Shown: positions 1 through 64,000 of the stretch, piece by piece
Layout: every line of letters starts with the position of its first letter
Numbering within the stretch: position 1 is the stretch's first letter
Source: Sulfobacillus thermosulfidooxidans DSM 9293
Lineage (GTDB): Bacteria > Bacillota > Sulfobacillia > Sulfobacillales > Sulfobacillaceae
Reading direction: 5' to 3'
DNA: 64,000 nucleotides
Assembly (NCBI RefSeq): GCF_900176145.1
Contig: NZ_FWWY01000001.1
Location: 3,391,011-3,455,010, forward strand
Position numbers and translations under genes: made by a program
Notes under the pieces: model-generated
What the model was told of the DNA's origin: nothing
Database searches by the model: none
The model's input: only the letters and a program-made list of their open reading frames with translations

Positions 1-56
1 ATTCGGTAGAAATCTTCAACTTTTGCCACGATATCGTCAACATCTATTATCTCCAT
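1..56 (-). CDS. Unidentified protein, N-terminal fragment (runs off the window)
   Basis: An open frame reads leftward from an ATG at 56-54 to the window edge and encodes MEIIDVDDIVAKVEDFYR and beyond, too little to recognise a family. A GGAAAGGA stretch lies upstream, but at 12-13 nt from the ATG the spacing is long. It follows the aminotransferase gene on the same strand, about 95 bases downstream, after a perfect hairpin. It could be the next gene of that transcription unit or a chance frame. Confidence 0.35.
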   Translation of the reverse strand, partial: MEIIDVDDIVAKVEDFYR

Positions 57-137
57 TGGTTCGCGACTATCCTTTCCTGACCAATTTCGCTGCTACTTCT
101 AAAAAAGAGTCGTTGGCATGTCTCGTTCCCATGAAGG

Positions 138-171
138 GAAGAAGAGGGCCTTAGTGCTGGCCCTCTTCTTC
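138..171 (-). terminator. Perfect 13-bp hairpin enclosing the aminotransferase stop codon
   Basis: GAAGAAGAGGGCC (138-150) and GGCCCTCTTCTTC (159-171) are exact inverted repeats around an 8-nt loop that contains the TAA stop of the minus-strand aminotransferase. One arm is therefore the last coding bases of the gene. No T-run follows on the minus strand, so this is not a textbook intrinsic terminator. It may terminate weakly or protect the 3' end of the mRNA. Confidence 0.55.
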
Positions 172-1506
172 AAATGCTTTTTCCAAAATATTTAACGCCT
201 CTTCTAGCATATCTAAAGGCGTATTTAAGGGGGCTAGGAACCGAATCACGTTGCCATAAATACCAGCCTTGAGCATAATGACACCGTGATGTAAGGCATA
301 GTTTAATATACGCGCCGTCAAATCGCTGTAAGGCTCCTTGGTTTGGGGATCTTTCACCAATTCAATAGCAACCATTGCTCCTAATCCGCGAACGTCCCCA
401 ATCACTGGATACTTCTTTTGCATCGCGCTAAGACGCGTCATTAAATACTCTCCTTGCTTCTCAGCTTGCGACAGAAGATCCTCTTCCTCGAAAATATCCA
501 AAACCGCATTTCCAGCAGCTGTAGCTAATGGATTACCCACATAGGTTCCGCCAATCTGAGAGTCTCCGGGTCCGTCCATGACTTCCGCACGGCCCATGAC
601 CCCAGACAAGGGCACACCATCGGCAATAGATTTCGCCATCGTTAACAAATCTGGGCGGATATTCGCATATTCGGTGGCAAAAAACTTTCCTGTACGGCCA
701 AAACCGGTCTGAACTTCATCCACGATTAAGAGAATTCCATGACGTTCGGTAAATGCTCGCAACCAGGGTAAAAAGCTCTTGGGAGGAACCACAAAACCGC
801 CTTCTCCTTGAACGGGTTCCACAATCACCGCAGCAACATCTTCTGGGGCAACTTGAAGCATCAACGCTTGTTCGATGGCCTGGTAACAGGTTTCGTCACA
901 TTCATGTTGCAAAGAACCCTGGGCATAGGGACAGCGGTAGGGATACGGAAAAGGCACACGATATACTTCTGGCGCAAAAGGCCCCATACCTGCCTTATAC
1001 GGGTGAACCTTACTCGTTAGTGTCATAGCCATCAACGTGCGGCCATGAAATGCCCGCTCAAATGCAATAATCCCTTTACGCTTCGTGTAAGCGCGGGCAA
1101 TTTTAATGGCATTTTCCACAGCTTCAGCACCCGAGTTAAAAAAGACCGTTGTAGCAGGACCACCACCAGGAAACTTCGCATTGAGCCTTTCCGCCAACCG
1201 AACGTAACTTTCATAAGGCACGACCGTAAAATCCGTATGTAAGAACCGGTCAACTTGCTCATGCAAGGCTTGTCGCACTTTATCATGCGTATGTCCGACA
1301 TTTAATACCCCAACGCCACCTGTTAAATCAATAAAGGTGTTGCCGTCGATATCTGTGAGCAAACTGCCATGGGCTTTATCAATAACAAGCGGCGCATATA
1401 CCGATGTTGCCCTTGGCGTCGCCTTATCGATGCGGGCTAGTACAGATTGCGAGCGAGGTCCTGGAATTTCTGTCTTAAGTTCAATATATTTAGTAGCGGT
1501 TGCCAT
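151..1506 (-). CDS. gabT: Class III PLP aminotransferase, 4-aminobutyrate type
   Basis: A 451-residue pyridoxal-phosphate transaminase of fold type I, usual length for the family. It probably moves the omega-amino group of 4-aminobutyrate (or 5-aminovalerate) to 2-oxoglutarate in the cytoplasm, giving a semialdehyde. Visible motifs are the cofactor loop FNSGAEAVENAIKIAR near residue 125, the aspartate motif LLIVDEVQTGFGRTGKFF near 260, and the Schiff-base lysine in TMAKSIADGVPLS near 290. The ATG start is fixed by AAGGAGG seven bases upstream. The aldehyde dehydrogenase gene lies 75 bases upstream on the same strand, which fits a GABA-to-succinate route. The exact amine substrate cannot be read from sequence. 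Confidence 0.85.
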   Translation of the reverse strand: MATATKYIELKTEIPGPRSQSVLARIDKATPRATSVYAPLVIDKAHGSLLTDIDGNTFIDLTGGVGVLNVGHTHDKVRQALHEQVDRFLHTDFTVVPYESYVRLAERLNAKFPGGGPATTVFFNSGAEAVENAIKIARAYTKRKGIIAFERAFHGRTLMAMTLTSKVHPYKAGMGPFAPEVYRVPFPYPYRCPYAQGSLQHECDETCYQAIEQALMLQVAPEDVAAVIVEPVQGEGGFVVPPKSFLPWLRAFTERHGILLIVDEVQTGFGRTGKFFATEYANIRPDLLTMAKSIADGVPLSGVMGRAEVMDGPGDSQIGGTYVGNPLATAAGNAVLDIFEEEDLLSQAEKQGEYLMTRLSAMQKKYPVIGDVRGLGAMVAIELVKDPQTKEPYSDLTARILNYALHHGVIMLKAGIYGNVIRFLAPLNTPLDMLEEALNILEKAFEEEGQH

Positions 1507-1581
1507 AAAAATCCTCCTTAGCGTATCAAGAAAGTATCAAGGTACTGCCGATAAATTGTCTATGCCATAAAAGAGAGTTTT

Positions 1582-3057
1582 TTAGTCGTCTATCTGAGCT
1601 CGTTGAAGTTTGCCACTGTAGTCCACATATACCGCTTTCCATTCCGAGAAGAAATCTAAAGCGGCCGTTCCGGCTTCGCGGTGACCATTCCCAGTACCCC
1701 GAGTTCCGCCAAAAGGAAGATGGATTTCAGCGCCAATGGTGCCAGCGTTAATGTACACAATCCCCGTAGCTAAATCGCGTATGGCTTGGAATGCGGCATT
1801 CACATTGCGCGTAAAGATAGACGAACTGAGCCCATATGTGACTTTGTTATTGACCTGGATAGCTTCTTCAAGCGTCTTGACTTTGATCATAGATAGCACC
1901 GGACCAAAAATTTCTTCTTGTGCTATGCGCATTTCGATGGTGACATCAGTGAATAGGGTGGGAAGATAGAAATTTCCAGCCGATAAGCCACTATCATGAG
2001 GGACATCTCCTCCGATTTCCAAATGAGCCCCTTCGTCTTGTCCTATTTGAACATATTTATGAACTTTTTCGACGGCCTGGCGATTTATCAAAGGTCCTAC
2101 ATCCGTTTTGCTATCCAATCCGGATCCCAAACTGAGCTTCGCAATTCGGTCCTTTAAGCGCTCTCGCAGGACATCATAAATCCCCTCTTGCACAATAAGT
2201 CGGGAACAGGCCGTGCACCGTTGACCTGTCGTTCCGAATGCACTCCAAATAATACCATCGATAGCTAAATCCAAATCGGCATCATCGAGAACAATAATGG
2301 CATTTTTCCCACCCAATTCTAAAGATACCCGCTTTAATTGGGATCCAGCCACTTGCGCCACATGTCTTCCCGTTTCATTCGATCCGGTAAATGATATTAA
2401 AGCGACATCGGGATGACTGATTAAAGTTTCTCCGACTTCACTGCCCGATCCGAAGACAAGATTAACAACCCCAGCTGGAACCCCTGCTTCTTCCAATATT
2501 TTTACTAGTTCATAAGCCAGTTGCGGAGTTTCTGACGCTGGCTTGAAGACCACAGTATTCCCGGCCACTAGCGCAGGGAAAATTTTCCACGTTGGGATAG
2601 CCATAGGAAAATTCCACGGAGTTATAATAGCGGCCACTCCAATAGGATCACGGACTGCCATCGCAAATTTATTAGGGAGCTCAGAGGGAGTGGTATAGCC
2701 AAAAGACCGGCGGCCTTCACCAGCCATGTAAAATGCCATATCAATGCCTTCTTGGACATCGCCCTCTGCTTCCAATAAGACTTTGCCCATTTCTTGCGTC
2801 ATTTTCTTGGCTAGTTCTGATTTGCGTTCCATTAACAATTGGCCTACGCGAAATAATATTTCACCCCGTTTAGGAGCCGGAACCAGTCGCCACGATTGAA
2901 ATGCCTCTTTTGCTGCAGCCACAGCACGATTGACATCCTCTCGTGAAGACCGCGGTACTTCCACAAGCACTTCGCCAGTTGCCGGATTATAGTCATTATG
3001 ATATTGCCCATTAACGGGTTCAGACCATTGCCCGCCAATAAAATTTAATAGGCGCAC
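1582..3057 (-). CDS. NAD(P)-dependent aldehyde dehydrogenase, semialdehyde type
   Basis: An ALDH-superfamily enzyme of 491 residues that oxidises an aldehyde to a carboxylate. The Rossmann segment contains [14 protein letters not shown], the general-base glutamate is in SLELGGKNA (about 248) and the nucleophilic cysteine in [12 protein letters not shown] (about 281). An ATG at 3063 touches the AGGAGG directly, so it cannot be the start; the GTG six bases after the AGGAGG (3057) is the likely one. The neighbouring aminotransferase makes succinate-semialdehyde or glutarate-semialdehyde oxidation the best guess. 2-Oxoglutarate-semialdehyde and aminoadipate-semialdehyde dehydrogenases have similar sequences. 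A CodY-like site lies just upstream. Confidence 0.85.
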
Positions 3058-3079
3058 ATGCATCCTCCTCTTCCATCAC

Positions 3080-3094
3080 AAAATTGAGAAAATT
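3080..3094. promoter_or_regulatory. Candidate CodY-binding site upstream of the aldehyde dehydrogenase
   Basis: AAAATTGAGAAAATT matches 12 of 15 positions of the known CodY consensus AATTTTCWGAAAATT. It lies 23-37 bases before the dehydrogenase start. CodY is encoded in this window and represses amino-acid degradation genes in low-G+C Gram-positives, so the position makes sense. A site with three mismatches in AT-rich DNA can arise by chance. Confidence 0.35.
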
Positions 3095-3268
3095 TACGCA
3101 AGGGATAAGTCTTACTCTCTTCCCCTTCCTCAGTATACTGAAATCGCTGGCGTTGTGCTTATATCGGAACCGTTTTCAGATAGCTTTGGCTTATTGCCAG
3201 TGAATTTGTTCATTGATACAATTTTGTTATACACAAGTTCAATGTTTTGATTTGTGAGGAGGATGAAA

Positions 3269-3571
3269 TTGGTTCACCACTTATCACCCGAACGGGTCGA
3301 AAGCATGGCGCGGAACGGACAGGCCATCGTGGTTGACGTTCGTGAATCGAGCGAATACAAACAGGGACATATCCCCCGGGCACGGCACATCCCACTGAGT
3401 CAGTTAGTCCACCGCTTAAAAGAAGTGAGTAAATCGCACACAGTTGTTGTGGTGTGTCAAAGCGGCAACCGGTCTGCACGCGCCTGCGAGATGCTACAAC
3501 AAGCCGGATACACCAAAGTGTTCAACTTGTCGGGCGGCATGAATAACTGGAAAGGCCCTGTTGAACGATAA
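3269..3571 (+). CDS. Single-domain rhodanese-like sulfurtransferase
   Basis: A 100-residue stand-alone rhodanese domain. The fold begins with AIVVDVRESSEYKQGHIPRA, and the active-site loop CQSGNRSARA carries the catalytic cysteine that accepts a sulfane sulfur (persulfide). Such cytoplasmic proteins move sulfur from thiosulfate, polysulfide or cysteine desulfurase. Start choice: AGGAGG at 3257-3262 abuts the ATG at 3263, so the TTG at 3269 with six-base spacing is better, although the protein differs by only two residues. It stands alone, transcribed away from the dehydrogenase. Confidence 0.85.
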   Translation: MVHHLSPERVESMARNGQAIVVDVRESSEYKQGHIPRARHIPLSQLVHRLKEVSKSHTVVVVCQSGNRSARACEMLQQAGYTKVFNLSGGMNNWKGPVER

Positions 3572-3841
3572 AAATCGCCTGTCAACGATCCCGGCCTACA
3601 GGCCGGGGCTTGCAGGTGTTTCGCCAAGAAAATCCTCTTGTAGATCAGTGATAAAAAAACGATTTGACGGGGATGCTTGCGCTAACCCACCAATCCTCCA
3701 CAGAACAGATAGAGGATAGTTCGAGACCATTGAAGCTCTGCATTGTGATCTTAATGAATAATATCGTTTGAGAGCCTCCGGCAATCCCGACGAACCATTG
3801 GTCGGAGTCGCGGCGACACTATCCAATAGGGCCAACCTCAA
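3572..3841 (+). other. Gene-free stretch with a GC hairpin, possible IS200/IS605-type end
   Basis: CCCGGCC-TACA-GGCCGGG (3590-3607) is a perfect 7-bp hairpin followed by GCTTGCAGG. It resembles the subterminal hairpins of IS200/IS605 and IS1341 (tnpB-only) elements, but no tnpA or tnpB frame is present and no second end was found. An 81-codon minus-strand frame (3596-3841) has no recognisable domain and no convincing ribosome site, and is left unannotated. The hairpin could also be the rhodanese terminator, although no T-run follows. Confidence 0.3.
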
Positions 3842-4846
3842 TTAATTTAACAACAAATACTTTGCGATATCGGATTTGGTCACTTGTCCCGTGCTGAGAC
3901 GAACAATGCTCGCCCCTGTTGCAAAGAATTCTGTATTAAACGCTGGCACTTCTGCTCTTCCCATATCATCATAGGGATAAAAGGTTCCATCAATAGTCAG
4001 TCCATTGTCGAACAACCCATTCCGCACAAAAATAATCTCCGTTTCCTCTACCGAATAATCAATCTTGACCCCCACAAAACCCGATACAGGATAATGACGC
4101 GCTCCGTCCTGCCGCATTTTTTGCAGCGCTAGATCCCGGCTTTGCATAAACCTATTGCTTATGTCTGTCAATTCTTGGTTATACCAACTTTGCGCAATAC
4201 CATATTTCGTGGAAAATCCTACCGGCATACAATGCCAGTGATAGCCTAAAGCAATGTTGACTGGCAACCATCCCCGCTGGAGTAATTTATAAGTGTCTTC
4301 CCCACTCAGCGGACTGACCAAGGGTTTCACCGGTGGATTCAGTCCCATAAAACGCACAGCGGTGCCGAGTATGGTGAAAGAGACCACGGTTTCATCCCGT
4401 TGAAAGCGGTAACGGGCATTGAGTACGGCATGCGCTCCAACCGCGGTTGCCTCTTGAATTAAGCGATCAATCGCCTCATCCTTGGCCCGGTAATAAGCTC
4501 GTACTAGGTTCGTGGCATCTAAATTGCTGTCAAGAAAGATGTGCCCTTGACTATCTGTCGCGGCATGAAAATAACAAGCCCCACTCACTTGAACAAGGGG
4601 TTCAATCCGGAGATGCTCTACCAAGAAAAAATCTGGTGTCGAATAAGTACTCATCCACGGCAATTCGCCCGATATAGTACGGTGTAAACGTACTTTGGCT
4701 TTATTGGGTAAATCACCAGATTCTAATGCCTGTAGATCAGCTTGCATCTCTTCTGGTCGTTGGCTTTCATAGACTTTATTCGTCAAAGACGTCCGTGGCC
4801 CGTCTTGTGGCTTAGAGGGCCTGCGAAAAAAAGGCATAAAGACCAT
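3842..4846 (-). CDS. Protein with two diverged YbjQ-like (PF01906 type) domains
   Basis: A 334-residue soluble protein containing two copies of a fold resembling the YbjQ/'putative heavy-metal-binding' family. The first runs from about residue 75 to 165, with the helix NLVRAYYRAKDEAIDRLIQEA, then GAHAVLNARYRF and FTILGTAVR. The second runs from about 180 to 290, with LLQRGWLPVNIALGYHW, then a helix and GFVGVKIDY. A C-terminal EFFATGASIVRL repeats the edge strand. YbjQ homo-oligomerises in known structures; its function is unknown. It lies 21 bases downstream of a related gene, so the two form an operon. The divergence of the repeats makes the family call moderate. Confidence 0.6.
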   Translation of the reverse strand: MVFMPFFRRPSKPQDGPRTSLTNKVYESQRPEEMQADLQALESGDLPNKAKVRLHRTISGELPWMSTYSTPDFFLVEHLRIEPLVQVSGACYFHAATDSQGHIFLDSNLDATNLVRAYYRAKDEAIDRLIQEATAVGAHAVLNARYRFQRDETVVSFTILGTAVRFMGLNPPVKPLVSPLSGEDTYKLLQRGWLPVNIALGYHWHCMPVGFSTKYGIAQSWYNQELTDISNRFMQSRDLALQKMRQDGARHYPVSGFVGVKIDYSVEETEIIFVRNGLFDNGLTIDGTFYPYDDMGRAEVPAFNTEFFATGASIVRLSTGQVTKSDIAKYLLLN

Positions 4847-4867
4847 CTCCCTTCTCCGGGGAACACC

Positions 4868-5674
4868 TTAATCGGTTGTATTATCATTCATGGGCAAAAC
4901 CAGGTTCGGTGGCGTCATAACACTATCCTGAAACTTCACAACAGCCGTCCCTACAGCAAAAAATTCAAGAATATGCGAATCCCAACTATGATTGTTTTCG
5001 TGGAGATGAACGCCTACAATGCCCTGCGCTTTTAGTTCTGCTGCTTCCGTTTGCATGCGCTCCATGGCACGTTCCCTTGCATCATAAAGTCCTTGAGTGT
5101 ATGGAAGTAACTCCCGGTTTTGTCCTAACTGTCGTATTGTCGCCAACGTTCCTTGATGGGCAACATGATACACACAAGAGCCCATAACCAAGCTGACGGG
5201 CCGGTATCCAGCTTGCATTAATAAATAAAAATCTTGTCCTGAAAGATCGGAGGTAAAGGGTTTTCCTTTAATTGTGCGGTGGCTTGACCCATCCTTGGCT
5301 TTGACAGCCGTCCCAATTGCGACAAATTCTGCAATATGTTGTCCCCATTCCCGGTGACTGACTTGTAGACGTACACCAATAATTCCATCCGCTTTGAGCG
5401 CATCGGCCTCTTCCTCCATGCGGGTCATGGCGAGTTCACGGGCATTGTACATGGCTTGCGATAAAACTGTCATTTCCTGGTTCTTTGTCCAATTGGCCTG
5501 CTGATAACCTATGTGGTAAATAGATGATCCCATAACCATGCCTAGAGGGGTAAATCCTGCTTCTTCAACCAAAATGAACTCGTTTACCGATAGATCACTG
5601 GTAAATACGAAATGATCAGGTTCCTGTTGTAACCGCGACAACGCATCTTGGGGCAGATCGGAATATTCCGCCAT
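4868..5674 (-). CDS. Tandem YbjQ-like domain protein
   Basis: About 268 residues built from two clearly repeated halves. Each half contains a strand ending in MGSSIYHIG or MGSCVYHVA, a long helix (YNARELAMTRMEEEADALKA and YDARERAMERMQTEAAELKA), a GIIGVRL or GIVGVHL strand and a final EFVAIGTAV or EFFAVGTAV strand. This is the YbjQ-type fold. The longest open frame extends 106 codons upstream but overlaps the promoter region of the divergent hemQ gene; the ATG at 5674 is chosen because the repeats start soon after it. Its ribosome site is weak. The partner downstream is a more diverged duplicate. Function unknown. Confidence 0.65.
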   Translation of the reverse strand: MAEYSDLPQDALSRLQQEPDHFVFTSDLSVNEFILVEEAGFTPLGMVMGSSIYHIGYQQANWTKNQEMTVLSQAMYNARELAMTRMEEEADALKADGIIGVRLQVSHREWGQHIAEFVAIGTAVKAKDGSSHRTIKGKPFTSDLSGQDFYLLMQAGYRPVSLVMGSCVYHVAHQGTLATIRQLGQNRELLPYTQGLYDARERAMERMQTEAAELKAQGIVGVHLHENNHSWDSHILEFFAVGTAVVKFQDSVMTPPNLVLPMNDNTTD

Positions 5675-5726
5675 TTTTAGTTGACCCGTTCTTAAAGTTC
5701 TCCAGGTCGTCCTCCCTTCCAATTTC

Positions 5727-5755
5727 TTGGAATCAGTATAGCAAATTGGAATCAG
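5727..5755. promoter_or_regulatory. Ten-base direct repeat in the divergent promoter region
   Basis: TTGGAATCAG occurs exactly twice, at 5727-5736 and 5746-5755, with starts 19 bases apart, roughly two helical turns. The first copy overlaps the -10/start region of the minus-strand promoter and the second lies upstream of the hemQ -10. This is the geometry of a paired operator for a dimeric regulator, but no regulator is known for it. Confidence 0.4.
5735..5743 (-). promoter_or_regulatory. Extended -10 promoter of the YbjQ-like operon
   Basis: Read on the minus strand this is TGC-TATACT, a sigma-A extended -10 element, with no good -35 at 16-18 bases. The predicted transcript begins about 55 bases before the ATG at 5674. 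Confidence 0.45.
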
Positions 5756-5774
5756 CAATGTGGGGGGATTGGTG

Positions 5775-5783
5775 TGGTATACT
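5775..5783 (+). promoter_or_regulatory. Extended -10 promoter of hemQ
   Basis: TGG-TATACT precedes the GGAGG ribosome site by 17 bases. The same nine bases occur before murJ and codY in this window. No matching -35 is seen. Confidence 0.45.
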
Positions 5784-5813
5784 ACTGGCGATATGATAGC
5801 GGAGGCGACGAAC

Positions 5814-6557
5814 ATGGCAGATGCAATCGAAACGATCGAAGGCTGGTATGCCTTGCACGATTTTCGCCAGATAAACTGGCCCTTATGGAATTCCTGCACG
5901 TCATCAGAACGGGAAGATGCAATTTCGTCATTAATGAAAATCCTAAACCAATGGACAGCCGTGGAAGAATCTGGAGAGGGCAGTACAGGCATCTACCACA
6001 TTATTGGACACAAAGCGGATCTGTTATTTGCCAATTTTCGTCCAACCGTTGACGAACTGCTTCAAGCCGAGTTGGACATTGACAAATCGCCCATGAGTCG
6101 CTTTTTTACCAAACCGTATTCTTATTTCTCAGTAGTAGAATTAAGTAAGTATCTTGTTAAAGGACAAGTTGATCCCTTGGCGTTGCCAGGGACTAAAGAG
6201 CGTCTTTACCCTATTTTGCCGAAAACACAGTATGTGTGTTTTTATCCCATGAATAAGCGGCGAGAAGGCCAGGATAACTGGTATATGCTGAGCAAAGACG
6301 AACGCCGGGAAAAAATGAAGGGACATGGCATCTTAGGTCATAAGTATGCCGACCGTGTTACCCAAATCATAACCGGTTCCCAAGGGCTTGATGACTGGGA
6401 ATGGGGTGTCACACTGTATGCTAATGACATGTTAGATTTTAAAAAACTTATCTATGAAATGCGATTCGATGAAGCCAGTGCACGCTTCGCTGACTTTGGC
6501 CCATTTCTTGTTGGCAAACGCCTGACCCAGGAATCGCTTCAAGTTCTATTAGGTTAG
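5814..6557 (+). CDS. hemQ: Coproheme decarboxylase (chlorite dismutase family)
   Basis: HemQ/ChdC carries out the last step of the coproporphyrin-dependent heme pathway of Gram-positive bacteria, decarboxylating coproheme III to heme b with peroxide. The 247-residue length is standard. Signature blocks are EGWYALHDFRQINW at the N-terminus, PYSYFSVVELSKY with the expected catalytic tyrosine, the arginine-rich YPMNKRREGQDNWYML, KGHGILGHKYADRV with the likely heme-ligand histidine, and LDDWEWGVTLYA. The ATG at 5814 has GGAGG eight bases upstream; an upstream in-frame GTG at 5760 has no ribosome site. It is divergent from the YbjQ-like operon, and no other heme gene is nearby. Confidence 0.92.
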   Translation: MADAIETIEGWYALHDFRQINWPLWNSCTSSEREDAISSLMKILNQWTAVEESGEGSTGIYHIIGHKADLLFANFRPTVDELLQAELDIDKSPMSRFFTKPYSYFSVVELSKYLVKGQVDPLALPGTKERLYPILPKTQYVCFYPMNKRREGQDNWYMLSKDERREKMKGHGILGHKYADRVTQIITGSQGLDDWEWGVTLYANDMLDFKKLIYEMRFDEASARFADFGPFLVGKRLTQESLQVLLG

Positions 6558-6571
6558 ATTTATGACATTCT

Positions 6572-6615
6572 CCATTCTCTGTGACTTCTCTGTTATTTGG
6601 AAGCGCAGAGAATGG
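6572..6615 (+). terminator. Ten-base inverted repeat downstream of hemQ
   Basis: CCATTCTCTG (6572-6581) and CAGAGAATGG (6606-6615) are exact inverted repeats separated by 24 bases. They sit just after the hemQ stop, where a terminator is expected, but the loop is long and no T-run follows. The rest of the gap up to thrC (6616-6784) is AT-rich with no gene or T-box signature seen. Confidence 0.35.
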
Positions 6616-6784
6616 GGTTACATATGATCTGCCAGATCGCGCGTGTTTTCGGTTTTAACTGCTTTCTAATTTTCTATTTTTCCCTCCTATCTCTAATTTT
6701 TAATTCCGGGCACAAGCTTCCTTGTACGTCTTTTGTGGATGTGTTTTCAATCATATTATCAAGTTGAACAAATTCTCAAAATGG

Positions 6785-6814
6785 TTGAGCACTAGGCGTT
6801 ACCTATGCTAGCAT
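6785..6814 (+). promoter_or_regulatory. Candidate thrC-thrB promoter
   Basis: TTGAGC (6785-6790) is separated by 18 bases from TAGCAT (6809-6814), which is preceded by TG one base away (extended -10). The predicted start leaves about 25 bases of leader with the AGGAG at 6831. There is no room for a leader riboswitch. Confidence 0.4.
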
Positions 6815-6845
6815 GTTTACAATCTTTCTCAGGAGTGTGCCCATT

Positions 6846-7871
6846 ATGCATATAGGATTGATTAATCGTTATCATGATTGGTTAGGTCTACCCGACTTAG
6901 AGCCAGTAACAATCGGAGAAGGCAATACCCCAATGGTTCACTGGGCGACATGGGATTCGTCGCGAATCTGGCTAAAACTCGAAGGATGTAATCCTACCGG
7001 ATCTTTTAAGGATCGTGGCATGACGGTTGCAGTTAGTCAGGCCCGATACGCTGGAGCCAAAGCGGTGATTTGTGCATCCACTGGAAACACCGCAGCATCT
7101 GCCGCGGCTTATGCTGGTCGAGCCGGTCTCAAAGCGTTCGTGGTGATTCCCAACGGCCAAGTAGCCTTGCCCAAAATGATTCAGGCCAGTGCATACGGTG
7201 CCACAATTTTGGCCATCGAAGGCAATTTCGACCAGGCATTGAACGCTGTGCGAGAAGTCGCCGAACAAGAGTCGTGGATCGCTTTAGTTAATTCCGTTAA
7301 CCCTTGGCGTCTTCGAGGGCAAGAAACAGGTGCATATGAAATTCTTGATGATCTAGGCCATTGTCCCCAAGCTTTAGTGTTACCTGTCGGTAACGCAGGC
7401 AATATCTCAGCATATTTTCACGGATTCCGCCGCCGTAATGAAGGAATCCCGCAAATGTTCGGCATACAAGCCCAAGGTGCGGATCCGTTAGTCCAAGGTC
7501 ATGAACTCGATAACGTTAACACCGTGGCTTCAGCCATCCGCATTGGGCGGCCGGCCAGTGCTCATTTAGCCAAAGAAGCTGTCCAAGAATCTCGTGGCTC
7601 ATTTTACTCTGTAGCGGACTCTTCGATCTTGCAGGCCCAGGAAGAACTAGCCCACGGCGGAGTGTTTGTTGAACCAGCTTCTGCTGCCGCTTATGCAGGT
7701 CTCAAGGCCTTGTATCATCAGGGAAGACTGCCTCATGGAGATATTGTCGTCATTTTAACGGGAAATGGTCTCAAAGATTCGCAAACGCCAACACTGTGGG
7801 CGCACGTCGAACCTCATGTTGTCGACAGTCATAACTTATTAGATGCCATTGGCCAGTTAATGAATTCTTAG
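6846..7871 (+). CDS. thrC: Threonine synthase
   Basis: A PLP enzyme of fold type II, 341 residues, that converts O-phosphohomoserine and water to threonine and phosphate. The Schiff-base lysine lies in NPTGSFKDRGM near residue 55, with ICASTGNTAASAAAYAGRAG following and the phosphate-binding VLPVGNAGNI near 180. The ATG at 6846 has AGGAG ten bases upstream; the more upstream ATG at 6813 lies inside the predicted promoter. It is 18 bases from thrB and certainly cotranscribed. The length is that of the short, Bacillus-type enzymes. Confidence 0.93.
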   Translation: MHIGLINRYHDWLGLPDLEPVTIGEGNTPMVHWATWDSSRIWLKLEGCNPTGSFKDRGMTVAVSQARYAGAKAVICASTGNTAASAAAYAGRAGLKAFVVIPNGQVALPKMIQASAYGATILAIEGNFDQALNAVREVAEQESWIALVNSVNPWRLRGQETGAYEILDDLGHCPQALVLPVGNAGNISAYFHGFRRRNEGIPQMFGIQAQGADPLVQGHELDNVNTVASAIRIGRPASAHLAKEAVQESRGSFYSVADSSILQAQEELAHGGVFVEPASAAAYAGLKALYHQGRLPHGDIVVILTGNGLKDSQTPTLWAHVEPHVVDSHNLLDAIGQLMNS

Positions 7872-7889
7872 AAAGATGGTGAGTACCGC

Positions 7890-8828
7890 GTGTTACTAAT
7901 TCAAGTGCCTGCGACCAGTGCCAATCTCGGCTCGGGGTTGGATAGTTTAGGCTTGGCGTTGTCACTCTATTTAAAATTAACCTATTGTTCGGCTCCAACG
8001 TTAACGATCGAACCCTTCGGCGAAGGTGCTGAGGTGTTGCCTCGCAATGAAGACAACCTGATATGGACAACAGCAAGCCGATTGTATTGGGAGATGACAG
8101 GGTCGATAATTCCCCCAGGACACATCACAGTGTCCAGCCAAATTCCCTTAAGCCGGGGTTTGGGTTCTAGTGCCGCAGCCGTCGTTGCGGGTTTATTATT
8201 GGCCAACGCATTATTGCCAGAACCGCTCAGCATGGATCGCCTTTTACACACAGCCACAGCCATCGAAGGCCATCCGGACAATGTAGCTGCCGCTCTCTTT
8301 GGGGGATTTGTCCTCGTCTACCGAGATCGTAACAGTGTGATTCGTGTCAACCGTTATACACCTCCCGCGCTCACCAGTCTTTTAGCTATTCCGGCGTATC
8401 CGGTTCCTACCAAAGATTCACGGGCGATTTTACCGCCCCAAGTCTCTCGTGACGATGCCATATTTAATGCGCAAAGGGTGGCACTATGGATTCATGCCGT
8501 CTCACAAAATGATTGGAGCGTGTTGCGAGATGCAGCTGATGACCGTCTGCACCAACCTTATCGCACAGTCTTAGTGGAGGGACTCGATGAATTAATTCGG
8601 GCGAGTTATGACGCGGGAGCCTTTGCCGCTACACTCTCCGGCTCGGGACCAACCGTTATGGCTTTGACGGATTCAGAACATGCACCAGCTATCGAAAAGG
8701 CCTGGAAAGATTTAGCGTCACACCATCATTGGCCGTTGACGATTCGTTATGCACAACCGATTGCCGAGGGTGCTCAAGTTCAGTGGATCGATAATATTAA
8801 AAACGAAGCTGCTGTAGCCGACGAGTGA
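7890..8828 (+). CDS. thrB: Homoserine kinase (GHMP family)
   Basis: ATP-dependent phosphorylation of L-homoserine, supplying ThrC. The 312-residue protein shows the GHMP-kinase signatures: N-terminal PATSANLGSGLDSLGLAL, the phosphate loop PLSRGLGSSAAAVVAGLLLAN near residue 90, and C-terminal LSGSGPTVMAL near 250. Translation starts at a GTG (7890) preceded by GGTGAG. Its last 32 bases overlap the convergent glycosyltransferase gene. The usual homoserine dehydrogenase gene of a hom-thrC-thrB cluster is absent here. Confidence 0.93.
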   Translation: MLLIQVPATSANLGSGLDSLGLALSLYLKLTYCSAPTLTIEPFGEGAEVLPRNEDNLIWTTASRLYWEMTGSIIPPGHITVSSQIPLSRGLGSSAAAVVAGLLLANALLPEPLSMDRLLHTATAIEGHPDNVAAALFGGFVLVYRDRNSVIRVNRYTPPALTSLLAIPAYPVPTKDSRAILPPQVSRDDAIFNAQRVALWIHAVSQNDWSVLRDAADDRLHQPYRTVLVEGLDELIRASYDAGAFAATLSGSGPTVMALTDSEHAPAIEKAWKDLASHHHWPLTIRYAQPIAEGAQVQWIDNIKNEAAVADE

Positions 8829-9816
8829 CGGGAAAACCATTTAGCTCAACCGCCTCAAATCCCCTATTCGCCCGCAGCCCGTATGTCGTCGGATCTTGTA
8901 AAAGTGTTAGTTGCTGAAGCCATTCCCGAGATGTCGTCGCGACAGCAACAACGGGTTGTACCGTGGACGGCAGTGCTTTCCATGCCAATGGTCCTGTAAT
9001 CACTGGGCGCCCATAACCTAGCGCTTCAAGAATTTTATTTTGGGTTCCCGTTCCCAGTTCCACAGGACTGATGCAGATTCCTGCTTGGATATAAAGCGCG
9101 CGCAAATCATTGACGAAGCCGTGAGCCATCACACCGCGCGCGTGAATTCGCTCTGTTCCGGGTCCGGCCACGTGTAAAATATATCCTTCATCCACCAATG
9201 TCGGCCATATATGTGCCAAAAAGTGCTGTAAGCCAAGTCGATTCGGTAAATACGCCATATTGGCTACGAACAATAACTCCCGCGCATTGCCGGGCGCCAA
9301 TAAAATTTTCTCTCTTACCGCGTTGGGAACCAAAACCGCTGAAAGCCCGTGATGGCTCAACCATTGCTGATCTTGCCAGCCGCTTACCCACGCTTCCGAA
9401 TATTGGCCCGACCAAAAAATCTCTAGTTCATCCACTCCCCAAAGCATGATTTGCCGCAATATCCCGGTGTGAAACGTTTTCAACCGGGTTCGAAATAATC
9501 CCAGACTGTCAGTCAGGTCTAATATATGGATAGGAGCACGACATTTTAAGGCATACGGAGCCATTCGCAGTTGAAACGCAATGACAAGGTCATAAGGCCG
9601 TTGGGGACAGTCTTCAGAATAAACATGACGAGCCATATACAAGGATTTAAATTTGACTAATCTAGCGAGCCGCGTAAAAGGTTGGCCAACCACTCGGGGC
9701 TGCCATAATTCCGTAGGACCAAGAGCCTCAGCTCCCCGTACAATATTTTCTAACCGCAAACGTTCGCCTTGGGGGGAACCGTGGAGGTCAACGGCAGACA
9801 CAATTAAAGTTTTCAC
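8797..9816 (-). CDS. Glycosyltransferase, GT-B fold (GT4-like)
   Basis: A 339-residue putative sugar transferase. The C-terminal half has the donor-binding features of family 4: ELLFVANMAYLPNRLGLQHFL starts the second Rossmann domain, and ELGTGTQNKILEALGYGRPVI near 265 carries the E-x7-E-like region. The N-terminal acceptor domain is generic. The GTG start overlaps the stop of the upstream glycosyltransferase by four bases, so they are translationally coupled. It converges on thrB with a 32-base overlap. Sugar donor and acceptor are unknown; surface polysaccharide synthesis is inferred from neighbours. Confidence 0.75.
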   Translation of the reverse strand: MKTLIVSAVDLHGSPQGERLRLENIVRGAEALGPTELWQPRVVGQPFTRLARLVKFKSLYMARHVYSEDCPQRPYDLVIAFQLRMAPYALKCRAPIHILDLTDSLGLFRTRLKTFHTGILRQIMLWGVDELEIFWSGQYSEAWVSGWQDQQWLSHHGLSAVLVPNAVREKILLAPGNARELLFVANMAYLPNRLGLQHFLAHIWPTLVDEGYILHVAGPGTERIHARGVMAHGFVNDLRALYIQAGICISPVELGTGTQNKILEALGYGRPVITGPLAWKALPSTVQPVVAVATTSREWLQQLTLLQDPTTYGLRANRGFEAVELNGFPVTRRLQQLRF

Positions 9817-10871
9817 GATTCCACCACCGATATTAACATCCCCAACGTTTTTTCAAGTTGGGTGTTAAGATTGTACTCATTCTTAACAAGATGATAAGAC
9901 GCTTCTGCAATTTGATCATAATGGTCAAAAGCATAATGAATGCTCTCAATCAAAGCCTCGACATTCCCGACCGGACAAAGCAGTTGAACATCAATTGCCC
10001 CAAGAACTTCAGTTAAAGCACCCACAGGTGTCGCAACTACCGGGATTCCTGCCGCCATAGCGTCCAAAACGGTATACGGCAGACCTTCTTTATACGACGG
10101 CTGTACGACTACATCGATTTCATTGAAAAATTCATCAAGATTCTCCATCCACCCGACCCATTTCAAATTGGGTAATCGTTCGGAAGCGTGGATAATTTGG
10201 GCTCGAAAAGGACCATCCCCTGCAATAATCCATTGCCAGGACATTGTCTGTTCAGCCGCTTTCAGTACAACATCGAGACCCTTCTCTCGAGAAAATCGAC
10301 CTATAAACCCAATGCGCCGCTGATGCCCTAACTGTTTTGGGAACAAGGCCCGAACTGGAACCCCGTTGGGAATTTTTTTGACGATAGCCTGGGTTTTAAC
10401 TGACCGCATAAACTCATAATCCATATTGCTTAAGGTAATAATTCCGCGGCTCCGTTTTGCGGCCCATGTTTCTAAAAGTTGATAAAACTTTCGGCTTCGC
10501 CACGATCGCGTGCTATCAAAAAACACTAGTCCATGGGATGTATAGACCACAGGAATTTTGAGAATGATGCCAACCAAGCGCGATAAAATCCCTGCCTTGG
10601 AACTATGGGCATGGATCACATCCGGCCGCAATTGCCTCACAATCTTTAATAAAGCGGTAAATGCCGCCATATCCTGCCATGAGATATCCCGCTGCAAATA
10701 GCGAAGATAATAAACAGGCGCGACTTTTTCGACAGCCTGACTTAACCAATGCCCACCGCCGTGGACAACGGCGACCTGATGTCTTTGACTCGCCAAATAT
10801 TGTACAAGTTCGGAAACGTGACGCTGAGCTCCGCCCGGCTCTCCTCCCGTAATTACCTCAACGATACGCAC
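9813..10871 (-). CDS. Glycosyltransferase family 4
   Basis: A 352-residue retaining GT-B enzyme. The N-terminus IVEVITGGEPGGAQRHVSEL is the typical GGAER-like acceptor loop. DVIHAHSSKAGILSRL near 85 and GFIGRFSREKGLDVVLKA near 190 mark the domain boundary, and the donor site QPSYKEGLPYTVLDAMAAG near 270 has the E-x7-E-type glutamates. The GTG at 10871 is chosen because AGGAGG lies six bases upstream; the frame extends 11 codons further without a ribosome site. It resembles WbnK/EpsF-type enzymes that extend lipid-linked glycans. Cotranscribed with the next glycosyltransferase. Confidence 0.82.
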   Translation of the reverse strand: MRIVEVITGGEPGGAQRHVSELVQYLASQRHQVAVVHGGGHWLSQAVEKVAPVYYLRYLQRDISWQDMAAFTALLKIVRQLRPDVIHAHSSKAGILSRLVGIILKIPVVYTSHGLVFFDSTRSWRSRKFYQLLETWAAKRSRGIITLSNMDYEFMRSVKTQAIVKKIPNGVPVRALFPKQLGHQRRIGFIGRFSREKGLDVVLKAAEQTMSWQWIIAGDGPFRAQIIHASERLPNLKWVGWMENLDEFFNEIDVVVQPSYKEGLPYTVLDAMAAGIPVVATPVGALTEVLGAIDVQLLCPVGNVEALIESIHYAFDHYDQIAEASYHLVKNEYNLNTQLEKTLGMLISVVES

Positions 10872-11092
10872 CGAGCGCCTCCTGCCCATCAAAACTACCG
10901 TCAATTGTAACGGACACTAGGAAAATTCGCCACACCCGCTCGCAGTTAATGATGTCAACGAATTTAGTCATGTTCCCAAATATTTTCATAAAATATCACA
11001 AAATCATAGGATAAACCTCTTGGAATGTCAGATCCATTCGTGGTATTCTAAGAATGATTTGATTCTGATGTAATTTTATTCGAATGATTGCA

Positions 11093-11121
11093 TTGACAGC
11101 TTGTTTTCGATATATTTTAAG
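11093..11121 (+). promoter_or_regulatory. Candidate gltB promoter with long leader
   Basis: A perfect -35 TTGACA (11093-11098), a 17-base spacer and TTTAAG (11116-11121). The start would be near 11128, leaving a leader of about 170 bases before the gltB ATG. In the leader I see short repeats of TGCAT around 11220-11250 but no known riboswitch core. The whole gap 10872-11296 is AT-rich and holds no gene. Confidence 0.4.
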
Positions 11122-11296
11122 GTAAGAAGATTTGAGCAACCGCCGTTTTATTGCCCACAAACACCGAGTGAAATGACCAATGCGTTTAAATACGTAATTT
11201 TAGGGCTACTTATTGCTATTTAATGCATTTTCATACAATGCAATGCATGATTATGAATTGTTTCACTATCACGTTCCAGAAAGAAGGGTCTCCTTG

Positions 11297-14200
11297 ATGA
11301 TTTCGCGTTCTTTTTCATTACTTAAACATATTGGCATCGAACATGATGCTTGTGCGATTTATGCGGCGATTGCCAAAGAACCGGTAACGCTACAACAAAC
11401 CGAACGGTTGTGGCGTGTCGGCATTGACTCGTTACGCCAAATGGATCATCGGGCGGGATGGATCGACGGCCGGAGTGATGGAACAGGATTATTAGTCGAC
11501 ATTCCTCGAGAACTCTGGCAGCAACGCCTCAAAGAGCACGGAGTGTCTGCATACTCCGCCTATGATCCGAGGTTCTGGATTTTACAGTTGGTTATTCCCA
11601 TTTCCGCGCGGCGGGAGTCTCTCCAAACACTGAACCAATTGCTCCCGACCCTAAATTTTCGCCGTCTGGTCTCTCATATAGATCTGACCGATAGCGTCCA
11701 AGTCCTCGACTCTCATGCCTTGTGGTATGAAGGTAATCTGCATGAGACAGAAAACATCTTTGCAGCACTTGAGGCTTTGGAGGCGCGATTTAGCGGACTT
11801 ATCGCGTCGTTTAGCAATTCCCATATCGTTTTAAAAGTAACAGAAGGCCCTGATGCTCTGGAACCTCTTCTTGCTGAACAACTTGGCACGCATTTTCAAC
11901 CACGGGCGGTCATTGGTCACAATCGGTTTTCCACCAATACCGCGACGGATCTTTCACGGGTGCAGCCATTTTTAGGGTTGGCTCATAACGGTGAAATTGA
12001 CACGATTGACCGTTTGCAACATGAAATGGCAGCCCATGGGATTAAACCAATCCCGCAAGGAAGCGATTCCCAGAATCTCGATCGTCTCTTATCGGCGTTG
12101 GTGTTACGTGATAAACTCGGTCACGCTGAAGCTGTTCGTGTTGCCATTAGCCCTTCACCAGCGGTCATCGAACAATTATCTCCCTCACTGCAAGCGTTAT
12201 GGCGACAAATTCGCGCGATATGGGGACCCTATGCTCAAGGTCCAGCCGCCATCGTTCACCGTTTAGGTAACAGTATTGTGGCTGCCGTAGACGCGATGGG
12301 ACTCCGACCGTTGTGGGTCTTAGAAACGCAAGAATATTTCATTTTGTCATCTGAGCCCGGCATTACCTCGCCGGATAGTTGGATTAAGGAACCGCGTGTC
12401 CTGGGGCCAGGGCAAATGATTGCGTTTGAATGGACCGAAAATGGACCCGTGAATGTTGTTGAAGATGACACCGTAATGGCTCGCTTAGCGAATAAATTAA
12501 TGGGCGAACCCCCTCAAAAGTGGGAAGCCTCACATCGTGGCCACGCTGTCCACTCCTATCCAACCGGAGTGTACCGCGCCAACGGTTGGACCAAAGATGA
12601 CGAACAGCTTATTAAGACTTTCGCTGAAGGACACCGGGAACCAATTGGGTCATTGGGATTCGATGGCCCACTCGCCCCATTTTCTGAAAGCCCCGTCAAC
12701 ATCAGTGATTATCTACAAGAAACTGTGGCGGTGGTCACCAATCCCGCCTTAGATCGCGAACGGGAAGCCGAACATTTTTCCTTGACCACGCTACTGGGTG
12801 CCAGACCACAATGGCAAAATATAAAACCTGTTGTCCCCCAGCCTGTCTTACTCGAATCACCGTGGCTCAATGATGAGGACATGGAACGCTTAACCGAATA
12901 TTTTGGTTCACACGTTAGCGTATTGAATCTGTCCATGATGCCTTATCAAGAAGAACTCGAAGCGGTGAATCAATTAGCCCATGAAGCCGTTGCCGTTGTC
13001 GAAACCGGCACGTCAGTTCTCATTTTGGATGACCGTGCGAGTATTGGAGAAAATTCAGTGGGACTTGACCCTACGCTCGCGGTGGGAGCTATTGATGCAG
13101 CGTTAATTCAGCATGGGCTACGCAGACAATGTAGCATTATTGTCTGCTCTGGGATGATCCGTAATCTCCATGATAGTGCAGTCTTGCTGGGCCTAGGGGC
13201 TAATGCTTTAAATCCCTACCTCATTTGGGACCTTTCCGCGGATCAATATGAAGCGGTTAAAACCGTAATGAACCACGGCCTTGAAAAAATTATTTCTACC
13301 ATGGGAATTCATGAATTACAAGGTTATGGCCGAGTGTTTTCGGCGATTGGTTTACCGGAGCCCATCGCCGAACTTCTGCAAATTAAAACCTTTGCGCCCG
13401 CTCCGTATGAATCATGGCTAGAACACCGTAACCAGCAATTGGCGGCCCGGTTGTCCTACCGGAACGAAGCCACACGTTTGTTACCTATTCCCCGGGCGAC
13501 CAATCACGTATTCAAAGCGGTAAAGAAACTCGCTAATCGTTCGATGACAGCTCGGGAATATGAAGACCAGCTTCGCCATGTGGAAACCAAATATCCTATC
13601 GCACTGCGCCAAACTCTCACTTTTGATGCATCCCATTCCCTCAACGAGGATACACCGGTCTCATTAGAGGTAGGGGATCATTCGTTACCGTTTGTCATTT
13701 CTTCCATGTCGTTCGGATCCCAAGGGGAAACGGCATTTCGTGCCTATGCAGAAGCCGGTAAACGCCTGAACATGCTGTCAATGAATGGTGAAGGCGGAGA
13801 AATCCCGGACATGATTGGTCGGTACTATTACTGGCGTGGTCACCAAATTGCCTCAGGTCGTTTTGGCGTCAACACGAATTTGCTTAATGGCGCCCGCTAT
13901 GCGGAAATCAAAATCGGCCAAGGGGCCAAGCCGGGTGAAGGTGGACATCTACCCGGAAAAAAGGTGTCAGTTAAGGTGGCTCATGCTCGAAACGCGGTTC
14001 CGGGCGTTGATCTCATTTCGCCCAGCAACAATCACGACTTGTATTCCATTGAAGACCTGAAAGAATTAATCGACGAGCTCAAAGAGGCAAATCCCGAATT
14101 ACTCGTTTCGGTGAAAGTTCCTGTCGTTCCTAACATCGGAACAATTGCCGTGGGAATTGTTAAAGCTGGCGCCGATGTCATTAGCTTATCAGGTTTCGAA

Positions 14201-15583
14201 GGGGGAACAGGTGCAGCACGAGTTCATGCTTTACGGCACGTTGGCTTACCAGCAGACATTGGAGTACCGCTTACGCATGCCGCATTGACTCTCGCAGGTT
14301 TGCGAGATCGAGTCGAAATTTGGGCGGATGGAGGATTGCGTAGTGCCGCCGATGTTGTCCGAATGATATTGTTAGGAGCCAATCGAGTCGGTTTTGGTAC
14401 CCTAAGTATGATGGCTTTAGGGTGTACAATTTGTCGGGGTTGCCAACTCGACACGTGCCATGTTGGCATTACCACGCAAATTGAGTCCCTTGAAGAGGCT
14501 CAGGAAAAAGGACTTAAACGATTTATCCCCCAGGATTTTGAATCGGCAGTGGAAGGCTTAGTCAACGTATTTAATGGTCTGGCCGAGGGTGTTCGAATGC
14601 ATTTAAGGACGCTTGGCTTTACCTCTATTCAGCAAGCTGTCGGGCAAATGCACCTGTTACGACAAACAAGCTGGCAAGACCTCGTCGGCTATGAAACATT
14701 CTTAAATGAGCTGAATGACTTAATTCAACAAGATGAATTAGTCGCAGAAGGAAACCAAGCTGTAGGAATCGTCGCTAAGAGTGACCTTCGTCGTAGCTCG
14801 ATGCGCCTTCGTAATAGTCGGTCCATTGGAACCAATGTATCTGGCCAACGGATTCGTTACAAAGATATTAAGACTCCGATTTTAAACCCTGTTGAACGGG
14901 TCGCAGGTCAAGGATTTGGCGCCTTTCTTAGCCAGGGCGTGCACCTCATTGCTCATGGTGGTGCCCAAGATGGCGTAGGTAAAGGGGCATCAGGAGGACT
15001 TATTGCTGTAGTCAAGGCCCCCAATGCCCAAGGACGCTATTACGGCGGTCATGTCGGAAAAAGTATGGCCTATGGAGCGCAAGCAGGCATATTTATTGTG
15101 CAAGGTGGAGCCGATGCCCGGGCTGGTATCCGTTTAGCGGGCGCTGATGTTGTAATTCTCGGGGATGGTATTCCGACACCCAAAGCAGCCGCTAATTCAT
15201 GGGAAAGTGCAGTGATCAAAGGTTTTGGGTTTGAATACATGACTCGCGGACGCGGTCTTATCCTAGGAGATCCCGGTCCATGGCTAGCGTCGGGAATGAC
15301 TGGCGGGGTCATTTACCTCCTGCACCAACCAGAGGAAGGGTTAACGCGCTCCTATTTGGAAAGCCGGCTCGCACGTTCGGCCAAAGTTGCAATTGTTCCG
15401 ATTAATGATCACGATGTCCGGGACATTAATGAGCTATTAGAACCGGCTTTGCGTGTCTTGATAACCACCAATCAACACCAGCTGGTTGCACGACTTCGAG
15501 ACATTTTAGCCCAGTCGCTGAACCGGTTCTTGAAAATCGTTCCCGCTTCTGAACAAATGGATCCGAGCATTTCAACCGAGTGA
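11297..15583 (+). CDS. gltB: Glutamate synthase, large (alpha) subunit
   Basis: GltB makes two glutamates from glutamine and 2-oxoglutarate. About 1,428 residues, slightly under the usual 1,500. Order of parts: a short propeptide ending before the cysteine of IEHDACAIYAA, which becomes the Ntn glutaminase nucleophile; the amidotransferase domain to about 400; a central domain; the FMN synthase domain with SMSFGSQGETAFRAYAEAGK and MNGEGGE near 830 and GFEGGTGAARVHAL near 985; the 3Fe-4S cysteines in CTICRGCQLDTC near 1055; and the C-terminal beta-helix with GASGGLIAVVK. The ATG at 11297 follows GAAGGG by eight bases. No gltD lies beside it, so the electron donor is elsewhere or ferredoxin is used. 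Confidence 0.92.
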   Translation: MISRSFSLLKHIGIEHDACAIYAAIAKEPVTLQQTERLWRVGIDSLRQMDHRAGWIDGRSDGTGLLVDIPRELWQQRLKEHGVSAYSAYDPRFWILQLVIPISARRESLQTLNQLLPTLNFRRLVSHIDLTDSVQVLDSHALWYEGNLHETENIFAALEALEARFSGLIASFSNSHIVLKVTEGPDALEPLLAEQLGTHFQPRAVIGHNRFSTNTATDLSRVQPFLGLAHNGEIDTIDRLQHEMAAHGIKPIPQGSDSQNLDRLLSALVLRDKLGHAEAVRVAISPSPAVIEQLSPSLQALWRQIRAIWGPYAQGPAAIVHRLGNSIVAAVDAMGLRPLWVLETQEYFILSSEPGITSPDSWIKEPRVLGPGQMIAFEWTENGPVNVVEDDTVMARLANKLMGEPPQKWEASHRGHAVHSYPTGVYRANGWTKDDEQLIKTFAEGHREPIGSLGFDGPLAPFSESPVNISDYLQETVAVVTNPALDREREAEHFSLTTLLGARPQWQNIKPVVPQPVLLESPWLNDEDMERLTEYFGSHVSVLNLSMMPYQEELEAVNQLAHEAVAVVETGTSVLILDDRASIGENSVGLDPTLAVGAIDAALIQHGLRRQCSIIVCSGMIRNLHDSAVLLGLGANALNPYLIWDLSADQYEAVKTVMNHGLEKIISTMGIHELQGYGRVFSAIGLPEPIAELLQIKTFAPAPYESWLEHRNQQLAARLSYRNEATRLLPIPRATNHVFKAVKKLANRSMTAREYEDQLRHVETKYPIALRQTLTFDASHSLNEDTPVSLEVGDHSLPFVISSMSFGSQGETAFRAYAEAGKRLNMLSMNGEGGEIPDMIGRYYYWRGHQIASGRFGVNTNLLNGARYAEIKIGQGAKPGEGGHLPGKKVSVKVAHARNAVPGVDLISPSNNHDLYSIEDLKELIDELKEANPELLVSVKVPVVPNIGTIAVGIVKAGADVISLSGFEGGTGAARVHALRHVGLPADIGVPLTHAALTLAGLRDRVEIWADGGLRSAADVVRMILLGANRVGFGTLSMMALGCTICRGCQLDTCHVGITTQIESLEEAQEKGLKRFIPQDFESAVEGLVNVFNGLAEGVRMHLRTLGFTSIQQAVGQMHLLRQTSWQDLVGYETFLNELNDLIQQDELVAEGNQAVGIVAKSDLRRSSMRLRNSRSIGTNVSGQRIRYKDIKTPILNPVERVAGQGFGAFLSQGVHLIAHGGAQDGVGKGASGGLIAVVKAPNAQGRYYGGHVGKSMAYGAQAGIFIVQGGADARAGIRLAGADVVILGDGIPTPKAAANSWESAVIKGFGFEYMTRGRGLILGDPGPWLASGMTGGVIYLLHQPEEGLTRSYLESRLARSAKVAIVPINDHDVRDINELLEPALRVLITTNQHQLVARLRDILAQSLNRFLKIVPASEQMDPSISTE

Positions 15584-15595
15584 ACCGTCTTGTTC

Positions 15596-15636
15596 GAAAA
15601 AGCCCTAACCTTAATCGGTTGGGGTTTTTCGTTTTT
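15596..15636 (+). terminator. Intrinsic terminator of gltB
   Basis: GAAAAA-G-CCCTAACC and GGTTGGGG-TTTTTC pair across the six-base loop TTAATC with a single bulged G, followed by GTTTTT. It begins 12 bases after the gltB stop. Confidence 0.85.
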
Positions 15637-15733
15637 CCTATCCATCCCTTACCCAAATCGGCTATTATCCCTATTCCGGAGCGCAATTCGGATCACGCGA
15701 TCACTAAAGTCAGAATACTTTGTCCCTTTTCCC

Positions 15734-15762
15734 TTGTGTTTCTTATATCTTCGGTTTATAAT
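15734..15762 (+). promoter_or_regulatory. Sigma-A promoter of the SPL-like radical SAM gene
   Basis: TTGTGT (15734-15739), 17-base spacer, perfect TATAAT (15757-15762). Transcription should start near 15769, inside the LexA box, so bound repressor would block initiation. Confidence 0.65.
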
Positions 15763-15763
15763 A

Positions 15764-15777
15764 CGAACAAATGTTCT
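15764..15777. promoter_or_regulatory. LexA (DinR) SOS box
   Basis: CGAACAAATGTTCT contains the exact palindrome GAAC-N4-GTTC known as the LexA/DinR operator of Gram-positive bacteria (consensus CGAACATATGTTCG). It sits two bases downstream of the -10 hexamer and 18 bases before the gene start, an ideal repressor position. Confidence 0.65.
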
Positions 15778-15794
15778 CTTAAGGAGTGCGAGGC

Positions 15795-16772
15795 ATGGTA
15801 GAAATTTTTCATATCCCTTCTCACCAAGCACTAAATAAGACCCGTACAGAGTTTATGGGATTTGATTGGTCCGCAAATCCTTACCGCGGCTGTTCCCATG
15901 CCTGCCATTACTGCTATGCGCGAGATACCCATCGATATCTCAATTTGAGCATCGGTCCAGATTTTAGTAAAAAACTGTTCGTCAAAGACAACTTTCCTCT
16001 ACGGCTTCGGCAAAATTTACACCATCACCATGTTCCCCTTGATCATATTATTACCCTGGGAACAGCCACAGATCCCTACCAACCCATCGAGGCCAAATAT
16101 CGTATCACCCGTTCGATTTTAGAGGTGTTCCTTGACACAGGTCATGCTTTGACCATTACCACAAAATCACCACTCATTTTGCGTGACTTAGACTTGTTGC
16201 AAGTGTTAGCCCGCCGGGGCCAACTACAAGTGCACGTCAGTTTGATTTCCCTCAATTCTACGCAGTTGCGAATTTTAGAGCCGGGAGCGTCCAATCCCAT
16301 GAGACGGGTCGAAATGATGGCTAATTTAATCGAAGCGGGTGTGCCTACGGCTTGGTTCTTGGCTCCCATCCTTCCTGCCATTACCGATGATGACAATGAC
16401 TTAGTCTCCATCTTCGTGACAGCACAATCCATTAAGGTTCGATGGCTTATGGCCAGCATTGCACATTTTACCCCAACCACGTATGCGTATTTTTGCGAGG
16501 CACTGGCTCATAGTTCTTTAGCTTCTCGACTTCCCGCGTTTTCACGCGCCTACCAGCCATCCAATTACACCGTAAAAAGCACTTACCGCTCCCAGTTACG
16601 TCACAAGCTCCAGCAACTCCACCTCGAATATGGCATTGCAGCGAGTGCCGAAGGTCCGCACGGCTATCGAGCTATTTACCAAGACCAGTTTGCTTTTGGT
16701 CAGCATACCGTCCCGAATTCTGCACAAACCCTCTACAGTAAAACCCACATAGCCAACCATGTGCAGGGATAA
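15795..16772 (+). CDS. SPL-family radical SAM protein (Rv2578c-like)
   Basis: A 325-residue radical SAM enzyme of the spore-photoproduct-lyase-like branch. The 4Fe-4S cysteines are in CSHACHYCYAR (C-x3-C-x2-C) near residue 34, after the branch signature NPYRGCSHAC. Further conserved parts are ITLGTATDPYQPIEAKYRITR near 90 and TTKSPLILRDLDLL near 120. The ATG at 15795 follows TAAGGAG by eight bases; a GTG at 15786 lies inside that ribosome site. Its chemistry is not established for this subfamily. The upstream LexA box suggests a DNA-damage role, which is inference. Monocistronic between the gltB terminator and NDH-2. Confidence 0.85.
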   Translation: MVEIFHIPSHQALNKTRTEFMGFDWSANPYRGCSHACHYCYARDTHRYLNLSIGPDFSKKLFVKDNFPLRLRQNLHHHHVPLDHIITLGTATDPYQPIEAKYRITRSILEVFLDTGHALTITTKSPLILRDLDLLQVLARRGQLQVHVSLISLNSTQLRILEPGASNPMRRVEMMANLIEAGVPTAWFLAPILPAITDDDNDLVSIFVTAQSIKVRWLMASIAHFTPTTYAYFCEALAHSSLASRLPAFSRAYQPSNYTVKSTYRSQLRHKLQQLHLEYGIAASAEGPHGYRAIYQDQFAFGQHTVPNSAQTLYSKTHIANHVQG

Positions 16773-16926
16773 TCCGAAATCGTTATCGATACCAACGGCA
16801 CGGACAAAAAATGCGATGCATATTATGTCATCCAAACATTCGCCAGTGCAAATCCCAAGGGGCGTTCAAAACGGGATGTAAATGCCCAATAACGCTTAAC
16901 ATGCATTCCTTCAGCTATCGACCTAA

Positions 16927-16955
16927 TTGATTCGGCATACATCTTGTGGCATGAT
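16927..16955 (+). promoter_or_regulatory. Candidate NDH-2 promoter
   Basis: TTGATT (16927-16932), 17-base spacer, CATGAT (16950-16955). Both hexamers match four of six consensus bases. It sits about 50 bases before the GTG start. Confidence 0.35.
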
Positions 16956-17004
16956 AAATAAATATGGAAGTCGGCAAAACGCCCGATGCAGGAGGCAAAA
17001 GGTC

Positions 17005-18099
17005 GTGCAAAAAATTGTAGTTGTTGGGGGCGGCTATGCCGGTTTAGGTGCAATTGGCCCTCTTCAAAAATTGGAAGAGGCTGAGCTCGTGTTAATTGAG
17101 CCGGGTACCGGCCATCAATTAATTCCTGAACTTCCCGAAGCGCTTGCCAAGCATGATAGTATCGAACACCATGTAGTTCCTTACGAAAGGCTTTTTACAG
17201 AAACCCGTGTCCAACACATACGCCAGTATGCCACCAATATCGATTTAACACGCCATAGCGTTCTCTTAGATAACGGTGATGATGTGCACTATGATTGGCT
17301 GATATTGTGCCCTGGTTCTGAACCGTCATTGCCTCCCATTCCCGGGCTTCGCGACGTGGCTCACACTTTACGTGATGCCTCAGATGCACGGGGAATCAAG
17401 GATGCTTTGAAATATGGTAAAGACCAGCGGGTTGCCGTCATAGGCGGAGGATTAACCGGTGTCGAAGTTGCCGGCATGTTAGCTCATGATCACGATGTGA
17501 TTTTGGTAGAAGCCTTTGACCGATTATTGCCCGCACTCGGTTTAGGATTATCTCAATATGCCTACCGTCGGCTGGTTGCCGCAGGTGTTACCGTGGTCAT
17601 GGGTCAAAAGTTAGTCCGAGTTAACCCTCCCCATATCGAACTCGAAAAAGATCACTTTGAGTATGATGTGCTCATCTGGGCAGGAGGTATCACGCCTCCT
17701 CGATGGATCCGTCAAACCGATCTCCCTTTAGATGCGCGTGGATATCCGCAAGCCGATGCCTATGGTCAAGTTCTCCCCAATGTGTTTGTTGCCGGAGATC
17801 TTTGGCATGTGGTTGTCGACGGCCAGGAAATCCCCGCAACAGCTCAACTGGCGGCTCTCGCGGGTGATTTTGTAGGCAATACGATTGTCAATCGGATTAC
17901 GAAGAATAATCCAGGACCCGAATTTCGTCCCCGACTGCGAGGCATGCTAATTTCACTGGATGAAGGTCAGGGAGTTGGATGGGTATTACACGGGGGAATT
18001 CCCGTCCGAGGATTTAGCGCTCGGACCCTGAAAAATATCTCTTTTCAACAATATCGGTTAAAATTGTCCAAGATCTTTGATCGTCCCTGGCCGTTATAG
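17005..18099 (+). CDS. NADH:quinone oxidoreductase, type II (NDH-2 family)
   Basis: A 364-residue FAD/NAD(P) oxidoreductase. The FAD dinucleotide fold is KIVVVGGGYAGLGAIG at the N-terminus, the second nucleotide fold VAVIGGGLTGVEVAGML near 145, the FAD motif LPNVFVAGDL near 255 and the quinone-side PATAQLAALAGDFVGN near 280. NDH-2 enzymes sit on the inner membrane face through a C-terminal amphipathic region and pass electrons to quinone without pumping protons. A sulfide:quinone reductase is less likely because the catalytic cysteines of that family are not apparent. The GTG at 17005 has AGGAGG nine bases upstream. A small membrane protein gene follows at 35 bases. Confidence 0.8.
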   Translation: MQKIVVVGGGYAGLGAIGPLQKLEEAELVLIEPGTGHQLIPELPEALAKHDSIEHHVVPYERLFTETRVQHIRQYATNIDLTRHSVLLDNGDDVHYDWLILCPGSEPSLPPIPGLRDVAHTLRDASDARGIKDALKYGKDQRVAVIGGGLTGVEVAGMLAHDHDVILVEAFDRLLPALGLGLSQYAYRRLVAAGVTVVMGQKLVRVNPPHIELEKDHFEYDVLIWAGGITPPRWIRQTDLPLDARGYPQADAYGQVLPNVFVAGDLWHVVVDGQEIPATAQLAALAGDFVGNTIVNRITKNNPGPEFRPRLRGMLISLDEGQGVGWVLHGGIPVRGFSARTLKNISFQQYRLKLSKIFDRPWPL

Positions 18100-18134
18100 A
18101 GGCCCGGAAGCTGACGATCGCTAGGAGATTATGA

Positions 18135-18482
18135 ATGAAATATCTGGCCTTTGTTTTAGGAATTCTCGGCGGAATCACCGGCATTTTGGCTGGTCTTTTT
18201 GAACACATTCCTGGCGTTTATGATGCGTTGTTGAAGCATCTGAGCCGTTATGGGCTCACGTTTTCCCATATCACCGTCATCATGGGCGTATTAGGATTGA
18301 TTTCAGGAATTTTATTCCTTATCAATCCTCGTTGGGCATCATGGATCGGGCTCATCGCCACGGTCGGTGGAGCGATTGGCTCGTTTACACTATGGCTCTT
18401 ACCAGGTAGCTTTATTTTTATGGCTACGGTCATTGGTTTCTTTGAATTGGACAAGAGCCCTCACAATAACGAAGTCCACTAA
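18135..18482 (+). CDS. Small four-helix membrane protein
   Basis: 115 residues, mostly hydrophobic, with four predicted helices: about 3-22 (YLAFVLGILGGITGILAGLF), 44-63, 69-88 and 89-104, and a charged tail. It resembles DUF4064-type membrane proteins of Gram-positives, which are of unknown function. The ATG follows AGGAG by seven bases. It is likely cotranscribed with the NDH-2 gene. The last four bases overlap the convergent GH84 gene. Confidence 0.65.
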   Translation: MKYLAFVLGILGGITGILAGLFEHIPGVYDALLKHLSRYGLTFSHITVIMGVLGLISGILFLINPRWASWIGLIATVGGAIGSFTLWLLPGSFIFMATVIGFFELDKSPHNNEVH

Positions 18483-20035
18483 TTATTAAAGGGCACGTGG
18501 GCAAATGCGTCGGCAAACCAGTTGCTTAGAAGTGTATGCACTCCTAACTGATCTGCCGACGCGTTAATTTTATCCTGCCGGGCAACAATAGCCTGAACCG
18601 TCGCCGGACTCGCACTTGACGGATTATTTAACATCCGAATCACCGTCATCCCGAGTTGTGCCTCAGCCTGGTAAATCTGTATCCACGGTTCAATTTGTGC
18701 GTAAAATGACCGTGGCAATTTTTCTTCAAGAATACGTGTATTGTGGTTCCAGCGAGTGAATTGTCGGTATAAAGCGGTATTCAGCAAATTATCATGATGA
18801 CGGTAACCATTCCAAAACGCTGTCATATGACGATCAAGGTGATCCAGAGGGCGAGTATTCATAAAACTAACCGAGTTGGCTGCTGCAAAGCTTTGCAATG
18901 CCGGTTGAACTGGCTTGCCCCATTGACCTAATGCCTGGACCCAAGCTTTTATAGGTTGGTATGTAGTGGGATGTTCTAAATACTGTGCACCAGTGGATAG
19001 CGCCACTTCCGATGGATAAGGTTGTAACATCGGATTAAACAAATAGCCATGCACGACGGAGATAAGATGAGGGCTTCGTCCCATCACGGGTCCCATAAAT
19101 AATTGAGGATGGTGGCTTATAACATATGTATAGTCATTTACAGGATAATTGTCCCAAATCACAAGAGGATGCCCTATATCCTGCTCAACTGCAGTCGCCT
19201 GTTTTTGCGTGACGACTTTGGACAAAACCCATGGGCCGGTCCATATCACGGGAATATGCGCATTTAACTCCGTCTTTAACGTACTCCAATAGAGATTATT
19301 TTGTACTCCCCAATAAACTGTTGGAGTAAACAATAACTGAATAGCATGACCATCCTTTAATTCGTCTCGATAAACCCTGTCAACCAACTTACTTTGGGCC
19401 AACGCCAAATTGTTGTGATAAATTTGTGCATCGGGTCCGTTTAACTGGTCCGGAATATCATCAAAACTTATCATGAAAGAATGAATGCCAATGGACCATA
19501 ATTGATTAATCTTGGCAAGCAATTGTTGTTGATCCCGGGGGGATGAGTATTCTATGGATAAGCCGGGACTAATAGAACAAACAAATTGAATGCGATTATT
19601 TTGGGCTGTCACAACCAAATGATGAAGTGCCTTCAAAGCTTGGGCCGGAAACAAGACATTCCATTGTGCCCGTAAATAGGGCGCATTCTTGGGCGCATAG
19701 ACGAATGTATTGAAACCCTGACGATGCATGAATTGTAAAACCTGTACCGTCGCGCGAAAAGACCACTCAGGTCCATAAAACCCTTCAACGACACCCGCCA
19801 TGAAGTCTTGTCGGGAAATATGAGGTAAATGCGCCACTGATGAGTGGGATTTAGTAGGTGACGAATGGATTGTCAGATTTCTTGACTCAGTATGCCAGAT
19901 GAGTCCCGCACCGACTGCCAATGCTGCAATAATGCTCACAATCCCAATTGCCCGTTTGATAACAATCTCCCCCGTATTCCCTAAGCGAAACATCGTAAAA
20001 CAATGTATCATAGATTCAATAAGCTTGTTGCTCAT
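18479..20035 (-). CDS. Membrane-anchored GH84 beta-N-acetylglucosaminidase-like protein
   Basis: 518 residues. One N-terminal helix (about 29-47, AIGIVSIIAALAVGAGLIW) anchors or exports the protein. The catalytic barrel starts at about 80 with the GH84 hallmark GVVEGFYGPEWSF, then FNTFVYAPKNAPYLRAQW, and carries the acid pair in FMISFDDIPDQ near 195, the two aspartates used in substrate-assisted catalysis. The family removes N-acetylglucosamine from glycoproteins or glycans. The start is uncertain: the ATG at 20035 has only a weak ribosome site, and the strong GGGGAG at about residue 18 has no usual start codon after it. The sugar transferase gene is divergent 57 bases away, suggesting a glycan-related role. 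Confidence 0.72.
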   Translation of the reverse strand: MSNKLIESMIHCFTMFRLGNTGEIVIKRAIGIVSIIAALAVGAGLIWHTESRNLTIHSSPTKSHSSVAHLPHISRQDFMAGVVEGFYGPEWSFRATVQVLQFMHRQGFNTFVYAPKNAPYLRAQWNVLFPAQALKALHHLVVTAQNNRIQFVCSISPGLSIEYSSPRDQQQLLAKINQLWSIGIHSFMISFDDIPDQLNGPDAQIYHNNLALAQSKLVDRVYRDELKDGHAIQLLFTPTVYWGVQNNLYWSTLKTELNAHIPVIWTGPWVLSKVVTQKQATAVEQDIGHPLVIWDNYPVNDYTYVISHHPQLFMGPVMGRSPHLISVVHGYLFNPMLQPYPSEVALSTGAQYLEHPTTYQPIKAWVQALGQWGKPVQPALQSFAAANSVSFMNTRPLDHLDRHMTAFWNGYRHHDNLLNTALYRQFTRWNHNTRILEEKLPRSFYAQIEPWIQIYQAEAQLGMTVIRMLNNPSSASPATVQAIVARQDKINASADQLGVHTLLSNWFADAFAHVPFNN

Positions 20036-20092
20036 TTCCGTCGTTTGCGCGAAAATGAGGTCGAATAATGTCTCTAGCCAGGGGAAACGTTC

Positions 20093-21394
20093 ATGAAACG
20101 ATGGGTATCAAATTGGATTTTAGTCACATTAATTGATATTTTGGTATTTAATGGTGCTAACCTTGTTGCCTTTTTCATTCGGTTCGCATTTCGATTACCT
20201 CCCTACAATTTAGACGCCTTTATCCGGCTCTTCCCGTTTGAGACTTTCTCGTTGCTTGTTCTTTTCTATTTTTATGGGTTATACGACTGGTCGGCATCGA
20301 AAACGTCTCAAGAAGTGATGAGTTCTGTGGTTACGGCAATTATTGTCAACACTTTTTTTGCGACCATGTTTTCCTATATGATGGAAAATATTGGGTTTCC
20401 ACGGACTGTTTTCTTTATTTCGGCCATGTTGCAAGTCATCTTGTTTCTCGCTTGGCGATTAATGTACCGGTCCTTGTCTCTGCGGACAGCTCCTTCGGTC
20501 CATGTAATGGTCGTCGGTCCCGAAAAAGAATGGCCCGAACTGACGATTCGCGCGGGAAAATATTTACCGAGAATTCGTGTCCACTACCGCCTCCCTGATG
20601 ACTCTCTGTCATCCGCATTATGGCCTTACATTGGCGCGGTTATTCTGGGCAATGTCAATCAAGAAACAAAATCGCGGTATTTCATTGAATGTATGACACG
20701 CAATATTCCCTGCTTATGGAAACCCAATACCTATGACTTATTAGTGGCCGGTTCCGAATTAACGTCCCTCGGAGAAACTCCAATGTTTTCTTTAGCTTCA
20801 ATCCGCACACGCCACGGATCAGCCGCAGTAAAACGCTTAGCCGATATTACGGTGTCCTTCTTCGGACTTGTCACTTTCTTCCCGATTTTACTGTTAATTG
20901 GTTTGGTCATTCTCATCGATTCGGGCCGTCCTATTCTTTATCGTCAAGAACGGATTACCGCTGGGGGACGACATTTTATGCTCGTCAAATTTCGTACGAT
21001 GGTACCCGATGCCGAAAAGACTACGGGACCAGTATTGGCAAAGGCCGATGATCCCCGCATCACCCGGTTTGGTAAATTTTTGCGGGCCACCCATCTTGAT
21101 GAATTACCTCAGCTGTGGAATATTTTGAAAGGGGACATGTCTTTAGTGGGGCCACGGCCGGAACGCCCGGTTTTTGTCGACCAACATCGCCGGAATATTG
21201 CCTTTTATGAATTACGACATTTGAGTACGCCAGGTTTGACGGGATTAGCCCAAGTCGCCGGTAGCTATACCTCAACGCCAGAAGAAAAAGCCACGTATGA
21301 TTTGGCGTATGCCAAAACCTGGTCGTGGCTCAAGGATCTTTCTATTGTGATTCGCACCATCATTCAGATTCCCTTTAAAAAAGACCAACAATAG
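20093..21394 (+). CDS. Polyprenyl-phosphate hexose-1-phosphate transferase
   Basis: A WcaJ/WbaP-type initiating enzyme of exopolysaccharide synthesis, 433 residues. Four N-terminal helices (to about 125) precede a CoA-binding-like soluble domain. The fifth, re-entrant helix and catalytic domain begin at KRLADITVSFFGLVTFFPILL near 245. Conserved parts are LYRQERITAGGRHFMLVKFRTM with the D-E type catalytic region, TRFGKFLRATHLDELPQLWN and SLVGPRPERP. It moves a sugar phosphate from UDP-sugar to undecaprenyl phosphate. The ATG follows AGGGG by eight bases. The ligase-like gene converges on it 19 bases downstream. Confidence 0.88.
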   Translation: MKRWVSNWILVTLIDILVFNGANLVAFFIRFAFRLPPYNLDAFIRLFPFETFSLLVLFYFYGLYDWSASKTSQEVMSSVVTAIIVNTFFATMFSYMMENIGFPRTVFFISAMLQVILFLAWRLMYRSLSLRTAPSVHVMVVGPEKEWPELTIRAGKYLPRIRVHYRLPDDSLSSALWPYIGAVILGNVNQETKSRYFIECMTRNIPCLWKPNTYDLLVAGSELTSLGETPMFSLASIRTRHGSAAVKRLADITVSFFGLVTFFPILLLIGLVILIDSGRPILYRQERITAGGRHFMLVKFRTMVPDAEKTTGPVLAKADDPRITRFGKFLRATHLDELPQLWNILKGDMSLVGPRPERPVFVDQHRRNIAFYELRHLSTPGLTGLAQVAGSYTSTPEEKATYDLAYAKTWSWLKDLSIVIRTIIQIPFKKDQQ

Positions 21395-21413
21395 ACGTGG
21401 TTTCACCAGCGAT

Positions 21414-22709
21414 TTAGCCTAGCAGCGCGCGCCGAGACAATCTTTGGGAACGGAGAGAACGATTCTTAGGTACCACCCAAATTCGGTACCATGCTATTCC
21501 CAAAAATACCGTGAAAAAGAAATCCCCAAATGACACACCGCCAACAAACAAAGACTCGACGACCTGCTGGGCTAAACTGGCCAACATGATTGAAAACAGT
21601 GCATTGTCCTCCCAGCTTTGCCAAGGCCGTCGCATGAGTAGTCCAATCATCGCAACCCCCACAAGAAGAAGCCAAAGGCCTAATCCTACCAATCCTAACT
21701 CCACAGCAGACCGCAAAATGGAATCGGAGGGTGTCAAACCCGCATAAATGGCAGGCACAAAGGGTTTCAACGCGAGGGGCGAGTTACCAGGTCCCACACC
21801 CCAAACCCAATGATGATGCATCGCATCAAGACCCGCTTTCCACAAAACAATACGTCCGTTTAGGCCTTTATGCCACAACAGTTCCCACTTGTGTAGTCCA
21901 GTTTTCGCAATGAGTCCTGCGAGAAGCACAATACCAATGCCAAACATCGCCAAGACGCCACGTTTGCCATAATAAAACGTGACAAACATCATGACGCCAA
22001 TCATACTGGCAATCCATGATGATCGGGAATAACTGAGGGCTACACCAATGAGTAGAAGTATACTGGCAATAAACCAAACAATGCGGATAATACCATCTTC
22101 ACGATGGTCAAGCGTCAGATAGACCGCCGCCGGCAAAGCAAAAGTGACAAGCATCCCAAATGTATTCTTGTTGGCAAATGGCCATTGCCACGCTAACAAA
22201 ATATGATGACCTACGGGAACTGGAAATCCCAAATGGTCAACTATCGCGGCAATCCCAGCTGTGATGGTAAGAACCACGCCCATCAAAGCAATGACTTGAA
22301 ACAGGTCTTTTAAGCTTATGAAGCGCTTTTCAATAGACCAGGGAACAATAACGACTGCAATGAATAAGACCGCGGGAACGCCTAAGGCATATCGCAGTGA
22401 GGTGGCCACGTGAATGCCCATGAGTGTAGAAATGCCAATTCCAATAAGGTACAGCCCGTAAACCGCCATCCATTCTTTATTATGCCGTATAAACTGCCAC
22501 CATTTTCTCCATTCAGGAGGACCCGCTTGAAGAATTCCCGCGAGAAAAACGGCGATCCATGGGAAATATTGACCGATCCCTGCATACCAATGGTGAATGA
22601 CTTCGACGCCAACCGCCGTGACTAAGAGGTTCATGATAAATAACCGGGGATACACCCATACACTAATTCCCAATAATAGCCCGATTACAGCACAAATCAC
22701 GAGCGCCAC
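21414..22709 (-). CDS. O-antigen ligase / polymerase-like membrane protein
   Basis: 431 residues with about ten to twelve membrane helices and one larger external loop near residues 270-330, the layout of the WaaL/Wzy (PF04932) family. The loop contains LWKAGLDAMHHHWVWGVGPGNS, whose GxGPGNS element is the family's most recognisable motif. The GTG start has GAGGTG seven bases upstream. In a Gram-positive it probably polymerises or ligates a lipid-linked glycan. It converges on the initiating sugar transferase, so these two genes form a small polysaccharide locus. Confidence 0.78.
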   Translation of the reverse strand: MALVICAVIGLLLGISVWVYPRLFIMNLLVTAVGVEVIHHWYAGIGQYFPWIAVFLAGILQAGPPEWRKWWQFIRHNKEWMAVYGLYLIGIGISTLMGIHVATSLRYALGVPAVLFIAVVIVPWSIEKRFISLKDLFQVIALMGVVLTITAGIAAIVDHLGFPVPVGHHILLAWQWPFANKNTFGMLVTFALPAAVYLTLDHREDGIIRIVWFIASILLLIGVALSYSRSSWIASMIGVMMFVTFYYGKRGVLAMFGIGIVLLAGLIAKTGLHKWELLWHKGLNGRIVLWKAGLDAMHHHWVWGVGPGNSPLALKPFVPAIYAGLTPSDSILRSAVELGLVGLGLWLLLVGVAMIGLLMRRPWQSWEDNALFSIMLASLAQQVVESLFVGGVSFGDFFFTVFLGIAWYRIWVVPKNRSLRSQRLSRRALLG

Positions 22710-22757
22710 ACTGTCACCTCAATATCTTTGACGTTAGACAATTTCCTGTCCAATTGT

Positions 22758-22790
22758 AACACGCCACAATCCGACAGATTGTGGCGTGTT
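22758..22790 (-). terminator. Strong hairpin terminator of the TSUP exporter gene
   Basis: AACACGCCACAATC and GATTGTGGCGTGTT pair perfectly over 14 bases with the five-base loop CGACA. It lies 39 bases after the exporter stop and before the ligase start. The T-run is short on either strand, but the stem is very stable. Confidence 0.7.
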
Positions 22791-22828
22791 AGAAAGAATT
22801 CTATGATCCAAGAAAAGTCCAGCGCGAT

Positions 22829-23608
22829 TTAGGCGTTCAGTGTCAACATATAAATCCCTACGATAATCACAACTCCCGAAAAAACAAAGTTCAATAATCT
22901 CTTTTGTTTACTTAATTGGTTTGCTAGGCGAGTGCCCAAAACGCCTCCGAGTATGCCTCCTCCTACATACTCCACAACAACAAGCCACAATACCAAACCA
23001 GAGAATGCATAGTTGATAGCTGTCGTTAACCCGAATGTCCCCACGGAAAATAACGAGCTACCAATCGCATAAATCATGGGCATTCCGGTTGACATAATGA
23101 GTCCCGGTACAATTAAAAAGCCTCCACCAATACCGAAGAATCCCGACACAAATCCCACAAGCAATCCCGCCGGAATCACCCGCAATAACATTTTATGTGT
23201 CCAATGAAAACTGGTCGTCGTACTTTCACCTTTCTTGGGTTTCAGCATCAATATCGCAACGACAATCATCAGCAACGCAAACAAGAACAGCAAATCTTTC
23301 CCATTAACGATTTTCCCGATAGAGGACCCAATAAATGCTCCCACTGCTCCCGGAATAGCAAATCCTATAGCCGCTCCCCATTTGACATTACCGCTTCGCC
23401 AGTGAGGAATCAGGTTCAAGTAACTATTCACAGCTACGGCCAATGCCGTGGTACCAATAACCAAATGGGGATCGTGAATGCCAACAAAATATAGCAACAA
23501 AGGCACGGCCATAATAGACCCGCCGCCACCAATTAAGCCTAAGCTGAAACCCACAATCACTCCTGAAATAACGGCCAACACTTGTTGTATGGCCGTGACA
23601 TGAACCAT
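22829..23608 (-). CDS. TSUP (TauE/SafE) family sulfite or sulfoacetate exporter
   Basis: 259 residues, eight to nine membrane helices in two related halves. Each half begins with a glycine-rich helix, SLGLIGGGGSIMAVPLLLYF and GFVSGFFGIGGGFLIVPGLIMS, the repeated motif of the family. Known members export sulfite or organosulfonates, which suits a sulfur-oxidising host, though the substrate is not readable. The ATG at 23617 abuts AGGAG, so the ATG nine bases further (23608) is the better start. It ends at the 14-bp hairpin. Confidence 0.85.
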   Translation of the reverse strand: MVHVTAIQQVLAVISGVIVGFSLGLIGGGGSIMAVPLLLYFVGIHDPHLVIGTTALAVAVNSYLNLIPHWRSGNVKWGAAIGFAIPGAVGAFIGSSIGKIVNGKDLLFLFALLMIVVAILMLKPKKGESTTTSFHWTHKMLLRVIPAGLLVGFVSGFFGIGGGFLIVPGLIMSTGMPMIYAIGSSLFSVGTFGLTTAINYAFSGLVLWLVVVEYVGGGILGGVLGTRLANQLSKQKRLLNFVFSGVVIIVGIYMLTLNA

Positions 23609-23750
23609 TGAAAACATCTCCTACCCTGCATATTTCTGCTCCCTATTTTACTCTTAATAATGTCATTTGACGACAACTCTTCAAGAAAAATTAATCGACG
23701 TATTTCACAATTAAACATTTAAAAGACGTTGTTAAATTATATTTGATTAA

Positions 23751-24344
23751 TCAAAACTCCTGCGCCGTAGCTACTTGCCAAATTTTTTGTGCCAAAATCC
23801 ATTCGTTCGCGGTCAAGACCATAAGATTCTCATTAAAAGCAAAAGTCGGTACCGTCTGGATCGACAGGATCTTTAAGAGATCCCTTGCCTTATCCAAATC
23901 AATCGCGAACACGTTAATGTGCGGATTACGTAAACTCATGGCTCCAATCAGGCGAACTGCCTGAGCACATTTCGGTCAGCTCGGCGTGGTGAATACGGCT
24001 ATATGCACGGATTCTCCAATGCTATCGACTAAACTTTCGGTCATTGGCGTCAATATTTTTTGCCCACGACCCACGGCTAAGACTAAATCTCGCCAACTCG
24101 CTTCTTCTTGACCAATAGGTTCACCCACAAACCAGATATGTGCTGCCGAATCCTCGTGAGCAATCCCATAAAGTGGTAAGTTCCGGGGAAACCACGACCA
24201 TACGATCTCAGGAAGCTTGTCCACCGTTTCCCAAAAAATCCACTCATTGTCCGCAAATTGTTGGACAAACGCGGGATGACCTTGACCATATTGCATAATA
24301 TGGACAGGTTGCACCAAATTATCCAGCCATGGTAATCTCGACAT
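23751..24344 (-). CDS. Candidate selenoprotein: thioredoxin-fold protein with UPKC in place of CPKC
   Basis: Two frames separated by one in-frame TGA (23978-23976) form a continuous 197-codon gene. The joined protein resembles the two-thioredoxin-fold PDO / AhpF N-terminal type. The first fold (1-105) lacks a CxxC. The second starts with HIAVFTTPS, then TGA, then PKCAQAVRLIGA, and ends with the cis-proline motif QTVPTF. The TGA falls exactly where family members have the first catalytic cysteine. A hairpin 17 bases after it fits a bacterial SECIS. The ATG has AGGAG seven bases upstream and begins four bases after the glycosyltransferase stop. The true stop is also TGA. The alternative is a nonsense-mutated pseudogene. 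Confidence 0.65.
23941..23966 (-). promoter_or_regulatory. Candidate bacterial SECIS hairpin
   Basis: On the minus strand, 17 bases after the in-frame TGA, CAGGC-AGTTC-GCCTG forms a perfect five-pair stem with a five-base loop. An outer GCT/AGC pairing is separated by a five-base 3' bulge. Published bacterial SECIS rules ask for 16-37 bases between UGA and the apical loop and a G among the first two loop bases; both hold, and the loop contains GU. Confidence 0.5.
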
Positions 24345-24348
24345 TATG

Positions 24349-25257
24349 TCACTCCTGTCCTGATTCGTGCACAACCACTTGTCCCGAAATTTTTTCGATA
24401 ATGCTGCGCCATCCGGCGATGACTATCCCAGTTTCATGCATCTGAGCAAATTCCATTCCACGCCGAATTAAGACTTCTCGTAAACGCAGATTATCGATAA
24501 CCTCTTGAATCGCTTCAGCCCACTCGGCGCCATCATCACTCGACACTAATAGCGCAGGATATCCCCAAATGTTTCGCGTGTCAGGTGTATCTCTTAACAC
24601 CACGGGAAGACCATGCGCATAGACATCTATCAACCGGTATAACTGACTAGGATCACGATCAGGATACACCAAGACATCTGCTGAATGATACAGACCCGAT
24701 AATTGACTAACCGATAAAGGAGGAGCAAAAATTACGTGTTGGGCCAAACCTAAACGGGCCACAACAGGTGCTAATCGGTCACGGAAAGCCGTTCCCCCAA
24801 TCAAAATCGCCTCCCCTTGCACCGTCAACAGCCTCTTCATTGCCGCCAAAAATGCCGTCAACCCGGACCCGTCCTGAAAAGACCCTAAATATAAAATGCG
24901 TGGTCTTTCCGACAACCGTAGATCGCGGGTGATAGCAAAGACATTCTCATCCAGCCCCAGTTCTTTGGGGGCATATGCGGGCAATCGTAAAAGAGTTTTT
25001 GTTTCGGACGTCTCATGTCCCCATGCCAATCCAACAGGGCTTGGCCACTTCGTATGCGCGTCACCCAAAGGATGCACGATGAGATCCCCCGAACGAGCCT
25101 GTTCGCCCACCGCAATGGTAAATGGACGAGAAGGAAGCCACGAACGTTTAGATGTCGGTAATTGCCAATTTTTCATTATCGGCGTAAGCCGCTCCACAAC
25201 CGCTTGGTCAAGATCGGTAGGGTGAGATCCTAGATGAAAACGTATGAATCGTGCCAT
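24349..25257 (-). CDS. Glycosyltransferase-like protein, GT4 C-terminal domain
   Basis: A 302-residue GT-B type protein. RPRILYLGSFQDGSGLTAFL near 145 opens the donor domain, with LAQHVIFAPPLSVSQLSGLY near 200 and DVLVYPDRDPSQLYRLIDVYAHGLPVVL near 220, the equivalent of the donor-binding loop, although the canonical E-x7-E glutamates are replaced by aspartates. Activity is therefore uncertain. The ATG at 25257 follows AAGGAG by seven bases; the upstream extension of 25 codons has no ribosome site. The gene is translationally coupled to the candidate selenoprotein and divergent from a LysR regulator. Confidence 0.6.
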   Translation of the reverse strand: MARFIRFHLGSHPTDLDQAVVERLTPIMKNWQLPTSKRSWLPSRPFTIAVGEQARSGDLIVHPLGDAHTKWPSPVGLAWGHETSETKTLLRLPAYAPKELGLDENVFAITRDLRLSERPRILYLGSFQDGSGLTAFLAAMKRLLTVQGEAILIGGTAFRDRLAPVVARLGLAQHVIFAPPLSVSQLSGLYHSADVLVYPDRDPSQLYRLIDVYAHGLPVVLRDTPDTRNIWGYPALLVSSDDGAEWAEAIQEVIDNLRLREVLIRRGMEFAQMHETGIVIAGWRSIIEKISGQVVVHESGQE

Positions 25258-25321
25258 GAATAAACTCCTTGCGTCTACTAGTGACAAGGCCTCGTCATAC
25301 AATGAAGACCGGTAGGCATCG

Positions 25322-25350
25322 TAGCCAGTCACCTTAAGTTACTGTATAAT
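25322..25350 (+). promoter_or_regulatory. Candidate promoter of the LysR gene
   Basis: TAGCCA (25322-25327), 17-base spacer, perfect TATAAT (25345-25350). It lies in the divergent region shared with the glycosyltransferase-selenoprotein pair, where LysR regulators usually bind. Confidence 0.5.
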
Positions 25351-25451
25351 TTGTATCATAGTTAAATTTTATCTAGTTCTTTGGTGATCTGCATCCGTAT
25401 CTTAAGATGGACTGTAGCATCATTTGTGATAGCATGGCCAAGGAGTCTACG

Positions 25452-26375
25452 ATGAATGAGCAATTATGGACCACATTCAAAATGGTCGCGGAAGTCGGAT
25501 CCTTGTCACAAGCATCCCGGTCCTTAAATCTGTCCCAGTCGGCCGTAACGCAGCACATTCACCAACTCGAACAATATTACCAGTGTTCCCTATTTGTCCG
25601 TACATCGCAAGGAGTCCACTTAACTGAAGCAGGGGAAATTCTATACCGGTATGTCAATGATCTCTTGCACATTGCTCACGAATCCCGGGAAGCGATTATT
25701 CGTTCCAGAAGTTCTCGACCCCAAAGCTTAAGCATCGGCGCCAGTTTTACGATTGCAGAATATTTCCTCCCGGAGATTCTGCCACAATACTGCAAGATAC
25801 ACAGCCAATGTAGTGTTTCCGTGATGATGGCTAACTCCCGTGCCGTGTTTGAACAAGTTCTTCATAAGCAATGTGATGTAGGTTTAATCGAAAGCACGCT
25901 GCACCATCCCCAAATTGCCGTGCAACCGTTTTTTTCCGATTGTCTCCAGGTTATTGTCGGAAAAAATCACGCATGGTTTGACCGTGAACACATCAGTCTC
26001 GAGGAATTTGCTCAGGAGCCTCTTTTTATCCGGGAACCCGGTTCAGGAACGCGCTCAGCGTTGGAAGAAGCTTTAAAAATTGTAAACATGGACATCCAAC
26101 AATTGAATGTCCGCTTAGTCTTAGCAACAACCCAAGCCATTAAATCCATGGTTAAACAAGGTTTTGGGATCAGTGTTCTTTCTCCTCTGGTTATTACCCC
26201 AGAAGAAGACTCGGTTTTTCATCAACTTGAGATAAAGGGGTTAACGATTCTTCGCAATTTTAGTATTATCACTCATCACGATGTACTGCCATCGCATATT
26301 AATCCCTTTATCCATCTCGTTTTGGAATCATCGTCACGCATTAACGCGCGCCTTTATGGACTCAAAAGATCTTGA
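25452..26375 (+). CDS. LysR-family transcriptional regulator (CysL/CbbR-like)
   Basis: 307 residues. The N-terminal winged helix-turn-helix is GSLSQASRSLNLSQSAVTQHIHQLEQ (shown here in part: ASRSLNLSQSAVTQHI, about 18-34), followed by a linker helix and a type 2 periplasmic-binding-protein effector domain from about 90, starting LSIGASFTIAEYFLP. The effector domain resembles CysL and CbbR regulators of sulfur or carbon assimilation. The ATG at 25452 has AGGAG six bases upstream. It is divergent from the glycosyltransferase-thioredoxin pair, its most likely target. The last 22 bases overlap the convergent small gene. Confidence 0.85.
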   Translation: MNEQLWTTFKMVAEVGSLSQASRSLNLSQSAVTQHIHQLEQYYQCSLFVRTSQGVHLTEAGEILYRYVNDLLHIAHESREAIIRSRSSRPQSLSIGASFTIAEYFLPEILPQYCKIHSQCSVSVMMANSRAVFEQVLHKQCDVGLIESTLHHPQIAVQPFFSDCLQVIVGKNHAWFDREHISLEEFAQEPLFIREPGSGTRSALEEALKIVNMDIQQLNVRLVLATTQAIKSMVKQGFGISVLSPLVITPEEDSVFHQLEIKGLTILRNFSIITHHDVLPSHINPFIHLVLESSSRINARLYGLKRS

Positions 26376-26653
26376 ATTTCCTCAATTCTTGAGGCGCTCA
26401 TCACTTGATCCATCCAGGCGTATAATTGTCCTGCTCGATTTTCCGATGCGACCCGTAGCCTAAAGGAGTTGCTAGTCGATCCGAAGCGATGATTCGTCAT
26501 ACGCAATAAGGCAGCCCTTAAGGCTAAAAGCGTTCCTTCCTGCAATCCGGTTTCTAATCCTTCTTGCAAACCATCAGCATGTCCTTCTAAATATCCACTG
26601 TGACGCGCTTCATCTAATGCCTTTTGCGCGAACTGGTCGAATTCATCAGACAT
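26354..26653 (-). CDS. Small protein resembling the C-terminal tail of Rpn/PDDEXK transposase-like proteins
   Basis: 99 residues with the glycine-glutamate heptad GYLEGHADGLQEGLETGLQEG in the middle (about 19-40), followed by a helical segment LLALRAALLRMTNHRFG. Such EG repeats occur near the C-terminus of Rpn-family recombination-promoting nucleases and DUF4351 proteins. The nuclease domain is absent, so it is a stand-alone tail, a remnant or an unrelated coiled protein. GGGAGG lies eight bases before the ATG at 26653, which argues it is translated. It converges on the LysR gene with a 22-base overlap. Confidence 0.5.
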   Translation of the reverse strand: MSDEFDQFAQKALDEARHSGYLEGHADGLQEGLETGLQEGTLLALRAALLRMTNHRFGSTSNSFRLRVASENRAGQLYAWMDQVMSASRIEEIQDLLSP

Positions 26654-26769
26654 TCGCATCGCCTCCCTCCAAACTTTGGCCCGACTAACATCGAATCAGG
26701 TTCGTCAATAGGGTAAGCAAGTTCTCTTTTAGCATACCACCTTTATCATTTTTTTTGCATCCTGCTCTT

Positions 26770-26907
26770 TTAATGGATAAATAGTGACAGAAATCCTCCA
26801 AACATTAAAGACAAAAAGATCACAGCCGTAAGGATAGCAAACCATTTTTGCCATCCAAATTGTCTTCTCGGTTCCCAACTTTCCCGTGATGATTGGTGAT
26901 TTCGCAT
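26770..26907 (-). CDS. 45-residue single-helix membrane protein
   Basis: A short frame encodes a polar, tryptophan- and arginine-rich head (MRNHQSSRESWEPRRQFGWQ) and one membrane helix (about 22-43, WFAILTAVIFLSLMFGGFLS). AAGGGGAA lies seven bases before the ATG. The strong ribosome site and clear head-plus-helix layout support a real gene. No family recognised. The positive-charged N-terminus predicts an N-in orientation. Confidence 0.5.
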   Translation of the reverse strand: MRNHQSSRESWEPRRQFGWQKWFAILTAVIFLSLMFGGFLSLFIH

Positions 26908-27112
26908 AAAATTGTTCCCCTTTAATCATTTCCGTACGACGAGCTCTCACACAAGCGTCGCCGTACCCGTGCTTTAGGATAAAGTTTATGTCAATCTACG
27001 GTAAATATAAATCATATAACACCAGAGACAAATTGCGCCACGGCAAAATTCGCTAATATACCAGCTTTTGCTTTTCTATTCGACCTTTAAAGAGAAATTC
27101 CAATCTTTGCTT

Positions 27113-27141
27113 TTCACATTCGACATCTATTGCGTTAATAT
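27113..27141 (+). promoter_or_regulatory. Candidate promoter of the 108-residue hypothetical gene
   Basis: TTCACA (27113-27118), 17-base spacer, TAATAT (27136-27141). The start would be near 27148, giving a short leader with AGGAGG at 27161. The rest of 26908-27112 shows no gene. Confidence 0.45.
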
Positions 27142-27172
27142 ATATGAAGAATGTTCCCAAAGGAGGCAGTTT

Positions 27173-27499
27173 ATGACGACTTACCAGTATCTTGTCGGAC
27201 CTCATATCTGGGTTAAACAGACTCCTCAGTGGAACGCGGTTATCGAGACCTTTTCTCTTCCAATGTTTACAGACAATCAGCGCGCCCGGTTGATGCAATG
27301 GGTCGATCTAGACAACCGTTACGTGGATTGGGAAGCCATCCATCGTGAGGCTACTCACTACTCACCCGAACAACGAACCCTGTTACGTATCGCTCATGCT
27401 CTTCACCAAGATGGCGATTGCCAGTTGTCCGAACTCGGTCAATTATCGAGTGCAGGACGATCCGCAGCAATTATGCTCATTGGTCTCCGGTATCGCTGA
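27173..27499 (+). CDS. Hypothetical soluble protein, 108 residues
   Basis: Begins MTTYQYLVGPHIWVKQTP and contains several tryptophans and a DNRYVDWEAIHREA segment. Its C-terminal half looks helical, ending QLSSAGRSAAIMLIGLRYR. No domain recognised. The ATG is fixed by AGGAGG six bases upstream, and a plausible promoter precedes it. It lies 106 bases upstream of the ThyX-like gene on the same strand, so the two may be cotranscribed. Confidence 0.6.
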   Translation: MTTYQYLVGPHIWVKQTPQWNAVIETFSLPMFTDNQRARLMQWVDLDNRYVDWEAIHREATHYSPEQRTLLRIAHALHQDGDCQLSELGQLSSAGRSAAIMLIGLRYR

Positions 27500-27605
27500 G
27501 TTCACCTCGATCACTCGCCACTGTGATACCATATCTTTGTCACCATATTGAGGGCGCTGTTGGTAGCGCCCATTCCTTACTTCAATCGTATTAAGGGAGA
27601 TAGCA

Positions 27606-29003
27606 ATGCCACATATATATGCTGTTACAAATGTTCCGCCCGAAGTTTTAGCGTATGGCATGGCCAAATATTCGCGGTCAAACCGCTCACTTGCCGATAA
27701 TTTAAAAAATCTCACAGAAGATAAGGCTGCCAAATTTCTGAAAACCTTTTATTTTGATTATGGCCACGCATCTATAGCGGATTTAGCCCATGTCGCCATA
27801 GCAATAGAAGACATTTCGTTGTTGGCTGCCATGGAAATTGTCGATGAACCTTTATGGGATGGACAAGAACGTTCGACACGCTACCAGAATTTCGACAGTT
27901 CCGACTACTATCGTCCAGAAACTGCACCCTCCTCCTATGATACGGCCACACATAAGCTCTGGGCCTTATATCATCAGATGCAGGAACTGGGTACGAGTCT
28001 ATTGACCGAGCAATATCCTAGACCGTCAGACATGCCAGAGAAAACTTACGCCCGCATTATTCATGCCAGAGCCCTAGACATTGCGCGTTATTGCTTACCA
28101 CTCAATACGCTAACAAGCCTCGGGCAGATCACCAGTGCCCGCGTACTAGAACAACAAATTCGGCGCCTTTTTGCGTCGCCTTTCCCGGAAGTCCATAATA
28201 TTGCACGGGAACTCAAAAAGAGCATTGCCGATCAACCCGCCGTGGATTTAATGTATCAAACCAACCAACCTGTATTACCAACATTGGTAAAGTATACCGA
28301 AGCGGATGCCTATTTAATGGCTGTGCGGACCATTATAGAACCCTTAGCAAAACAGGTCCCGTCGTTGCCTGCGCAAGCCGTTGAATTAACGATTCAAGCT
28401 CCCCTTTTAGATGCCCAAATTGCTCAATTGCTCTATGCTTTTGGACAAGCCTCTTATCGCTCTTGTCTGCAGTTCGCTAGCACTTTAACGACTGCAGAAA
28501 AACAAGAATTGATTTCACAGGTTTTTTCAGTGCGTGGGCCTCATGATGAATGGCTTCGCCTTTTGCGCCAGGCTCCCTTACAATTTGATTTGATTATGGA
28601 CACAGGGGCTTATCGAGACTTTAATCGGCACCGCCGAACCCACAAAATTGCACAATCCCTTAACCCCGATCTGAAATTTTCTATCCCAGCACCCTTAACC
28701 GAGGCTGGCCTAGATTATGAATTCATCGCGACGCTTTCGGCGTATTATGACGAGCTCTCGGCATATTCAGATACGTCCTCTCTGCCGTACTTACTGCCGT
28801 TAGCGCATAAACGAAGGCTTTTAATGAGTATGGATCTGGCCGAGGCTGCCTATATCATCGAACTTCGTAGTCGCTCCCAAGGCCATTTCAGTTACCGGCA
28901 ACTCGCATGGGACATGTACGAGGCTTTGAGACAGCAATTGCCCGATTTCGCTCGTTACATTCGAGTCACACCTCCTGGCGAATTTAACCCGTTTCAGCGT
29001 TAA
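27606..29003 (+). CDS. Double-length ThyX-like protein (flavin-dependent thymidylate synthase superfamily)
   Basis: 465 residues, about twice a normal ThyX. The first half has ThyX-like features: FDYGHASIADLAHVAIAIEDIS near 48 and GQERSTRYQNFD near 90. The second half carries YRDFNRHRRTHKIAQ near 340, the position of the RHR-x-S motif, but the serine and the following N-E-x-S-x-R-Y are not conserved. If catalytic, it would methylate dUMP with methylenetetrahydrofolate and FAD. The lost motif residues leave that open. The ATG has GGGAG upstream. The last 20 bases overlap the convergent glgB gene. Confidence 0.65.
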   Translation: MPHIYAVTNVPPEVLAYGMAKYSRSNRSLADNLKNLTEDKAAKFLKTFYFDYGHASIADLAHVAIAIEDISLLAAMEIVDEPLWDGQERSTRYQNFDSSDYYRPETAPSSYDTATHKLWALYHQMQELGTSLLTEQYPRPSDMPEKTYARIIHARALDIARYCLPLNTLTSLGQITSARVLEQQIRRLFASPFPEVHNIARELKKSIADQPAVDLMYQTNQPVLPTLVKYTEADAYLMAVRTIIEPLAKQVPSLPAQAVELTIQAPLLDAQIAQLLYAFGQASYRSCLQFASTLTTAEKQELISQVFSVRGPHDEWLRLLRQAPLQFDLIMDTGAYRDFNRHRRTHKIAQSLNPDLKFSIPAPLTEAGLDYEFIATLSAYYDELSAYSDTSSLPYLLPLAHKRRLLMSMDLAEAAYIIELRSRSQGHFSYRQLAWDMYEALRQQLPDFARYIRVTPPGEFNPFQR

Positions 29004-30876
29004 CCTTCTTCAAAAATAAAGCACCCAGGGGCGGCAAGGTTAAGGATAGAGTGTACGGCCGTCCCTGCCAACTTTGGTCGTCACTATACACCCATCCCCC
29101 ATTTCCCAGATTACTGCCGCCGTAATAGACACTATCCGTATTAAGGATTTCTTGCCACTCTCCCGGTTGTAAAACTCCTAATCGGTATCCATGACGAGGT
29201 ACAGGGGTAAAATTGAATACGCATAAAACATCTTGATCCACCCCATGCCGGAAGAAACTAATGACGCTGCCGTCCCGATCGCCGAAATCACACCATTCAA
29301 AGCCTCGCACATCATAATCTAAAGAAAATAATGCCGGATTCTGATGATATAGGGCGTTGAGATCCTTTACCAAGCGCGCTATCCCCTTATGGTCAGGATC
29401 ATCCAGCAAAAACCAATCCAATTCGCGATCATGGGACCATTCGCGCCACTGGCCAAGTTCAGCTCCCATAAAGAGTAATTTTTTGCCAGGGGTCGCATAC
29501 ATATAAGCGAACAGTAGCCGTAAATTCGCCATTTTCTGCCAAGTATCCCCAGCCATTTTGTTGATTAAGGAGCCCTTCCCGTGAACCACTTCATCGTGAG
29601 ACAAGGGTAGAATAAAGCGCTCACTTAAGGCATACATGGGACGAAATGTTAACTTATCATGATGATAACGGCGGTAAATCGGATCTTTACTCATATAATC
29701 TAACGTATCGTGCATCCAGCCCATATCCCACTTAAAGTCAAAACCTAATCCGCCGTCTTCCGGCCGACTGGTGACATGAGGCCACGCCGTAGATTCCTCG
29801 GCAATCATAACCACGCCGGGAAACCGTTGATGCACCGCTTGATTCAACTGCTGCAAAAAACTAATCGCCTCAAGATTTTCGTGCCCGCCATAACGATTGG
29901 GAATCCATTCACCAGCTTGCCGACCAAAATCTAAATACAGCATAGAACTGACCGCATCTACTCGTAACCCGTCTGCATGGTAATAGTCGAGCCAAAACAT
30001 CGCACTCGAGAGCAAAAAACTGCGTACTTCATTGCGTCCATAGTTAAATAAATAACTATGCCATTGGGGATGGATTCCTTGACGAGGATCAGCATGTTCA
30101 TATAAATGAGTACCATCGAACTCGGCTAATCCAAAATCATCTGTCGCAAAGTGTGACGGAACCCAGTCTAAAATGACCCCTAGACCTTGTTGATGACATT
30201 GATCGATGAAATACATCAGATCTTGCGGCGATCCGAACCGTGATGACGGGGCAAAATAACAGGTGGTTTGATAACCCCACGATCCATAATACGGATGCTC
30301 CATAATAGGCAATAATTCAACGTGGGTAAATCCCTGATCCTTCACATAAGTTATCAGTTGATCCGCAAGTTCCCGGTAGCTTAATGACATGCCATCAGAA
30401 TGCTTACGCCACGATCCCACATGCACTTCATAGATGCTTATCGGTTTTTCTATGGGTGAGATCTTAGAACGCGTATTGATCCACTCATCATCATGCCAAA
30501 CATAGTCCAACCGGGTAACCACCGATGCTGTTTTTGGAGGGATTTCCATAGCAAATGCGAGCGGATCCGCTTTTTCTTTGACAAATCCTTGGGCAGGATT
30601 TTCAACGACATACTTGTACAATGTTCCCGGTTCTATATGGTCTATGATGGCCATATGCACTCCAGAACTTCCCAGGGGTCTCATTGGATGCTTGTTAGGG
30701 TCCCATCCATTGAAGTCACCCACCACAGAAACGCGCTGCGCTGCTGGGGCCCACACCGCAAATCGCACGGTATTTTTCTTGAGGTCTACATACTGTGCGC
30801 CAAAATGCCGGTACATCTGGGTTAATGTGCCCTCGTTAAATAGATACAATGTTTGATTGTCCAGGCTATCTTGCAT
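28984..30876 (-). CDS. glgB: 1,4-alpha-glucan branching enzyme
   Basis: GlgB introduces alpha-1,6 branches. 630 residues: an N-terminal CBM48-like domain (VRFAVWAPAAQRVSVVGDFNGWD near 40), then the GH13 barrel. The nucleophile aspartate is in GLRVDAVSSMLYLD near 310, the acid glutamate in VMIAEESTAWP near 365 and the third aspartate in LPLSHDEVVHGKGSL near 435. A beta-sandwich domain ends the protein. The ATG at 30876 is chosen; 26 extra upstream codons have no ribosome site. It is the last gene of the minus-strand glucan cluster, 225 bases after treS-mak, a gap in which no gene was seen. Confidence 0.93.
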   Translation of the reverse strand: MQDSLDNQTLYLFNEGTLTQMYRHFGAQYVDLKKNTVRFAVWAPAAQRVSVVGDFNGWDPNKHPMRPLGSSGVHMAIIDHIEPGTLYKYVVENPAQGFVKEKADPLAFAMEIPPKTASVVTRLDYVWHDDEWINTRSKISPIEKPISIYEVHVGSWRKHSDGMSLSYRELADQLITYVKDQGFTHVELLPIMEHPYYGSWGYQTTCYFAPSSRFGSPQDLMYFIDQCHQQGLGVILDWVPSHFATDDFGLAEFDGTHLYEHADPRQGIHPQWHSYLFNYGRNEVRSFLLSSAMFWLDYYHADGLRVDAVSSMLYLDFGRQAGEWIPNRYGGHENLEAISFLQQLNQAVHQRFPGVVMIAEESTAWPHVTSRPEDGGLGFDFKWDMGWMHDTLDYMSKDPIYRRYHHDKLTFRPMYALSERFILPLSHDEVVHGKGSLINKMAGDTWQKMANLRLLFAYMYATPGKKLLFMGAELGQWREWSHDRELDWFLLDDPDHKGIARLVKDLNALYHQNPALFSLDYDVRGFEWCDFGDRDGSVISFFRHGVDQDVLCVFNFTPVPRHGYRLGVLQPGEWQEILNTDSVYYGGSNLGNGGWVYSDDQSWQGRPYTLSLTLPPLGALFLKKVNAETG

Positions 30877-31100
30877 GCTTGTCACCCACCTTCCGGATAT
30901 TGTCACGTCTTGCTTTGGGTCTAGCCCTCCATCATCGTCCCCGTATCGTGCCATGGAGGGCGCGTTTTCCTGAATGAGATAGGCCCACCCAGGAGACTCA
31001 AGACGTCATTCCGAGGACAACGAAATGTCCTATCCCTTCTCCGGAAATTCACGACCTTAACCTCAAGGCGGCTCCGCTGTATTTTGGTGAAAAGACTGCC

Positions 31101-34100
31101 TTAGGCATCCAAATCCAACAGGTTCAAAATCCCTTCCATGGGGATGTGAACCCATTTAGGCCGATTGTGCAATTCGTAATGCAACTCGTACAAAGCCTTC
31201 TCCATGAGAAATGCGGAAAGCCACTCAGAATCTCTTTCTGGAAGAAGGCGTGCATCCATGTGATCCTGGTACGCTTCCAGAAATCGGCTGGTAGCAATTT
31301 GAAACCACGCCATGGCCCATCGTTTGAGCTTGTCTTGGGGCATGCCAAACTGACGTTCATGCTCGGCTTCAGTAAATGCTGCATAGTGAAAGGACCGAAT
31401 CATTCCCGCTACATCTTTCAAGGGGGATCGTTTAATCCGGCGCCGACTTAACGGAACCAAAGGCTCACCTTCGAAGTCAACGACCACAAAGTCTCGGCCT
31501 GTATAAAGGAGTTGGCCAAGATGATAATCCCCATGACAACGAATTTTAGAACCCTGCACTGTTTTACGGGCCGCTTGTCGAAAAATCTCTTCGATGTGTT
31601 CGCGTTTATGAAGTATTTCTTGAGCCATGATTGCCACGTCCTCACGGAATAAGCCTAACGCTCTTTCTAATTCCGTTAAGGTCCTATCGGCATTTTGCCG
31701 CATCGATTGGTACATGGCACGCTGATCCAGCGCCGAAAAAGGTTCCGGCCGAAAATCGGGATTTTCGGAATCCGAGGCTAATAACATGTGCATTTCAGCC
31801 GTTTTCCGTCCAATGAGCGCCGCTTGCCCGCTAAATTCTCCCATCACCAATAACAAATTTTCGTCCGGGTGAATCTCCGTGTCGCTCCACCAATTCCGGC
31901 AACTGGAGGGCTGTACCACAAGGTCTTGAGCCGCAATGGCTTCGAAATACCGTCCTAGATGATCTAAAGTATAAGTCCATCCATCTCCCTGATTAGCAAT
32001 ATACTCTTGCAAAATTGCCAATTGTGAGGTCTGCCCTTGATGACGATACTCAAAACCCATCCACGTTTGCGGGGCAATCCCCGCACCGTGGTGCTCCGTC
32101 ATAAATTGGCCGACTTCCCAATCTGGATTCACACCATCTTCCAACCGCCGAAAAATCTTAAGAATCCACTGCTCCCCGTAAGCCACCGACGTGTTGCTCT
32201 GTTCCACATGCAAAGGGATCGGTTCCAAATCTTCAGATTTGAGCCGATTACGCCCTTTCCATCCTTGACTTGTCCGCCTTTCAATGTGCCGTCCCGTGAC
32301 CCGTTCAGGGAAAATCCACTGCTGCGCGAGATGGCGCCAAAACACCGGGTTATCACTTGCTTCTCGGATATTTCCCTCCTGCCCTTGCATCATAAAAGTT
32401 ACCAGGGCATTATCATCACTGCCCCACTGCCAGATAAGCGGCAAGAGATAACGTTCTTCGGATCCGCCTTGATACCGCACCCGAACGATCCAAAATCCGC
32501 CTTGTTCCCATACCGGAATCCACCGTTCGTTAACGATTTGCATGATCCGCAAATCCTTGCCAGCAAACCACCGCTGGTGCGGCAAATAAGCCGCTAATGG
32601 CTTAAGCATGTCTTCGAGAATGTCTGGAAAAGGATTGGGTCCATCCACTTCAATCGTCGGAGGGAGCCCTGCATTAACCTCATCAAGAACCTCCGCGTCT
32701 TGTAGTCGAAACAGGTAGAAATCGTGGGGTCCCAACGTATAAACGGTCGACGGCTGTGTTATCGGTGGAAAATTGCTTTGCGAAAATAGTTCGATGACAG
32801 TTTGCCCTATAAAATCCTGGGTTTCAATGGTTACTGCTTGCACAAATCGCGACAGGTTAGCTACCACTAAGATCCGATCGCCTTCAAATTCTCGCAAGAA
32901 CACCAAGACTTTCGGATTATCAGCATTTAGAAAGCGCAGTGTCCCCCGTCCAAAGGCTCGCGACGATTTACGCAGTGCAATAATGCGACGCATCCACCAC
33001 AAAAAACTCGAGGGATTATTTTGTTGAGCCTCGACGTTGACAGATTCGTAATGATATTCGGGATCTACAATAACTGGTAAACATAGGCGCTGAGGATTGG
33101 CCCGCGAAAAACCAGCATTGCGATCTGGGCTCCATTGAAATGGTGTACGTACTCCATCGCGATCGCCCAAATAGACGTTGTCACCCATACCAATTTCGTT
33201 GCCGTAGTATAATACCGGCGTTCCCGGCAGAGTCATTAGCAAAGCATTCATCAGTTCCATGCGGCGCCGGTTATTACCTAATAGGGGAGCCAAACGGCGC
33301 CGGATACCCACATTAATTCGAAACTGCGGCTCTTTGGCATAAACCCGGTACATATAGTCCCGTTCTTCATCAGTCACCATTTCCAATGTCAATTCATCAT
33401 GATTACGTAAGAAGATCGCCCATTGAGAGCAAGGGGGAACAGGAGGCGTGTGCTCCAGAATATCAATAATAGGATAACGATCTTCCATATAAAGAGCCAT
33501 GAACATTCGCGGCATTAAGGGAAAATGAAATGCCATGTGGCATTCATCGCCATTGCCAAAATATAAAGCAGCGTCTTCCGGCCATTGATTCGCTTCCGCT
33601 AGCAACAAACGATTCGGATAATGCTTGTCGATATGCGCGCGCAATTCACGTAAGAACTGATGCGTCTCAGGTAAATTTTCACAGTTAGTGCCTTCTCGCT
33701 CAAAAAGATAGGGGATCGCATCAAGCCGGAGACCATCGACACCCATGTCCAACCAAAAATCGAGAATTTTAAAGACCTCGCGTTTGACTGCGGGATTGTC
33801 GAAATTCAAGTCAGGCTGATGGGAATAGAACCGGTGCCAATAATAAGCTTGAGCCACATCGTCATACGTCCAATTGGATCGTTCAAAATCTTGAAAAATA
33901 ATGCGCGCATCCGCATATTTGTCGGGTGTATCGCTCCACACATAATAATCTCGATACCGGCTATGAGGTGGAGAATGCCGGGCCCGTTGAAACCAAGGAT
34001 GTTGGTCGGACGTGTGATTGATAACTAATTCTGTAATAACTTTTAAGCCCAGTTCATGGGCACGACGTAAGAATCGGCGGAAATCCCTCAGTGTGCCGTA

Positions 34101-34346
34101 ATCCGGATTAATATTCATATAATCGGCAATATCATAGCCATCATCTTTTAAAGGGGATGGGTAAAACGGCAATAACCAAAGCGCCGTAACCCCTAGATCC
34201 GCCAAATAATCTAATTTTTGGGTCAACCCAACAAAATCGCCAATTCCATCTTGATTGCTGTCATAAAATGTTCGGACATGCAATTCATAAATAATCGCAT
34301 CCTTGTACCAGTCTGGACGTTCGACGTGGTTCTGACCGTTATGCAT
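31101..34346 (-). CDS. treS: Trehalose synthase-maltokinase fusion
   Basis: 1,081 residues. The first 550 are TreS (GH13), which interconverts trehalose and maltose: PDWYKDAIIYELHVRTFYDS at the start, nucleophile in GLRLDAIPYLFE near 205, glutamate in LLAEANQWPED near 248 and aspartate in FLRNHDELTLE near 315. From about 590 a maltokinase (Mak/Pep2) follows, with FPHQRWFAGKD-like PHQRWFAGKD and kinase motifs CHGDYHLGQLL and VVDFEGEP near 960; it makes maltose-1-phosphate with ATP. The fusion is known in several bacteria and channels maltose to GlgE. The start codon overlaps the glgE stop as TAATG, with GAGGGG upstream, so the genes are tightly coupled. Confidence 0.93.
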   Translation of the reverse strand: MHNGQNHVERPDWYKDAIIYELHVRTFYDSNQDGIGDFVGLTQKLDYLADLGVTALWLLPFYPSPLKDDGYDIADYMNINPDYGTLRDFRRFLRRAHELGLKVITELVINHTSDQHPWFQRARHSPPHSRYRDYYVWSDTPDKYADARIIFQDFERSNWTYDDVAQAYYWHRFYSHQPDLNFDNPAVKREVFKILDFWLDMGVDGLRLDAIPYLFEREGTNCENLPETHQFLRELRAHIDKHYPNRLLLAEANQWPEDAALYFGNGDECHMAFHFPLMPRMFMALYMEDRYPIIDILEHTPPVPPCSQWAIFLRNHDELTLEMVTDEERDYMYRVYAKEPQFRINVGIRRRLAPLLGNNRRRMELMNALLMTLPGTPVLYYGNEIGMGDNVYLGDRDGVRTPFQWSPDRNAGFSRANPQRLCLPVIVDPEYHYESVNVEAQQNNPSSFLWWMRRIIALRKSSRAFGRGTLRFLNADNPKVLVFLREFEGDRILVVANLSRFVQAVTIETQDFIGQTVIELFSQSNFPPITQPSTVYTLGPHDFYLFRLQDAEVLDEVNAGLPPTIEVDGPNPFPDILEDMLKPLAAYLPHQRWFAGKDLRIMQIVNERWIPVWEQGGFWIVRVRYQGGSEERYLLPLIWQWGSDDNALVTFMMQGQEGNIREASDNPVFWRHLAQQWIFPERVTGRHIERRTSQGWKGRNRLKSEDLEPIPLHVEQSNTSVAYGEQWILKIFRRLEDGVNPDWEVGQFMTEHHGAGIAPQTWMGFEYRHQGQTSQLAILQEYIANQGDGWTYTLDHLGRYFEAIAAQDLVVQPSSCRNWWSDTEIHPDENLLLVMGEFSGQAALIGRKTAEMHMLLASDSENPDFRPEPFSALDQRAMYQSMRQNADRTLTELERALGLFREDVAIMAQEILHKREHIEEIFRQAARKTVQGSKIRCHGDYHLGQLLYTGRDFVVVDFEGEPLVPLSRRRIKRSPLKDVAGMIRSFHYAAFTEAEHERQFGMPQDKLKRWAMAWFQIATSRFLEAYQDHMDARLLPERDSEWLSAFLMEKALYELHYELHNRPKWVHIPMEGILNLLDLDA

Positions 34347-36331
34347 TATATCCCCTCTTCAATTCGCAATATGTGTGCATTATAACCATCTGGATGGAGT
34401 TCCACATAATTATATGGACCATTCCATGCATAACGCGCCCCCGTCAGCAAATCATGTACTACGTAATGGGCATCCTCATGAAGGCCCAACGCGTTCATAT
34501 CGAGTGCGGTCCATCCAGATTGAGTAAAGACCGGATCCAGGTTCACAACCATTAATAATCTCGAGTGGTACGCGGGATCTCGCTTGCTATAAACGAGAAG
34601 CTGTGGATTGTCAACGTGGTGGAATGTTAAAATGCCGTTATGCTGCAAAGCCAATTCCTGATGTCGTATGGCATTAACCTTTTTTATCACATCCTGAATG
34701 TTCGGTTGTTGTGAAAGATTCCAATGTCGGATCTCATATTTCTCCGAATGGTCGTATTCTTCACTCCCCCAAGACAAAGGTTGATGTTCTAATAACTCGT
34801 ATGCTGGGCCATAAATCCCATAATTCGGTGATAGTGTCGCAGCCAGAATAAAACGCACCGTAAAGGCGGCAGGGCGATCTGTCTGTAAAAATCCCGGGAG
34901 AATATCCGGAGTATTAGGCCAAAAATTTGGCCGGAAATATTGGTTTTTTTCGGTAAAGAATAGCTCACTCACATAATCGCGAAGTTCTTGAGCCGTGTTG
35001 CGCCAAGCAAAATAGGTATAGGATTGAGTAAATCCCACTTTAGACAATGCCTCCATTAACTTAGGACGAGTAAACGCCTCGGATAAAAATATGGTATCCG
35101 GAAAACGACTTTGCATCTGGGTTATGAACCATTCCCAAAACACTAAGGGCTTGGTGTGGGGATTATCGACTCGAAAAATTCGCACGCCACGTTCAGCCCA
35201 AAATTGAGTGATGTCAAGGAGAGCATTCCATAAATCTTGCCAGTCCGGGGTGTCAAAATTTAACGGAAAGACATCTTCATATTTTTTAGGCGGGTTCTCG
35301 GCATATTGGATGGTACCATCGGGAAAATGGCGAAACCATTGGGGGTGTTCTTTCACCCACGGGTGATCCGGAGAACATTGGAACGTTAAATCCATGGCCA
35401 GTTCCAACCCCAGGGCCCGAAGGGTTTGGTGGAAATGATCAAAATCAGTTAGGGTGCCTAATTGAGGATGAATGGCCATATGTCCGCCCTCTTCATTCCC
35501 AATGGCCCAGGGACTTCCGGGATCATCGGGGGAAGCGACTGTCTGATTATTGGCTCCCTTACGATGTTGGAGACCAATGGGATGAATCGGCGGCAAATAA
35601 ACCACATCAAATCCGAGATCGGCGATATAGGGAAGGAACTCTTCGCAGTCTCGCAATGTGCCATGCCCATTCTTTCGAGTCGGACACGAACGCGGAAAAA
35701 ATTCATACCAGGCGCTAAAACCTGCTCGTATCCGGTCCACACGCACCGGAAATCGGCGTGACTGACCAGCATGTTGTAAATCCGGCAACTTCCGCATCAT
35801 CTGTTCTAGTTGAGGATCTTGCATTAATAAAAGGCGCTGCTCCTTCTCTGAGGTCTCATCGAACCGGTGTAATAACCGGCGCAACGTCTCTAGAGCCTCC
35901 ACCACCTCGTCGCTTTTGCTCTTAGGCCCTTTCGCATAGAGAGCAATCCGCTGCCAAATTAGTTCTCTACCCATCAACAATTCAGCATCGATATCCTGTC
36001 CCAGAGCCCATTTCTTAACCAATCGATAACGCCAGGTGAGAAACTCGTCAACCCATCCTTCAATCCGATATTCATACAGCCCTATCTCTGTTAACGGAAA
36101 AACTGCGCGATATCGATCATTGTCTAACGGTTGTAAAGGGACATAGGACCATGGTCTATTCGGCAATATCCTCCATCCCAGCCGCCCTTGGACCACATCA
36201 TGTCCATCAGCGACTAAATCGGCTTCAACCGTAAGCTCCTCTCCCACAATACGTTTGATTGGAAACCGTCCTCCATCAATAACCGGCGTGACATGAAAAA
36301 TGTAGACCCGTTTGCGTCCGTCTTGATTCAT
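34346..36331 (-). CDS. glgE: Alpha-1,4-glucan:maltose-1-phosphate maltosyltransferase
   Basis: GlgE extends alpha-glucan with maltosyl units from maltose-1-phosphate. 661 residues, normal length: an N-terminal beta-sandwich and insertion domain to about 200, then the GH13 barrel with RIRAGFSAWYEFFPRS near 207, the nucleophile aspartate in IFRVDNPHTKP near 395 and the acid glutamate in IFLSEAFTRPKLM near 425. The distinct DNPHTKP motif separates GlgE from amylases. The ATG follows AGGAG by eight bases. The GH57 gene precedes it by 66 bases and treS-mak follows with a one-base overlap. Confidence 0.95.
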   Translation of the reverse strand: MNQDGRKRVYIFHVTPVIDGGRFPIKRIVGEELTVEADLVADGHDVVQGRLGWRILPNRPWSYVPLQPLDNDRYRAVFPLTEIGLYEYRIEGWVDEFLTWRYRLVKKWALGQDIDAELLMGRELIWQRIALYAKGPKSKSDEVVEALETLRRLLHRFDETSEKEQRLLLMQDPQLEQMMRKLPDLQHAGQSRRFPVRVDRIRAGFSAWYEFFPRSCPTRKNGHGTLRDCEEFLPYIADLGFDVVYLPPIHPIGLQHRKGANNQTVASPDDPGSPWAIGNEEGGHMAIHPQLGTLTDFDHFHQTLRALGLELAMDLTFQCSPDHPWVKEHPQWFRHFPDGTIQYAENPPKKYEDVFPLNFDTPDWQDLWNALLDITQFWAERGVRIFRVDNPHTKPLVFWEWFITQMQSRFPDTIFLSEAFTRPKLMEALSKVGFTQSYTYFAWRNTAQELRDYVSELFFTEKNQYFRPNFWPNTPDILPGFLQTDRPAAFTVRFILAATLSPNYGIYGPAYELLEHQPLSWGSEEYDHSEKYEIRHWNLSQQPNIQDVIKKVNAIRHQELALQHNGILTFHHVDNPQLLVYSKRDPAYHSRLLMVVNLDPVFTQSGWTALDMNALGLHEDAHYVVHDLLTGARYAWNGPYNYVELHPDGYNAHILRIEEGI

Positions 36332-36397
36332 TTGGTTCGCTCCTCATTGGTTGACACGTTAGGACCTGAATCTCAGTACCGTCCCATCAAGAATTCG

Positions 36398-38806
36398 TTA
36401 TCCCCGGCGAATCGCTAACAATTCATCTAGCTGGTTAATGTACTGTTCCCATTGTCTTTGTGTACCGCGATGTTCGGGACTCCATTGTACCGTTAACCGA
36501 AAAACCACCAATTGTGCTTCCTCTAAGTTAATGTGTAGGGACTCTTGCTTCGCGATTTGGACGGCCTCAATAAGAAATTGAAGACGTACGAGGTCCGTAG
36601 GATCTTGTGCCAACTCGCGACTCAATTTCTTGATAAACAGTTCATATTCGTAAGGTAAGTCAGACCAGTCACGCAGGAGATCCCACTCTCTAGCTTCTGA
36701 AAGCAGACGCCGTATTTCTGCAAAATCTACAGGGTCAGTGATTAATTGTTGATGAACCTGCTCACGAATTGAGATCCCTGCTGCATCGCGCAATATGGGC
36801 GGAATGGGCTGTCCCATATCTTTCAAGAACCGCATTAAGGATGCACTATGTTCATAAATATGACGGTTGTAGGTTAAGGCTTCTTGAAGGGCATTTTCCA
36901 CCAATTGATCCATGACTCGCTCTTGTTCATCCCGGAACAAGTGACGTAATGAATTCGTCTGTCCTTGAAAAAACTGATCAAGCAGACGAATCACTTCGGG
37001 AAACTCGGCTGCTTGAAAAGCCTGCGCAAGTTGCTGACGCATATTTTGGTACAACTCTGGTCCCCGGTATCCTCTGACGCCGGCAATGACATTATGATCT
37101 CCCAAATGAAGTACCCCATAATTAAAAGTTGCTCGATCCAGAGTAATTTGCGAAACAATTTGAACTTGTCCCACGGCCATTTTTACCGTGCCAGAACGCC
37201 ATAAAGCATCATCTTCCACGTGAACATCGTAGCAATAGATGCTACTCGTTTTTTCGCGTTCCGCCTGCGTTAATATGTGCATCATGCTATAGTGAAGCGC
37301 GACACGAGAGAGATTTACCATCCGATCCTTCACTGCAGTGACAAAGATTTGACGACCATCTTGAGAATCTTGATTGCTTCGAGCTTGTTCTAATAACCGC
37401 AAGAAAGACGATTCCATGGGCACATCGAATAGTCGCTCCGCCAACTGAATGGCTCTGGCTGCATACTTCATCACCTGAATAGCTTCCAAGCCTCCAATGT
37501 CATCAAAAAACCAGCCACAACTGGTATACATCAGCAACAGATGGCGGGATAATTCCATCAATTGCAATACATGGATGGTATCCTCTAAATCTAAGGCATG
37601 AATTTGATGATTGACAAGAAACTGCTTAATGGTATCGTGATGACGATGTAAAATCACCTCAATATAATCATTACGGGCTATCCACGGATCTTTCAACCAG
37701 CGAGGTGCCAAGGCTTCAATAAGCGGCGTCACCGTATCTCTAATATAATCGACGGCTTGGCGTAACGGGGTGCGCCATTTCTGATTCCATGTTGGATGCA
37801 ATCCCGTTTGACATCCACAATCACTGCGCCACCGTTCGATACCATGAGCACAGCTCCATGACGTGTTTTCGAAAATCTCCACTTTGCGCGTCGGCACATT
37901 GAACGACAAATACTCGCCATAATTGGTCAAACGTACGTCTGTGCGGTGATCTATCACGTCCAAAGCATAAGCAAGGGCCATCTCTCCGAATCGGTGATGA
38001 TGCCCATACGATTCGCCATCCGTGGCGATATGGACAAGTTGATTGGATGAAGATGAATCGGGTTTAAAACCTGCAATCAACCGTTCCGCAAAATACCGTC
38101 CATCGTTCAGCAAGCCTTCAAAAGCCACCGCTCGTGACAGAGCTGCATGATAAAAAAATACTGATATCGTTTGACCATTGGGGAGGTCTATCCGATAAGG
38201 TTGCGTGGTATCAATCGTTCCTCCTTCCACACTCACCCATTGCCCGTTGGGTTCCTTCACTCGCCAGGCTTGATCGGGGCTGAGAATCGTAAAGCGTATA
38301 CCGTGTTTGGATAACAGCTCCAGCGTTTCATAATCTACAGCAGTTTCTGCTAACCACATACCTTCTGGATAGCGATGGAAACGGTGCACAAAATCTTTGA
38401 TTCCCCAGATAATCTCGGTTTCTTTGTCCCGTGTCGATGCCAAAGGCATAATAATATGATTGTAGATTTGAGCAATCGCTGATCCATGCCCGCTAAAACG
38501 CTCTTGACTCATTCGATCCCCATCAAGTATAGCGTGGTAGGTGGCTGGTTGATGACGTTCGAGCCATGCCAATAATGTTGGTCCGAAATTAAAACTCATC
38601 CGCGAGTAGTTATTTACAACAGCTCGCAAGCGTCCATCTTCATCTAAAATGCGAGCATGACCGTTGGGTGCATAACATTCTTCTGTAATCCGTTGGTTCC
38701 AATCATGATAAGGCTTGGCCGATTCTTCACGCTCGACGCTATCGAGCCAAGGATTTTCCCGTGGTGGTTGGTAAAAGTGGCCATGGATGGTGATATACCG
38801 ATTAAT
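36398..38806 (-). CDS. GH57 family glycoside hydrolase with DUF3536 C-terminus, AUU start
   Basis: 802 residues if started at ATT (38806). The usual starts only allow a TTG at 38629, which would drop 59 conserved residues including IHGHFYQPPRENPWL, the H-x-H opening strand of GH57. In this frame a TGA lies nine bases before the ATT, so no ATG, GTG or TTG is available; GGGGTGA lies six bases upstream of the ATT. The predicted catalytic glutamate is in MWLAETAVDYET and the aspartate in ATDGESYGHHH. The C-terminal half is DUF3536-like. Related proteins accompany GlgE pathway genes; the exact glucan reaction is unknown. Confidence 0.8.
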   Translation of the reverse strand: MNRYITIHGHFYQPPRENPWLDSVEREESAKPYHDWNQRITEECYAPNGHARILDEDGRLRAVVNNYSRMSFNFGPTLLAWLERHQPATYHAILDGDRMSQERFSGHGSAIAQIYNHIIMPLASTRDKETEIIWGIKDFVHRFHRYPEGMWLAETAVDYETLELLSKHGIRFTILSPDQAWRVKEPNGQWVSVEGGTIDTTQPYRIDLPNGQTISVFFYHAALSRAVAFEGLLNDGRYFAERLIAGFKPDSSSSNQLVHIATDGESYGHHHRFGEMALAYALDVIDHRTDVRLTNYGEYLSFNVPTRKVEIFENTSWSCAHGIERWRSDCGCQTGLHPTWNQKWRTPLRQAVDYIRDTVTPLIEALAPRWLKDPWIARNDYIEVILHRHHDTIKQFLVNHQIHALDLEDTIHVLQLMELSRHLLLMYTSCGWFFDDIGGLEAIQVMKYAARAIQLAERLFDVPMESSFLRLLEQARSNQDSQDGRQIFVTAVKDRMVNLSRVALHYSMMHILTQAEREKTSSIYCYDVHVEDDALWRSGTVKMAVGQVQIVSQITLDRATFNYGVLHLGDHNVIAGVRGYRGPELYQNMRQQLAQAFQAAEFPEVIRLLDQFFQGQTNSLRHLFRDEQERVMDQLVENALQEALTYNRHIYEHSASLMRFLKDMGQPIPPILRDAAGISIREQVHQQLITDPVDFAEIRRLLSEAREWDLLRDWSDLPYEYELFIKKLSRELAQDPTDLVRLQFLIEAVQIAKQESLHINLEEAQLVVFRLTVQWSPEHRGTQRQWEQYINQLDELLAIRRG

Positions 38807-38875
38807 GCCGTGTCACCCCGATCTTCTCAATCGCTAACTGATAAGCAATCTTTATCGCTAATGGTATCACAGCTT

Positions 38876-40228
38876 TTACGCCAATGATTCTATCCAGTTC
38901 TTAATAGCCGGAATATTAGAAGGAAAGTAAAGGTGAGCATATCCTGCTAAAACATTGGAGGATGCATAACCTGCTAGGTGCTCACCGCTACGTCCTTCTA
39001 ATTTGTAAGCAGGCGAAGAGCCTGAAAATACGGAATACGAATAATGAAATTCATGCCCGCGAAATACCGTTCTTTCAGGAAAGTGCGTATGGGACAACAT
39101 CGTAATTGTGCGGTAACCAACCGCTTGCAAGCGTTTGTGCATCAGGACTCTATGGGGGATAAGGCCGACCATGGGATGCTGGTGTCCCGATTGGTCCACC
39201 AATTGTTGGCTTAAAAACATATATCCTCCACATTCGGCTAATGTCGGGAGTCCTGCGACAATACGATTATAATAATGTTGAAGTAGATCCCCATTAGCAC
39301 TTAATTGCCGCGCAAATTCTTCCGGAAATCCCCCGCCGATATAGAGCGCATCGGCATTGTCTGGGATCTTCTCTCCTGCAAGTGGACTAAAAAACACAAG
39401 TTGAGCTCCTAACTCCTGTAATAGCTCCAAATTTTGAGGATAATAAAAATTAAAGGCTTGATCTGACGCTACGGCAATGGTTGGATGCGATCCGAGAGAA
39501 TATGGTGCAGGTCTCGGTGGAATATCGATAGACGGTGCTTGGAGACTTAATTGAAAAATACCATCGAGATCGAGTTGCTGAGTCAGATCATCACTAAGAC
39601 GATCAATCATATTCTGGGTTTGTGCATTCTCTCCAGCCGGCAAAATGCCTAATTGGCGATGCTCAATCTCGAGATGTTCATGATAAGGCAAAAAGCCAAA
39701 ACACGAAAGCCCTGTTTCCTTTTCAATGGCCACACGAAGCAAATCATAATGGCGTAGCGATTTGACCCGAGTTATTATTACCCCTTTAAGATAATCGGGA
39801 GATGCAAATTGTTGAAACCCTAGAACGACAGCAGCCAGACTTCGTGCACTATGTTGGCCATTCAATATGAGCAGAACCGGCGCATGTAAAAGTGCCGCCA
39901 CATGATATGTACTAGCTTCGTTGCTTAAAGGATCTTGTCCATCAAAATATCCCATGACCCCTTCGATAATGGCGATATCGGCACCTGTCATCCCCTTAAC
40001 AAAACTGTTGAGGACATCCTCCGGACGAGGTTCCATCCAGGCATCAAGATTTCTGCCTCTTCGGCCAGTCGCCCATTCATAGTAACTAGGATCAATATAA
40101 TCCGGTCCCACTTTAAATCCTTGCACCCGAACGCCACGTTTGCGAAATGCCGCCATTAATGCTAAGGAAACAATCGTTTTCCCTTCACCACTACTGGGTG
40201 CGGTGATAACGATACGAGGAAATTCCAA
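38876..40228 (-). CDS. cobB: Cobyrinic acid a,c-diamide synthase
   Basis: CobB/CbiA amidates carboxylates a and c of cobyrinate (or hydrogenobyrinate) using glutamine and ATP. 450 residues: an N-terminal P-loop-like ITAPSSGEGKTIVSLAL, GFKVGPDYIDPSYY near 38 and IIEGVMGYFDG near 88, then a class I glutaminase-like domain with the cysteine in TLAECGGYMFLSQ near 328 and the histidine in EFHYSY near 390. The start is a TTG with a modest GGCAGG site. No other cobalamin gene is nearby, so it is either an orphan or part of a dispersed pathway. It lies 69 bases upstream of the GH57 gene. Confidence 0.88.
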   Translation of the reverse strand: MEFPRIVITAPSSGEGKTIVSLALMAAFRKRGVRVQGFKVGPDYIDPSYYEWATGRRGRNLDAWMEPRPEDVLNSFVKGMTGADIAIIEGVMGYFDGQDPLSNEASTYHVAALLHAPVLLILNGQHSARSLAAVVLGFQQFASPDYLKGVIITRVKSLRHYDLLRVAIEKETGLSCFGFLPYHEHLEIEHRQLGILPAGENAQTQNMIDRLSDDLTQQLDLDGIFQLSLQAPSIDIPPRPAPYSLGSHPTIAVASDQAFNFYYPQNLELLQELGAQLVFFSPLAGEKIPDNADALYIGGGFPEEFARQLSANGDLLQHYYNRIVAGLPTLAECGGYMFLSQQLVDQSGHQHPMVGLIPHRVLMHKRLQAVGYRTITMLSHTHFPERTVFRGHEFHYSYSVFSGSSPAYKLEGRSGEHLAGYASSNVLAGYAHLYFPSNIPAIKNWIESLA

Positions 40229-40515
40229 GACGAGTCTGCCTGCCTTTCACAATATATCGGGGTCTTGCAGCAAAGCCTTAAGAGAATATTCTTGGATAAA
40301 GAATGGCAGTTAAGAGGAGAAGCTTATTCATGAACCACCACCTGCGATAACGTCACGAGTGCGTGCCATCATACCCATAACAAGAGCGCTCTAACACGTG
40401 GATGGTATTTTACGCTATCACAGGACACATCACGACACACGAAACCATATGAGAGCCATCGATTCCCCTTGGTCATATTCCAAGGTCTCTGTTCCCTTTC
40501 CGCCATCCATGATAA

Positions 40516-41175
40516 TTAGTTTACCATCATAACGGTTCCGGATGGTGGCGGATTATGAATCATGTCCCATAGCGTTTCTGCGACATCTTGGGGCTCAACC
40601 CATTTTTTACTCGCGCTCTGTTGGATTAGCCGAGATTTTTGCTCCTCGGTTAAAGACCTAGCCCACCGCGTCGCAACCCACCCTGGCGACAGCACATAAA
40701 CCCGGATTTTTGGCATCACCGACTTAGCAAAACTTGCACTGAAACCTAAAATAGCCGCTTTAGCGGTACCATATAGCGATGCCGAATCCCCTGGCGCTCC
40801 ACTAAGGGCTTCGTCCCACGCCACATTGATAAGCATTCCCGTATTATGAAGGTAGGGAATAACCGCCCGGCTACATTTTATGGTTCCTAAAACGTCGACA
40901 TCCCATAACTCTTGCAGGCGTTCGAAATACGGTTTCTTTCGATTGTCTCCGCTTAATATGTCAGCTCCCGCAAGATTGATCCATACATCATAACCGTTCG
41001 GTGAGGCCTCGCCAATACGCTGAGAGATCGCGGGTTCGTCCATCGTCACATCGAGAGGATATTGATGAGGACCGGGCTGGCGTGCGAACCCAATAATGTC
41101 TACGCCTCGTCTCCCAAAGAGCTCGTTAACTGCTTGCCCGATGCCGCCAGTGATTCCGGTGACTCCAACACGCAA
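40516..41175 (-). CDS. Short-chain dehydrogenase/reductase
   Basis: 219 residues with the classical SDR layout: cofactor loop TGITGGIGQ at 6-14, NLAGAD near 68, and the catalytic Y-x3-K in SLYGTAKAAILGF near 135. Substrate unknown. The TTG at 41175 is 12 bases from GGAAAGGA, long for a ribosome site; an in-frame ATA three bases earlier would be nine bases away. The gap to cobB (40229-40515) contains no gene or known riboswitch that I can see. Confidence 0.8.
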   Translation of the reverse strand: MRVGVTGITGGIGQAVNELFGRRGVDIIGFARQPGPHQYPLDVTMDEPAISQRIGEASPNGYDVWINLAGADILSGDNRKKPYFERLQELWDVDVLGTIKCSRAVIPYLHNTGMLINVAWDEALSGAPGDSASLYGTAKAAILGFSASFAKSVMPKIRVYVLSPGWVATRWARSLTEEQKSRLIQQSASKKWVEPQDVAETLWDMIHNPPPSGTVMMVN

Positions 41176-41208
41176 TATTGTCTACATTCCTTTCCACGAT
41201 AATATGTG

Positions 41209-41237
41209 TTGACAAAAATTCAGATAAATGTTAAAGT
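41209..41237 (+). promoter_or_regulatory. Promoter of the orphan structured RNA
   Basis: A perfect TTGACA (41209-41214), 17-base spacer and TAAAGT (41232-41237). It points away from the SDR gene and toward the hairpin-rich region. Confidence 0.65.
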
Positions 41238-41243
41238 TGTCAA

Positions 41244-41381
41244 CGTGGGACGCACCATTAGGATTGAGGGGTGCCAGAGAATCGGCTGAGGGATCGGATT
41301 CTCATGGATATGGCTTCATCTCGAAGCCATATATATTTGTTTTAATACAATTTTTAAAGGACGGTTAACCCGCCCTTTTTT
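41244..41381 (+). ncRNA. Orphan structured RNA of about 140 nt
   Basis: A promoter with consensus -35 leads into three successive hairpins and an intrinsic terminator, with no reading frame. Stems are GCACC/GGTGC (41252-41256 with 41270-41274), GAGAATC/GATTCTC (41277-41283 with 41297-41303) and ATATGGCTTC/GAAGCCATAT (41308-41317 with 41323-41332). The terminator ends ten bases before the convergent zinc-ribbon gene, so no downstream gene is controlled in cis on this strand. The GGGGTGCC and GGCTGAGG segments recall a TPP riboswitch, but the second half of that aptamer is absent. It is probably a trans-acting or protein-binding RNA. Family unknown. Confidence 0.55.
41356..41381 (+). terminator. 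Intrinsic terminator of the orphan RNA
   Basis: AAAGGACGG and CCGCCCTTT pair with one mismatch around the loop TTAAC and run into TTTTTT. Confidence 0.75.
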
Positions 41382-41390
41382 ATTTCTTCG

Positions 41391-41564
41391 TTATATCTGG
41401 TGAGGCGCTAAAGGGTGTTGAAACCGTGCCAACATATTGGACACATCTTGCCACGAGGTGGCTTTAAATCGACATTTTGGATATTGGGAACAAACAATAT
41501 GAGTATTTCCATCGGGAGCTTGCCATTCTGCTAAAATGCCTTCTTGGCACAACGGACATCGCAT
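41391..41564 (-). CDS. 57-residue zinc-ribbon protein
   Basis: A short frame encodes MRCPLCQEGILAEWQAPDG at the start and IVCSQYPKCRFKA near 24-36. The four cysteines, C-x2-C and C-x5-C, match the C4 zinc fingers of the topoisomerase I C-terminus (zf-C4_Topoisom), where the second pair reads C-S-N-Y-P-x-C. It is therefore likely a free-standing nucleic-acid-binding finger. A G-rich GGGGG tract lies upstream of the ATG (a GTG directly precedes it). It ends ten bases from the terminator of the orphan RNA. Confidence 0.6.
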   Translation of the reverse strand: MRCPLCQEGILAEWQAPDGNTHIVCSQYPKCRFKATSWQDVSNMLARFQHPLAPHQI

Positions 41565-41699
41565 CACGTATCCCCCCTAAAAATCTAACATTTGCCGACG
41601 CAAGTACGCACGAAACCTGTCTTTATTATACCGAAAATGATCATAAAAATCACAAACCAAGGAAGAGTTGTAATGTGAATTGTTGTTCCCCATAGGTAT

Positions 41700-42806
41700 T
41701 TAATCGATAGGCGGAGTCGGTTGAGACGGGAGAACAACTTTTTCTCGCCATACGCGGACCCCTGCAACCCATGCTGCAACGAGAATGCCAGCGATGGGTA
41801 CAGCAAATAGCGCGCCTAAAATCCCTCTAAGCGATGCGCCAATCATTAACGCCAACACAGAAATCACAGGATGGACACCGACTTGACTACGAATGATTTT
41901 GGGACCCAAAATTTGAGATTCTAACAGATGAGCCGCAGCTAACAACACCAAAACCTCGGGAATTTGGACCCAAGGATGATTAAAGAGCGCTAATAACACA
42001 GGCAAAATTGCCCCCAGCACAGGACCTAACAACGGAATCAGTTCCATCACAGCCGCAAAAACGCCAATCACAAGCGGATACGGCAATCCGATAAGCCATG
42101 TACCAAAACCAAAAGCCGTCCCCACAATCAGTGATAAGGCCATTTGCCCACGCACATATCCTCCAATAACGCGGGATAATGTGTGCTCGACCGCTAAAAG
42201 CCCTTCGCGTTGGTGGTGAGGGATCAGGCGCAATACAGCGGCTTGAATCCGATTGGCATCTAATAGGAGGTAGACCGTAATAAATATCGTGATGGCACCA
42301 TCGACAATGCTATCAATCAAATGGGTGACAAAGGTTACGGTTTGAGTGACTAAAAACGTCGATACTTGACCTAGACTACTAAATATGCGGCTTTCTACCT
42401 GTAAAATATTGACTTGGATACCCGTATGCCGAAACCATGCCATTAAACCGGGGGTCGTTTGCGTTAATGTCTGAACTTCATTAGGAAGTTTGGCGACTAA
42501 TGTGGCAAGCTGCCCAGCAATAACCGTCACTAATAAAATGCCCCCAACCACAAAAATCACCACAGCCCCTAATACCACAACGAGCACAGCCAAAGGCCGG
42601 TTCCAATAGAGTGCCAGCCGATCCACCATAGGGCTCAGAGTAATTTCAAACATCCCCGCCATCATCAGTACAACAACCACATTGCCCAGACGACTAAGAA
42701 CCCACCACAAGGCCATCAAGACAATACCGGTTCCGAGGACTACCACTACCGCGTCCCGTCCGATAGCTAAACGTGCGGCCCATTTTCCTGAGTCATTTCC
42801 GTTCAT
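41700..42806 (-). CDS. AI-2E family (UPF0118) membrane transporter
   Basis: 368 residues with about eight helices and the large soluble loop (about 100-200) typical of PF01594. The C-terminal core has GYVRGQMALSLIVGTAFGFG near 215, GVFAAVMELIPLLGPVLGAI near 250 and ESQILGPKIIRSQVGVHPV near 300, all family landmarks. Members include the E. coli TqsA exporter and sodium/proton antiporters; the substrate here is unknown. The ATG at 42806 is preferred over the one at 42818, which contains the GAGGAG ribosome site. Confidence 0.85.
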   Translation of the reverse strand: MNGNDSGKWAARLAIGRDAVVVVLGTGIVLMALWWVLSRLGNVVVVLMMAGMFEITLSPMVDRLALYWNRPLAVLVVVLGAVVIFVVGGILLVTVIAGQLATLVAKLPNEVQTLTQTTPGLMAWFRHTGIQVNILQVESRIFSSLGQVSTFLVTQTVTFVTHLIDSIVDGAITIFITVYLLLDANRIQAAVLRLIPHHQREGLLAVEHTLSRVIGGYVRGQMALSLIVGTAFGFGTWLIGLPYPLVIGVFAAVMELIPLLGPVLGAILPVLLALFNHPWVQIPEVLVLLAAAHLLESQILGPKIIRSQVGVHPVISVLALMIGASLRGILGALFAVPIAGILVAAWVAGVRVWREKVVLPSQPTPPID

Positions 42807-42940
42807 GACGCTCCTCATTTCTACCGGCCAACAAATTTCCCGCTCTCTTAAGTTTTATTCTATAGGCTACCCGCGCTTGCCGTCCACTAACCCCGTAGCC
42901 AACAGAATTCATCCGCTTTTCCTCTAGTTATTCGTATTGT

Positions 42941-42949
42941 TGGTATACT
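42941..42949 (+). promoter_or_regulatory. Extended -10 promoter of the MurJ-like gene
   Basis: TGG-TATACT without a clear -35. A start near 42956 gives a leader of about 44 bases to the proposed CUG codon. Confidence 0.45.
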
Positions 42950-42999
42950 AAAATGTAATTTCGGACGGTATTGGCCCTAATCTGGAAGGCGGGATAACA

Positions 43000-44595
43000 C
43001 TGGATAGTCGTCGCTCTCAACAGACGGTAAGCAAGCGAGGACGAAGCATCGGAATTTCAGCGGGGATTATTTTTGTCGCGACGCTAATTAGCCGTTTAAC
43101 GGGCTTTTTGCGAGAAGTCGTCATGGCAGCATATTTCGGCACATCCGCGTTGAATGATGCCTGGCTTATGGCCTCGGTGTTGCCCAATTTATTATTCAGT
43201 ACGATGAATGGAGCAATATCCGTTACCGTGGTGCCCTTGATGACGCAAGCTGATGCCCAATTGTCAAAGCGGTCTGTACAGAATTTCATCAATGAAGTAT
43301 TTACGGCCATTGTTCTGGTCTCAACAATTCTTATCGTATTTGGCGAAATTTTTGCGCCTGAGCTCATGCGACTTGTGGCTCCCGGTTTTCACCACAAAGA
43401 ACTCGCTCTCACCGTTTCGATGACGCGAATCATGATTCCCACTATATTATTTTGGGGTTTGGCGGGTTTGGTCGTGGGGATTCTCCAAGAACGCGAAGAA
43501 TTTTTGTACCCTGCCCTATCTCCTGTCGCGATCAATGTTGTCCGCATAGCCACAATTGTCACCTTAGGCCATTTCTTTAGTATTCAAGGTGTCGCCATGG
43601 GCTTCTTACTTTCTGTTCTCTCCCAACTTTTTGTCACGGTTCCCGCACTCAAACGCGCAGGCCTGCATTTGCATTTCCGGTGGCATTTTAGTCATCCCTT
43701 GTTACGCAAGATGATTCGCATGTCAGGACCATTTTTTCTCACCAGCTCTGTGGGGACTCTGGGCGTGATTGTTGATAGAATTTTGGCCTCCTCTCTTGTT
43801 ACCGGAAGCTTAGCGGCTCTTAACTATTCGTATGTATTGGTCCAAATTCCCGTGGGTCTCTTAATTTCGTCCTTAACCACTCCGATTTATACGCGCCTTG
43901 CCCAACATCAAAGTCATCATGACCTGGTCACCTATCGTCAACTCGCTATGCGCGGTTTTCGGTTGGTTATCCTCATAATTGTCCCGATAACGCTCTGGTT
44001 CATGATCTTATCCATACCGATCTTACGTCTCATTTACCAACATGGCGCATTTTCCAATTATTCCACCCGTATCACGGCTAGCACGTTATTGTTTTGGTCT
44101 ATCGGTTTGCCAGGATTTGGTTTGTCATTTTACCTACAAAAATTATTTTTTGCTACCCAAGATACCAAAAGCCCTGCTCGGTTTAGTATTATCACCATTC
44201 TTTTTAATATCGTGGGCGATCTCATTTTAGTCCGCTTTTTGCAGGCGGACGGACTCGCCCTAGCCACAGCCTTAGCCGCCTGGGTGAACACGACTCTTTT
44301 AACCATTAAAGCCCTTAATCCGCGGCATAATAGCGACTTGTTGTTTCGTCCCTTTGTTCTAAAAATCGGTATCACGGCGGGCATTACAGCTATCGTGGTA
44401 TATGGGCTCAGAGAATGGTTTTCCTTAGATTACATTCATGGGTTCTTCCCCTTGGCCTTTGCTCTCACCTCTACTATTGTCGTATCGGCTTTAGTTTATC
44501 TCACCCTCTTAACCTTGTTCCGGTTCCCTGAAATCCGAGAACTGTTGCGGCGCCTCTTGAAAAATCGTCATAACTTACAATCCTCCGAGACCTGA
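43000..44595 (+). CDS. murJ: MurJ/MviN-type lipid II flippase, non-AUG start
   Basis: 531 residues if started at CTG (43000). The only ordinary start in frame is a TTG at 43108, inside the conserved end of helix 1 (GFLREVVMAAYFG); starting there would lose ISAGIIFVATLISRLTG, the first membrane helix of the family. GGAAGG and GGCGGG lie 10 and 6 bases before the CTG. AUU at 42970 or AUA at 42994 are other options. The protein has about 14 helices and the MOP-superfamily landmarks SALNDAWLMASVLPNLL and LVLLSIPILRLIYQHGAF-like PILRLIYQHGAFS. It flips lipid-linked peptidoglycan precursor. It is divergent from the AI-2E family gene. Confidence 0.85.
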   Translation: MDSRRSQQTVSKRGRSIGISAGIIFVATLISRLTGFLREVVMAAYFGTSALNDAWLMASVLPNLLFSTMNGAISVTVVPLMTQADAQLSKRSVQNFINEVFTAIVLVSTILIVFGEIFAPELMRLVAPGFHHKELALTVSMTRIMIPTILFWGLAGLVVGILQEREEFLYPALSPVAINVVRIATIVTLGHFFSIQGVAMGFLLSVLSQLFVTVPALKRAGLHLHFRWHFSHPLLRKMIRMSGPFFLTSSVGTLGVIVDRILASSLVTGSLAALNYSYVLVQIPVGLLISSLTTPIYTRLAQHQSHHDLVTYRQLAMRGFRLVILIIVPITLWFMILSIPILRLIYQHGAFSNYSTRITASTLLFWSIGLPGFGLSFYLQKLFFATQDTKSPARFSIITILFNIVGDLILVRFLQADGLALATALAAWVNTTLLTIKALNPRHNSDLLFRPFVLKIGITAGITAIVVYGLREWFSLDYIHGFFPLAFALTSTIVVSALVYLTLLTLFRFPEIRELLRRLLKNRHNLQSSET

Positions 44596-44621
44596 TCTGC
44601 CAAATTTCTTCCATAATATTA

Positions 44622-44630
44622 TGTTACAAT
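44622..44630 (+). promoter_or_regulatory. Candidate extended -10 promoter of otsA
   Basis: TGT-TACAAT, with the hexamer matching five of six consensus bases and TG spaced correctly. It leaves a leader of about 17 bases with AGAGGTGA inside it. Confidence 0.4.
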
Positions 44631-44653
44631 GTTATGTAAGAGAGGTGACGATC

Positions 44654-46102
44654 ATGGCCATAAAGCAACTGATCGAGGCTCCTCTTGTTGTGGTAACGAA
44701 TAGGGAGCCTTACGTTGACGAGCGCTCCAATAACGGAATTCGAACCATACAGAAAGCGGGAGGAGTGGTATCAGCCTTAGACCCGCTTCTACAGGATATT
44801 GGCGGACACTGGATTGCATGGGGAAGTGGCAGTGCTGATATCGAAGTATCACCCGGAGGAAAACGTCAAGTTCCTCCTGAACATCCACGATATACGTTAC
44901 ACCGGATTATGTTAAATCAAGAAGAAATTCAAGGATACTACGCAAAATATTCTAATCAAGGGCTTTGGCCGCTGAGCCACATGTTGATTGAGCGTGCTCA
45001 ATTTTCGCGGCGTGCATGGCAAATTTATCGCAATGTCAACCAAAAATTTGCTAAGCGCGTAAGCGCCGTAAGCCCTGAAGGTGCTTGGGTTTTTTCTCAC
45101 GATTACCAATTATCCTTGCTGCCAGCGTTCGTGCGTAAATCACGGCCTGATGTGGCCATTGCTCACTTTTGGCATATTCCTTGGCCACCATTGACAATTT
45201 TTCGTTTGTGCCCTCAGCATCAAGAAATTTTACGGGGCTTATTAGGTGCTGATGTATTAGGGTTCCAAAGCGAATTAGATGTCGACAACTTTTTAAATGC
45301 CGTCGAACGCACGTTAAAAGTTCCAGTAGACCGTGACACGGGAATGGTGACGTGGCAAGATCGCCATGTGCATGTGAAATCATTTCCGATATCAGTGGAT
45401 TTTGCTGCCATTCAGCAATTGGTCGAGACTCCCCGGATTCGCCGGTGGGTACGCGGCATTCGTCGTCACATTGAACACCGCGATCAAATTCTAGGCATCT
45501 CTGTAGATCGGGCCGACTATACCAAAGGACTCTTGCCTCGCCTAGATGCCATAAAAGAATTTTATAGTTTGTATCCGCAGTACCGTGAACGTGTGACCTA
45601 TTTGCAAGTTGTGGTACCGTCTCGAACTGAAGTTGCGGAATATCGGCGGTTTTATGATCGAGTGGCCAAAAAGACTCAAGAAGTTAACCAACTCTTTGCC
45701 ACATCATCATGGACTCCCATCATCACGTTACCCCACAGTATCGATCGGCCGCGTCTAATGGGATTATTTCGGGCAGCAGATTTTGCTGTGGTCAGTTCCT
45801 TAGTGGATGGTATGAACTTAGTTGCCAAAGAATTTGTGGCCGCGCAGGTCGATAAACGTGGCGTATTATTACTGAGTGAAACGACTGGCGCCGCGAACGA
45901 ATTAGAAAACGAAGCATTTCCAATCAATCCTTTGGATCCTGAAGGATTTGCCAACACGCTCCATGAAGCGTTATCCATTTCCGCCGATGAACGCGCTGCC
46001 CGCATTTCGACAATGCGCGCACATTTGATGAAGCATACCATCTATGATTGGATGGAAGATATTTTCCTCACATTAAAAATGGCAGCCCAGTCATATGTGT
46101 AA
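44654..46102 (+). CDS. otsA: Trehalose-6-phosphate synthase
   Basis: A GT20 enzyme of 482 residues joining a nucleotide-activated glucose to glucose-6-phosphate. The N-terminus LVVVTNREPY replaces the usual LVVVSNRLP. Conserved parts include WVFSHDYQLSLLPAFVR near 142 and HFWHIPWPP near 168 for substrate binding, SVDRADYTKGLLPRLDAI near 282, and SLVDGMNLVAKEFVAAQ near 390, the donor site. The ATG at 44654 follows AGAGGTGA. otsB begins within its last eight bases, so the pair is coupled. Confidence 0.93.
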   Translation: MAIKQLIEAPLVVVTNREPYVDERSNNGIRTIQKAGGVVSALDPLLQDIGGHWIAWGSGSADIEVSPGGKRQVPPEHPRYTLHRIMLNQEEIQGYYAKYSNQGLWPLSHMLIERAQFSRRAWQIYRNVNQKFAKRVSAVSPEGAWVFSHDYQLSLLPAFVRKSRPDVAIAHFWHIPWPPLTIFRLCPQHQEILRGLLGADVLGFQSELDVDNFLNAVERTLKVPVDRDTGMVTWQDRHVHVKSFPISVDFAAIQQLVETPRIRRWVRGIRRHIEHRDQILGISVDRADYTKGLLPRLDAIKEFYSLYPQYRERVTYLQVVVPSRTEVAEYRRFYDRVAKKTQEVNQLFATSSWTPIITLPHSIDRPRLMGLFRAADFAVVSSLVDGMNLVAKEFVAAQVDKRGVLLLSETTGAANELENEAFPINPLDPEGFANTLHEALSISADERAARISTMRAHLMKHTIYDWMEDIFLTLKMAAQSYV

Positions 46103-46919
46103 ATCTTTGCTAACGGTACCAATACTCGCTAACATTTCGCAACAGTATCATAGTCAAAGTTGGATATGGTTTTTGGACATTGATGGGACACTACTTGATA
46201 TCGCTCCGAGTCCACAATCGGTTCACGTCCCTCGGATCTTAGTGCAAGCTTTGACACGTTTGACACAAAATCCGCGGCACCGTGTGGCACTCGTAAGTGG
46301 ACGGTCCTTGCAGGATATCGACCAATTGTTTCCCATCAATGGGTTAAGTAAAAGTGGAAACCACGGGGCCGAGTATCAATGGGCCAATGAATCTTGGCTG
46401 CATGACTCGTCCCAGCGGTTTCTTGCTGTTCGTCCCCAGATCTTACAAAGACTTTTGCCCCTTTCTTCTCTTTTCCCGGGACTCTATATTGAAGACAAAC
46501 AGTACTCAATCAGTGTGCACTATAGGCATGTCGACCATTCCCAGCATCCGCAACTAGCAGAACAATTACAACAGCGTTTAGCGTTTTCTCGTGATCTTGT
46601 GATATATCCCGCAAAACTGTGCTGGGAAGTTCGCCCACAGCCAGGACCAACAAAGAAGGATGCTGTAACCATGTTATATCGCATCCTGTCCGCTGGACTG
46701 CCCGAGCCCATTTTACCGATTATTATGGGAGATGACCGCACGGATGAAGATGCATTTGGAGCGTTGGAGCATGGGATTACCGTGCATATCGGCCAGGGTA
46801 CGAGCCGCGCGCGGTTTTCGCTGCCGTCTCCTCAGCATGTGCGAGAATTATTGGCAGAGATTAGTGCTCACCCTGAACTTTTGCTTGCCACGGATCCTGG
46901 CGACGGAGGTACTCGATAA
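46095..46919 (+). CDS. otsB: Trehalose-6-phosphate phosphatase
   Basis: A HAD-superfamily phosphatase, 274 residues, that releases trehalose. The nucleophile motif FLDIDGTLLDI lies near 26, motif II VALVSGRSL near 65, the lysine region in GPTKKDAV near 198 and motif IV MGDDRTDEDAFGAL near 220. The cap domain sits between. It overlaps otsA by eight bases and the convergent methyltransferase-reductase gene by 59 bases. Together with TreS-Mak, GlgE and GlgB it completes a trehalose-to-glucan route. Confidence 0.93.
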   Translation: MCKSLLTVPILANISQQYHSQSWIWFLDIDGTLLDIAPSPQSVHVPRILVQALTRLTQNPRHRVALVSGRSLQDIDQLFPINGLSKSGNHGAEYQWANESWLHDSSQRFLAVRPQILQRLLPLSSLFPGLYIEDKQYSISVHYRHVDHSQHPQLAEQLQQRLAFSRDLVIYPAKLCWEVRPQPGPTKKDAVTMLYRILSAGLPEPILPIIMGDDRTDEDAFGALEHGITVHIGQGTSRARFSLPSPQHVRELLAEISAHPELLLATDPGDGGTR

Positions 46920-48753
46920 TTGGTAATAAGGGTTCAACCCGATTAAAAGACGGCACCAAGTAAACTCCCTGAATGAGCGGCATGAGCTGCTCCATCAATT
47001 TTAAGGCCAAGTCAATACCTAACGCTGTTCCGTCTTGAATATTCTCAAACTGTTCAAGAATATTTTGCCCAATGATGATTCCTGGGACTTCATTATGCAA
47101 ATACACAGCTTGACGGTAGGACACCAAGGGCATAACCCCCAATAGCAAAGGTACTGGTAAGCCTCCCATTTTGTCCAAAAACCTTTCGAGTTGCTCGGGT
47201 TGATAAATAGGTTGTGACATCACGAAATGGGCACCCGCATCCAGCTTTTCCCGGAATCGTTGTAATTCATGATTCAGGTCATCGGCATTAGGATTCACCC
47301 CAACACCAATATCAAAGGCCGTGTGGCCCCCAATTTTTTGCCCAAGAGCATCCTGTCCTGCATTAAATGCATTCAGCACCTTGACTAATCCAATGGAATT
47401 AATGTCATAGACGGCTGTTGCATGTGCATAATCGCCTAATCCCGGTGGATCGCCCGTTAACGCGAGGACATTGCGAATACCTAATGCGTGAGCTCCTAAT
47501 AAATCACTTTGTAAGCCCATCAAATTTCTATCCCGGGTGGTAAAATGCAATATGGTTTGCACGGGGAGATGTTCGGAGATCAAACGGGCTGTCGCTAAAG
47601 CGCTTAACCTCACACGAGCCATAGGACTGTCCCCGATATTAATACAATCGGCACCATGCTCCGCAACCACCCGCGCTGAATCCAACAGCCGATGAGGATT
47701 TACCCCGCGCGGCGGATCTAGTTCGACGCTAATGATAAATCGCTTATAAAAAAACTGAGAAATTCCCTGGTCGTGAGTTTCACTATGACTGACGTCTAAC
47801 GACGCACTGGCATCCGTGATATCTCTCACCGACGGAAGGACCTGAGGTTCTGGAGCATGACTTAAGGTCAGTTGAAGGGCACGAATATGCTCAGCAGTGG
47901 TCCCACAGCAGCCCCCAATGACGTGACATCCCGCTTCACGTAAAGCGGAGGCAATCGTGGCCACATAGCGCGGCGTAGCAGGATAATGAACATGTCCCGC
48001 CACAAGACCAGGCTGCCCGGCATTAGGATAGGCCGCCAAAGGAATTCCAAGTTCTTTGGCTTTCGGCGCCATCCGAATAATGGCATCCAATAATGGAGCT
48101 GGTCCGCTACCGCAATTTGCCCCCACTAACGCAGGCAGTCCACCGGGTAAAGACGCCATGGCTTCAATGGCTTCTTCGGGACTGAGCCCATAGCGCGTAG
48201 TTCCTTGGGGAGAAAAGGCAAAAGAAACGGCAATCGGCAAATTTGTCTCCGAACGTATGGCCTCAACGGCTGCACGAACGGTTGGCAAATCGGACATGGT
48301 TTCTACGATGAATCCATCAACACCACCCGCTAGCAAGCCAGCGACCACTGGGCGATAGTATTCAAGAGCCTGTTCATAAGGTACGGATGGCATCACCTGC
48401 GAATCAACGGGTTGGGCCAAAGGACCGACGACGCCAAGAATCCACGCTTCTCCACCAAAAATATCGCGAGCATGGCGGGCAATTTGAGCCGCTCGGCGAT
48501 TTAACTCCACCACATCGGCGTCAATTCCCAGCGCGGCAAGTTTATGCCCATTAGCGGAAAACGTATGCGTTTCAATCAGCCGTGCTCCCGCTTCTAGGTA
48601 TTTGAGGTGTAAATTCATCAACACGTCGGGTTGGCGTAAGGGAACTAAGGGTAGAGCGATTGACTCTACCCCTTCATCCATTAATGCCGTCCCGACGGCG
48701 CCATCACCCAAGATCCAACCCTCGTCTTGCAGCACTTGGCTTAAGGTCTTCAC
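46861..48753 (-). CDS. Bifunctional homocysteine S-methyltransferase / methylenetetrahydrofolate reductase
   Basis: 630 residues, organised like B. subtilis YitJ. The N-terminal domain (about 1-300) is a zinc methyltransferase: GDGAVGTALMDEG near 17, VGANCGSGP near 208 and the zinc cysteine pair GGCCGTT near 273. The C-terminal domain (about 330-620) is the flavin MTHFR barrel, with SVELDPPRGVNPHRLL near 340, NVLALTGDPPGLGD near 430 and FVMSQPIYQPEQLE near 510. It would make 5-methyl-THF and transfer a methyl group to homocysteine. The four-base overlap with the upstream methionine synthase gene shows coupling, under the SAM riboswitch. Confidence 0.9.
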   Translation of the reverse strand: MKTLSQVLQDEGWILGDGAVGTALMDEGVESIALPLVPLRQPDVLMNLHLKYLEAGARLIETHTFSANGHKLAALGIDADVVELNRRAAQIARHARDIFGGEAWILGVVGPLAQPVDSQVMPSVPYEQALEYYRPVVAGLLAGGVDGFIVETMSDLPTVRAAVEAIRSETNLPIAVSFAFSPQGTTRYGLSPEEAIEAMASLPGGLPALVGANCGSGPAPLLDAIIRMAPKAKELGIPLAAYPNAGQPGLVAGHVHYPATPRYVATIASALREAGCHVIGGCCGTTAEHIRALQLTLSHAPEPQVLPSVRDITDASASLDVSHSETHDQGISQFFYKRFIISVELDPPRGVNPHRLLDSARVVAEHGADCINIGDSPMARVRLSALATARLISEHLPVQTILHFTTRDRNLMGLQSDLLGAHALGIRNVLALTGDPPGLGDYAHATAVYDINSIGLVKVLNAFNAGQDALGQKIGGHTAFDIGVGVNPNADDLNHELQRFREKLDAGAHFVMSQPIYQPEQLERFLDKMGGLPVPLLLGVMPLVSYRQAVYLHNEVPGIIIGQNILEQFENIQDGTALGIDLALKLMEQLMPLIQGVYLVPSFNRVEPLLPIIEYLRRQDPWQAKVQGEH

Positions 48754-49739
48754 TGCAACCCGTCCTCTTCACGGACCTCTTGTACGGCTTGCGCCATGAC
48801 CCGCAATTTCTGCTCAGCTTCTTCCCAAGTCCGAGTTTTTAACCCACAATCCGGATCAATTAACAAATTATCCAGGGGAACAATTTCTAATGCCCTCCGA
48901 ATTCCCGCTTTGACTTCGTCAACAGACTCAATCCGGTGGGTATGCACGTCGACAACGCCTAAGGCTAGCTCCTTAGATTTTGGCCAGCGATAACGTCCTA
49001 ATAAGTCAAGCAGTGCAAAATGTTGGTTAGCCGCTTCCAAATCCAGCTGATCAACAGGCAAATCAAAGAGGCCAGGTAAAATGGTCTCGAAATCCCCATA
49101 ACAAATGTGACTAATCGTTTTAGCATTAAGACCCTTGGTCACAATGGCCATTGCTTCGATCGCCAAGTCTAATTCCTCAGGACGTGTGGAAATAGCGGGC
49201 TCATCAATTTGAATGTATTGAGCACCCGCCTTCTCCAATGCCACCGCTTCTTCGTGCACGAGATGTGCCAAGTCTAGAACCAATGACCGGCGATCGGGAT
49301 AATACGCGTTAAATGACCAGTCACAAATGGTATAAGGACCTGTCAGCATTCCCTTGACTGGCTTATTCGTCATTTGCGAAGCTTTCTGCCACGACTTCAC
49401 CGTGAGTCCTACAGCATCGCCTAAGGCTACGACATTTTCGACGATCGGCTTGCGATAGTACCGATTTCCGTATGAACGGACTGGTAACGACTCCGAAAAT
49501 CCTTGCCAGTTCTCTGCGAAATATGCGACCATATCGCCTCGTTCCATCTCGCCGTGCACAAAAATATCAATGCCTAATTCTTCCTGCAAGGCAATGACTT
49601 GACGTGTGGCTTCCTCTTCAGCCTGCTGTAACTGTTCCAACGAAATTTGGCCCCGTCGAAATTGAGAACGTGCCGTAATCAACTTGCCAGGTTTCGGAAA
49701 ACTTCCCACACTGGTGGTTAATAAATGTTTTGCCATCAA
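48750..49739 (-). CDS. Core methionine synthase (MetE C-terminal domain family), zinc ligands intact
   Basis: 329 residues, equal to the C-terminal catalytic half of cobalamin-independent MetE; the N-terminal folate half is absent. The fold opens with TTSVGSFPKP, IQIDEPAIS near 178 binds the amino acid, and the zinc ligands are the H-x-C of ISHICYGDFE near 210 and the cysteine of DPDCGLKTR near 298. Such core enzymes use methyl donors other than, or delivered differently from, free methyl-THF. The start is the ATG pair at 49739/49736. It is the second gene of the S-box operon, 19 bases after the related upstream gene. Confidence 0.82.
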   Translation of the reverse strand: MMAKHLLTTSVGSFPKPGKLITARSQFRRGQISLEQLQQAEEEATRQVIALQEELGIDIFVHGEMERGDMVAYFAENWQGFSESLPVRSYGNRYYRKPIVENVVALGDAVGLTVKSWQKASQMTNKPVKGMLTGPYTICDWSFNAYYPDRRSLVLDLAHLVHEEAVALEKAGAQYIQIDEPAISTRPEELDLAIEAMAIVTKGLNAKTISHICYGDFETILPGLFDLPVDQLDLEAANQHFALLDLLGRYRWPKSKELALGVVDVHTHRIESVDEVKAGIRRALEIVPLDNLLIDPDCGLKTRTWEEAEQKLRVMAQAVQEVREEDGLQ

Positions 49740-49758
49740 GGTCCGTCCTTTCTTTCCC

Positions 49759-50727
49759 TTAACCGTTAATCAATGTCTTGATATCCTTAAGTAAACGGAC
49801 CTTTTGCTCGGCCCGGTCGGGAGGCAAAAATTCCAGTCCACAATTCGGATGAATCCAAACTTTGTTAGGGCCTTGCTTGAGAATAATCGGCTCAAGATGT
49901 TGCAAGACCTCACTAGGTTCTTCCAACCGCACATTACGGGCATCCAAAAGGCCGACGCCCACGTCCATGGGTAGCGCCGTTTGCGATAAAACATCGAGAA
50001 TGGCGGGCTCGCTGACCGCATCAACATAAATGCGCGAAAACGGCAACGATGATAACCGTTCAATCCATGGTGTAGACTTTCCCCAATAAAGGGCAATGGA
50101 TTGGTCTAGTCCAATGCTCGGATCAAGTAGAGCCCGGTAAGCTTCTTCGACTAGACTTTGAGAAAGCGTGGCGTTACGGGCCAAGGCGGGTTCATCCCAT
50201 TGCACTTCTACAATGCCGGTATCCTCTAAATGCTTGACGGTCAACCGCATCACATCGATCAAATCGGCTAATAAAGCGTCTTGATTACCATAACTTTTGT
50301 CTTCCGCCAGTTCCAGAAATGTAAACAGACCCGGTAAAGCCACTTTCACCGGAACTTGAGATCGTTGTGAAGCTTCTCGGGACCATGCCGCTAACGTTCC
50401 TCCTTGATATTGCAGGCGGCCAGTAATCAAGGGATGACGCACATAGAAATTGTTATCAAACAAACGAATTAATCCGGCACTCTGCACGTTATCTAAGTCT
50501 CGCACAACGGGGTCAAATAAGTCGTACCAGCGAATTTGTCCATCGGTTGTCCGGTCCAATTGCGCTTCAAAAGCCAGATCAACCACGCGGCCAATCACTT
50601 GGCTGTAGGTGTCAAATAGTTGGCTTGGGGTCAATAGCCCTTTTTCGAATCGCTGAATGGCTGAACGTACGTTGGGCCCGGATCCGGCAGGAATTTTCGG
50701 ATATGAGCCCATGACAGTCGTCTTCAT
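49759..50727 (-). CDS. MetE-like half-length protein lacking the H-x-C zinc pair
   Basis: 322 residues related to the MetE barrel: MKTTVMGSYPKIP at the start, VEVQWDEPALARN near 160 and IHPNCGLEFLP near 290 with the conserved cysteine. Where active enzymes have H-x-C, this protein reads SIALYWGKSTPW, so two zinc ligands are missing. It may be a folate-binding partner of the downstream core synthase, as in split or archaeal MetE, or a diverged enzyme. The ATG at 50727 fits the family N-terminus, but AGGAG lies 13 bases away; an upstream ATG at 50754 has no ribosome site. First gene after the SAM riboswitch. Confidence 0.72.
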   Translation of the reverse strand: MKTTVMGSYPKIPAGSGPNVRSAIQRFEKGLLTPSQLFDTYSQVIGRVVDLAFEAQLDRTTDGQIRWYDLFDPVVRDLDNVQSAGLIRLFDNNFYVRHPLITGRLQYQGGTLAAWSREASQRSQVPVKVALPGLFTFLELAEDKSYGNQDALLADLIDVMRLTVKHLEDTGIVEVQWDEPALARNATLSQSLVEEAYRALLDPSIGLDQSIALYWGKSTPWIERLSSLPFSRIYVDAVSEPAILDVLSQTALPMDVGVGLLDARNVRLEEPSEVLQHLEPIILKQGPNKVWIHPNCGLEFLPPDRAEQKVRLLKDIKTLING

Positions 50728-50835
50728 TTTTCCAGTATCTCTCCTATCGTGCATGATTTGATACCGTGGATTTCGGTTATCATGCTTGTCTCATCTTCTT
50801 AGGATCCGGCATGGTGCATTTGTGCGCATGACCAT

Positions 50836-50865
50836 AAAAAAAGCGCCTATCACGAGAAGAGGCGC
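50836..50865 (-). terminator. Riboswitch-controlled terminator
   Basis: GCGCCT and AGGCGC pair around an 11-base loop, followed by seven T on the minus strand. The 5' arm is shared with the antiterminator stem. Confidence 0.85.
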
Positions 50866-50976
50866 AATGCTCTTCTCATCTTAAAGAATACAAAGTATTC
50901 TTCCGGAATTGGCACCCACCCTAAAGGGGTTGCCGGGCTTCATCGGGCCAGTCCCTCCGCCACTCTGGATAAGAAG
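50836..50976 (-). promoter_or_regulatory. SAM-I (S-box) riboswitch with terminator
   Basis: On the minus strand the aptamer reads CTTATCCAGAGTGGCGGAGG, then GACTGGCCCGATGAAGCCCG and GCAACC, then GGGTGCCAATTCC, which is the S-box core. It is followed by GAGAAGAG/CTCTTCTC (50854-50877), which would be the antiterminator, and by the overlapping terminator GCGCCT/AGGCGC (50843-50865) ending in T7. AAGAATAC/GTATTCTT (50883-50901) is a third stem next to P1. High S-adenosylmethionine should therefore stop transcription of the methionine operon. Confidence 0.93.
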
Positions 50977-50998
50977 TGTTCCTATAGAATTGATTAGC

Positions 50999-51027
50999 AA
51001 AATACCATGGCCTGTCCGTATGGTCAA
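50999..51027 (-). promoter_or_regulatory. Promoter of the methionine operon
   Basis: On the minus strand TTGACC (51027-51022), 17-base spacer and TATTTT (51004-50999) preceded by TGG. Transcription would start near 50992, about 16 bases before the riboswitch core. Confidence 0.65.
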
Positions 51028-51100
51028 GAGGACAAATGAAAAAATCTCTAATTGCCAATTATTGCCATCCATGATAGGCTTCTACCTAGGAGGTGGTACG

Positions 51101-51391
51101 ATGTCTTCTCCCGGGTCATCGGTTTCCAAAGATCGGCAACATGGCGGCCTTGTCACGAAATCCAAAGGATCGCGAAGTCGTCTCATCCTGCGTCGCTTAT
51201 TCCTGCTCGTCTTAATTCTTGGTGCCTTGACATTATGGCAGTTAAGTTTCGTCATCAAAGAGCTGGGTAATCTTCAACATGAATTAGAAACCTGGAAAAC
51301 AACTCGGGCACTTTTGGGAGCGTTTCTCACCTACATGATCTCCCAAATTTCCCATTCGGTTCACAGTCTCTGGATCGACGTTTTTCATTAA
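51101..51391 (+). CDS. Small single-helix membrane protein, 96 residues
   Basis: A basic, serine-rich cytoplasmic head (about 1-31), one membrane helix (about 33-52, LFLLVLILGALTLWQLSFVI), then a short amphipathic region LGNLQHELETWKTTRALL and a possible second hydrophobic segment. No family recognised. The ATG has AGGAGG seven bases upstream. A TTGCCA (51052) with an extended TAGGCT (51075) could be its promoter, divergent from the S-box operon, but the start would be right at the ribosome site. Confidence 0.6.
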   Translation: MSSPGSSVSKDRQHGGLVTKSKGSRSRLILRRLFLLVLILGALTLWQLSFVIKELGNLQHELETWKTTRALLGAFLTYMISQISHSVHSLWIDVFH

Positions 51392-51482
51392 GTCAACGAG
51401 TTCACGTCACATGACGATTCATATCAACCGCCACCCAGCCACGTCGATCCCTTTGTCACCTACTGGCCCAAACAATAACAGA

Positions 51483-51508
51483 GGGCTGCACGGTTAAGGC
51501 TGCAGCCC
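51483..51508 (-). terminator. Hairpin between the small membrane protein and the BI-1 gene
   Basis: GGGCTGCA and TGCAGCCC pair over eight bases with a ten-base loop between two convergent genes. On the minus strand the following bases are TCTGTTATTGTTT, a loose T-rich tract. Confidence 0.45.
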
Positions 51509-51544
51509 CACTGATTTCGTTGACACATTTCGGTGACACAATGT

Positions 51545-52207
51545 TTAACGACGACCTAACCGGAGCAGGAACAGGAACAAATTGATGATGTCCACCAATA
51601 GCGAAACCGCTAAGACAATCGCTGTCCCATTAGTGGGTAATGCGCGACCCCGGTACCGCATAATCGAGAAATCAAGCAATAGATACCCCGTAAAAATAAT
51701 GACGCCAATCAAATTATATGCTCGCGACGCGACAACACCAAACATGCTGGGCAAGAAAAATGATAGCAAACTGGTAATGATGAGCATCAATAATCCGAGA
51801 AACAATATCGGTGCCAATTTCGAAAAGTCCCAAGGAATCCATGACACCACGGCGGCGGATAATAACATGGCCACCAAAATGGCTCCTAATGTCGTAATAA
51901 AAAGATGATTTTGGTACAAGATGGCATACCAAAGAATAGGCGCAATAGCTATTCCTAAACCTGCAGCCACAACAATGCCCCAAAACAACGCGGCCCCGGC
52001 ATTAGTTTGATTACGGGACACAAAAATGGTTCCTACCATCGCGGCAATGAATCCAATCCAAATTCCTGCTGAACCCAAGCTCACTCCAAATAAACTAGCC
52101 AACATGAGAACAACCAATAATAAAGCCAAATATCCCAATGTACGAGCCATTAAAGACCCTTTAATACCATCAGCAACCGAATAGGTATAAGGTGTCCGGT
52201 TATACAT
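51545..52207 (-). CDS. Bax inhibitor-1 (BI-1/YccA) family membrane protein
   Basis: 220 residues with seven predicted helices and the BI-1 layout; the end of the fold reads AYNLIGVIIFTGYLLLDFSIM, where the tyrosine-leucine-leucine-aspartate segment is typical, and DIINLFLFLLRLGRR closes the protein. Bacterial relatives are pH-sensitive calcium leak channels or modulators of membrane proteases. The ATG follows AGGAGGTGA by about seven bases, a perfect ribosome site. Monocistronic. Confidence 0.85.
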   Translation of the reverse strand: MYNRTPYTYSVADGIKGSLMARTLGYLALLLVVLMLASLFGVSLGSAGIWIGFIAAMVGTIFVSRNQTNAGAALFWGIVVAAGLGIAIAPILWYAILYQNHLFITTLGAILVAMLLSAAVVSWIPWDFSKLAPILFLGLLMLIITSLLSFFLPSMFGVVASRAYNLIGVIIFTGYLLLDFSIMRYRGRALPTNGTAIVLAVSLLVDIINLFLFLLRLGRR

Positions 52208-52233
52208 ACATCACTCACCTCCTGTACAATTTT

Positions 52234-52262
52234 GTGATACATCAAAAGTCAAGAAATGTCAA
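52234..52262 (-). promoter_or_regulatory. Candidate promoter of the BI-1 gene
   Basis: On the minus strand a perfect TTGACA (52262-52257), 17-base spacer and TATCAC (52239-52234). The -10 is weak. The remaining 52263-52428 toward the next gene shows no gene. Confidence 0.45.
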
Positions 52263-52428
52263 ATAGTTAAAATGTGCTCTTCCGCACGAAGCGCTTGCAG
52301 ACAACGTCATCTTCCGGGAAAATAGACCTGATGGTGAAAACGATACGTTGTTGCGTGTTATGGCTATTATTGCCACGAGTATCATGTTTTAAACGATAAC
52401 GTCGCGTTTGAGAAAGAAGGCGTGATTG

Positions 52429-52821
52429 ATGGCTGATAGTAGTGATGGAATGTCCTTTGAAATTTTAGCCGCGGGCATTCGGGATATTCGTCATGATATC
52501 CCCCGTCTCTTATCCGTACTGGCAAACAAATTTGAACAAGCGTTGCCCGAACGCGTACACGTCACACGTCATTCGGGATTGTTCACCCGAGATAATTCCA
52601 TTACGTCCATTATTCTCGAATTCGATAATGTCCATTACATGCTAAAGCATAAAGCCGGACGTCTGGAGCCGCTACGGCAAAAAGTCGTGCACGATGTCGT
52701 GTTAAAGACAGAAACACTAAATTTTGATGAATGGATTGCCGAGGTTTTGCAACAGCTCATTCAGGAAAGTCATCATAATGAAAATATACGCAACATGCTT
52801 GATCGCTTTCTCACTTCTTGA
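52429..52821 (+). CDS. Hypothetical soluble protein, 130 residues
   Basis: No family recognised. The sequence alternates helices (SFEILAAGIRDIRHDIPRLL) and a central strand pair ending SIILEFDNVHYMLKHKAG, then two helices to the C-terminus. No membrane helix or metal motif. ATG at 52429 with AAGG eight bases upstream. It lies 39 bases before the first transsulfuration gene on the same strand and is probably cotranscribed with it. Confidence 0.6.
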   Translation: MADSSDGMSFEILAAGIRDIRHDIPRLLSVLANKFEQALPERVHVTRHSGLFTRDNSITSIILEFDNVHYMLKHKAGRLEPLRQKVVHDVVLKTETLNFDEWIAEVLQQLIQESHHNENIRNMLDRFLTS

Positions 52822-52860
52822 CAGAGTTTATTTGGACAGCATGGAAAGGACGATAGTAAC

Positions 52861-54015
52861 GTGCCGGCACACGAATCTCGCAATTGGCATCTAGAAAGCC
52901 TAGCCGCTCACTCTGGAGTCGGACAGGACCGTCTCTATGGCGCCGTCAGCACCCCTATTTATCAAACTGTGACGTACCAACACCCGGGAACCGAATTAGG
53001 GCCATATGACTATAGCCGGACAGAAAATCCCACCCGGCATGCGGCCCAAGAAGCGATTAACCGGTTAGATAATGGTGCAGGAGCTCTCCTTTATAGTAGT
53101 GGTATGGCCGCGCTGACGGCATTAGTGCACACCTTACAACAAGGTGATCATGTTCTTATTACCGAAGATGCCTATGGCGGCACTTACCGCATCATGGTTG
53201 ACATCTTTTCCAAATTTGGCATCGCATCGAGCATGGTTAATACCCGGGATATTGATCAGGTCAAACAACATATCACCTCAAAGACGCGCCTATTCATTGT
53301 GGAAACTCCGAGTAATCCCCTTTTGCGCATTAGTCCGCTCGAGGAGCTTGCTGAACTCGCGCATGCCCACCATGCCGAGTTGGCCGTGGACAATACATTT
53401 ATGACCGCTGTGCGCCAGCGTCCCTTGGAACTTGGAGCCGACTACGTGGTGTATAGTGCTACCAAGTACTTGGCAGGACATAATGATGTGTTAGCAGGTG
53501 CCATTGTGTGTAAAACCCCGGAACAATATGACAAACTCAATGAACTCACCAATGCAACGGGTAGCGTTTTAGGACCATGGGACGCTTGGCTACTCCTTCG
53601 CGGTTTAAAAACCCTTGCCATTCGAATGGATCGCCAAGAAAGCAATGCACGCCGTATTGCTGAATTTCTGTCCCATCATCAAAATATCCGTCACGTGTAT
53701 TATCCAGAGCTCGCCGATCATGATATGAGGGAACGGCATTTACGACAGGCCTCGGGCTACGGAGCCATGTTGTCATTCGTTCTCACACATCCTGAAGAGT
53801 ATGCAGCGGTTATGGACAGGCTTCAGGTCATATTACCGGCTGTCAGTCTGGGTGGCGTCGAATCGTTAATTACGCATCCCTATAATGAAACCCACCGAGA
53901 ACTGCCCGAATCGATGAGACGTCAACTCGGCATTGTTCCGGGACTCATGCGTTTATCGGTGGGAATTGAGCACATTGACGATTTGCTCACAGATTTAGAT
54001 AATGCCTTACGCTAA
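52861..54015 (+). CDS. Cystathionine gamma-synthase / lyase family PLP enzyme
   Basis: 384 residues of the Cys/Met-metabolism PLP family, fold type I. The substrate loop is YDYSRTENPTRHAAQEAI near 43, the aspartate that binds PLP nitrogen is in AVDNTFM near 180, the Schiff-base lysine in YSATKYLAGHNDVLAG near 203 and the carboxylate-binding arginine in LMRLSVGIEHIDDL near 365. It would handle cystathionine, O-acyl-homoserine or methionine; the family cannot be split reliably by eye. GTG start with AAGGA upstream. Adjacent to a paralogue, as in B. subtilis metI-metC. Confidence 0.85.
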   Translation: MPAHESRNWHLESLAAHSGVGQDRLYGAVSTPIYQTVTYQHPGTELGPYDYSRTENPTRHAAQEAINRLDNGAGALLYSSGMAALTALVHTLQQGDHVLITEDAYGGTYRIMVDIFSKFGIASSMVNTRDIDQVKQHITSKTRLFIVETPSNPLLRISPLEELAELAHAHHAELAVDNTFMTAVRQRPLELGADYVVYSATKYLAGHNDVLAGAIVCKTPEQYDKLNELTNATGSVLGPWDAWLLLRGLKTLAIRMDRQESNARRIAEFLSHHQNIRHVYYPELADHDMRERHLRQASGYGAMLSFVLTHPEEYAAVMDRLQVILPAVSLGGVESLITHPYNETHRELPESMRRQLGIVPGLMRLSVGIEHIDDLLTDLDNALR

Positions 54016-54075
54016 GGGGTATGATGGCCGATATTGTGGATGACCATTATAAATCATATTAAGGAGTGAATAGCG

Positions 54076-55224
54076 ATTACAGACAAGCGCACCCAATTTG
54101 TGCATACAGGTTATGAAATGGATCCGGCAACTCAGGCGGTCACTCCTCCTATTTACCGGGCGACTACCTATCATCAAGCGGATCCTTGGAATCCCCCTGT
54201 TTATGACTATGCACGTTCAGGGAATCCTACCCGTCATGCCTTCGAACAAGCGATGGCTGATTTGGAGCATGGCGTGAAAGGATTTGCCTTTTCATCGGGA
54301 ATGGCAGCGTTAACCGCAGCCTTTATGCTGTTGTCTCAAGGCGATCATCTTATTGTGACCCGCGACTGCCAAGGAGGCACCCAGCGAGTGCTGCGTGGTG
54401 TTTTCAGCCGTTTTGGCATCCAAGTGAGTTATGTGGATACGGAAGACTTTGATGCCTTGGAAAAAGCCGTAAAACCCAATACTCAAGCGATTTTGGTCGA
54501 AAATTTCAGCAATCCCTTCTTGCATGTGACCGATATGCCCCGATTGGCAAAATGGGCGCACGAACATCACTTGCTGGTAATGGTGGACAATACCTTCATT
54601 ACACCGTATTTACAAAATCCCTTGACATTAGGAGCCGATCTCGTTATTCATTCTGCAACCAAGATGATTGGAGGGCATTCTGACATTACCGCGGGTGTTG
54701 CTGTGGCGAAAGAAGAAGATCTGGCTCGTCGGTTATATTTTATCCAAAATGCTTGTGGTGCCATTCTTTCACCCGATGATGCCTATATGAGTTTGCGCGG
54801 ACTCCATACATTACCTGTGCGCATGGACCGTGCCCAGGACACCGCGATGCAACTAGCAACGGCGCTTGTGACCCATCCCCAGGTGCAACGGGTCTATTAT
54901 CCCGGGCTGAAGACACATCCAGGACATGAAGTTGCCAAACAAACCATGCGGGGTTTCGGGCAAATGCTCACCATTCGTTTAAAGGATGCTCGCCTGGTCC
55001 CAGAATTGGCTCGTCATCTCCGATTAGCCCGGGTCGGTGCCGGATTTGGCGGGACCGAGACGATTATTTCTTTGCCCGAATTGCACTGTCATGCTGCTTT
55101 AACTCCAGAAGAGCGCTATGAACGGCAAATCACGCCCGATGTTGTCCGTATTTCGGTTGGATTGGAATCAGCGGCGGATTTACTGCATGATATTCTCGAG
55201 GCTTTGGATAAGGCCGGATCATAA
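54076..55224 (+). CDS. Second Cys/Met-metabolism PLP enzyme, AUU start
   Basis: 382 residues from ATT (54076). The annotated-style start would be GTG at 54100, which has no ribosome site and removes eight residues (ITDKRTQF) typical of family N-termini. AAGGAG lies nine bases before the ATT, and a TGA in the same frame at 54067 excludes any earlier start. Motifs: YDYARSGNPTRHAFEQAM near 44, MVDNTFITPY near 176, lysine in HSATKMIGGHSDITAG near 200. It resembles cystathionine beta-lyase, methionine gamma-lyase or O-acetylhomoserine sulfhydrylase. With its neighbour it would connect homoserine, cysteine and methionine. Confidence 0.85.
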   Translation: MTDKRTQFVHTGYEMDPATQAVTPPIYRATTYHQADPWNPPVYDYARSGNPTRHAFEQAMADLEHGVKGFAFSSGMAALTAAFMLLSQGDHLIVTRDCQGGTQRVLRGVFSRFGIQVSYVDTEDFDALEKAVKPNTQAILVENFSNPFLHVTDMPRLAKWAHEHHLLVMVDNTFITPYLQNPLTLGADLVIHSATKMIGGHSDITAGVAVAKEEDLARRLYFIQNACGAILSPDDAYMSLRGLHTLPVRMDRAQDTAMQLATALVTHPQVQRVYYPGLKTHPGHEVAKQTMRGFGQMLTIRLKDARLVPELARHLRLARVGAGFGGTETIISLPELHCHAALTPEERYERQITPDVVRISVGLESAADLLHDILEALDKAGS

Positions 55225-55245
55225 GGCCAGGGGGAATCCCTGGCC
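55225..55245. terminator. Hairpin between two convergent genes
   Basis: GGCCAGGG and CCCTGGCC pair perfectly across GGAAT, starting directly after the PLP-enzyme stop. No long T-run on either strand; a bidirectional terminator is likely from position. Confidence 0.6.
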
Positions 55246-55265
55246 GTAAGAACGATTTTCTGTCA

Positions 55266-56801
55266 TCAGGAGTTGGTTTCGTTGCTGTGTTCTTGTAACC
55301 ATTGTTGTTTGGCTAAACGCCGAACCACTTTCCCTGATGGTCCAATAGGTAGGGAATCGACCACATCAATCACATATGGCCGCTTATAATCAGCAAGCAG
55401 GGTTTTCGCTAACTCATGAAGGCTATCAACATCGATCGTGTGGTTGGCGCGCGGCACGACGAGGGCAACGACACGCTCTCCACGCCTGGCATCTGGGATG
55501 CCAAAAACCGTTGCCATTGCCACATCGGGACTACGGGACAAGACTTCTTCAACTTCAACCGGGTATACATTTTCTCCCGAGGTAATGATCATGTCTTGCT
55601 TGCGGTCCACTAGATATAACAAGCCTTCTTCAGAAATATAGCCCATGTCGCCAACCGTAAGATATCCATCTGAGGTAAAGCTTTCACGTGTTGCTTGCGG
55701 ATTATTGAAATATTCCTTCATTAATGAAGGACCTTTGACAAATACTTCCCCAATTTCCCCTGCCGGAAGCGCCTGCCTTTGGTCATCTAAAATGCGAATA
55801 CTTTGACCAATGATGGGATAGCCGACCGAACCCAACGGTCCATTGAGACGGTGACGAATGACGGTACAGGCGCCGTATTCAGTTGCCCCATAAATATCAT
55901 AAAGACGAACCTGGGGAAAACCCAGGAGAATACGGTCCCTGAGAGTACTATCCAAAGGCGCTGACGCGGTCAAGATAACACGTAAAGTTTGGGCATCTAG
56001 CTTCCCCGCTTCCACGGCATCGGCTAAAAAGCTCAATAATGTTGGAACAAACATGCTATAAGTCACTTGATGCTTATTCATCTCATCCACGATGTGTTGA
56101 GGATGTATGCTGCGGTGGGGGTAGATTACGCAAGTGGCCCCAATAATGACAGATAATGTAACAACCCATAATGAATTGACATGAAACATGGGAAGGACAG
56201 CCAAACCAATATCATCGGACGAAATGCCTAACTCCGCAACAAGTGTTAATGCAATCATTAAATTGCTAACATGACTTCTTACCGCGCCTTTCGGTTTACC
56301 GGTTGTACCCGAGGTGTATACGATGACCCACGGATCCTCTTCCGAAATGGTTAGGGAAAGCGGTGAGTCGTCTGCTTGGCTCACTAGGTCTTCCCAAGCC
56401 CGGGCACGGTCTTCCCCTTCGAGATGCGTATAATAAACCGGAAGGAGATTTTCCACTGCACTGAGCGCCGATCGTAAGTCTTTATCCGCTACAATCAAAC
56501 TAATTTGACTATCCATTAAGGCATAACGAATTTCGTCAGGTGACCACCGGAGATTAATGGGTACACCAACCAACCCAGCTTTAGCCAAACCAAAATACGC
56601 TTCTGCCATATCCAGCCCATTTGGCAAAAGAAGACCAACGCGTTGCCCCTTTTTTAATCCCAGGCCGAGCAGTGCACGCGCAATTTGGTTGGTTTTGTTA
56701 TCGAGTTCAGTAAACGTTAAGGATTGTTCACCAAAAACCAAAGCTTTCTTGTCTTTATATCGAATTGCTGCACCATGAAGTGCCTCTCCTACCGTTAACA
56801 C
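55266..56801 (-). CDS. AMP-forming acyl-CoA synthetase
   Basis: 511 residues of the ANL superfamily, which adenylate a carboxylate and then load it on CoA. The phosphate-binding loop is VYTSGTTGKPKGAVRSH near 168, the adenine motif YDIYGATEYGACT near 300, the hinge/aspartate region YLTVGDMGYISEEGLLYLVDRKQD (in part GDMGYISEEGLLYLVDR near 390), and the catalytic lysine in IGPSGKVVRR near 495. The substrate is probably a fatty or aryl acid. GTG start with GGGAGG five bases upstream. The flippase gene lies 33 bases upstream on the same strand. Confidence 0.88.
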   Translation of the reverse strand: MLTVGEALHGAAIRYKDKKALVFGEQSLTFTELDNKTNQIARALLGLGLKKGQRVGLLLPNGLDMAEAYFGLAKAGLVGVPINLRWSPDEIRYALMDSQISLIVADKDLRSALSAVENLLPVYYTHLEGEDRARAWEDLVSQADDSPLSLTISEEDPWVIVYTSGTTGKPKGAVRSHVSNLMIALTLVAELGISSDDIGLAVLPMFHVNSLWVVTLSVIIGATCVIYPHRSIHPQHIVDEMNKHQVTYSMFVPTLLSFLADAVEAGKLDAQTLRVILTASAPLDSTLRDRILLGFPQVRLYDIYGATEYGACTVIRHRLNGPLGSVGYPIIGQSIRILDDQRQALPAGEIGEVFVKGPSLMKEYFNNPQATRESFTSDGYLTVGDMGYISEEGLLYLVDRKQDMIITSGENVYPVEVEEVLSRSPDVAMATVFGIPDARRGERVVALVVPRANHTIDVDSLHELAKTLLADYKRPYVIDVVDSLPIGPSGKVVRRLAKQQWLQEHSNETNS

Positions 56802-56834
56802 AATGTCCTCCCATATTGAGTTAGTTAAGGATTA

Positions 56835-58037
56835 CTAAGTTTGCGGCCGCACTTTTAGTCGCATCTCAAAAACTTGGGTAACAGCCATTGCTATTACTGT
56901 TATACACATAATAGCGAACATGATGTGCGTCGTCGATATGACAAAACGTCCTAACGTATGATCATGAATCAGAGCCCATATCCAATAGAGCAAACCAATG
57001 CCTGTCGTCAATATCACTTCCCAGCGGCGCTGGGCCACAGAATATAACATGGCCATATTGAGTAGTCCCAGACAGATCATCCCCCACCCATATTCTGCAA
57101 GCCATGGAACTACAGGAAAAAAACTCTTTCCCAGAACCATCAACACCAAATTGTGGCCATACACCGTAAATAACCATTCGCCAATCGCCGCTAAAATTCC
57201 ATACATTCCCACGGTCATAGCCGCGTAGCGATAACGATGTATAGGTTCTGCCAGAATTGCGGTTAACATGACGGTTCCAAGACTTCCCGAGACAAATTGC
57301 AAGCTATGACCGATAGTAGCCAAACCTGTATACTGTCCCGCAGCAATGGGTGACAAGGCATATTTAGCAGCCAGTCCATCAACTAGGGCAAATAAGACAT
57401 TGATAATACCGACAATCGCGGTGCCCACAATCACACCTGAGGAAGTTTGCTCGCCTTTTAAAGGCACGTGTTTGGTCATTACGCGACTGACATACCAGGT
57501 AACCCAAGCGGCAATTCCCTCTAAAATCCCCACAGCCGTTAACCGGTACCCGCTCCACAGAGCTCCTCCTGCGGCGATAACGCGAAAACCGGTATTCAAT
57601 ACCCCAAGTAATCCTACCCACAAATACCATCGGCTCCGTTGCAACATCCCGACATTGGCCGCTAACGCTAAACTCGGAACAACCTCCACCGTAAAAACGA
57701 CCAACAATGTCGGATTCACATCAAACAAATGGGCCAACGTCTGGCGGGCTATCCAAATCACGCCCCAAAGACTCAAACCGCCTGCCCAAAGTCCTAAGCT
57801 CTGGAGATATCCATTATGCCCCTCATCTTTGCCCATGCGCGTGTAAATTAACGTAACAACAGATGCCGGAATCACCATAAATGTGGTAACGTTCAAAAAC
57901 GTCGCTAAATCTCCATAGAGTCTAGGACCTAAGACATGGGCCAGAACAACATGATACAAATAATTGAAGAGTCCGGCTAAGAGAGTTGCTAACCCAAAGA
58001 TTAGATTATCTTCCCAAAAGGCCTTGAATTTGGCCAT
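56835..58037 (-). CDS. Polysaccharide flippase-like membrane protein
   Basis: 400 residues, about twelve helices, of the MOP superfamily (Wzx/oligosaccharide flippase). The N-terminal LATLLAGLFNYLYHVVLAHVLGPRLYGDLATF region (in part HVVLAHVLGPRLYGDL near 28) is the family signature. It likely moves lipid-linked sugars across the membrane. The long frame begins 87 codons earlier, but GAGGAGG six bases before the ATG at 58037 fixes the start. Ends 33 bases before the ligase gene. Confidence 0.8.
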   Translation of the reverse strand: MAKFKAFWEDNLIFGLATLLAGLFNYLYHVVLAHVLGPRLYGDLATFLNVTTFMVIPASVVTLIYTRMGKDEGHNGYLQSLGLWAGGLSLWGVIWIARQTLAHLFDVNPTLLVVFTVEVVPSLALAANVGMLQRSRWYLWVGLLGVLNTGFRVIAAGGALWSGYRLTAVGILEGIAAWVTWYVSRVMTKHVPLKGEQTSSGVIVGTAIVGIINVLFALVDGLAAKYALSPIAAGQYTGLATIGHSLQFVSGSLGTVMLTAILAEPIHRYRYAAMTVGMYGILAAIGEWLFTVYGHNLVLMVLGKSFFPVVPWLAEYGWGMICLGLLNMAMLYSVAQRRWEVILTTGIGLLYWIWALIHDHTLGRFVISTTHIMFAIMCITVIAMAVTQVFEMRLKVRPQT

Positions 58038-58106
58038 GAAAAACCTCCTCGATGCGGCCTGCAGCGTGCTTTTTCTTTCCTTTTTTACATTCTGAGTGTT
58101 TTCAGA

Positions 58107-58141
58107 CAAAAATATAGCCCAGGTTACGGGAAAACCTGGGC
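58107..58141 (-). terminator. Intrinsic terminator of the GH18 gene
   Basis: GCCCAGGTT and AACCTGGGC pair over nine bases with a seven-base loop, followed on the minus strand by TATATTTTTG. Confidence 0.7.
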
Positions 58142-58172
58142 GAAAAATATTATGTAGTTCATTCAGGTAAGG

Positions 58173-58271
58173 GTCAGTTCCAATAGAACTGACATTCTGA
58201 TACAGTATTTTCGACATCAACGGGGAAAATCCTACCGTTCTCGATGAATTTCTTAGTCGTTTGACGACTAA
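58173..58271. repeat. Two further short hairpins downstream of the GH18 gene
   Basis: GTCAGTTC-CAATA-GAACTGAC (58173-58193) and TTAGTCGT-TTG-ACGACTAA (58253-58271) are perfect eight-pair palindromes between the GH18 stop and its terminator hairpin. Together with it they make three structured elements in 155 bases. Function unknown; mRNA 3'-end structure is the simplest reading. Confidence 0.5.
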
Positions 58272-58281
58272 ATGCGCATTT

Positions 58282-59301
58282 TTATGGTTGACGCCCAATT
58301 TGATGCAACAGTAATTGCATCACCGCATTATTCGCATAGCCAATGTGCCACAAGGCAATCCCTGCCAAATGATCCTTCTTAGCCAACTGAATTTTTTGAT
58401 TCATCCCTTGTAAACTTTCCCACCACGCAATATGGGGTCCCGTAGAGGTCGTATAATCGGCGTATGTCTCCTGATACCGTGTGCTCCACTTGGCATGCTG
58501 AATCATTGGGGTTGTTATAGCATTATAAGGAATGGTCGTGGCGTGTGTGCTGCCAACAGGCCATGAATATCCATATAACGCGATGCCAAGATCAATCTTA
58601 GACGCCGGAACCGAATGGAGCATTCGAGATAGAATATTTTCGACCCATCCAAGGGCTGCTACGGGTCCGGGAGGACTACCGTCATCATGTTCGTCATAAC
58701 TCATGAGAACAAATTGATTCACTTCCGGTGCCAGTTTGCTAAAGTTGTAGGCTCCGCCGGAATGGGGCACAACGTCCATGGTGATGGTATCTGTTCGCGG
58801 CAGGAAGTCTCGTAAATCAATCATAAACCCCGTGAGCTGGTTCACATAACGGGTATGAGGAGGTTCAAAATCGATATTCACTCCCTGATAATGCATTTTG
58901 CCCACAAGGTCGGCAATATTGCGGGCGGCGATTACACGGGTAATGGAACTCGCCAAGAAAGCCTGCGTTCCCGTACCGTCATTAATTAACGGCGTAATAG
59001 CAATGTGTTCTTTTTCCGCTTGATGTAAAATCGCTGAATTCACATGACTAATAAGGCCGCCATGAGCATCTAAGGAATACCAGAACGGCGCCAGGTCAGT
59101 AATGGCATGGGAATGCGTATACAATGGTGTTAAGGGACCGGATACATCATTCGCCCAAAACGCTAAGACCTTTAGAGGCGGGGATTTTGACGATGATGTT
59201 TTGTTGGCCGCATGAACACCAATACCACAGCCTGCTGTCAGCACGCTCATCGCGGTAACGACCGACAAAACCTTAACCGGAAACGCTCTGGGAAATCTCA
59301 T
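58282..59301 (-). CDS. GH18-family lipoprotein
   Basis: 339 residues. A lipoprotein signal ends in the lipobox LTAG-C near residue 25 (VVTAMSVLTAGCGIG), so the mature protein is probably tethered outside the membrane. The GH18 barrel carries the active motif MHYQGVNIDFEPPH near 150, with the catalytic glutamate in DFE, and a late tryptophan strand GIALWHIGYAN. It resembles the YaaH/YdhD and CFLE-type catalytic domains that act on peptidoglycan or chitin-like glycans, but no LysM domain is present. The ATG at 59301 follows AGAGGTGA; 36 codons further upstream are spurious. Confidence 0.85.
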   Translation of the reverse strand: MRFPRAFPVKVLSVVTAMSVLTAGCGIGVHAANKTSSSKSPPLKVLAFWANDVSGPLTPLYTHSHAITDLAPFWYSLDAHGGLISHVNSAILHQAEKEHIAITPLINDGTGTQAFLASSITRVIAARNIADLVGKMHYQGVNIDFEPPHTRYVNQLTGFMIDLRDFLPRTDTITMDVVPHSGGAYNFSKLAPEVNQFVLMSYDEHDDGSPPGPVAALGWVENILSRMLHSVPASKIDLGIALYGYSWPVGSTHATTIPYNAITTPMIQHAKWSTRYQETYADYTTSTGPHIAWWESLQGMNQKIQLAKKDHLAGIALWHIGYANNAVMQLLLHQIGRQP

Positions 59302-59517
59302 TGTTATCACCTCTCTTCCAAGTTTCACCCACAAAAGATGCAAGCATGCTTCAAAGTGACTATGAGGTTTCAGGAAAAAATGGCGTTTATTAACGCGATG
59401 CTTTGACAAATTTGTCCAAAAATGGATTCTTCGGAAACTCTCATTCAGCTCTCATCCACAAGAGGCATATTGTAAATATGTAAAAGACCGTGCCGAGAGT
59501 GTGGAGGAGGGATTCAT

Positions 59518-60291
59518 ATGGTTCATCAAAGACCTCTAGCCCTACCCGCACCCCAGGGAGAACATTCACATCATATCCGGGGGGCTGCTGTTAAATGGGT
59601 TGCGAGTATCGGACTGTCAACCATGACTGCATTAAGCATTTTTTATGCTGTTAATTGGCAGCCCTTGACCCATTTACCGGAATTAGCTAAAGCACGTGTA
59701 GAGCATGAACACGTTCAATGGACTCCGTTAAACCGGGTCTCGCCATGGTTCCAAAAAGCTCTCATTGCCACCGAGGATCGAAGTTTTTACACCAATTGGG
59801 GAATTTCTTTTCAGGGAATAGCCCGCGCTGCGTGGGTAGATTTACAAACGGGGCAGTTCACTCAAGGAGGAAGTACAATAACACAACAATTGATTCGTAA
59901 TTTAATGCTGTCGCCCGTAAAAACGATTCCCCGTAAAGTCAGTGGAATTCTTTTGTCACTGATGGCAACCGACTTATATTCCAAACACCAAATTTTGACA
60001 ATGTACATGAATGAGGTCTATTTAGGTGACCATGCTTACGGTGTTGGGCAAGCTGCTCAATCTTATTTTGGTGTTCCCGCGAGTCAGCTCACATTACCGG
60101 AAGCAGCCCTCTTAGCAGGATTACCACAAGCTCCATCGGCGTATGATCCGCTCGTCAATTTCAAACTCGCAAAACAACGCCAGTGGGAAGTGTTAAATAG
60201 CATGGTCCACGACCATATGATCACCCGACAACAAGCCCTTCACGCCTATCAAGCGCCCCTGCCCCTAAAATCACCCCGGCAAAGCGCCTAA
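59518..60291 (+). CDS. Monofunctional peptidoglycan glycosyltransferase (GT51)
   Basis: 257 residues with one N-terminal helix (about 26-45) and a lone GT51 domain: the catalytic glutamate in ALIATEDRSFYTNWGIS near 85, FTQGGSTITQQLIRNLML near 118, and a second conserved glutamate in MYMNEVYLGDHAYGV near 163. It polymerises lipid II outside the membrane. No transpeptidase domain follows, unlike class A PBPs, so it is MtgA-like; it could also be a truncated PBP. Start: ATG with GGAGGAGG upstream. Confidence 0.87.
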   Translation: MVHQRPLALPAPQGEHSHHIRGAAVKWVASIGLSTMTALSIFYAVNWQPLTHLPELAKARVEHEHVQWTPLNRVSPWFQKALIATEDRSFYTNWGISFQGIARAAWVDLQTGQFTQGGSTITQQLIRNLMLSPVKTIPRKVSGILLSLMATDLYSKHQILTMYMNEVYLGDHAYGVGQAAQSYFGVPASQLTLPEAALLAGLPQAPSAYDPLVNFKLAKQRQWEVLNSMVHDHMITRQQALHAYQAPLPLKSPRQSA

Positions 60292-60306
60292 AATCTTTTT
60301 GACAAC

Positions 60307-60350
60307 AAGAAGCCTCCGGTAGAACGTGAGCGTTCTACCAGAGGCTTCTT
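60307..60350. terminator. Bidirectional terminator between GT51 and codY genes
   Basis: Twenty-base arms AAGAAGCCTCCGGTAGAACG and its complement around TGAG, with one mismatch (C-A). It lies between two convergent genes. Confidence 0.85.
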
Positions 60351-60364
60351 ATCCGACATAGTTG

Positions 60365-61147
60365 TTATCGGCGAAGCTTTTTCAATTCCCCCAACAGACG
60401 GTCATTAAGAACGCGAATGTGGGTACCCTTCATACCGAGGGAGCGCGATTCAATCACCCCAGCCGATTCAAACTTCCGTAACGCATTCACAATGACAGAC
60501 CGGGTGATACCGACCCGATCCGCGATTTTGGAAGCCACCAACAATCCTTCTTCGCCACCAAGTTCATCAAAAATGTGTTGAACGGCTTCGAGTTCGGAAT
60601 ACGACAACGTGTCGATGGCGACTTTTACTGCGGCCTTCTTACGTGCTTCCATTTCCAACTCGTCAGATTTGGAACGCAAAATTTCCATTGCCACAACGGT
60701 TGCTCCATATTCGGCCAAAACCAAGTCTTCATCATTGAATTCCCGGCCAAACCGCGAGATCACCAAGGTCCCCAGGCGATCGCCGCCCCCATTGACTGGA
60801 ACCACGGTTGTGATTTTGTTCTCGTACAAACATGGCTTATCATGGAAAAAGACACATTTTCGTGATTCCTGAGAAACATTGGGATAGGTCTCATCAACTT
60901 TCAAAAGACCATTATTATAATTCGCGGGGAAGATCTCTTCACCCAAAACTTCCCGGATCATGATATCGCATTCAAACCCGTCCAGTAAGCTATATCCCAA
61001 AACCTTACCGCGCCGACTGACAACGTAGACGTTTGCTTGGATAAGTTCGCTTAAAATTTTAGCCATTTCTTCAAAGTTTACCGGATGGCCAGCCGTTCGC
61101 TGTAGTAGTCGATTAATGCGTCGTGTTTTTTCGAGTAATTCCTCCAC
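60365..61147 (-). CDS. codY: Global regulator CodY
   Basis: GTP- and branched-chain-amino-acid-responsive repressor, 260 residues against 259 in B. subtilis. An N-terminal GAF domain (about 1-150, including GKVLGYSLL and CDIMIREVL) is followed by the winged helix with [21 protein letters not shown] near 203 and [13 protein letters not shown]. It represses amino-acid catabolism and uptake when nutrients are rich. The GTG at 61147 has AGGAGG eight bases upstream. It is the last gene of xerC-hslV-hslU-codY, with its own extended -10 promoter as well. Confidence 0.95.
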
Positions 61148-61203
61148 GACATGCACCTCCTTGATTCGACAAAATCCCCTGTCGTCACAATTTTCACCAC
61201 TCG

Positions 61204-61212
61204 AGTATACCA
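61204..61212 (-). promoter_or_regulatory. Internal promoter of codY
   Basis: TGG-TATACT on the minus strand, about 57 bases before the codY GTG and after the hslU stop. Allows codY transcription independent of hslVU. Confidence 0.45.
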
Positions 61213-61248
61213 CAGCATAGTTCTAATGTGGTAACGAAAAAAAAAAAT

Positions 61249-62658
61249 TCAGAGTATATACCGATTGATGTCAATATTCTCTGCAATCTTAGCCAGCCGT
61301 TGTTGCACATAAGCAGCGGTAATGGGGATGGTCTGGCCCACTAAATCGGGGGCAGAGAAATTCAGTTCTTCCAGTACCTTTTCCAAAATCGTGTGGAGGC
61401 GCCGGGCTCCAATGTTCTCGGTATCCCGGTTGACTTGATAGGCGTAGCGCGCCATTTCCCATAATGCGCCGTCATCGAATTCCACTTTAACACCTTCTGC
61501 CCCTAATAGGGCTTGATATTGCTTGATGAGCGAGTGCCGTGGTTCCGTAAGAATTTTATAAAAGTCTTCTTCGGTCAGGGCATTAAATTCCACCCGGATC
61601 GGAAACCGTCCTTGCAATTCCGGAATGAGATCACTGGGTTTCGATACATGAAATGCTCCGGCCGCAATAAAGAGAATATGATCTGTCTTAACAGGCCCAT
61701 ATTTGGTATTGACCGTGGATCCCTCGACAATCGGCAGAATGTCACGTTGAACTCCTTCCCGTGAAACATCTGGTCCACGCCCTTCATGACTGCTGGAAGC
61801 AATTTTGTCAAACTCATCAATGAAGATAATGCCTTGTTGCTCAGCTCTCCACAGAGCTTCAGCATGGGCAGCATCGGTATCAATTAATTTTTGGGCTTCT
61901 TCCTGGGTCAATACTTTCCGCGCTTCGGCAACCGTCATCTTACGGCGTTTTGTGCGCTTAGGTAACAAGCCAGAAAACATTTCACCCAGATTCATCTGAT
62001 TTTCTTCTCCGCCGGGAATATTTCCCATAAAAGGCAATGGGGGACCAGGATCTTCAACTTCCACTTCGACGACTTCATTTTCCATGGCTTTCATCCGAAG
62101 TTTTTCCCGCACTTTGCGCCGTTCTTCTTCGATTCGGTGACGTTCTTCGATACTTAAACTGGAAGTCGTCTTGTTTGATCGATTTCCGCCTCCGAATAAC
62201 GCTTCAAAGGGATTGACAGTCGTTGAGGTATCCTCAGGAAACGGAACTAAAGCATCCACTAAACGATCTTCTGCAATGCGCTCGGCACGATCTTGGACGG
62301 CTTGACTGCGTTCTTCTTTGACCATCCGCACACTCGTTTCGACGAGATCACGGACCATCGCATCGACATCGCGGCCGACATAACCTACTTCGGTAAATTT
62401 TGTCGCCTCAACTTTGACAAACGGCACATGCAAGAGCCGAGCCAAACGCCGGGCCACTTCCGTTTTTCCCACTCCCGTAGGCCCAATCATCAAAATGTTT
62501 TTCGGAGTAATATCTTCTTGCAATTCAGGATCGAGCTGACTCCGCCGCCAGCGGTGTCTTAGAGCGATAGCGACCGCCCGTTTGGCTTCCTCTTGACCAA
62601 CAATATATCGATCGAGTTCTTCGACGATTTTCTTGGGTGTCATCAATGCATCGTCCAT
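61249..62658 (-). CDS. hslU: HslU ATPase subunit of the HslUV protease
   Basis: AAA+ unfoldase, 469 residues, that feeds proteins into HslV. Walker A is [18 protein letters not shown] near 56, an I-domain insertion spans about 110-240, Walker B is [12 protein letters not shown] near 268, the sensor region follows [21 protein letters not shown], and the C-terminal IDINRYIL tail inserts into HslV. The ATG has AGGAGG seven bases upstream. Cotranscribed with hslV. Confidence 0.95.
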
Positions 62659-62691
62659 GACAAAACCTCCTTTTTTCCTTCGGCGAAAGTG

Positions 62692-63240
62692 TTAATTCAA
62701 GGTTTCAATAGTCAAATGGTGATTGGTATAGATACAAATATCCGCCGCAATATCCAAAGAACGTCTAACCAAATCTTCTAAGGGCATCGGAGGCTCAATC
62801 GACGAAAATGCTCGTGCAGCCGCCAAGGCATAACTGCCTCCCGATCCAATGGCGGCAATATAGTCGTCAGGTTCTATCACTTCCCCTGTCCCGGACAAAA
62901 TAAATAAATGCTCAGTATCTGCCACTAATAACAATGCTTCCAATTTACCCAACATCCGGTCGGTCCGCCATTGACGAGAAAGAGCCACCGCCGCGCGTTG
63001 CAGGTTGCCATGACTTTCTTCAAGTTTCCCTTCAAAAAGTTCGAACAAGGTCAACGCATCCGCGACCGAGCCAGCAAATCCCGCCAATACTTTATTATGA
63101 TACAAACGTCGAACCTTTGTCGCCGTATGCTTCATAACAGTATTTTGGCCGAAAGTTACCTGACCATCTCCTCCAATCACCGCTTTGCCGTCTCTCACGA
63201 TACCGAGAATTGTCGTCCCATGAAATTCAATGGCTGCCAC
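62692..63240 (-). CDS. hslV: HslV peptidase subunit
   Basis: Threonine protease of the proteasome-beta fold, 182 residues. The nucleophile is the first threonine of [14 protein letters not shown] after processing. [10 protein letters not shown] near 32 and [20 protein letters not shown] near 125 are the conserved blocks. The ATG at 63246 sits only two bases after GAAGGAG; the GTG at 63240 with eight-base spacing is preferred. Upstream codons further out have no ribosome site. Confidence 0.94.
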
Positions 63241-63280
63241 TCTCATCTCTCCTTCATTGTTTCCGTTGGCTCCCTCGTGT

Positions 63281-64000
63281 TCAAGCACGAGGATGGGCAT
63301 TTTGATAAACTTTAGCAATATGTTCTTGGGACACTAATGTATAAAGTTGGGTCGTTCGTAGCAAACTGTGACCCAAAAGTTCCTGAATCACCCGCAAATC
63401 GGCACCATTCATGAGCATATGCGTCGCAAACGAATGCCGTAGCCAGTGTGGGCTGACATTTCTTTGAATCGCCGCTTTGGCTAAAACATTTTTTACAATT
63501 CGCCGGACACTACGCGTGGTAAGCCTGCCACCCCGGTAATTAACAAAGAGCGCTGTGGTGCGTGTTCGGACGAGTGCTTTTCTTCCGCGTAACAAATATG
63601 CGTCGAGGGCCTGAGACGCTTTAGTGCCAAAGGGCACCACTCGCTCTTTGCCGCCCTTTCCTTTGACGCGCACAAACCGACTCGTCAAATCCACATCAGC
63701 TATATTTAAAGATACTGCTTCTTGACTTCTGAGTCCCGCTCCATAAAGAATCTCCATTAAGGCCCAGTTTCTCAGTCCCAGAGGCCCTGGCATATTTTTG
63801 GCGCTTTCAATCAGATCATGGGCTTCATCCATCGTTAGAGTTCGGGGCAATAAGGGGCGAAACCGTGGAGTAAGCAGTCGATTAGCAGGATTGTCAGTGC
63901 GCCATCCCTGTCGCTTAACGAACCGGTAAAATGATCGAATCACAGCTAATTTGCGGGCCACAGTTCTCGGCGCCAATCCTTGTTTCATCAGGGATGATAT
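63281..64000 (-). CDS. xerC: Tyrosine recombinase XerC/CodV, C-terminal part (gene continues past the window)
   Basis: 239 residues are visible and the frame runs open to the window edge, so the start is outside. The N-terminal SAM-like part is [20 protein letters not shown]. The catalytic residues are the arginine of [11 protein letters not shown], the lysine of [11 protein letters not shown]-x2-R in [13 protein letters not shown], the histidine of [10 protein letters not shown] and the nucleophilic tyrosine of TQLYTLV. It resolves chromosome dimers with XerD. First gene of the codVWXY-like operon, 40 bases before hslV. Confidence 0.93.

Follow-up and report, generated by a model that had tools for sequence, protein, structure and literature searches.

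A gene of Sulfobacillus thermosulfidooxidans DSM 9293 contains an in-frame UGA, at codon 123, that is very probably decoded as selenocysteine in a functional thiol-redox protein. Within the window, i.e., the whole stretch of 64,000 nucleotides that was analysed, the gene lies on the minus strand. The basis is computed and comprises the reading frame, conservation, the exchange of Sec and Cys among relatives, the decoding genes, a SECIS-like hairpin and the fold; from these we infer the incorporation of selenium in the cell, the redox partners and the physiological role. Features of this kind are well known, and we consider the result solid and not surprising; the subfamily is not covered by the curated models tested. 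An automatic annotation would probably stop at residue 122, and the active site of the protein would be lost. Besides, the gene adds to the evidence that Sulfobacillus, a bioleaching acidophile, has several redox carriers that share a fold and are based on selenium.

Gene, predicted product and redox role

Two adjacent frames had been joined by the initial annotation into one minus-strand gene of 197 residues, interrupted by the TGA at 23978-23976 alone, and all of its coordinates proved right; its interpretation as a selenoprotein gene is supported as well. The features of the locus are as follows, in positions of the window:

23751..24344, minus strand: predicted selenoprotein gene, 197 codons plus stop, tandem thioredoxin-fold product of AhpF-N/PDO-like type (basis: read-through translation, 7-member alignment, dN/dS)
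24344 (start ATG) and 23753-23751 (terminal TGA), minus strand: ends of the selenoprotein gene
23976..23978, minus strand: in-frame UGA, codon 123, position 1 of the UPKC motif, predicted selenocysteine (basis: TGA in 5/7 and Cys codons in 2/7 orthologues)
23967..23969, minus strand: codon of Cys126, the putative resolving Cys and the sole Cys of the selenoprotein
23847..23849, minus strand: codon of Pro166, the thioredoxin cis-proline (QTVPTF), invariant in 7/7 orthologues
24352..24356, minus strand: AGGAG, ribosome-binding-site-like, 7 nt 5' of the ATG and within the 3' end of the upstream gene (basis: sequence)
24349..25332, minus strand: glycosyltransferase (Glyco_trans_1_4), upstream, as in 7/7 Sulfobacillus orthologues (basis: Pfam)
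22829..23617, minus strand: TauE/SafE family membrane exporter, downstream, as in 7/7 Sulfobacillus orthologues (basis: Pfam)

With the inner TGA read through, the translated product has 197 residues and contains the motif TTPS-U-PKC and the cis-Pro segment QTVPTF, both of which had already been recognized. The inner TGA is the only stop within the frame, and there are no frameshifts. U123 and C126 are the only Sec/Cys residues of the protein, and thus the active site is formed by these two. The stop of the glycosyltransferase gene lies 4 nt before the ATG of the selenoprotein gene, and both are probably co-translated. The order glycosyltransferase, selenoprotein, TauE/SafE exporter is found with all seven Sulfobacillus orthologues. 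Some have extra DNA before TauE; in S. benefaciens (L070:4600-5956), about 1.3 kb is added between the selenoprotein gene and TauE.

The earlier description of the product as a thioredoxin stands as regards the fold and can be sharpened to a tandem thioredoxin fold of AhpF-N/PDO type. The AlphaFold model (pLDDT 92, with Sec modelled as Cys) is matched best, over nearly its whole length, with Z 22.9 (181 residues) by the AhpF N-terminal domain and with Z 22 by protein disulfide oxidoreductases (PDO), whereas single thioredoxins give far lower scores (Z about 8). As modelled, the product is a compact two-thioredoxin-fold protein, whose redox pair lies in the C-terminal fold (Sec123-Pro-Lys-Cys126), the N-terminal one having none. 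The active redox pair of AhpF is also located in the second thioredoxin fold only, and the N-terminal domain of the Salmonella and E. coli enzyme is the best structural match. Unlike AhpF, which is defined by its fusion to a flavoprotein disulfide reductase, the present protein is encoded by a stand-alone 197-aa ORF without the flavoprotein part and with glycosyltransferase and TauE neighbours; Sec replaces the first Cys, and the identity is 18%. The fold is also shared with the archaeal and Aquifex PDOs (PfPDO, 1a8l; AaPDO, 2ayt), and the best sequence match among solved structures is a PDO (E 2.8e-13). A PDO carries one CxxC per fold, whereas the N-terminal fold of the present protein is devoid of any Cys, its only pair being Sec123 and Cys126.

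At the level of sequence families, the protein gives weak matches to the generic thioredoxin and glutaredoxin models of Pfam. Among the NCBIfam models, TIGR02187 (PDO_seleno_TRX) matches best, with 67.5 bits versus a cut-off of 185, and the Cys orthologues score 67-74 bits against the same model. Reviews already list selenoprotein members of this family, with UxxC, as 'homolog of AhpF N-terminal domain', and members have already been reported for Symbiobacterium. The model and the structural matches agree with the layout of TIGR02187, which is that of two thioredoxin folds in tandem, the second of which has the U/CxxC, and the exchange of UGA and Cys codons is common to both. In contrast, the present protein aligns over residues 63-177 only, has 197 aa versus about 217, and belongs to a separate clade. 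Because the score is well below the TIGR02187 cut-off and members are seen in Sulfobacillaceae only, we think that the selenoprotein and its orthologues form a divergent new subfamily, apparently undescribed. The protein is not named in the searched literature, where the Sulfobacillus papers name a Sec formate dehydrogenase and the peroxiredoxin PrxU.

The source genome (3.86 Mb) has three more TGA-containing paralogues, with the motifs UPYC (L032), UPHC (L041) and UTRC (L045), which, like the hairpin described below, are absent from the initial annotation. The first two exceed the TIGR02187 cut-off; L045 is below it (110.9 of 185 bits), and its UTRC type may be another undescribed subfamily. 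A Cys paralogue of the same fold, with the motif CRWC (L024), is also encoded.

The redox role is likely that of a Sec-dependent thiol-disulfide carrier, the exact role being a point on which our confidence is about evenly balanced. Judging from the fold and the motif, the selenolate of Sec123 would attack a disulfide, or an oxidised peroxiredoxin, and Cys126 would resolve the selenenylsulfide. By analogy with AhpF and PDO, a thioredoxin-reductase-type flavoenzyme could re-reduce the Sec123/Cys126 pair, and peroxiredoxins or other disulfides could be the clients. A more tentative proposal, to which we give somewhat less than even weight, is that this Sulfobacillaceae-specific subfamily, outside the curated models examined, and the three UGA paralogues are dedicated selenium redox carriers with their own client or clients. 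Alternatively, the selenoprotein might serve the glycosyltransferase operon or a sulfur/sulfite pathway instead of general thiol-disulfide transfer, as could be suggested by the translational coupling to the glycosyltransferase and by the TauE/SafE exporter downstream throughout Sulfobacillus. We think that this is unlikely, since the copy of a neighbouring genus (L076) lacks both neighbours within 1.5 kb, the neighbourhood by itself says little within a syntenic genus, and a general redox carrier is what the fold points to. General thiol-disulfide transfer is the role that we favour.

SECIS-like hairpin and decoding machinery

As both the inner and the terminal stop codons are TGA, it had been argued that their context must distinguish the two. 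This was borne out by a SECIS-like hairpin that follows the inner UGA and that the terminal one lacks:

23948..23964, minus strand: SECIS-like hairpin UCAGGC-AGUUC-GCCUGA, 6 bp, loop starting 17 nt past the UGA (basis: folding, recoding, covariation, uniqueness)
23954..23958, minus strand: apical loop AGUUC, 5 nt, of NGUNN type, with GU at the equal place in all TGA relatives

In the bacterial SECIS model (PMC13188914), the stem has 4-16 bp and the loop 3-9 nt, loop position 1 or 2 is a G whose 3' neighbour is often G or U, the distance from the UGA is 16-37 nt, and the MFE is at most -7.5 kcal/mol. The hairpin is within all of these bounds, having a 5-nt loop (AGUUC), 5-6 bp, a distance of 17 nt and -11.3 kcal/mol over 48 nt; it is unlike that of E. 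coli. When the window gene was recoded synonymously, with the codon usage of nine window genes, an equally stable hairpin appeared in about 0.1% of the recodings (p about 0.001). In the alignment of 32 TGA-containing relatives, 97% of the cells are paired and four of the six pairs have changes on both sides, which amount to 15 cells, compared with 2.7 after shuffling; when the structure is shifted by one column, the pairing decreases to about 40%. Within the window, the hairpin follows only one of the 2,251 TGA triplets, which is the inner TGA of the selenoprotein gene. Ten in-frame TGAs of the window are flanked by at least 60 open codons on each side, and again the hairpin is present at that of the selenoprotein only; translation of five of the other nine suggests chance frames or neighbouring genes.

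The structure is not uniform among relatives: the outermost base pair is absent in two orthologues (L018 and L020), and the copy from the neighbouring genus has one mismatch. In the UTRC paralogues, the encoded residues themselves impose part of the pairing, with about 40% of the recodings retaining all pairs. The hairpin is not matched by any Rfam SECIS family, and a search of the locus at E up to 10 gave just one chance match, on the other strand. The Rfam SECIS_1 model had no match in the source genome, and the control was likewise without a match anywhere.

A search for selA, selB, selC and selD had been put forward as a check, and all four are present. The source genome encodes SelA, SelD, SelB above the cut-off (357.6 bits) and a tRNA-Sec with UCA anticodon (64.5 bits), which together are the set used for assigning bacterial selenoproteins. 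Among the eight Sulfobacillus genomes, SelA and SelD are found in 8/8, SelB in 7/8 and an over-cut-off tRNA-Sec in 6/8. The sole exception for SelB and tRNA-Sec among nearly complete genomes is a draft MAG, 96% complete (G004; L022 and L055), in which neither was found. It retains the TGA in the selenoprotein gene, its paralogues and SelD, and the lack may be an assembly gap or a real recent loss. The SelD gene of the source genome has its own in-frame TGA (SGUGCK, L056:1531-1533) and, 17 nt further on, the GGA loop of an 8-bp hairpin, which is kept in the four species checked. As its loop is at the same 17-nt distance, it serves as an internal positive control for the selenoprotein hairpin. 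On this strong computational evidence, SelB and Sec-tRNA-Sec would bind the hairpin for inserting Sec at UGA 123, and the terminal UGA, without a hairpin, would end translation.

The source genome also has an extra tRNA-Cys (L009:1501-1593; C1:1064426-1064514), about 7 kb from selD, with GCA anticodon, a tRNA-Sec-like long variable arm and a lengthened acceptor stem, which exceeds the Rfam tRNA-Sec cut-off; a normal tRNA-Cys is found elsewhere in the genome (L097). The extra one resembles the selC*-type tRNA-Cys described from anaerobes, and the kind with a long variable arm is reported to include members with UCA anticodon elsewhere (PMC7609411). Such a molecule brings to mind a suppressor tRNA that reads UGA as Cys or another amino acid, without selenium. 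We find this very improbable. The GCA anticodon speaks against the extra tRNA-Cys as a UGA decoder, a proper tRNA-Sec(UCA) is present, and the hairpin accompanies the TGA genes, most Cys genes having a damaged one. Moreover, UGA is the normal stop for 9 of the 34 long open stretches in the window, for which reason we also reject a genome-wide reassignment of this codon. Selenocysteine remains the amino acid that we assign to UGA 123.

Conservation of codon 123 and probable replacement of selenocysteine

An orthologue was found in seven of the eight Sulfobacillus genomes, the eighth (G002) being merely 61% complete. All seven are syntenic, and the other six are 48-86% identical to the window protein. 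It had been claimed that the TGA would hardly fall at this residue by chance, and an inspection of homologues for TGA or Cys had been proposed. The orthologues carry exactly these: codon 123 is TGA in five and Cys in two (TGC and TGT), with no other codon, which, together with the uniqueness of the hairpin in the window, agrees with the claim.

Both halves of the selenoprotein gene are under purifying selection. Comparison of the window gene with its closest orthologue (86% identity) gives dN/dS of 0.11 upstream of the TGA and 0.18 downstream, with Fisher p values of 1.6e-13 and 2e-5, respectively, which indicates selection on either side. The downstream value means that the region 3' of the TGA is translated in frame, which rules out gene decay; the initial annotation had named decay as a possible refutation, and no sign of it is seen, synteny being kept as well. 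Another option is that two proteins are made, the first one stopping at the TGA and the second one re-initiating at the ATG at 23939, where an ORF of 62 aa begins. In our opinion this is hardly credible: the stretch from the TGA to that ATG (PKCAQAVRL.GA) hardly varies in the 7-member alignment and would not be needed by a re-initiated product, two orthologues are one continuous Cys-containing protein, and the split would cut the thioredoxin fold through the active site. Gene decay with a nonsense mutation, or else an error of sequencing, would explain the in-frame TGA itself and nothing else. Either is practically untenable, as the identical TGA kept in five independent genomes and the downstream frame, where third positions account for 18 of 30 differences, with no further stop or frameshift and with conserved synteny, refute both a pseudogene and an error.

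In a maximum-likelihood phylogeny, the orthologues group with the window gene in a clade of their own (support 100/98), which includes the TGA copy L076, from another genus of the family. A search of limited reach over 299 genomes of the phylum (E up to 1e-10) found full-length members of the subfamily within Sulfobacillaceae only. The species collection of GTDB, scanned with a pattern and also with limited reach, gave solely Sulfobacillus records and two Bacillota MAGs matching the same genus.

The two Cys orthologues are one nested pair inside the clade, which is most simply explained by a single Sec-to-Cys replacement in their common ancestor. Replacement in stages is visible within one genus, from TGA with an intact hairpin, through the TGC copy with a fossil hairpin, to the TGT copy with an eroded one. 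Among Cys-coding relatives in general the hairpin is mostly damaged. Two of them, L019 and L036, retain a near-complete or complete hairpin that looks like a fossil of a recent Sec-to-Cys change; remnant SECIS structures of such a kind have already been described (PMC1794560).
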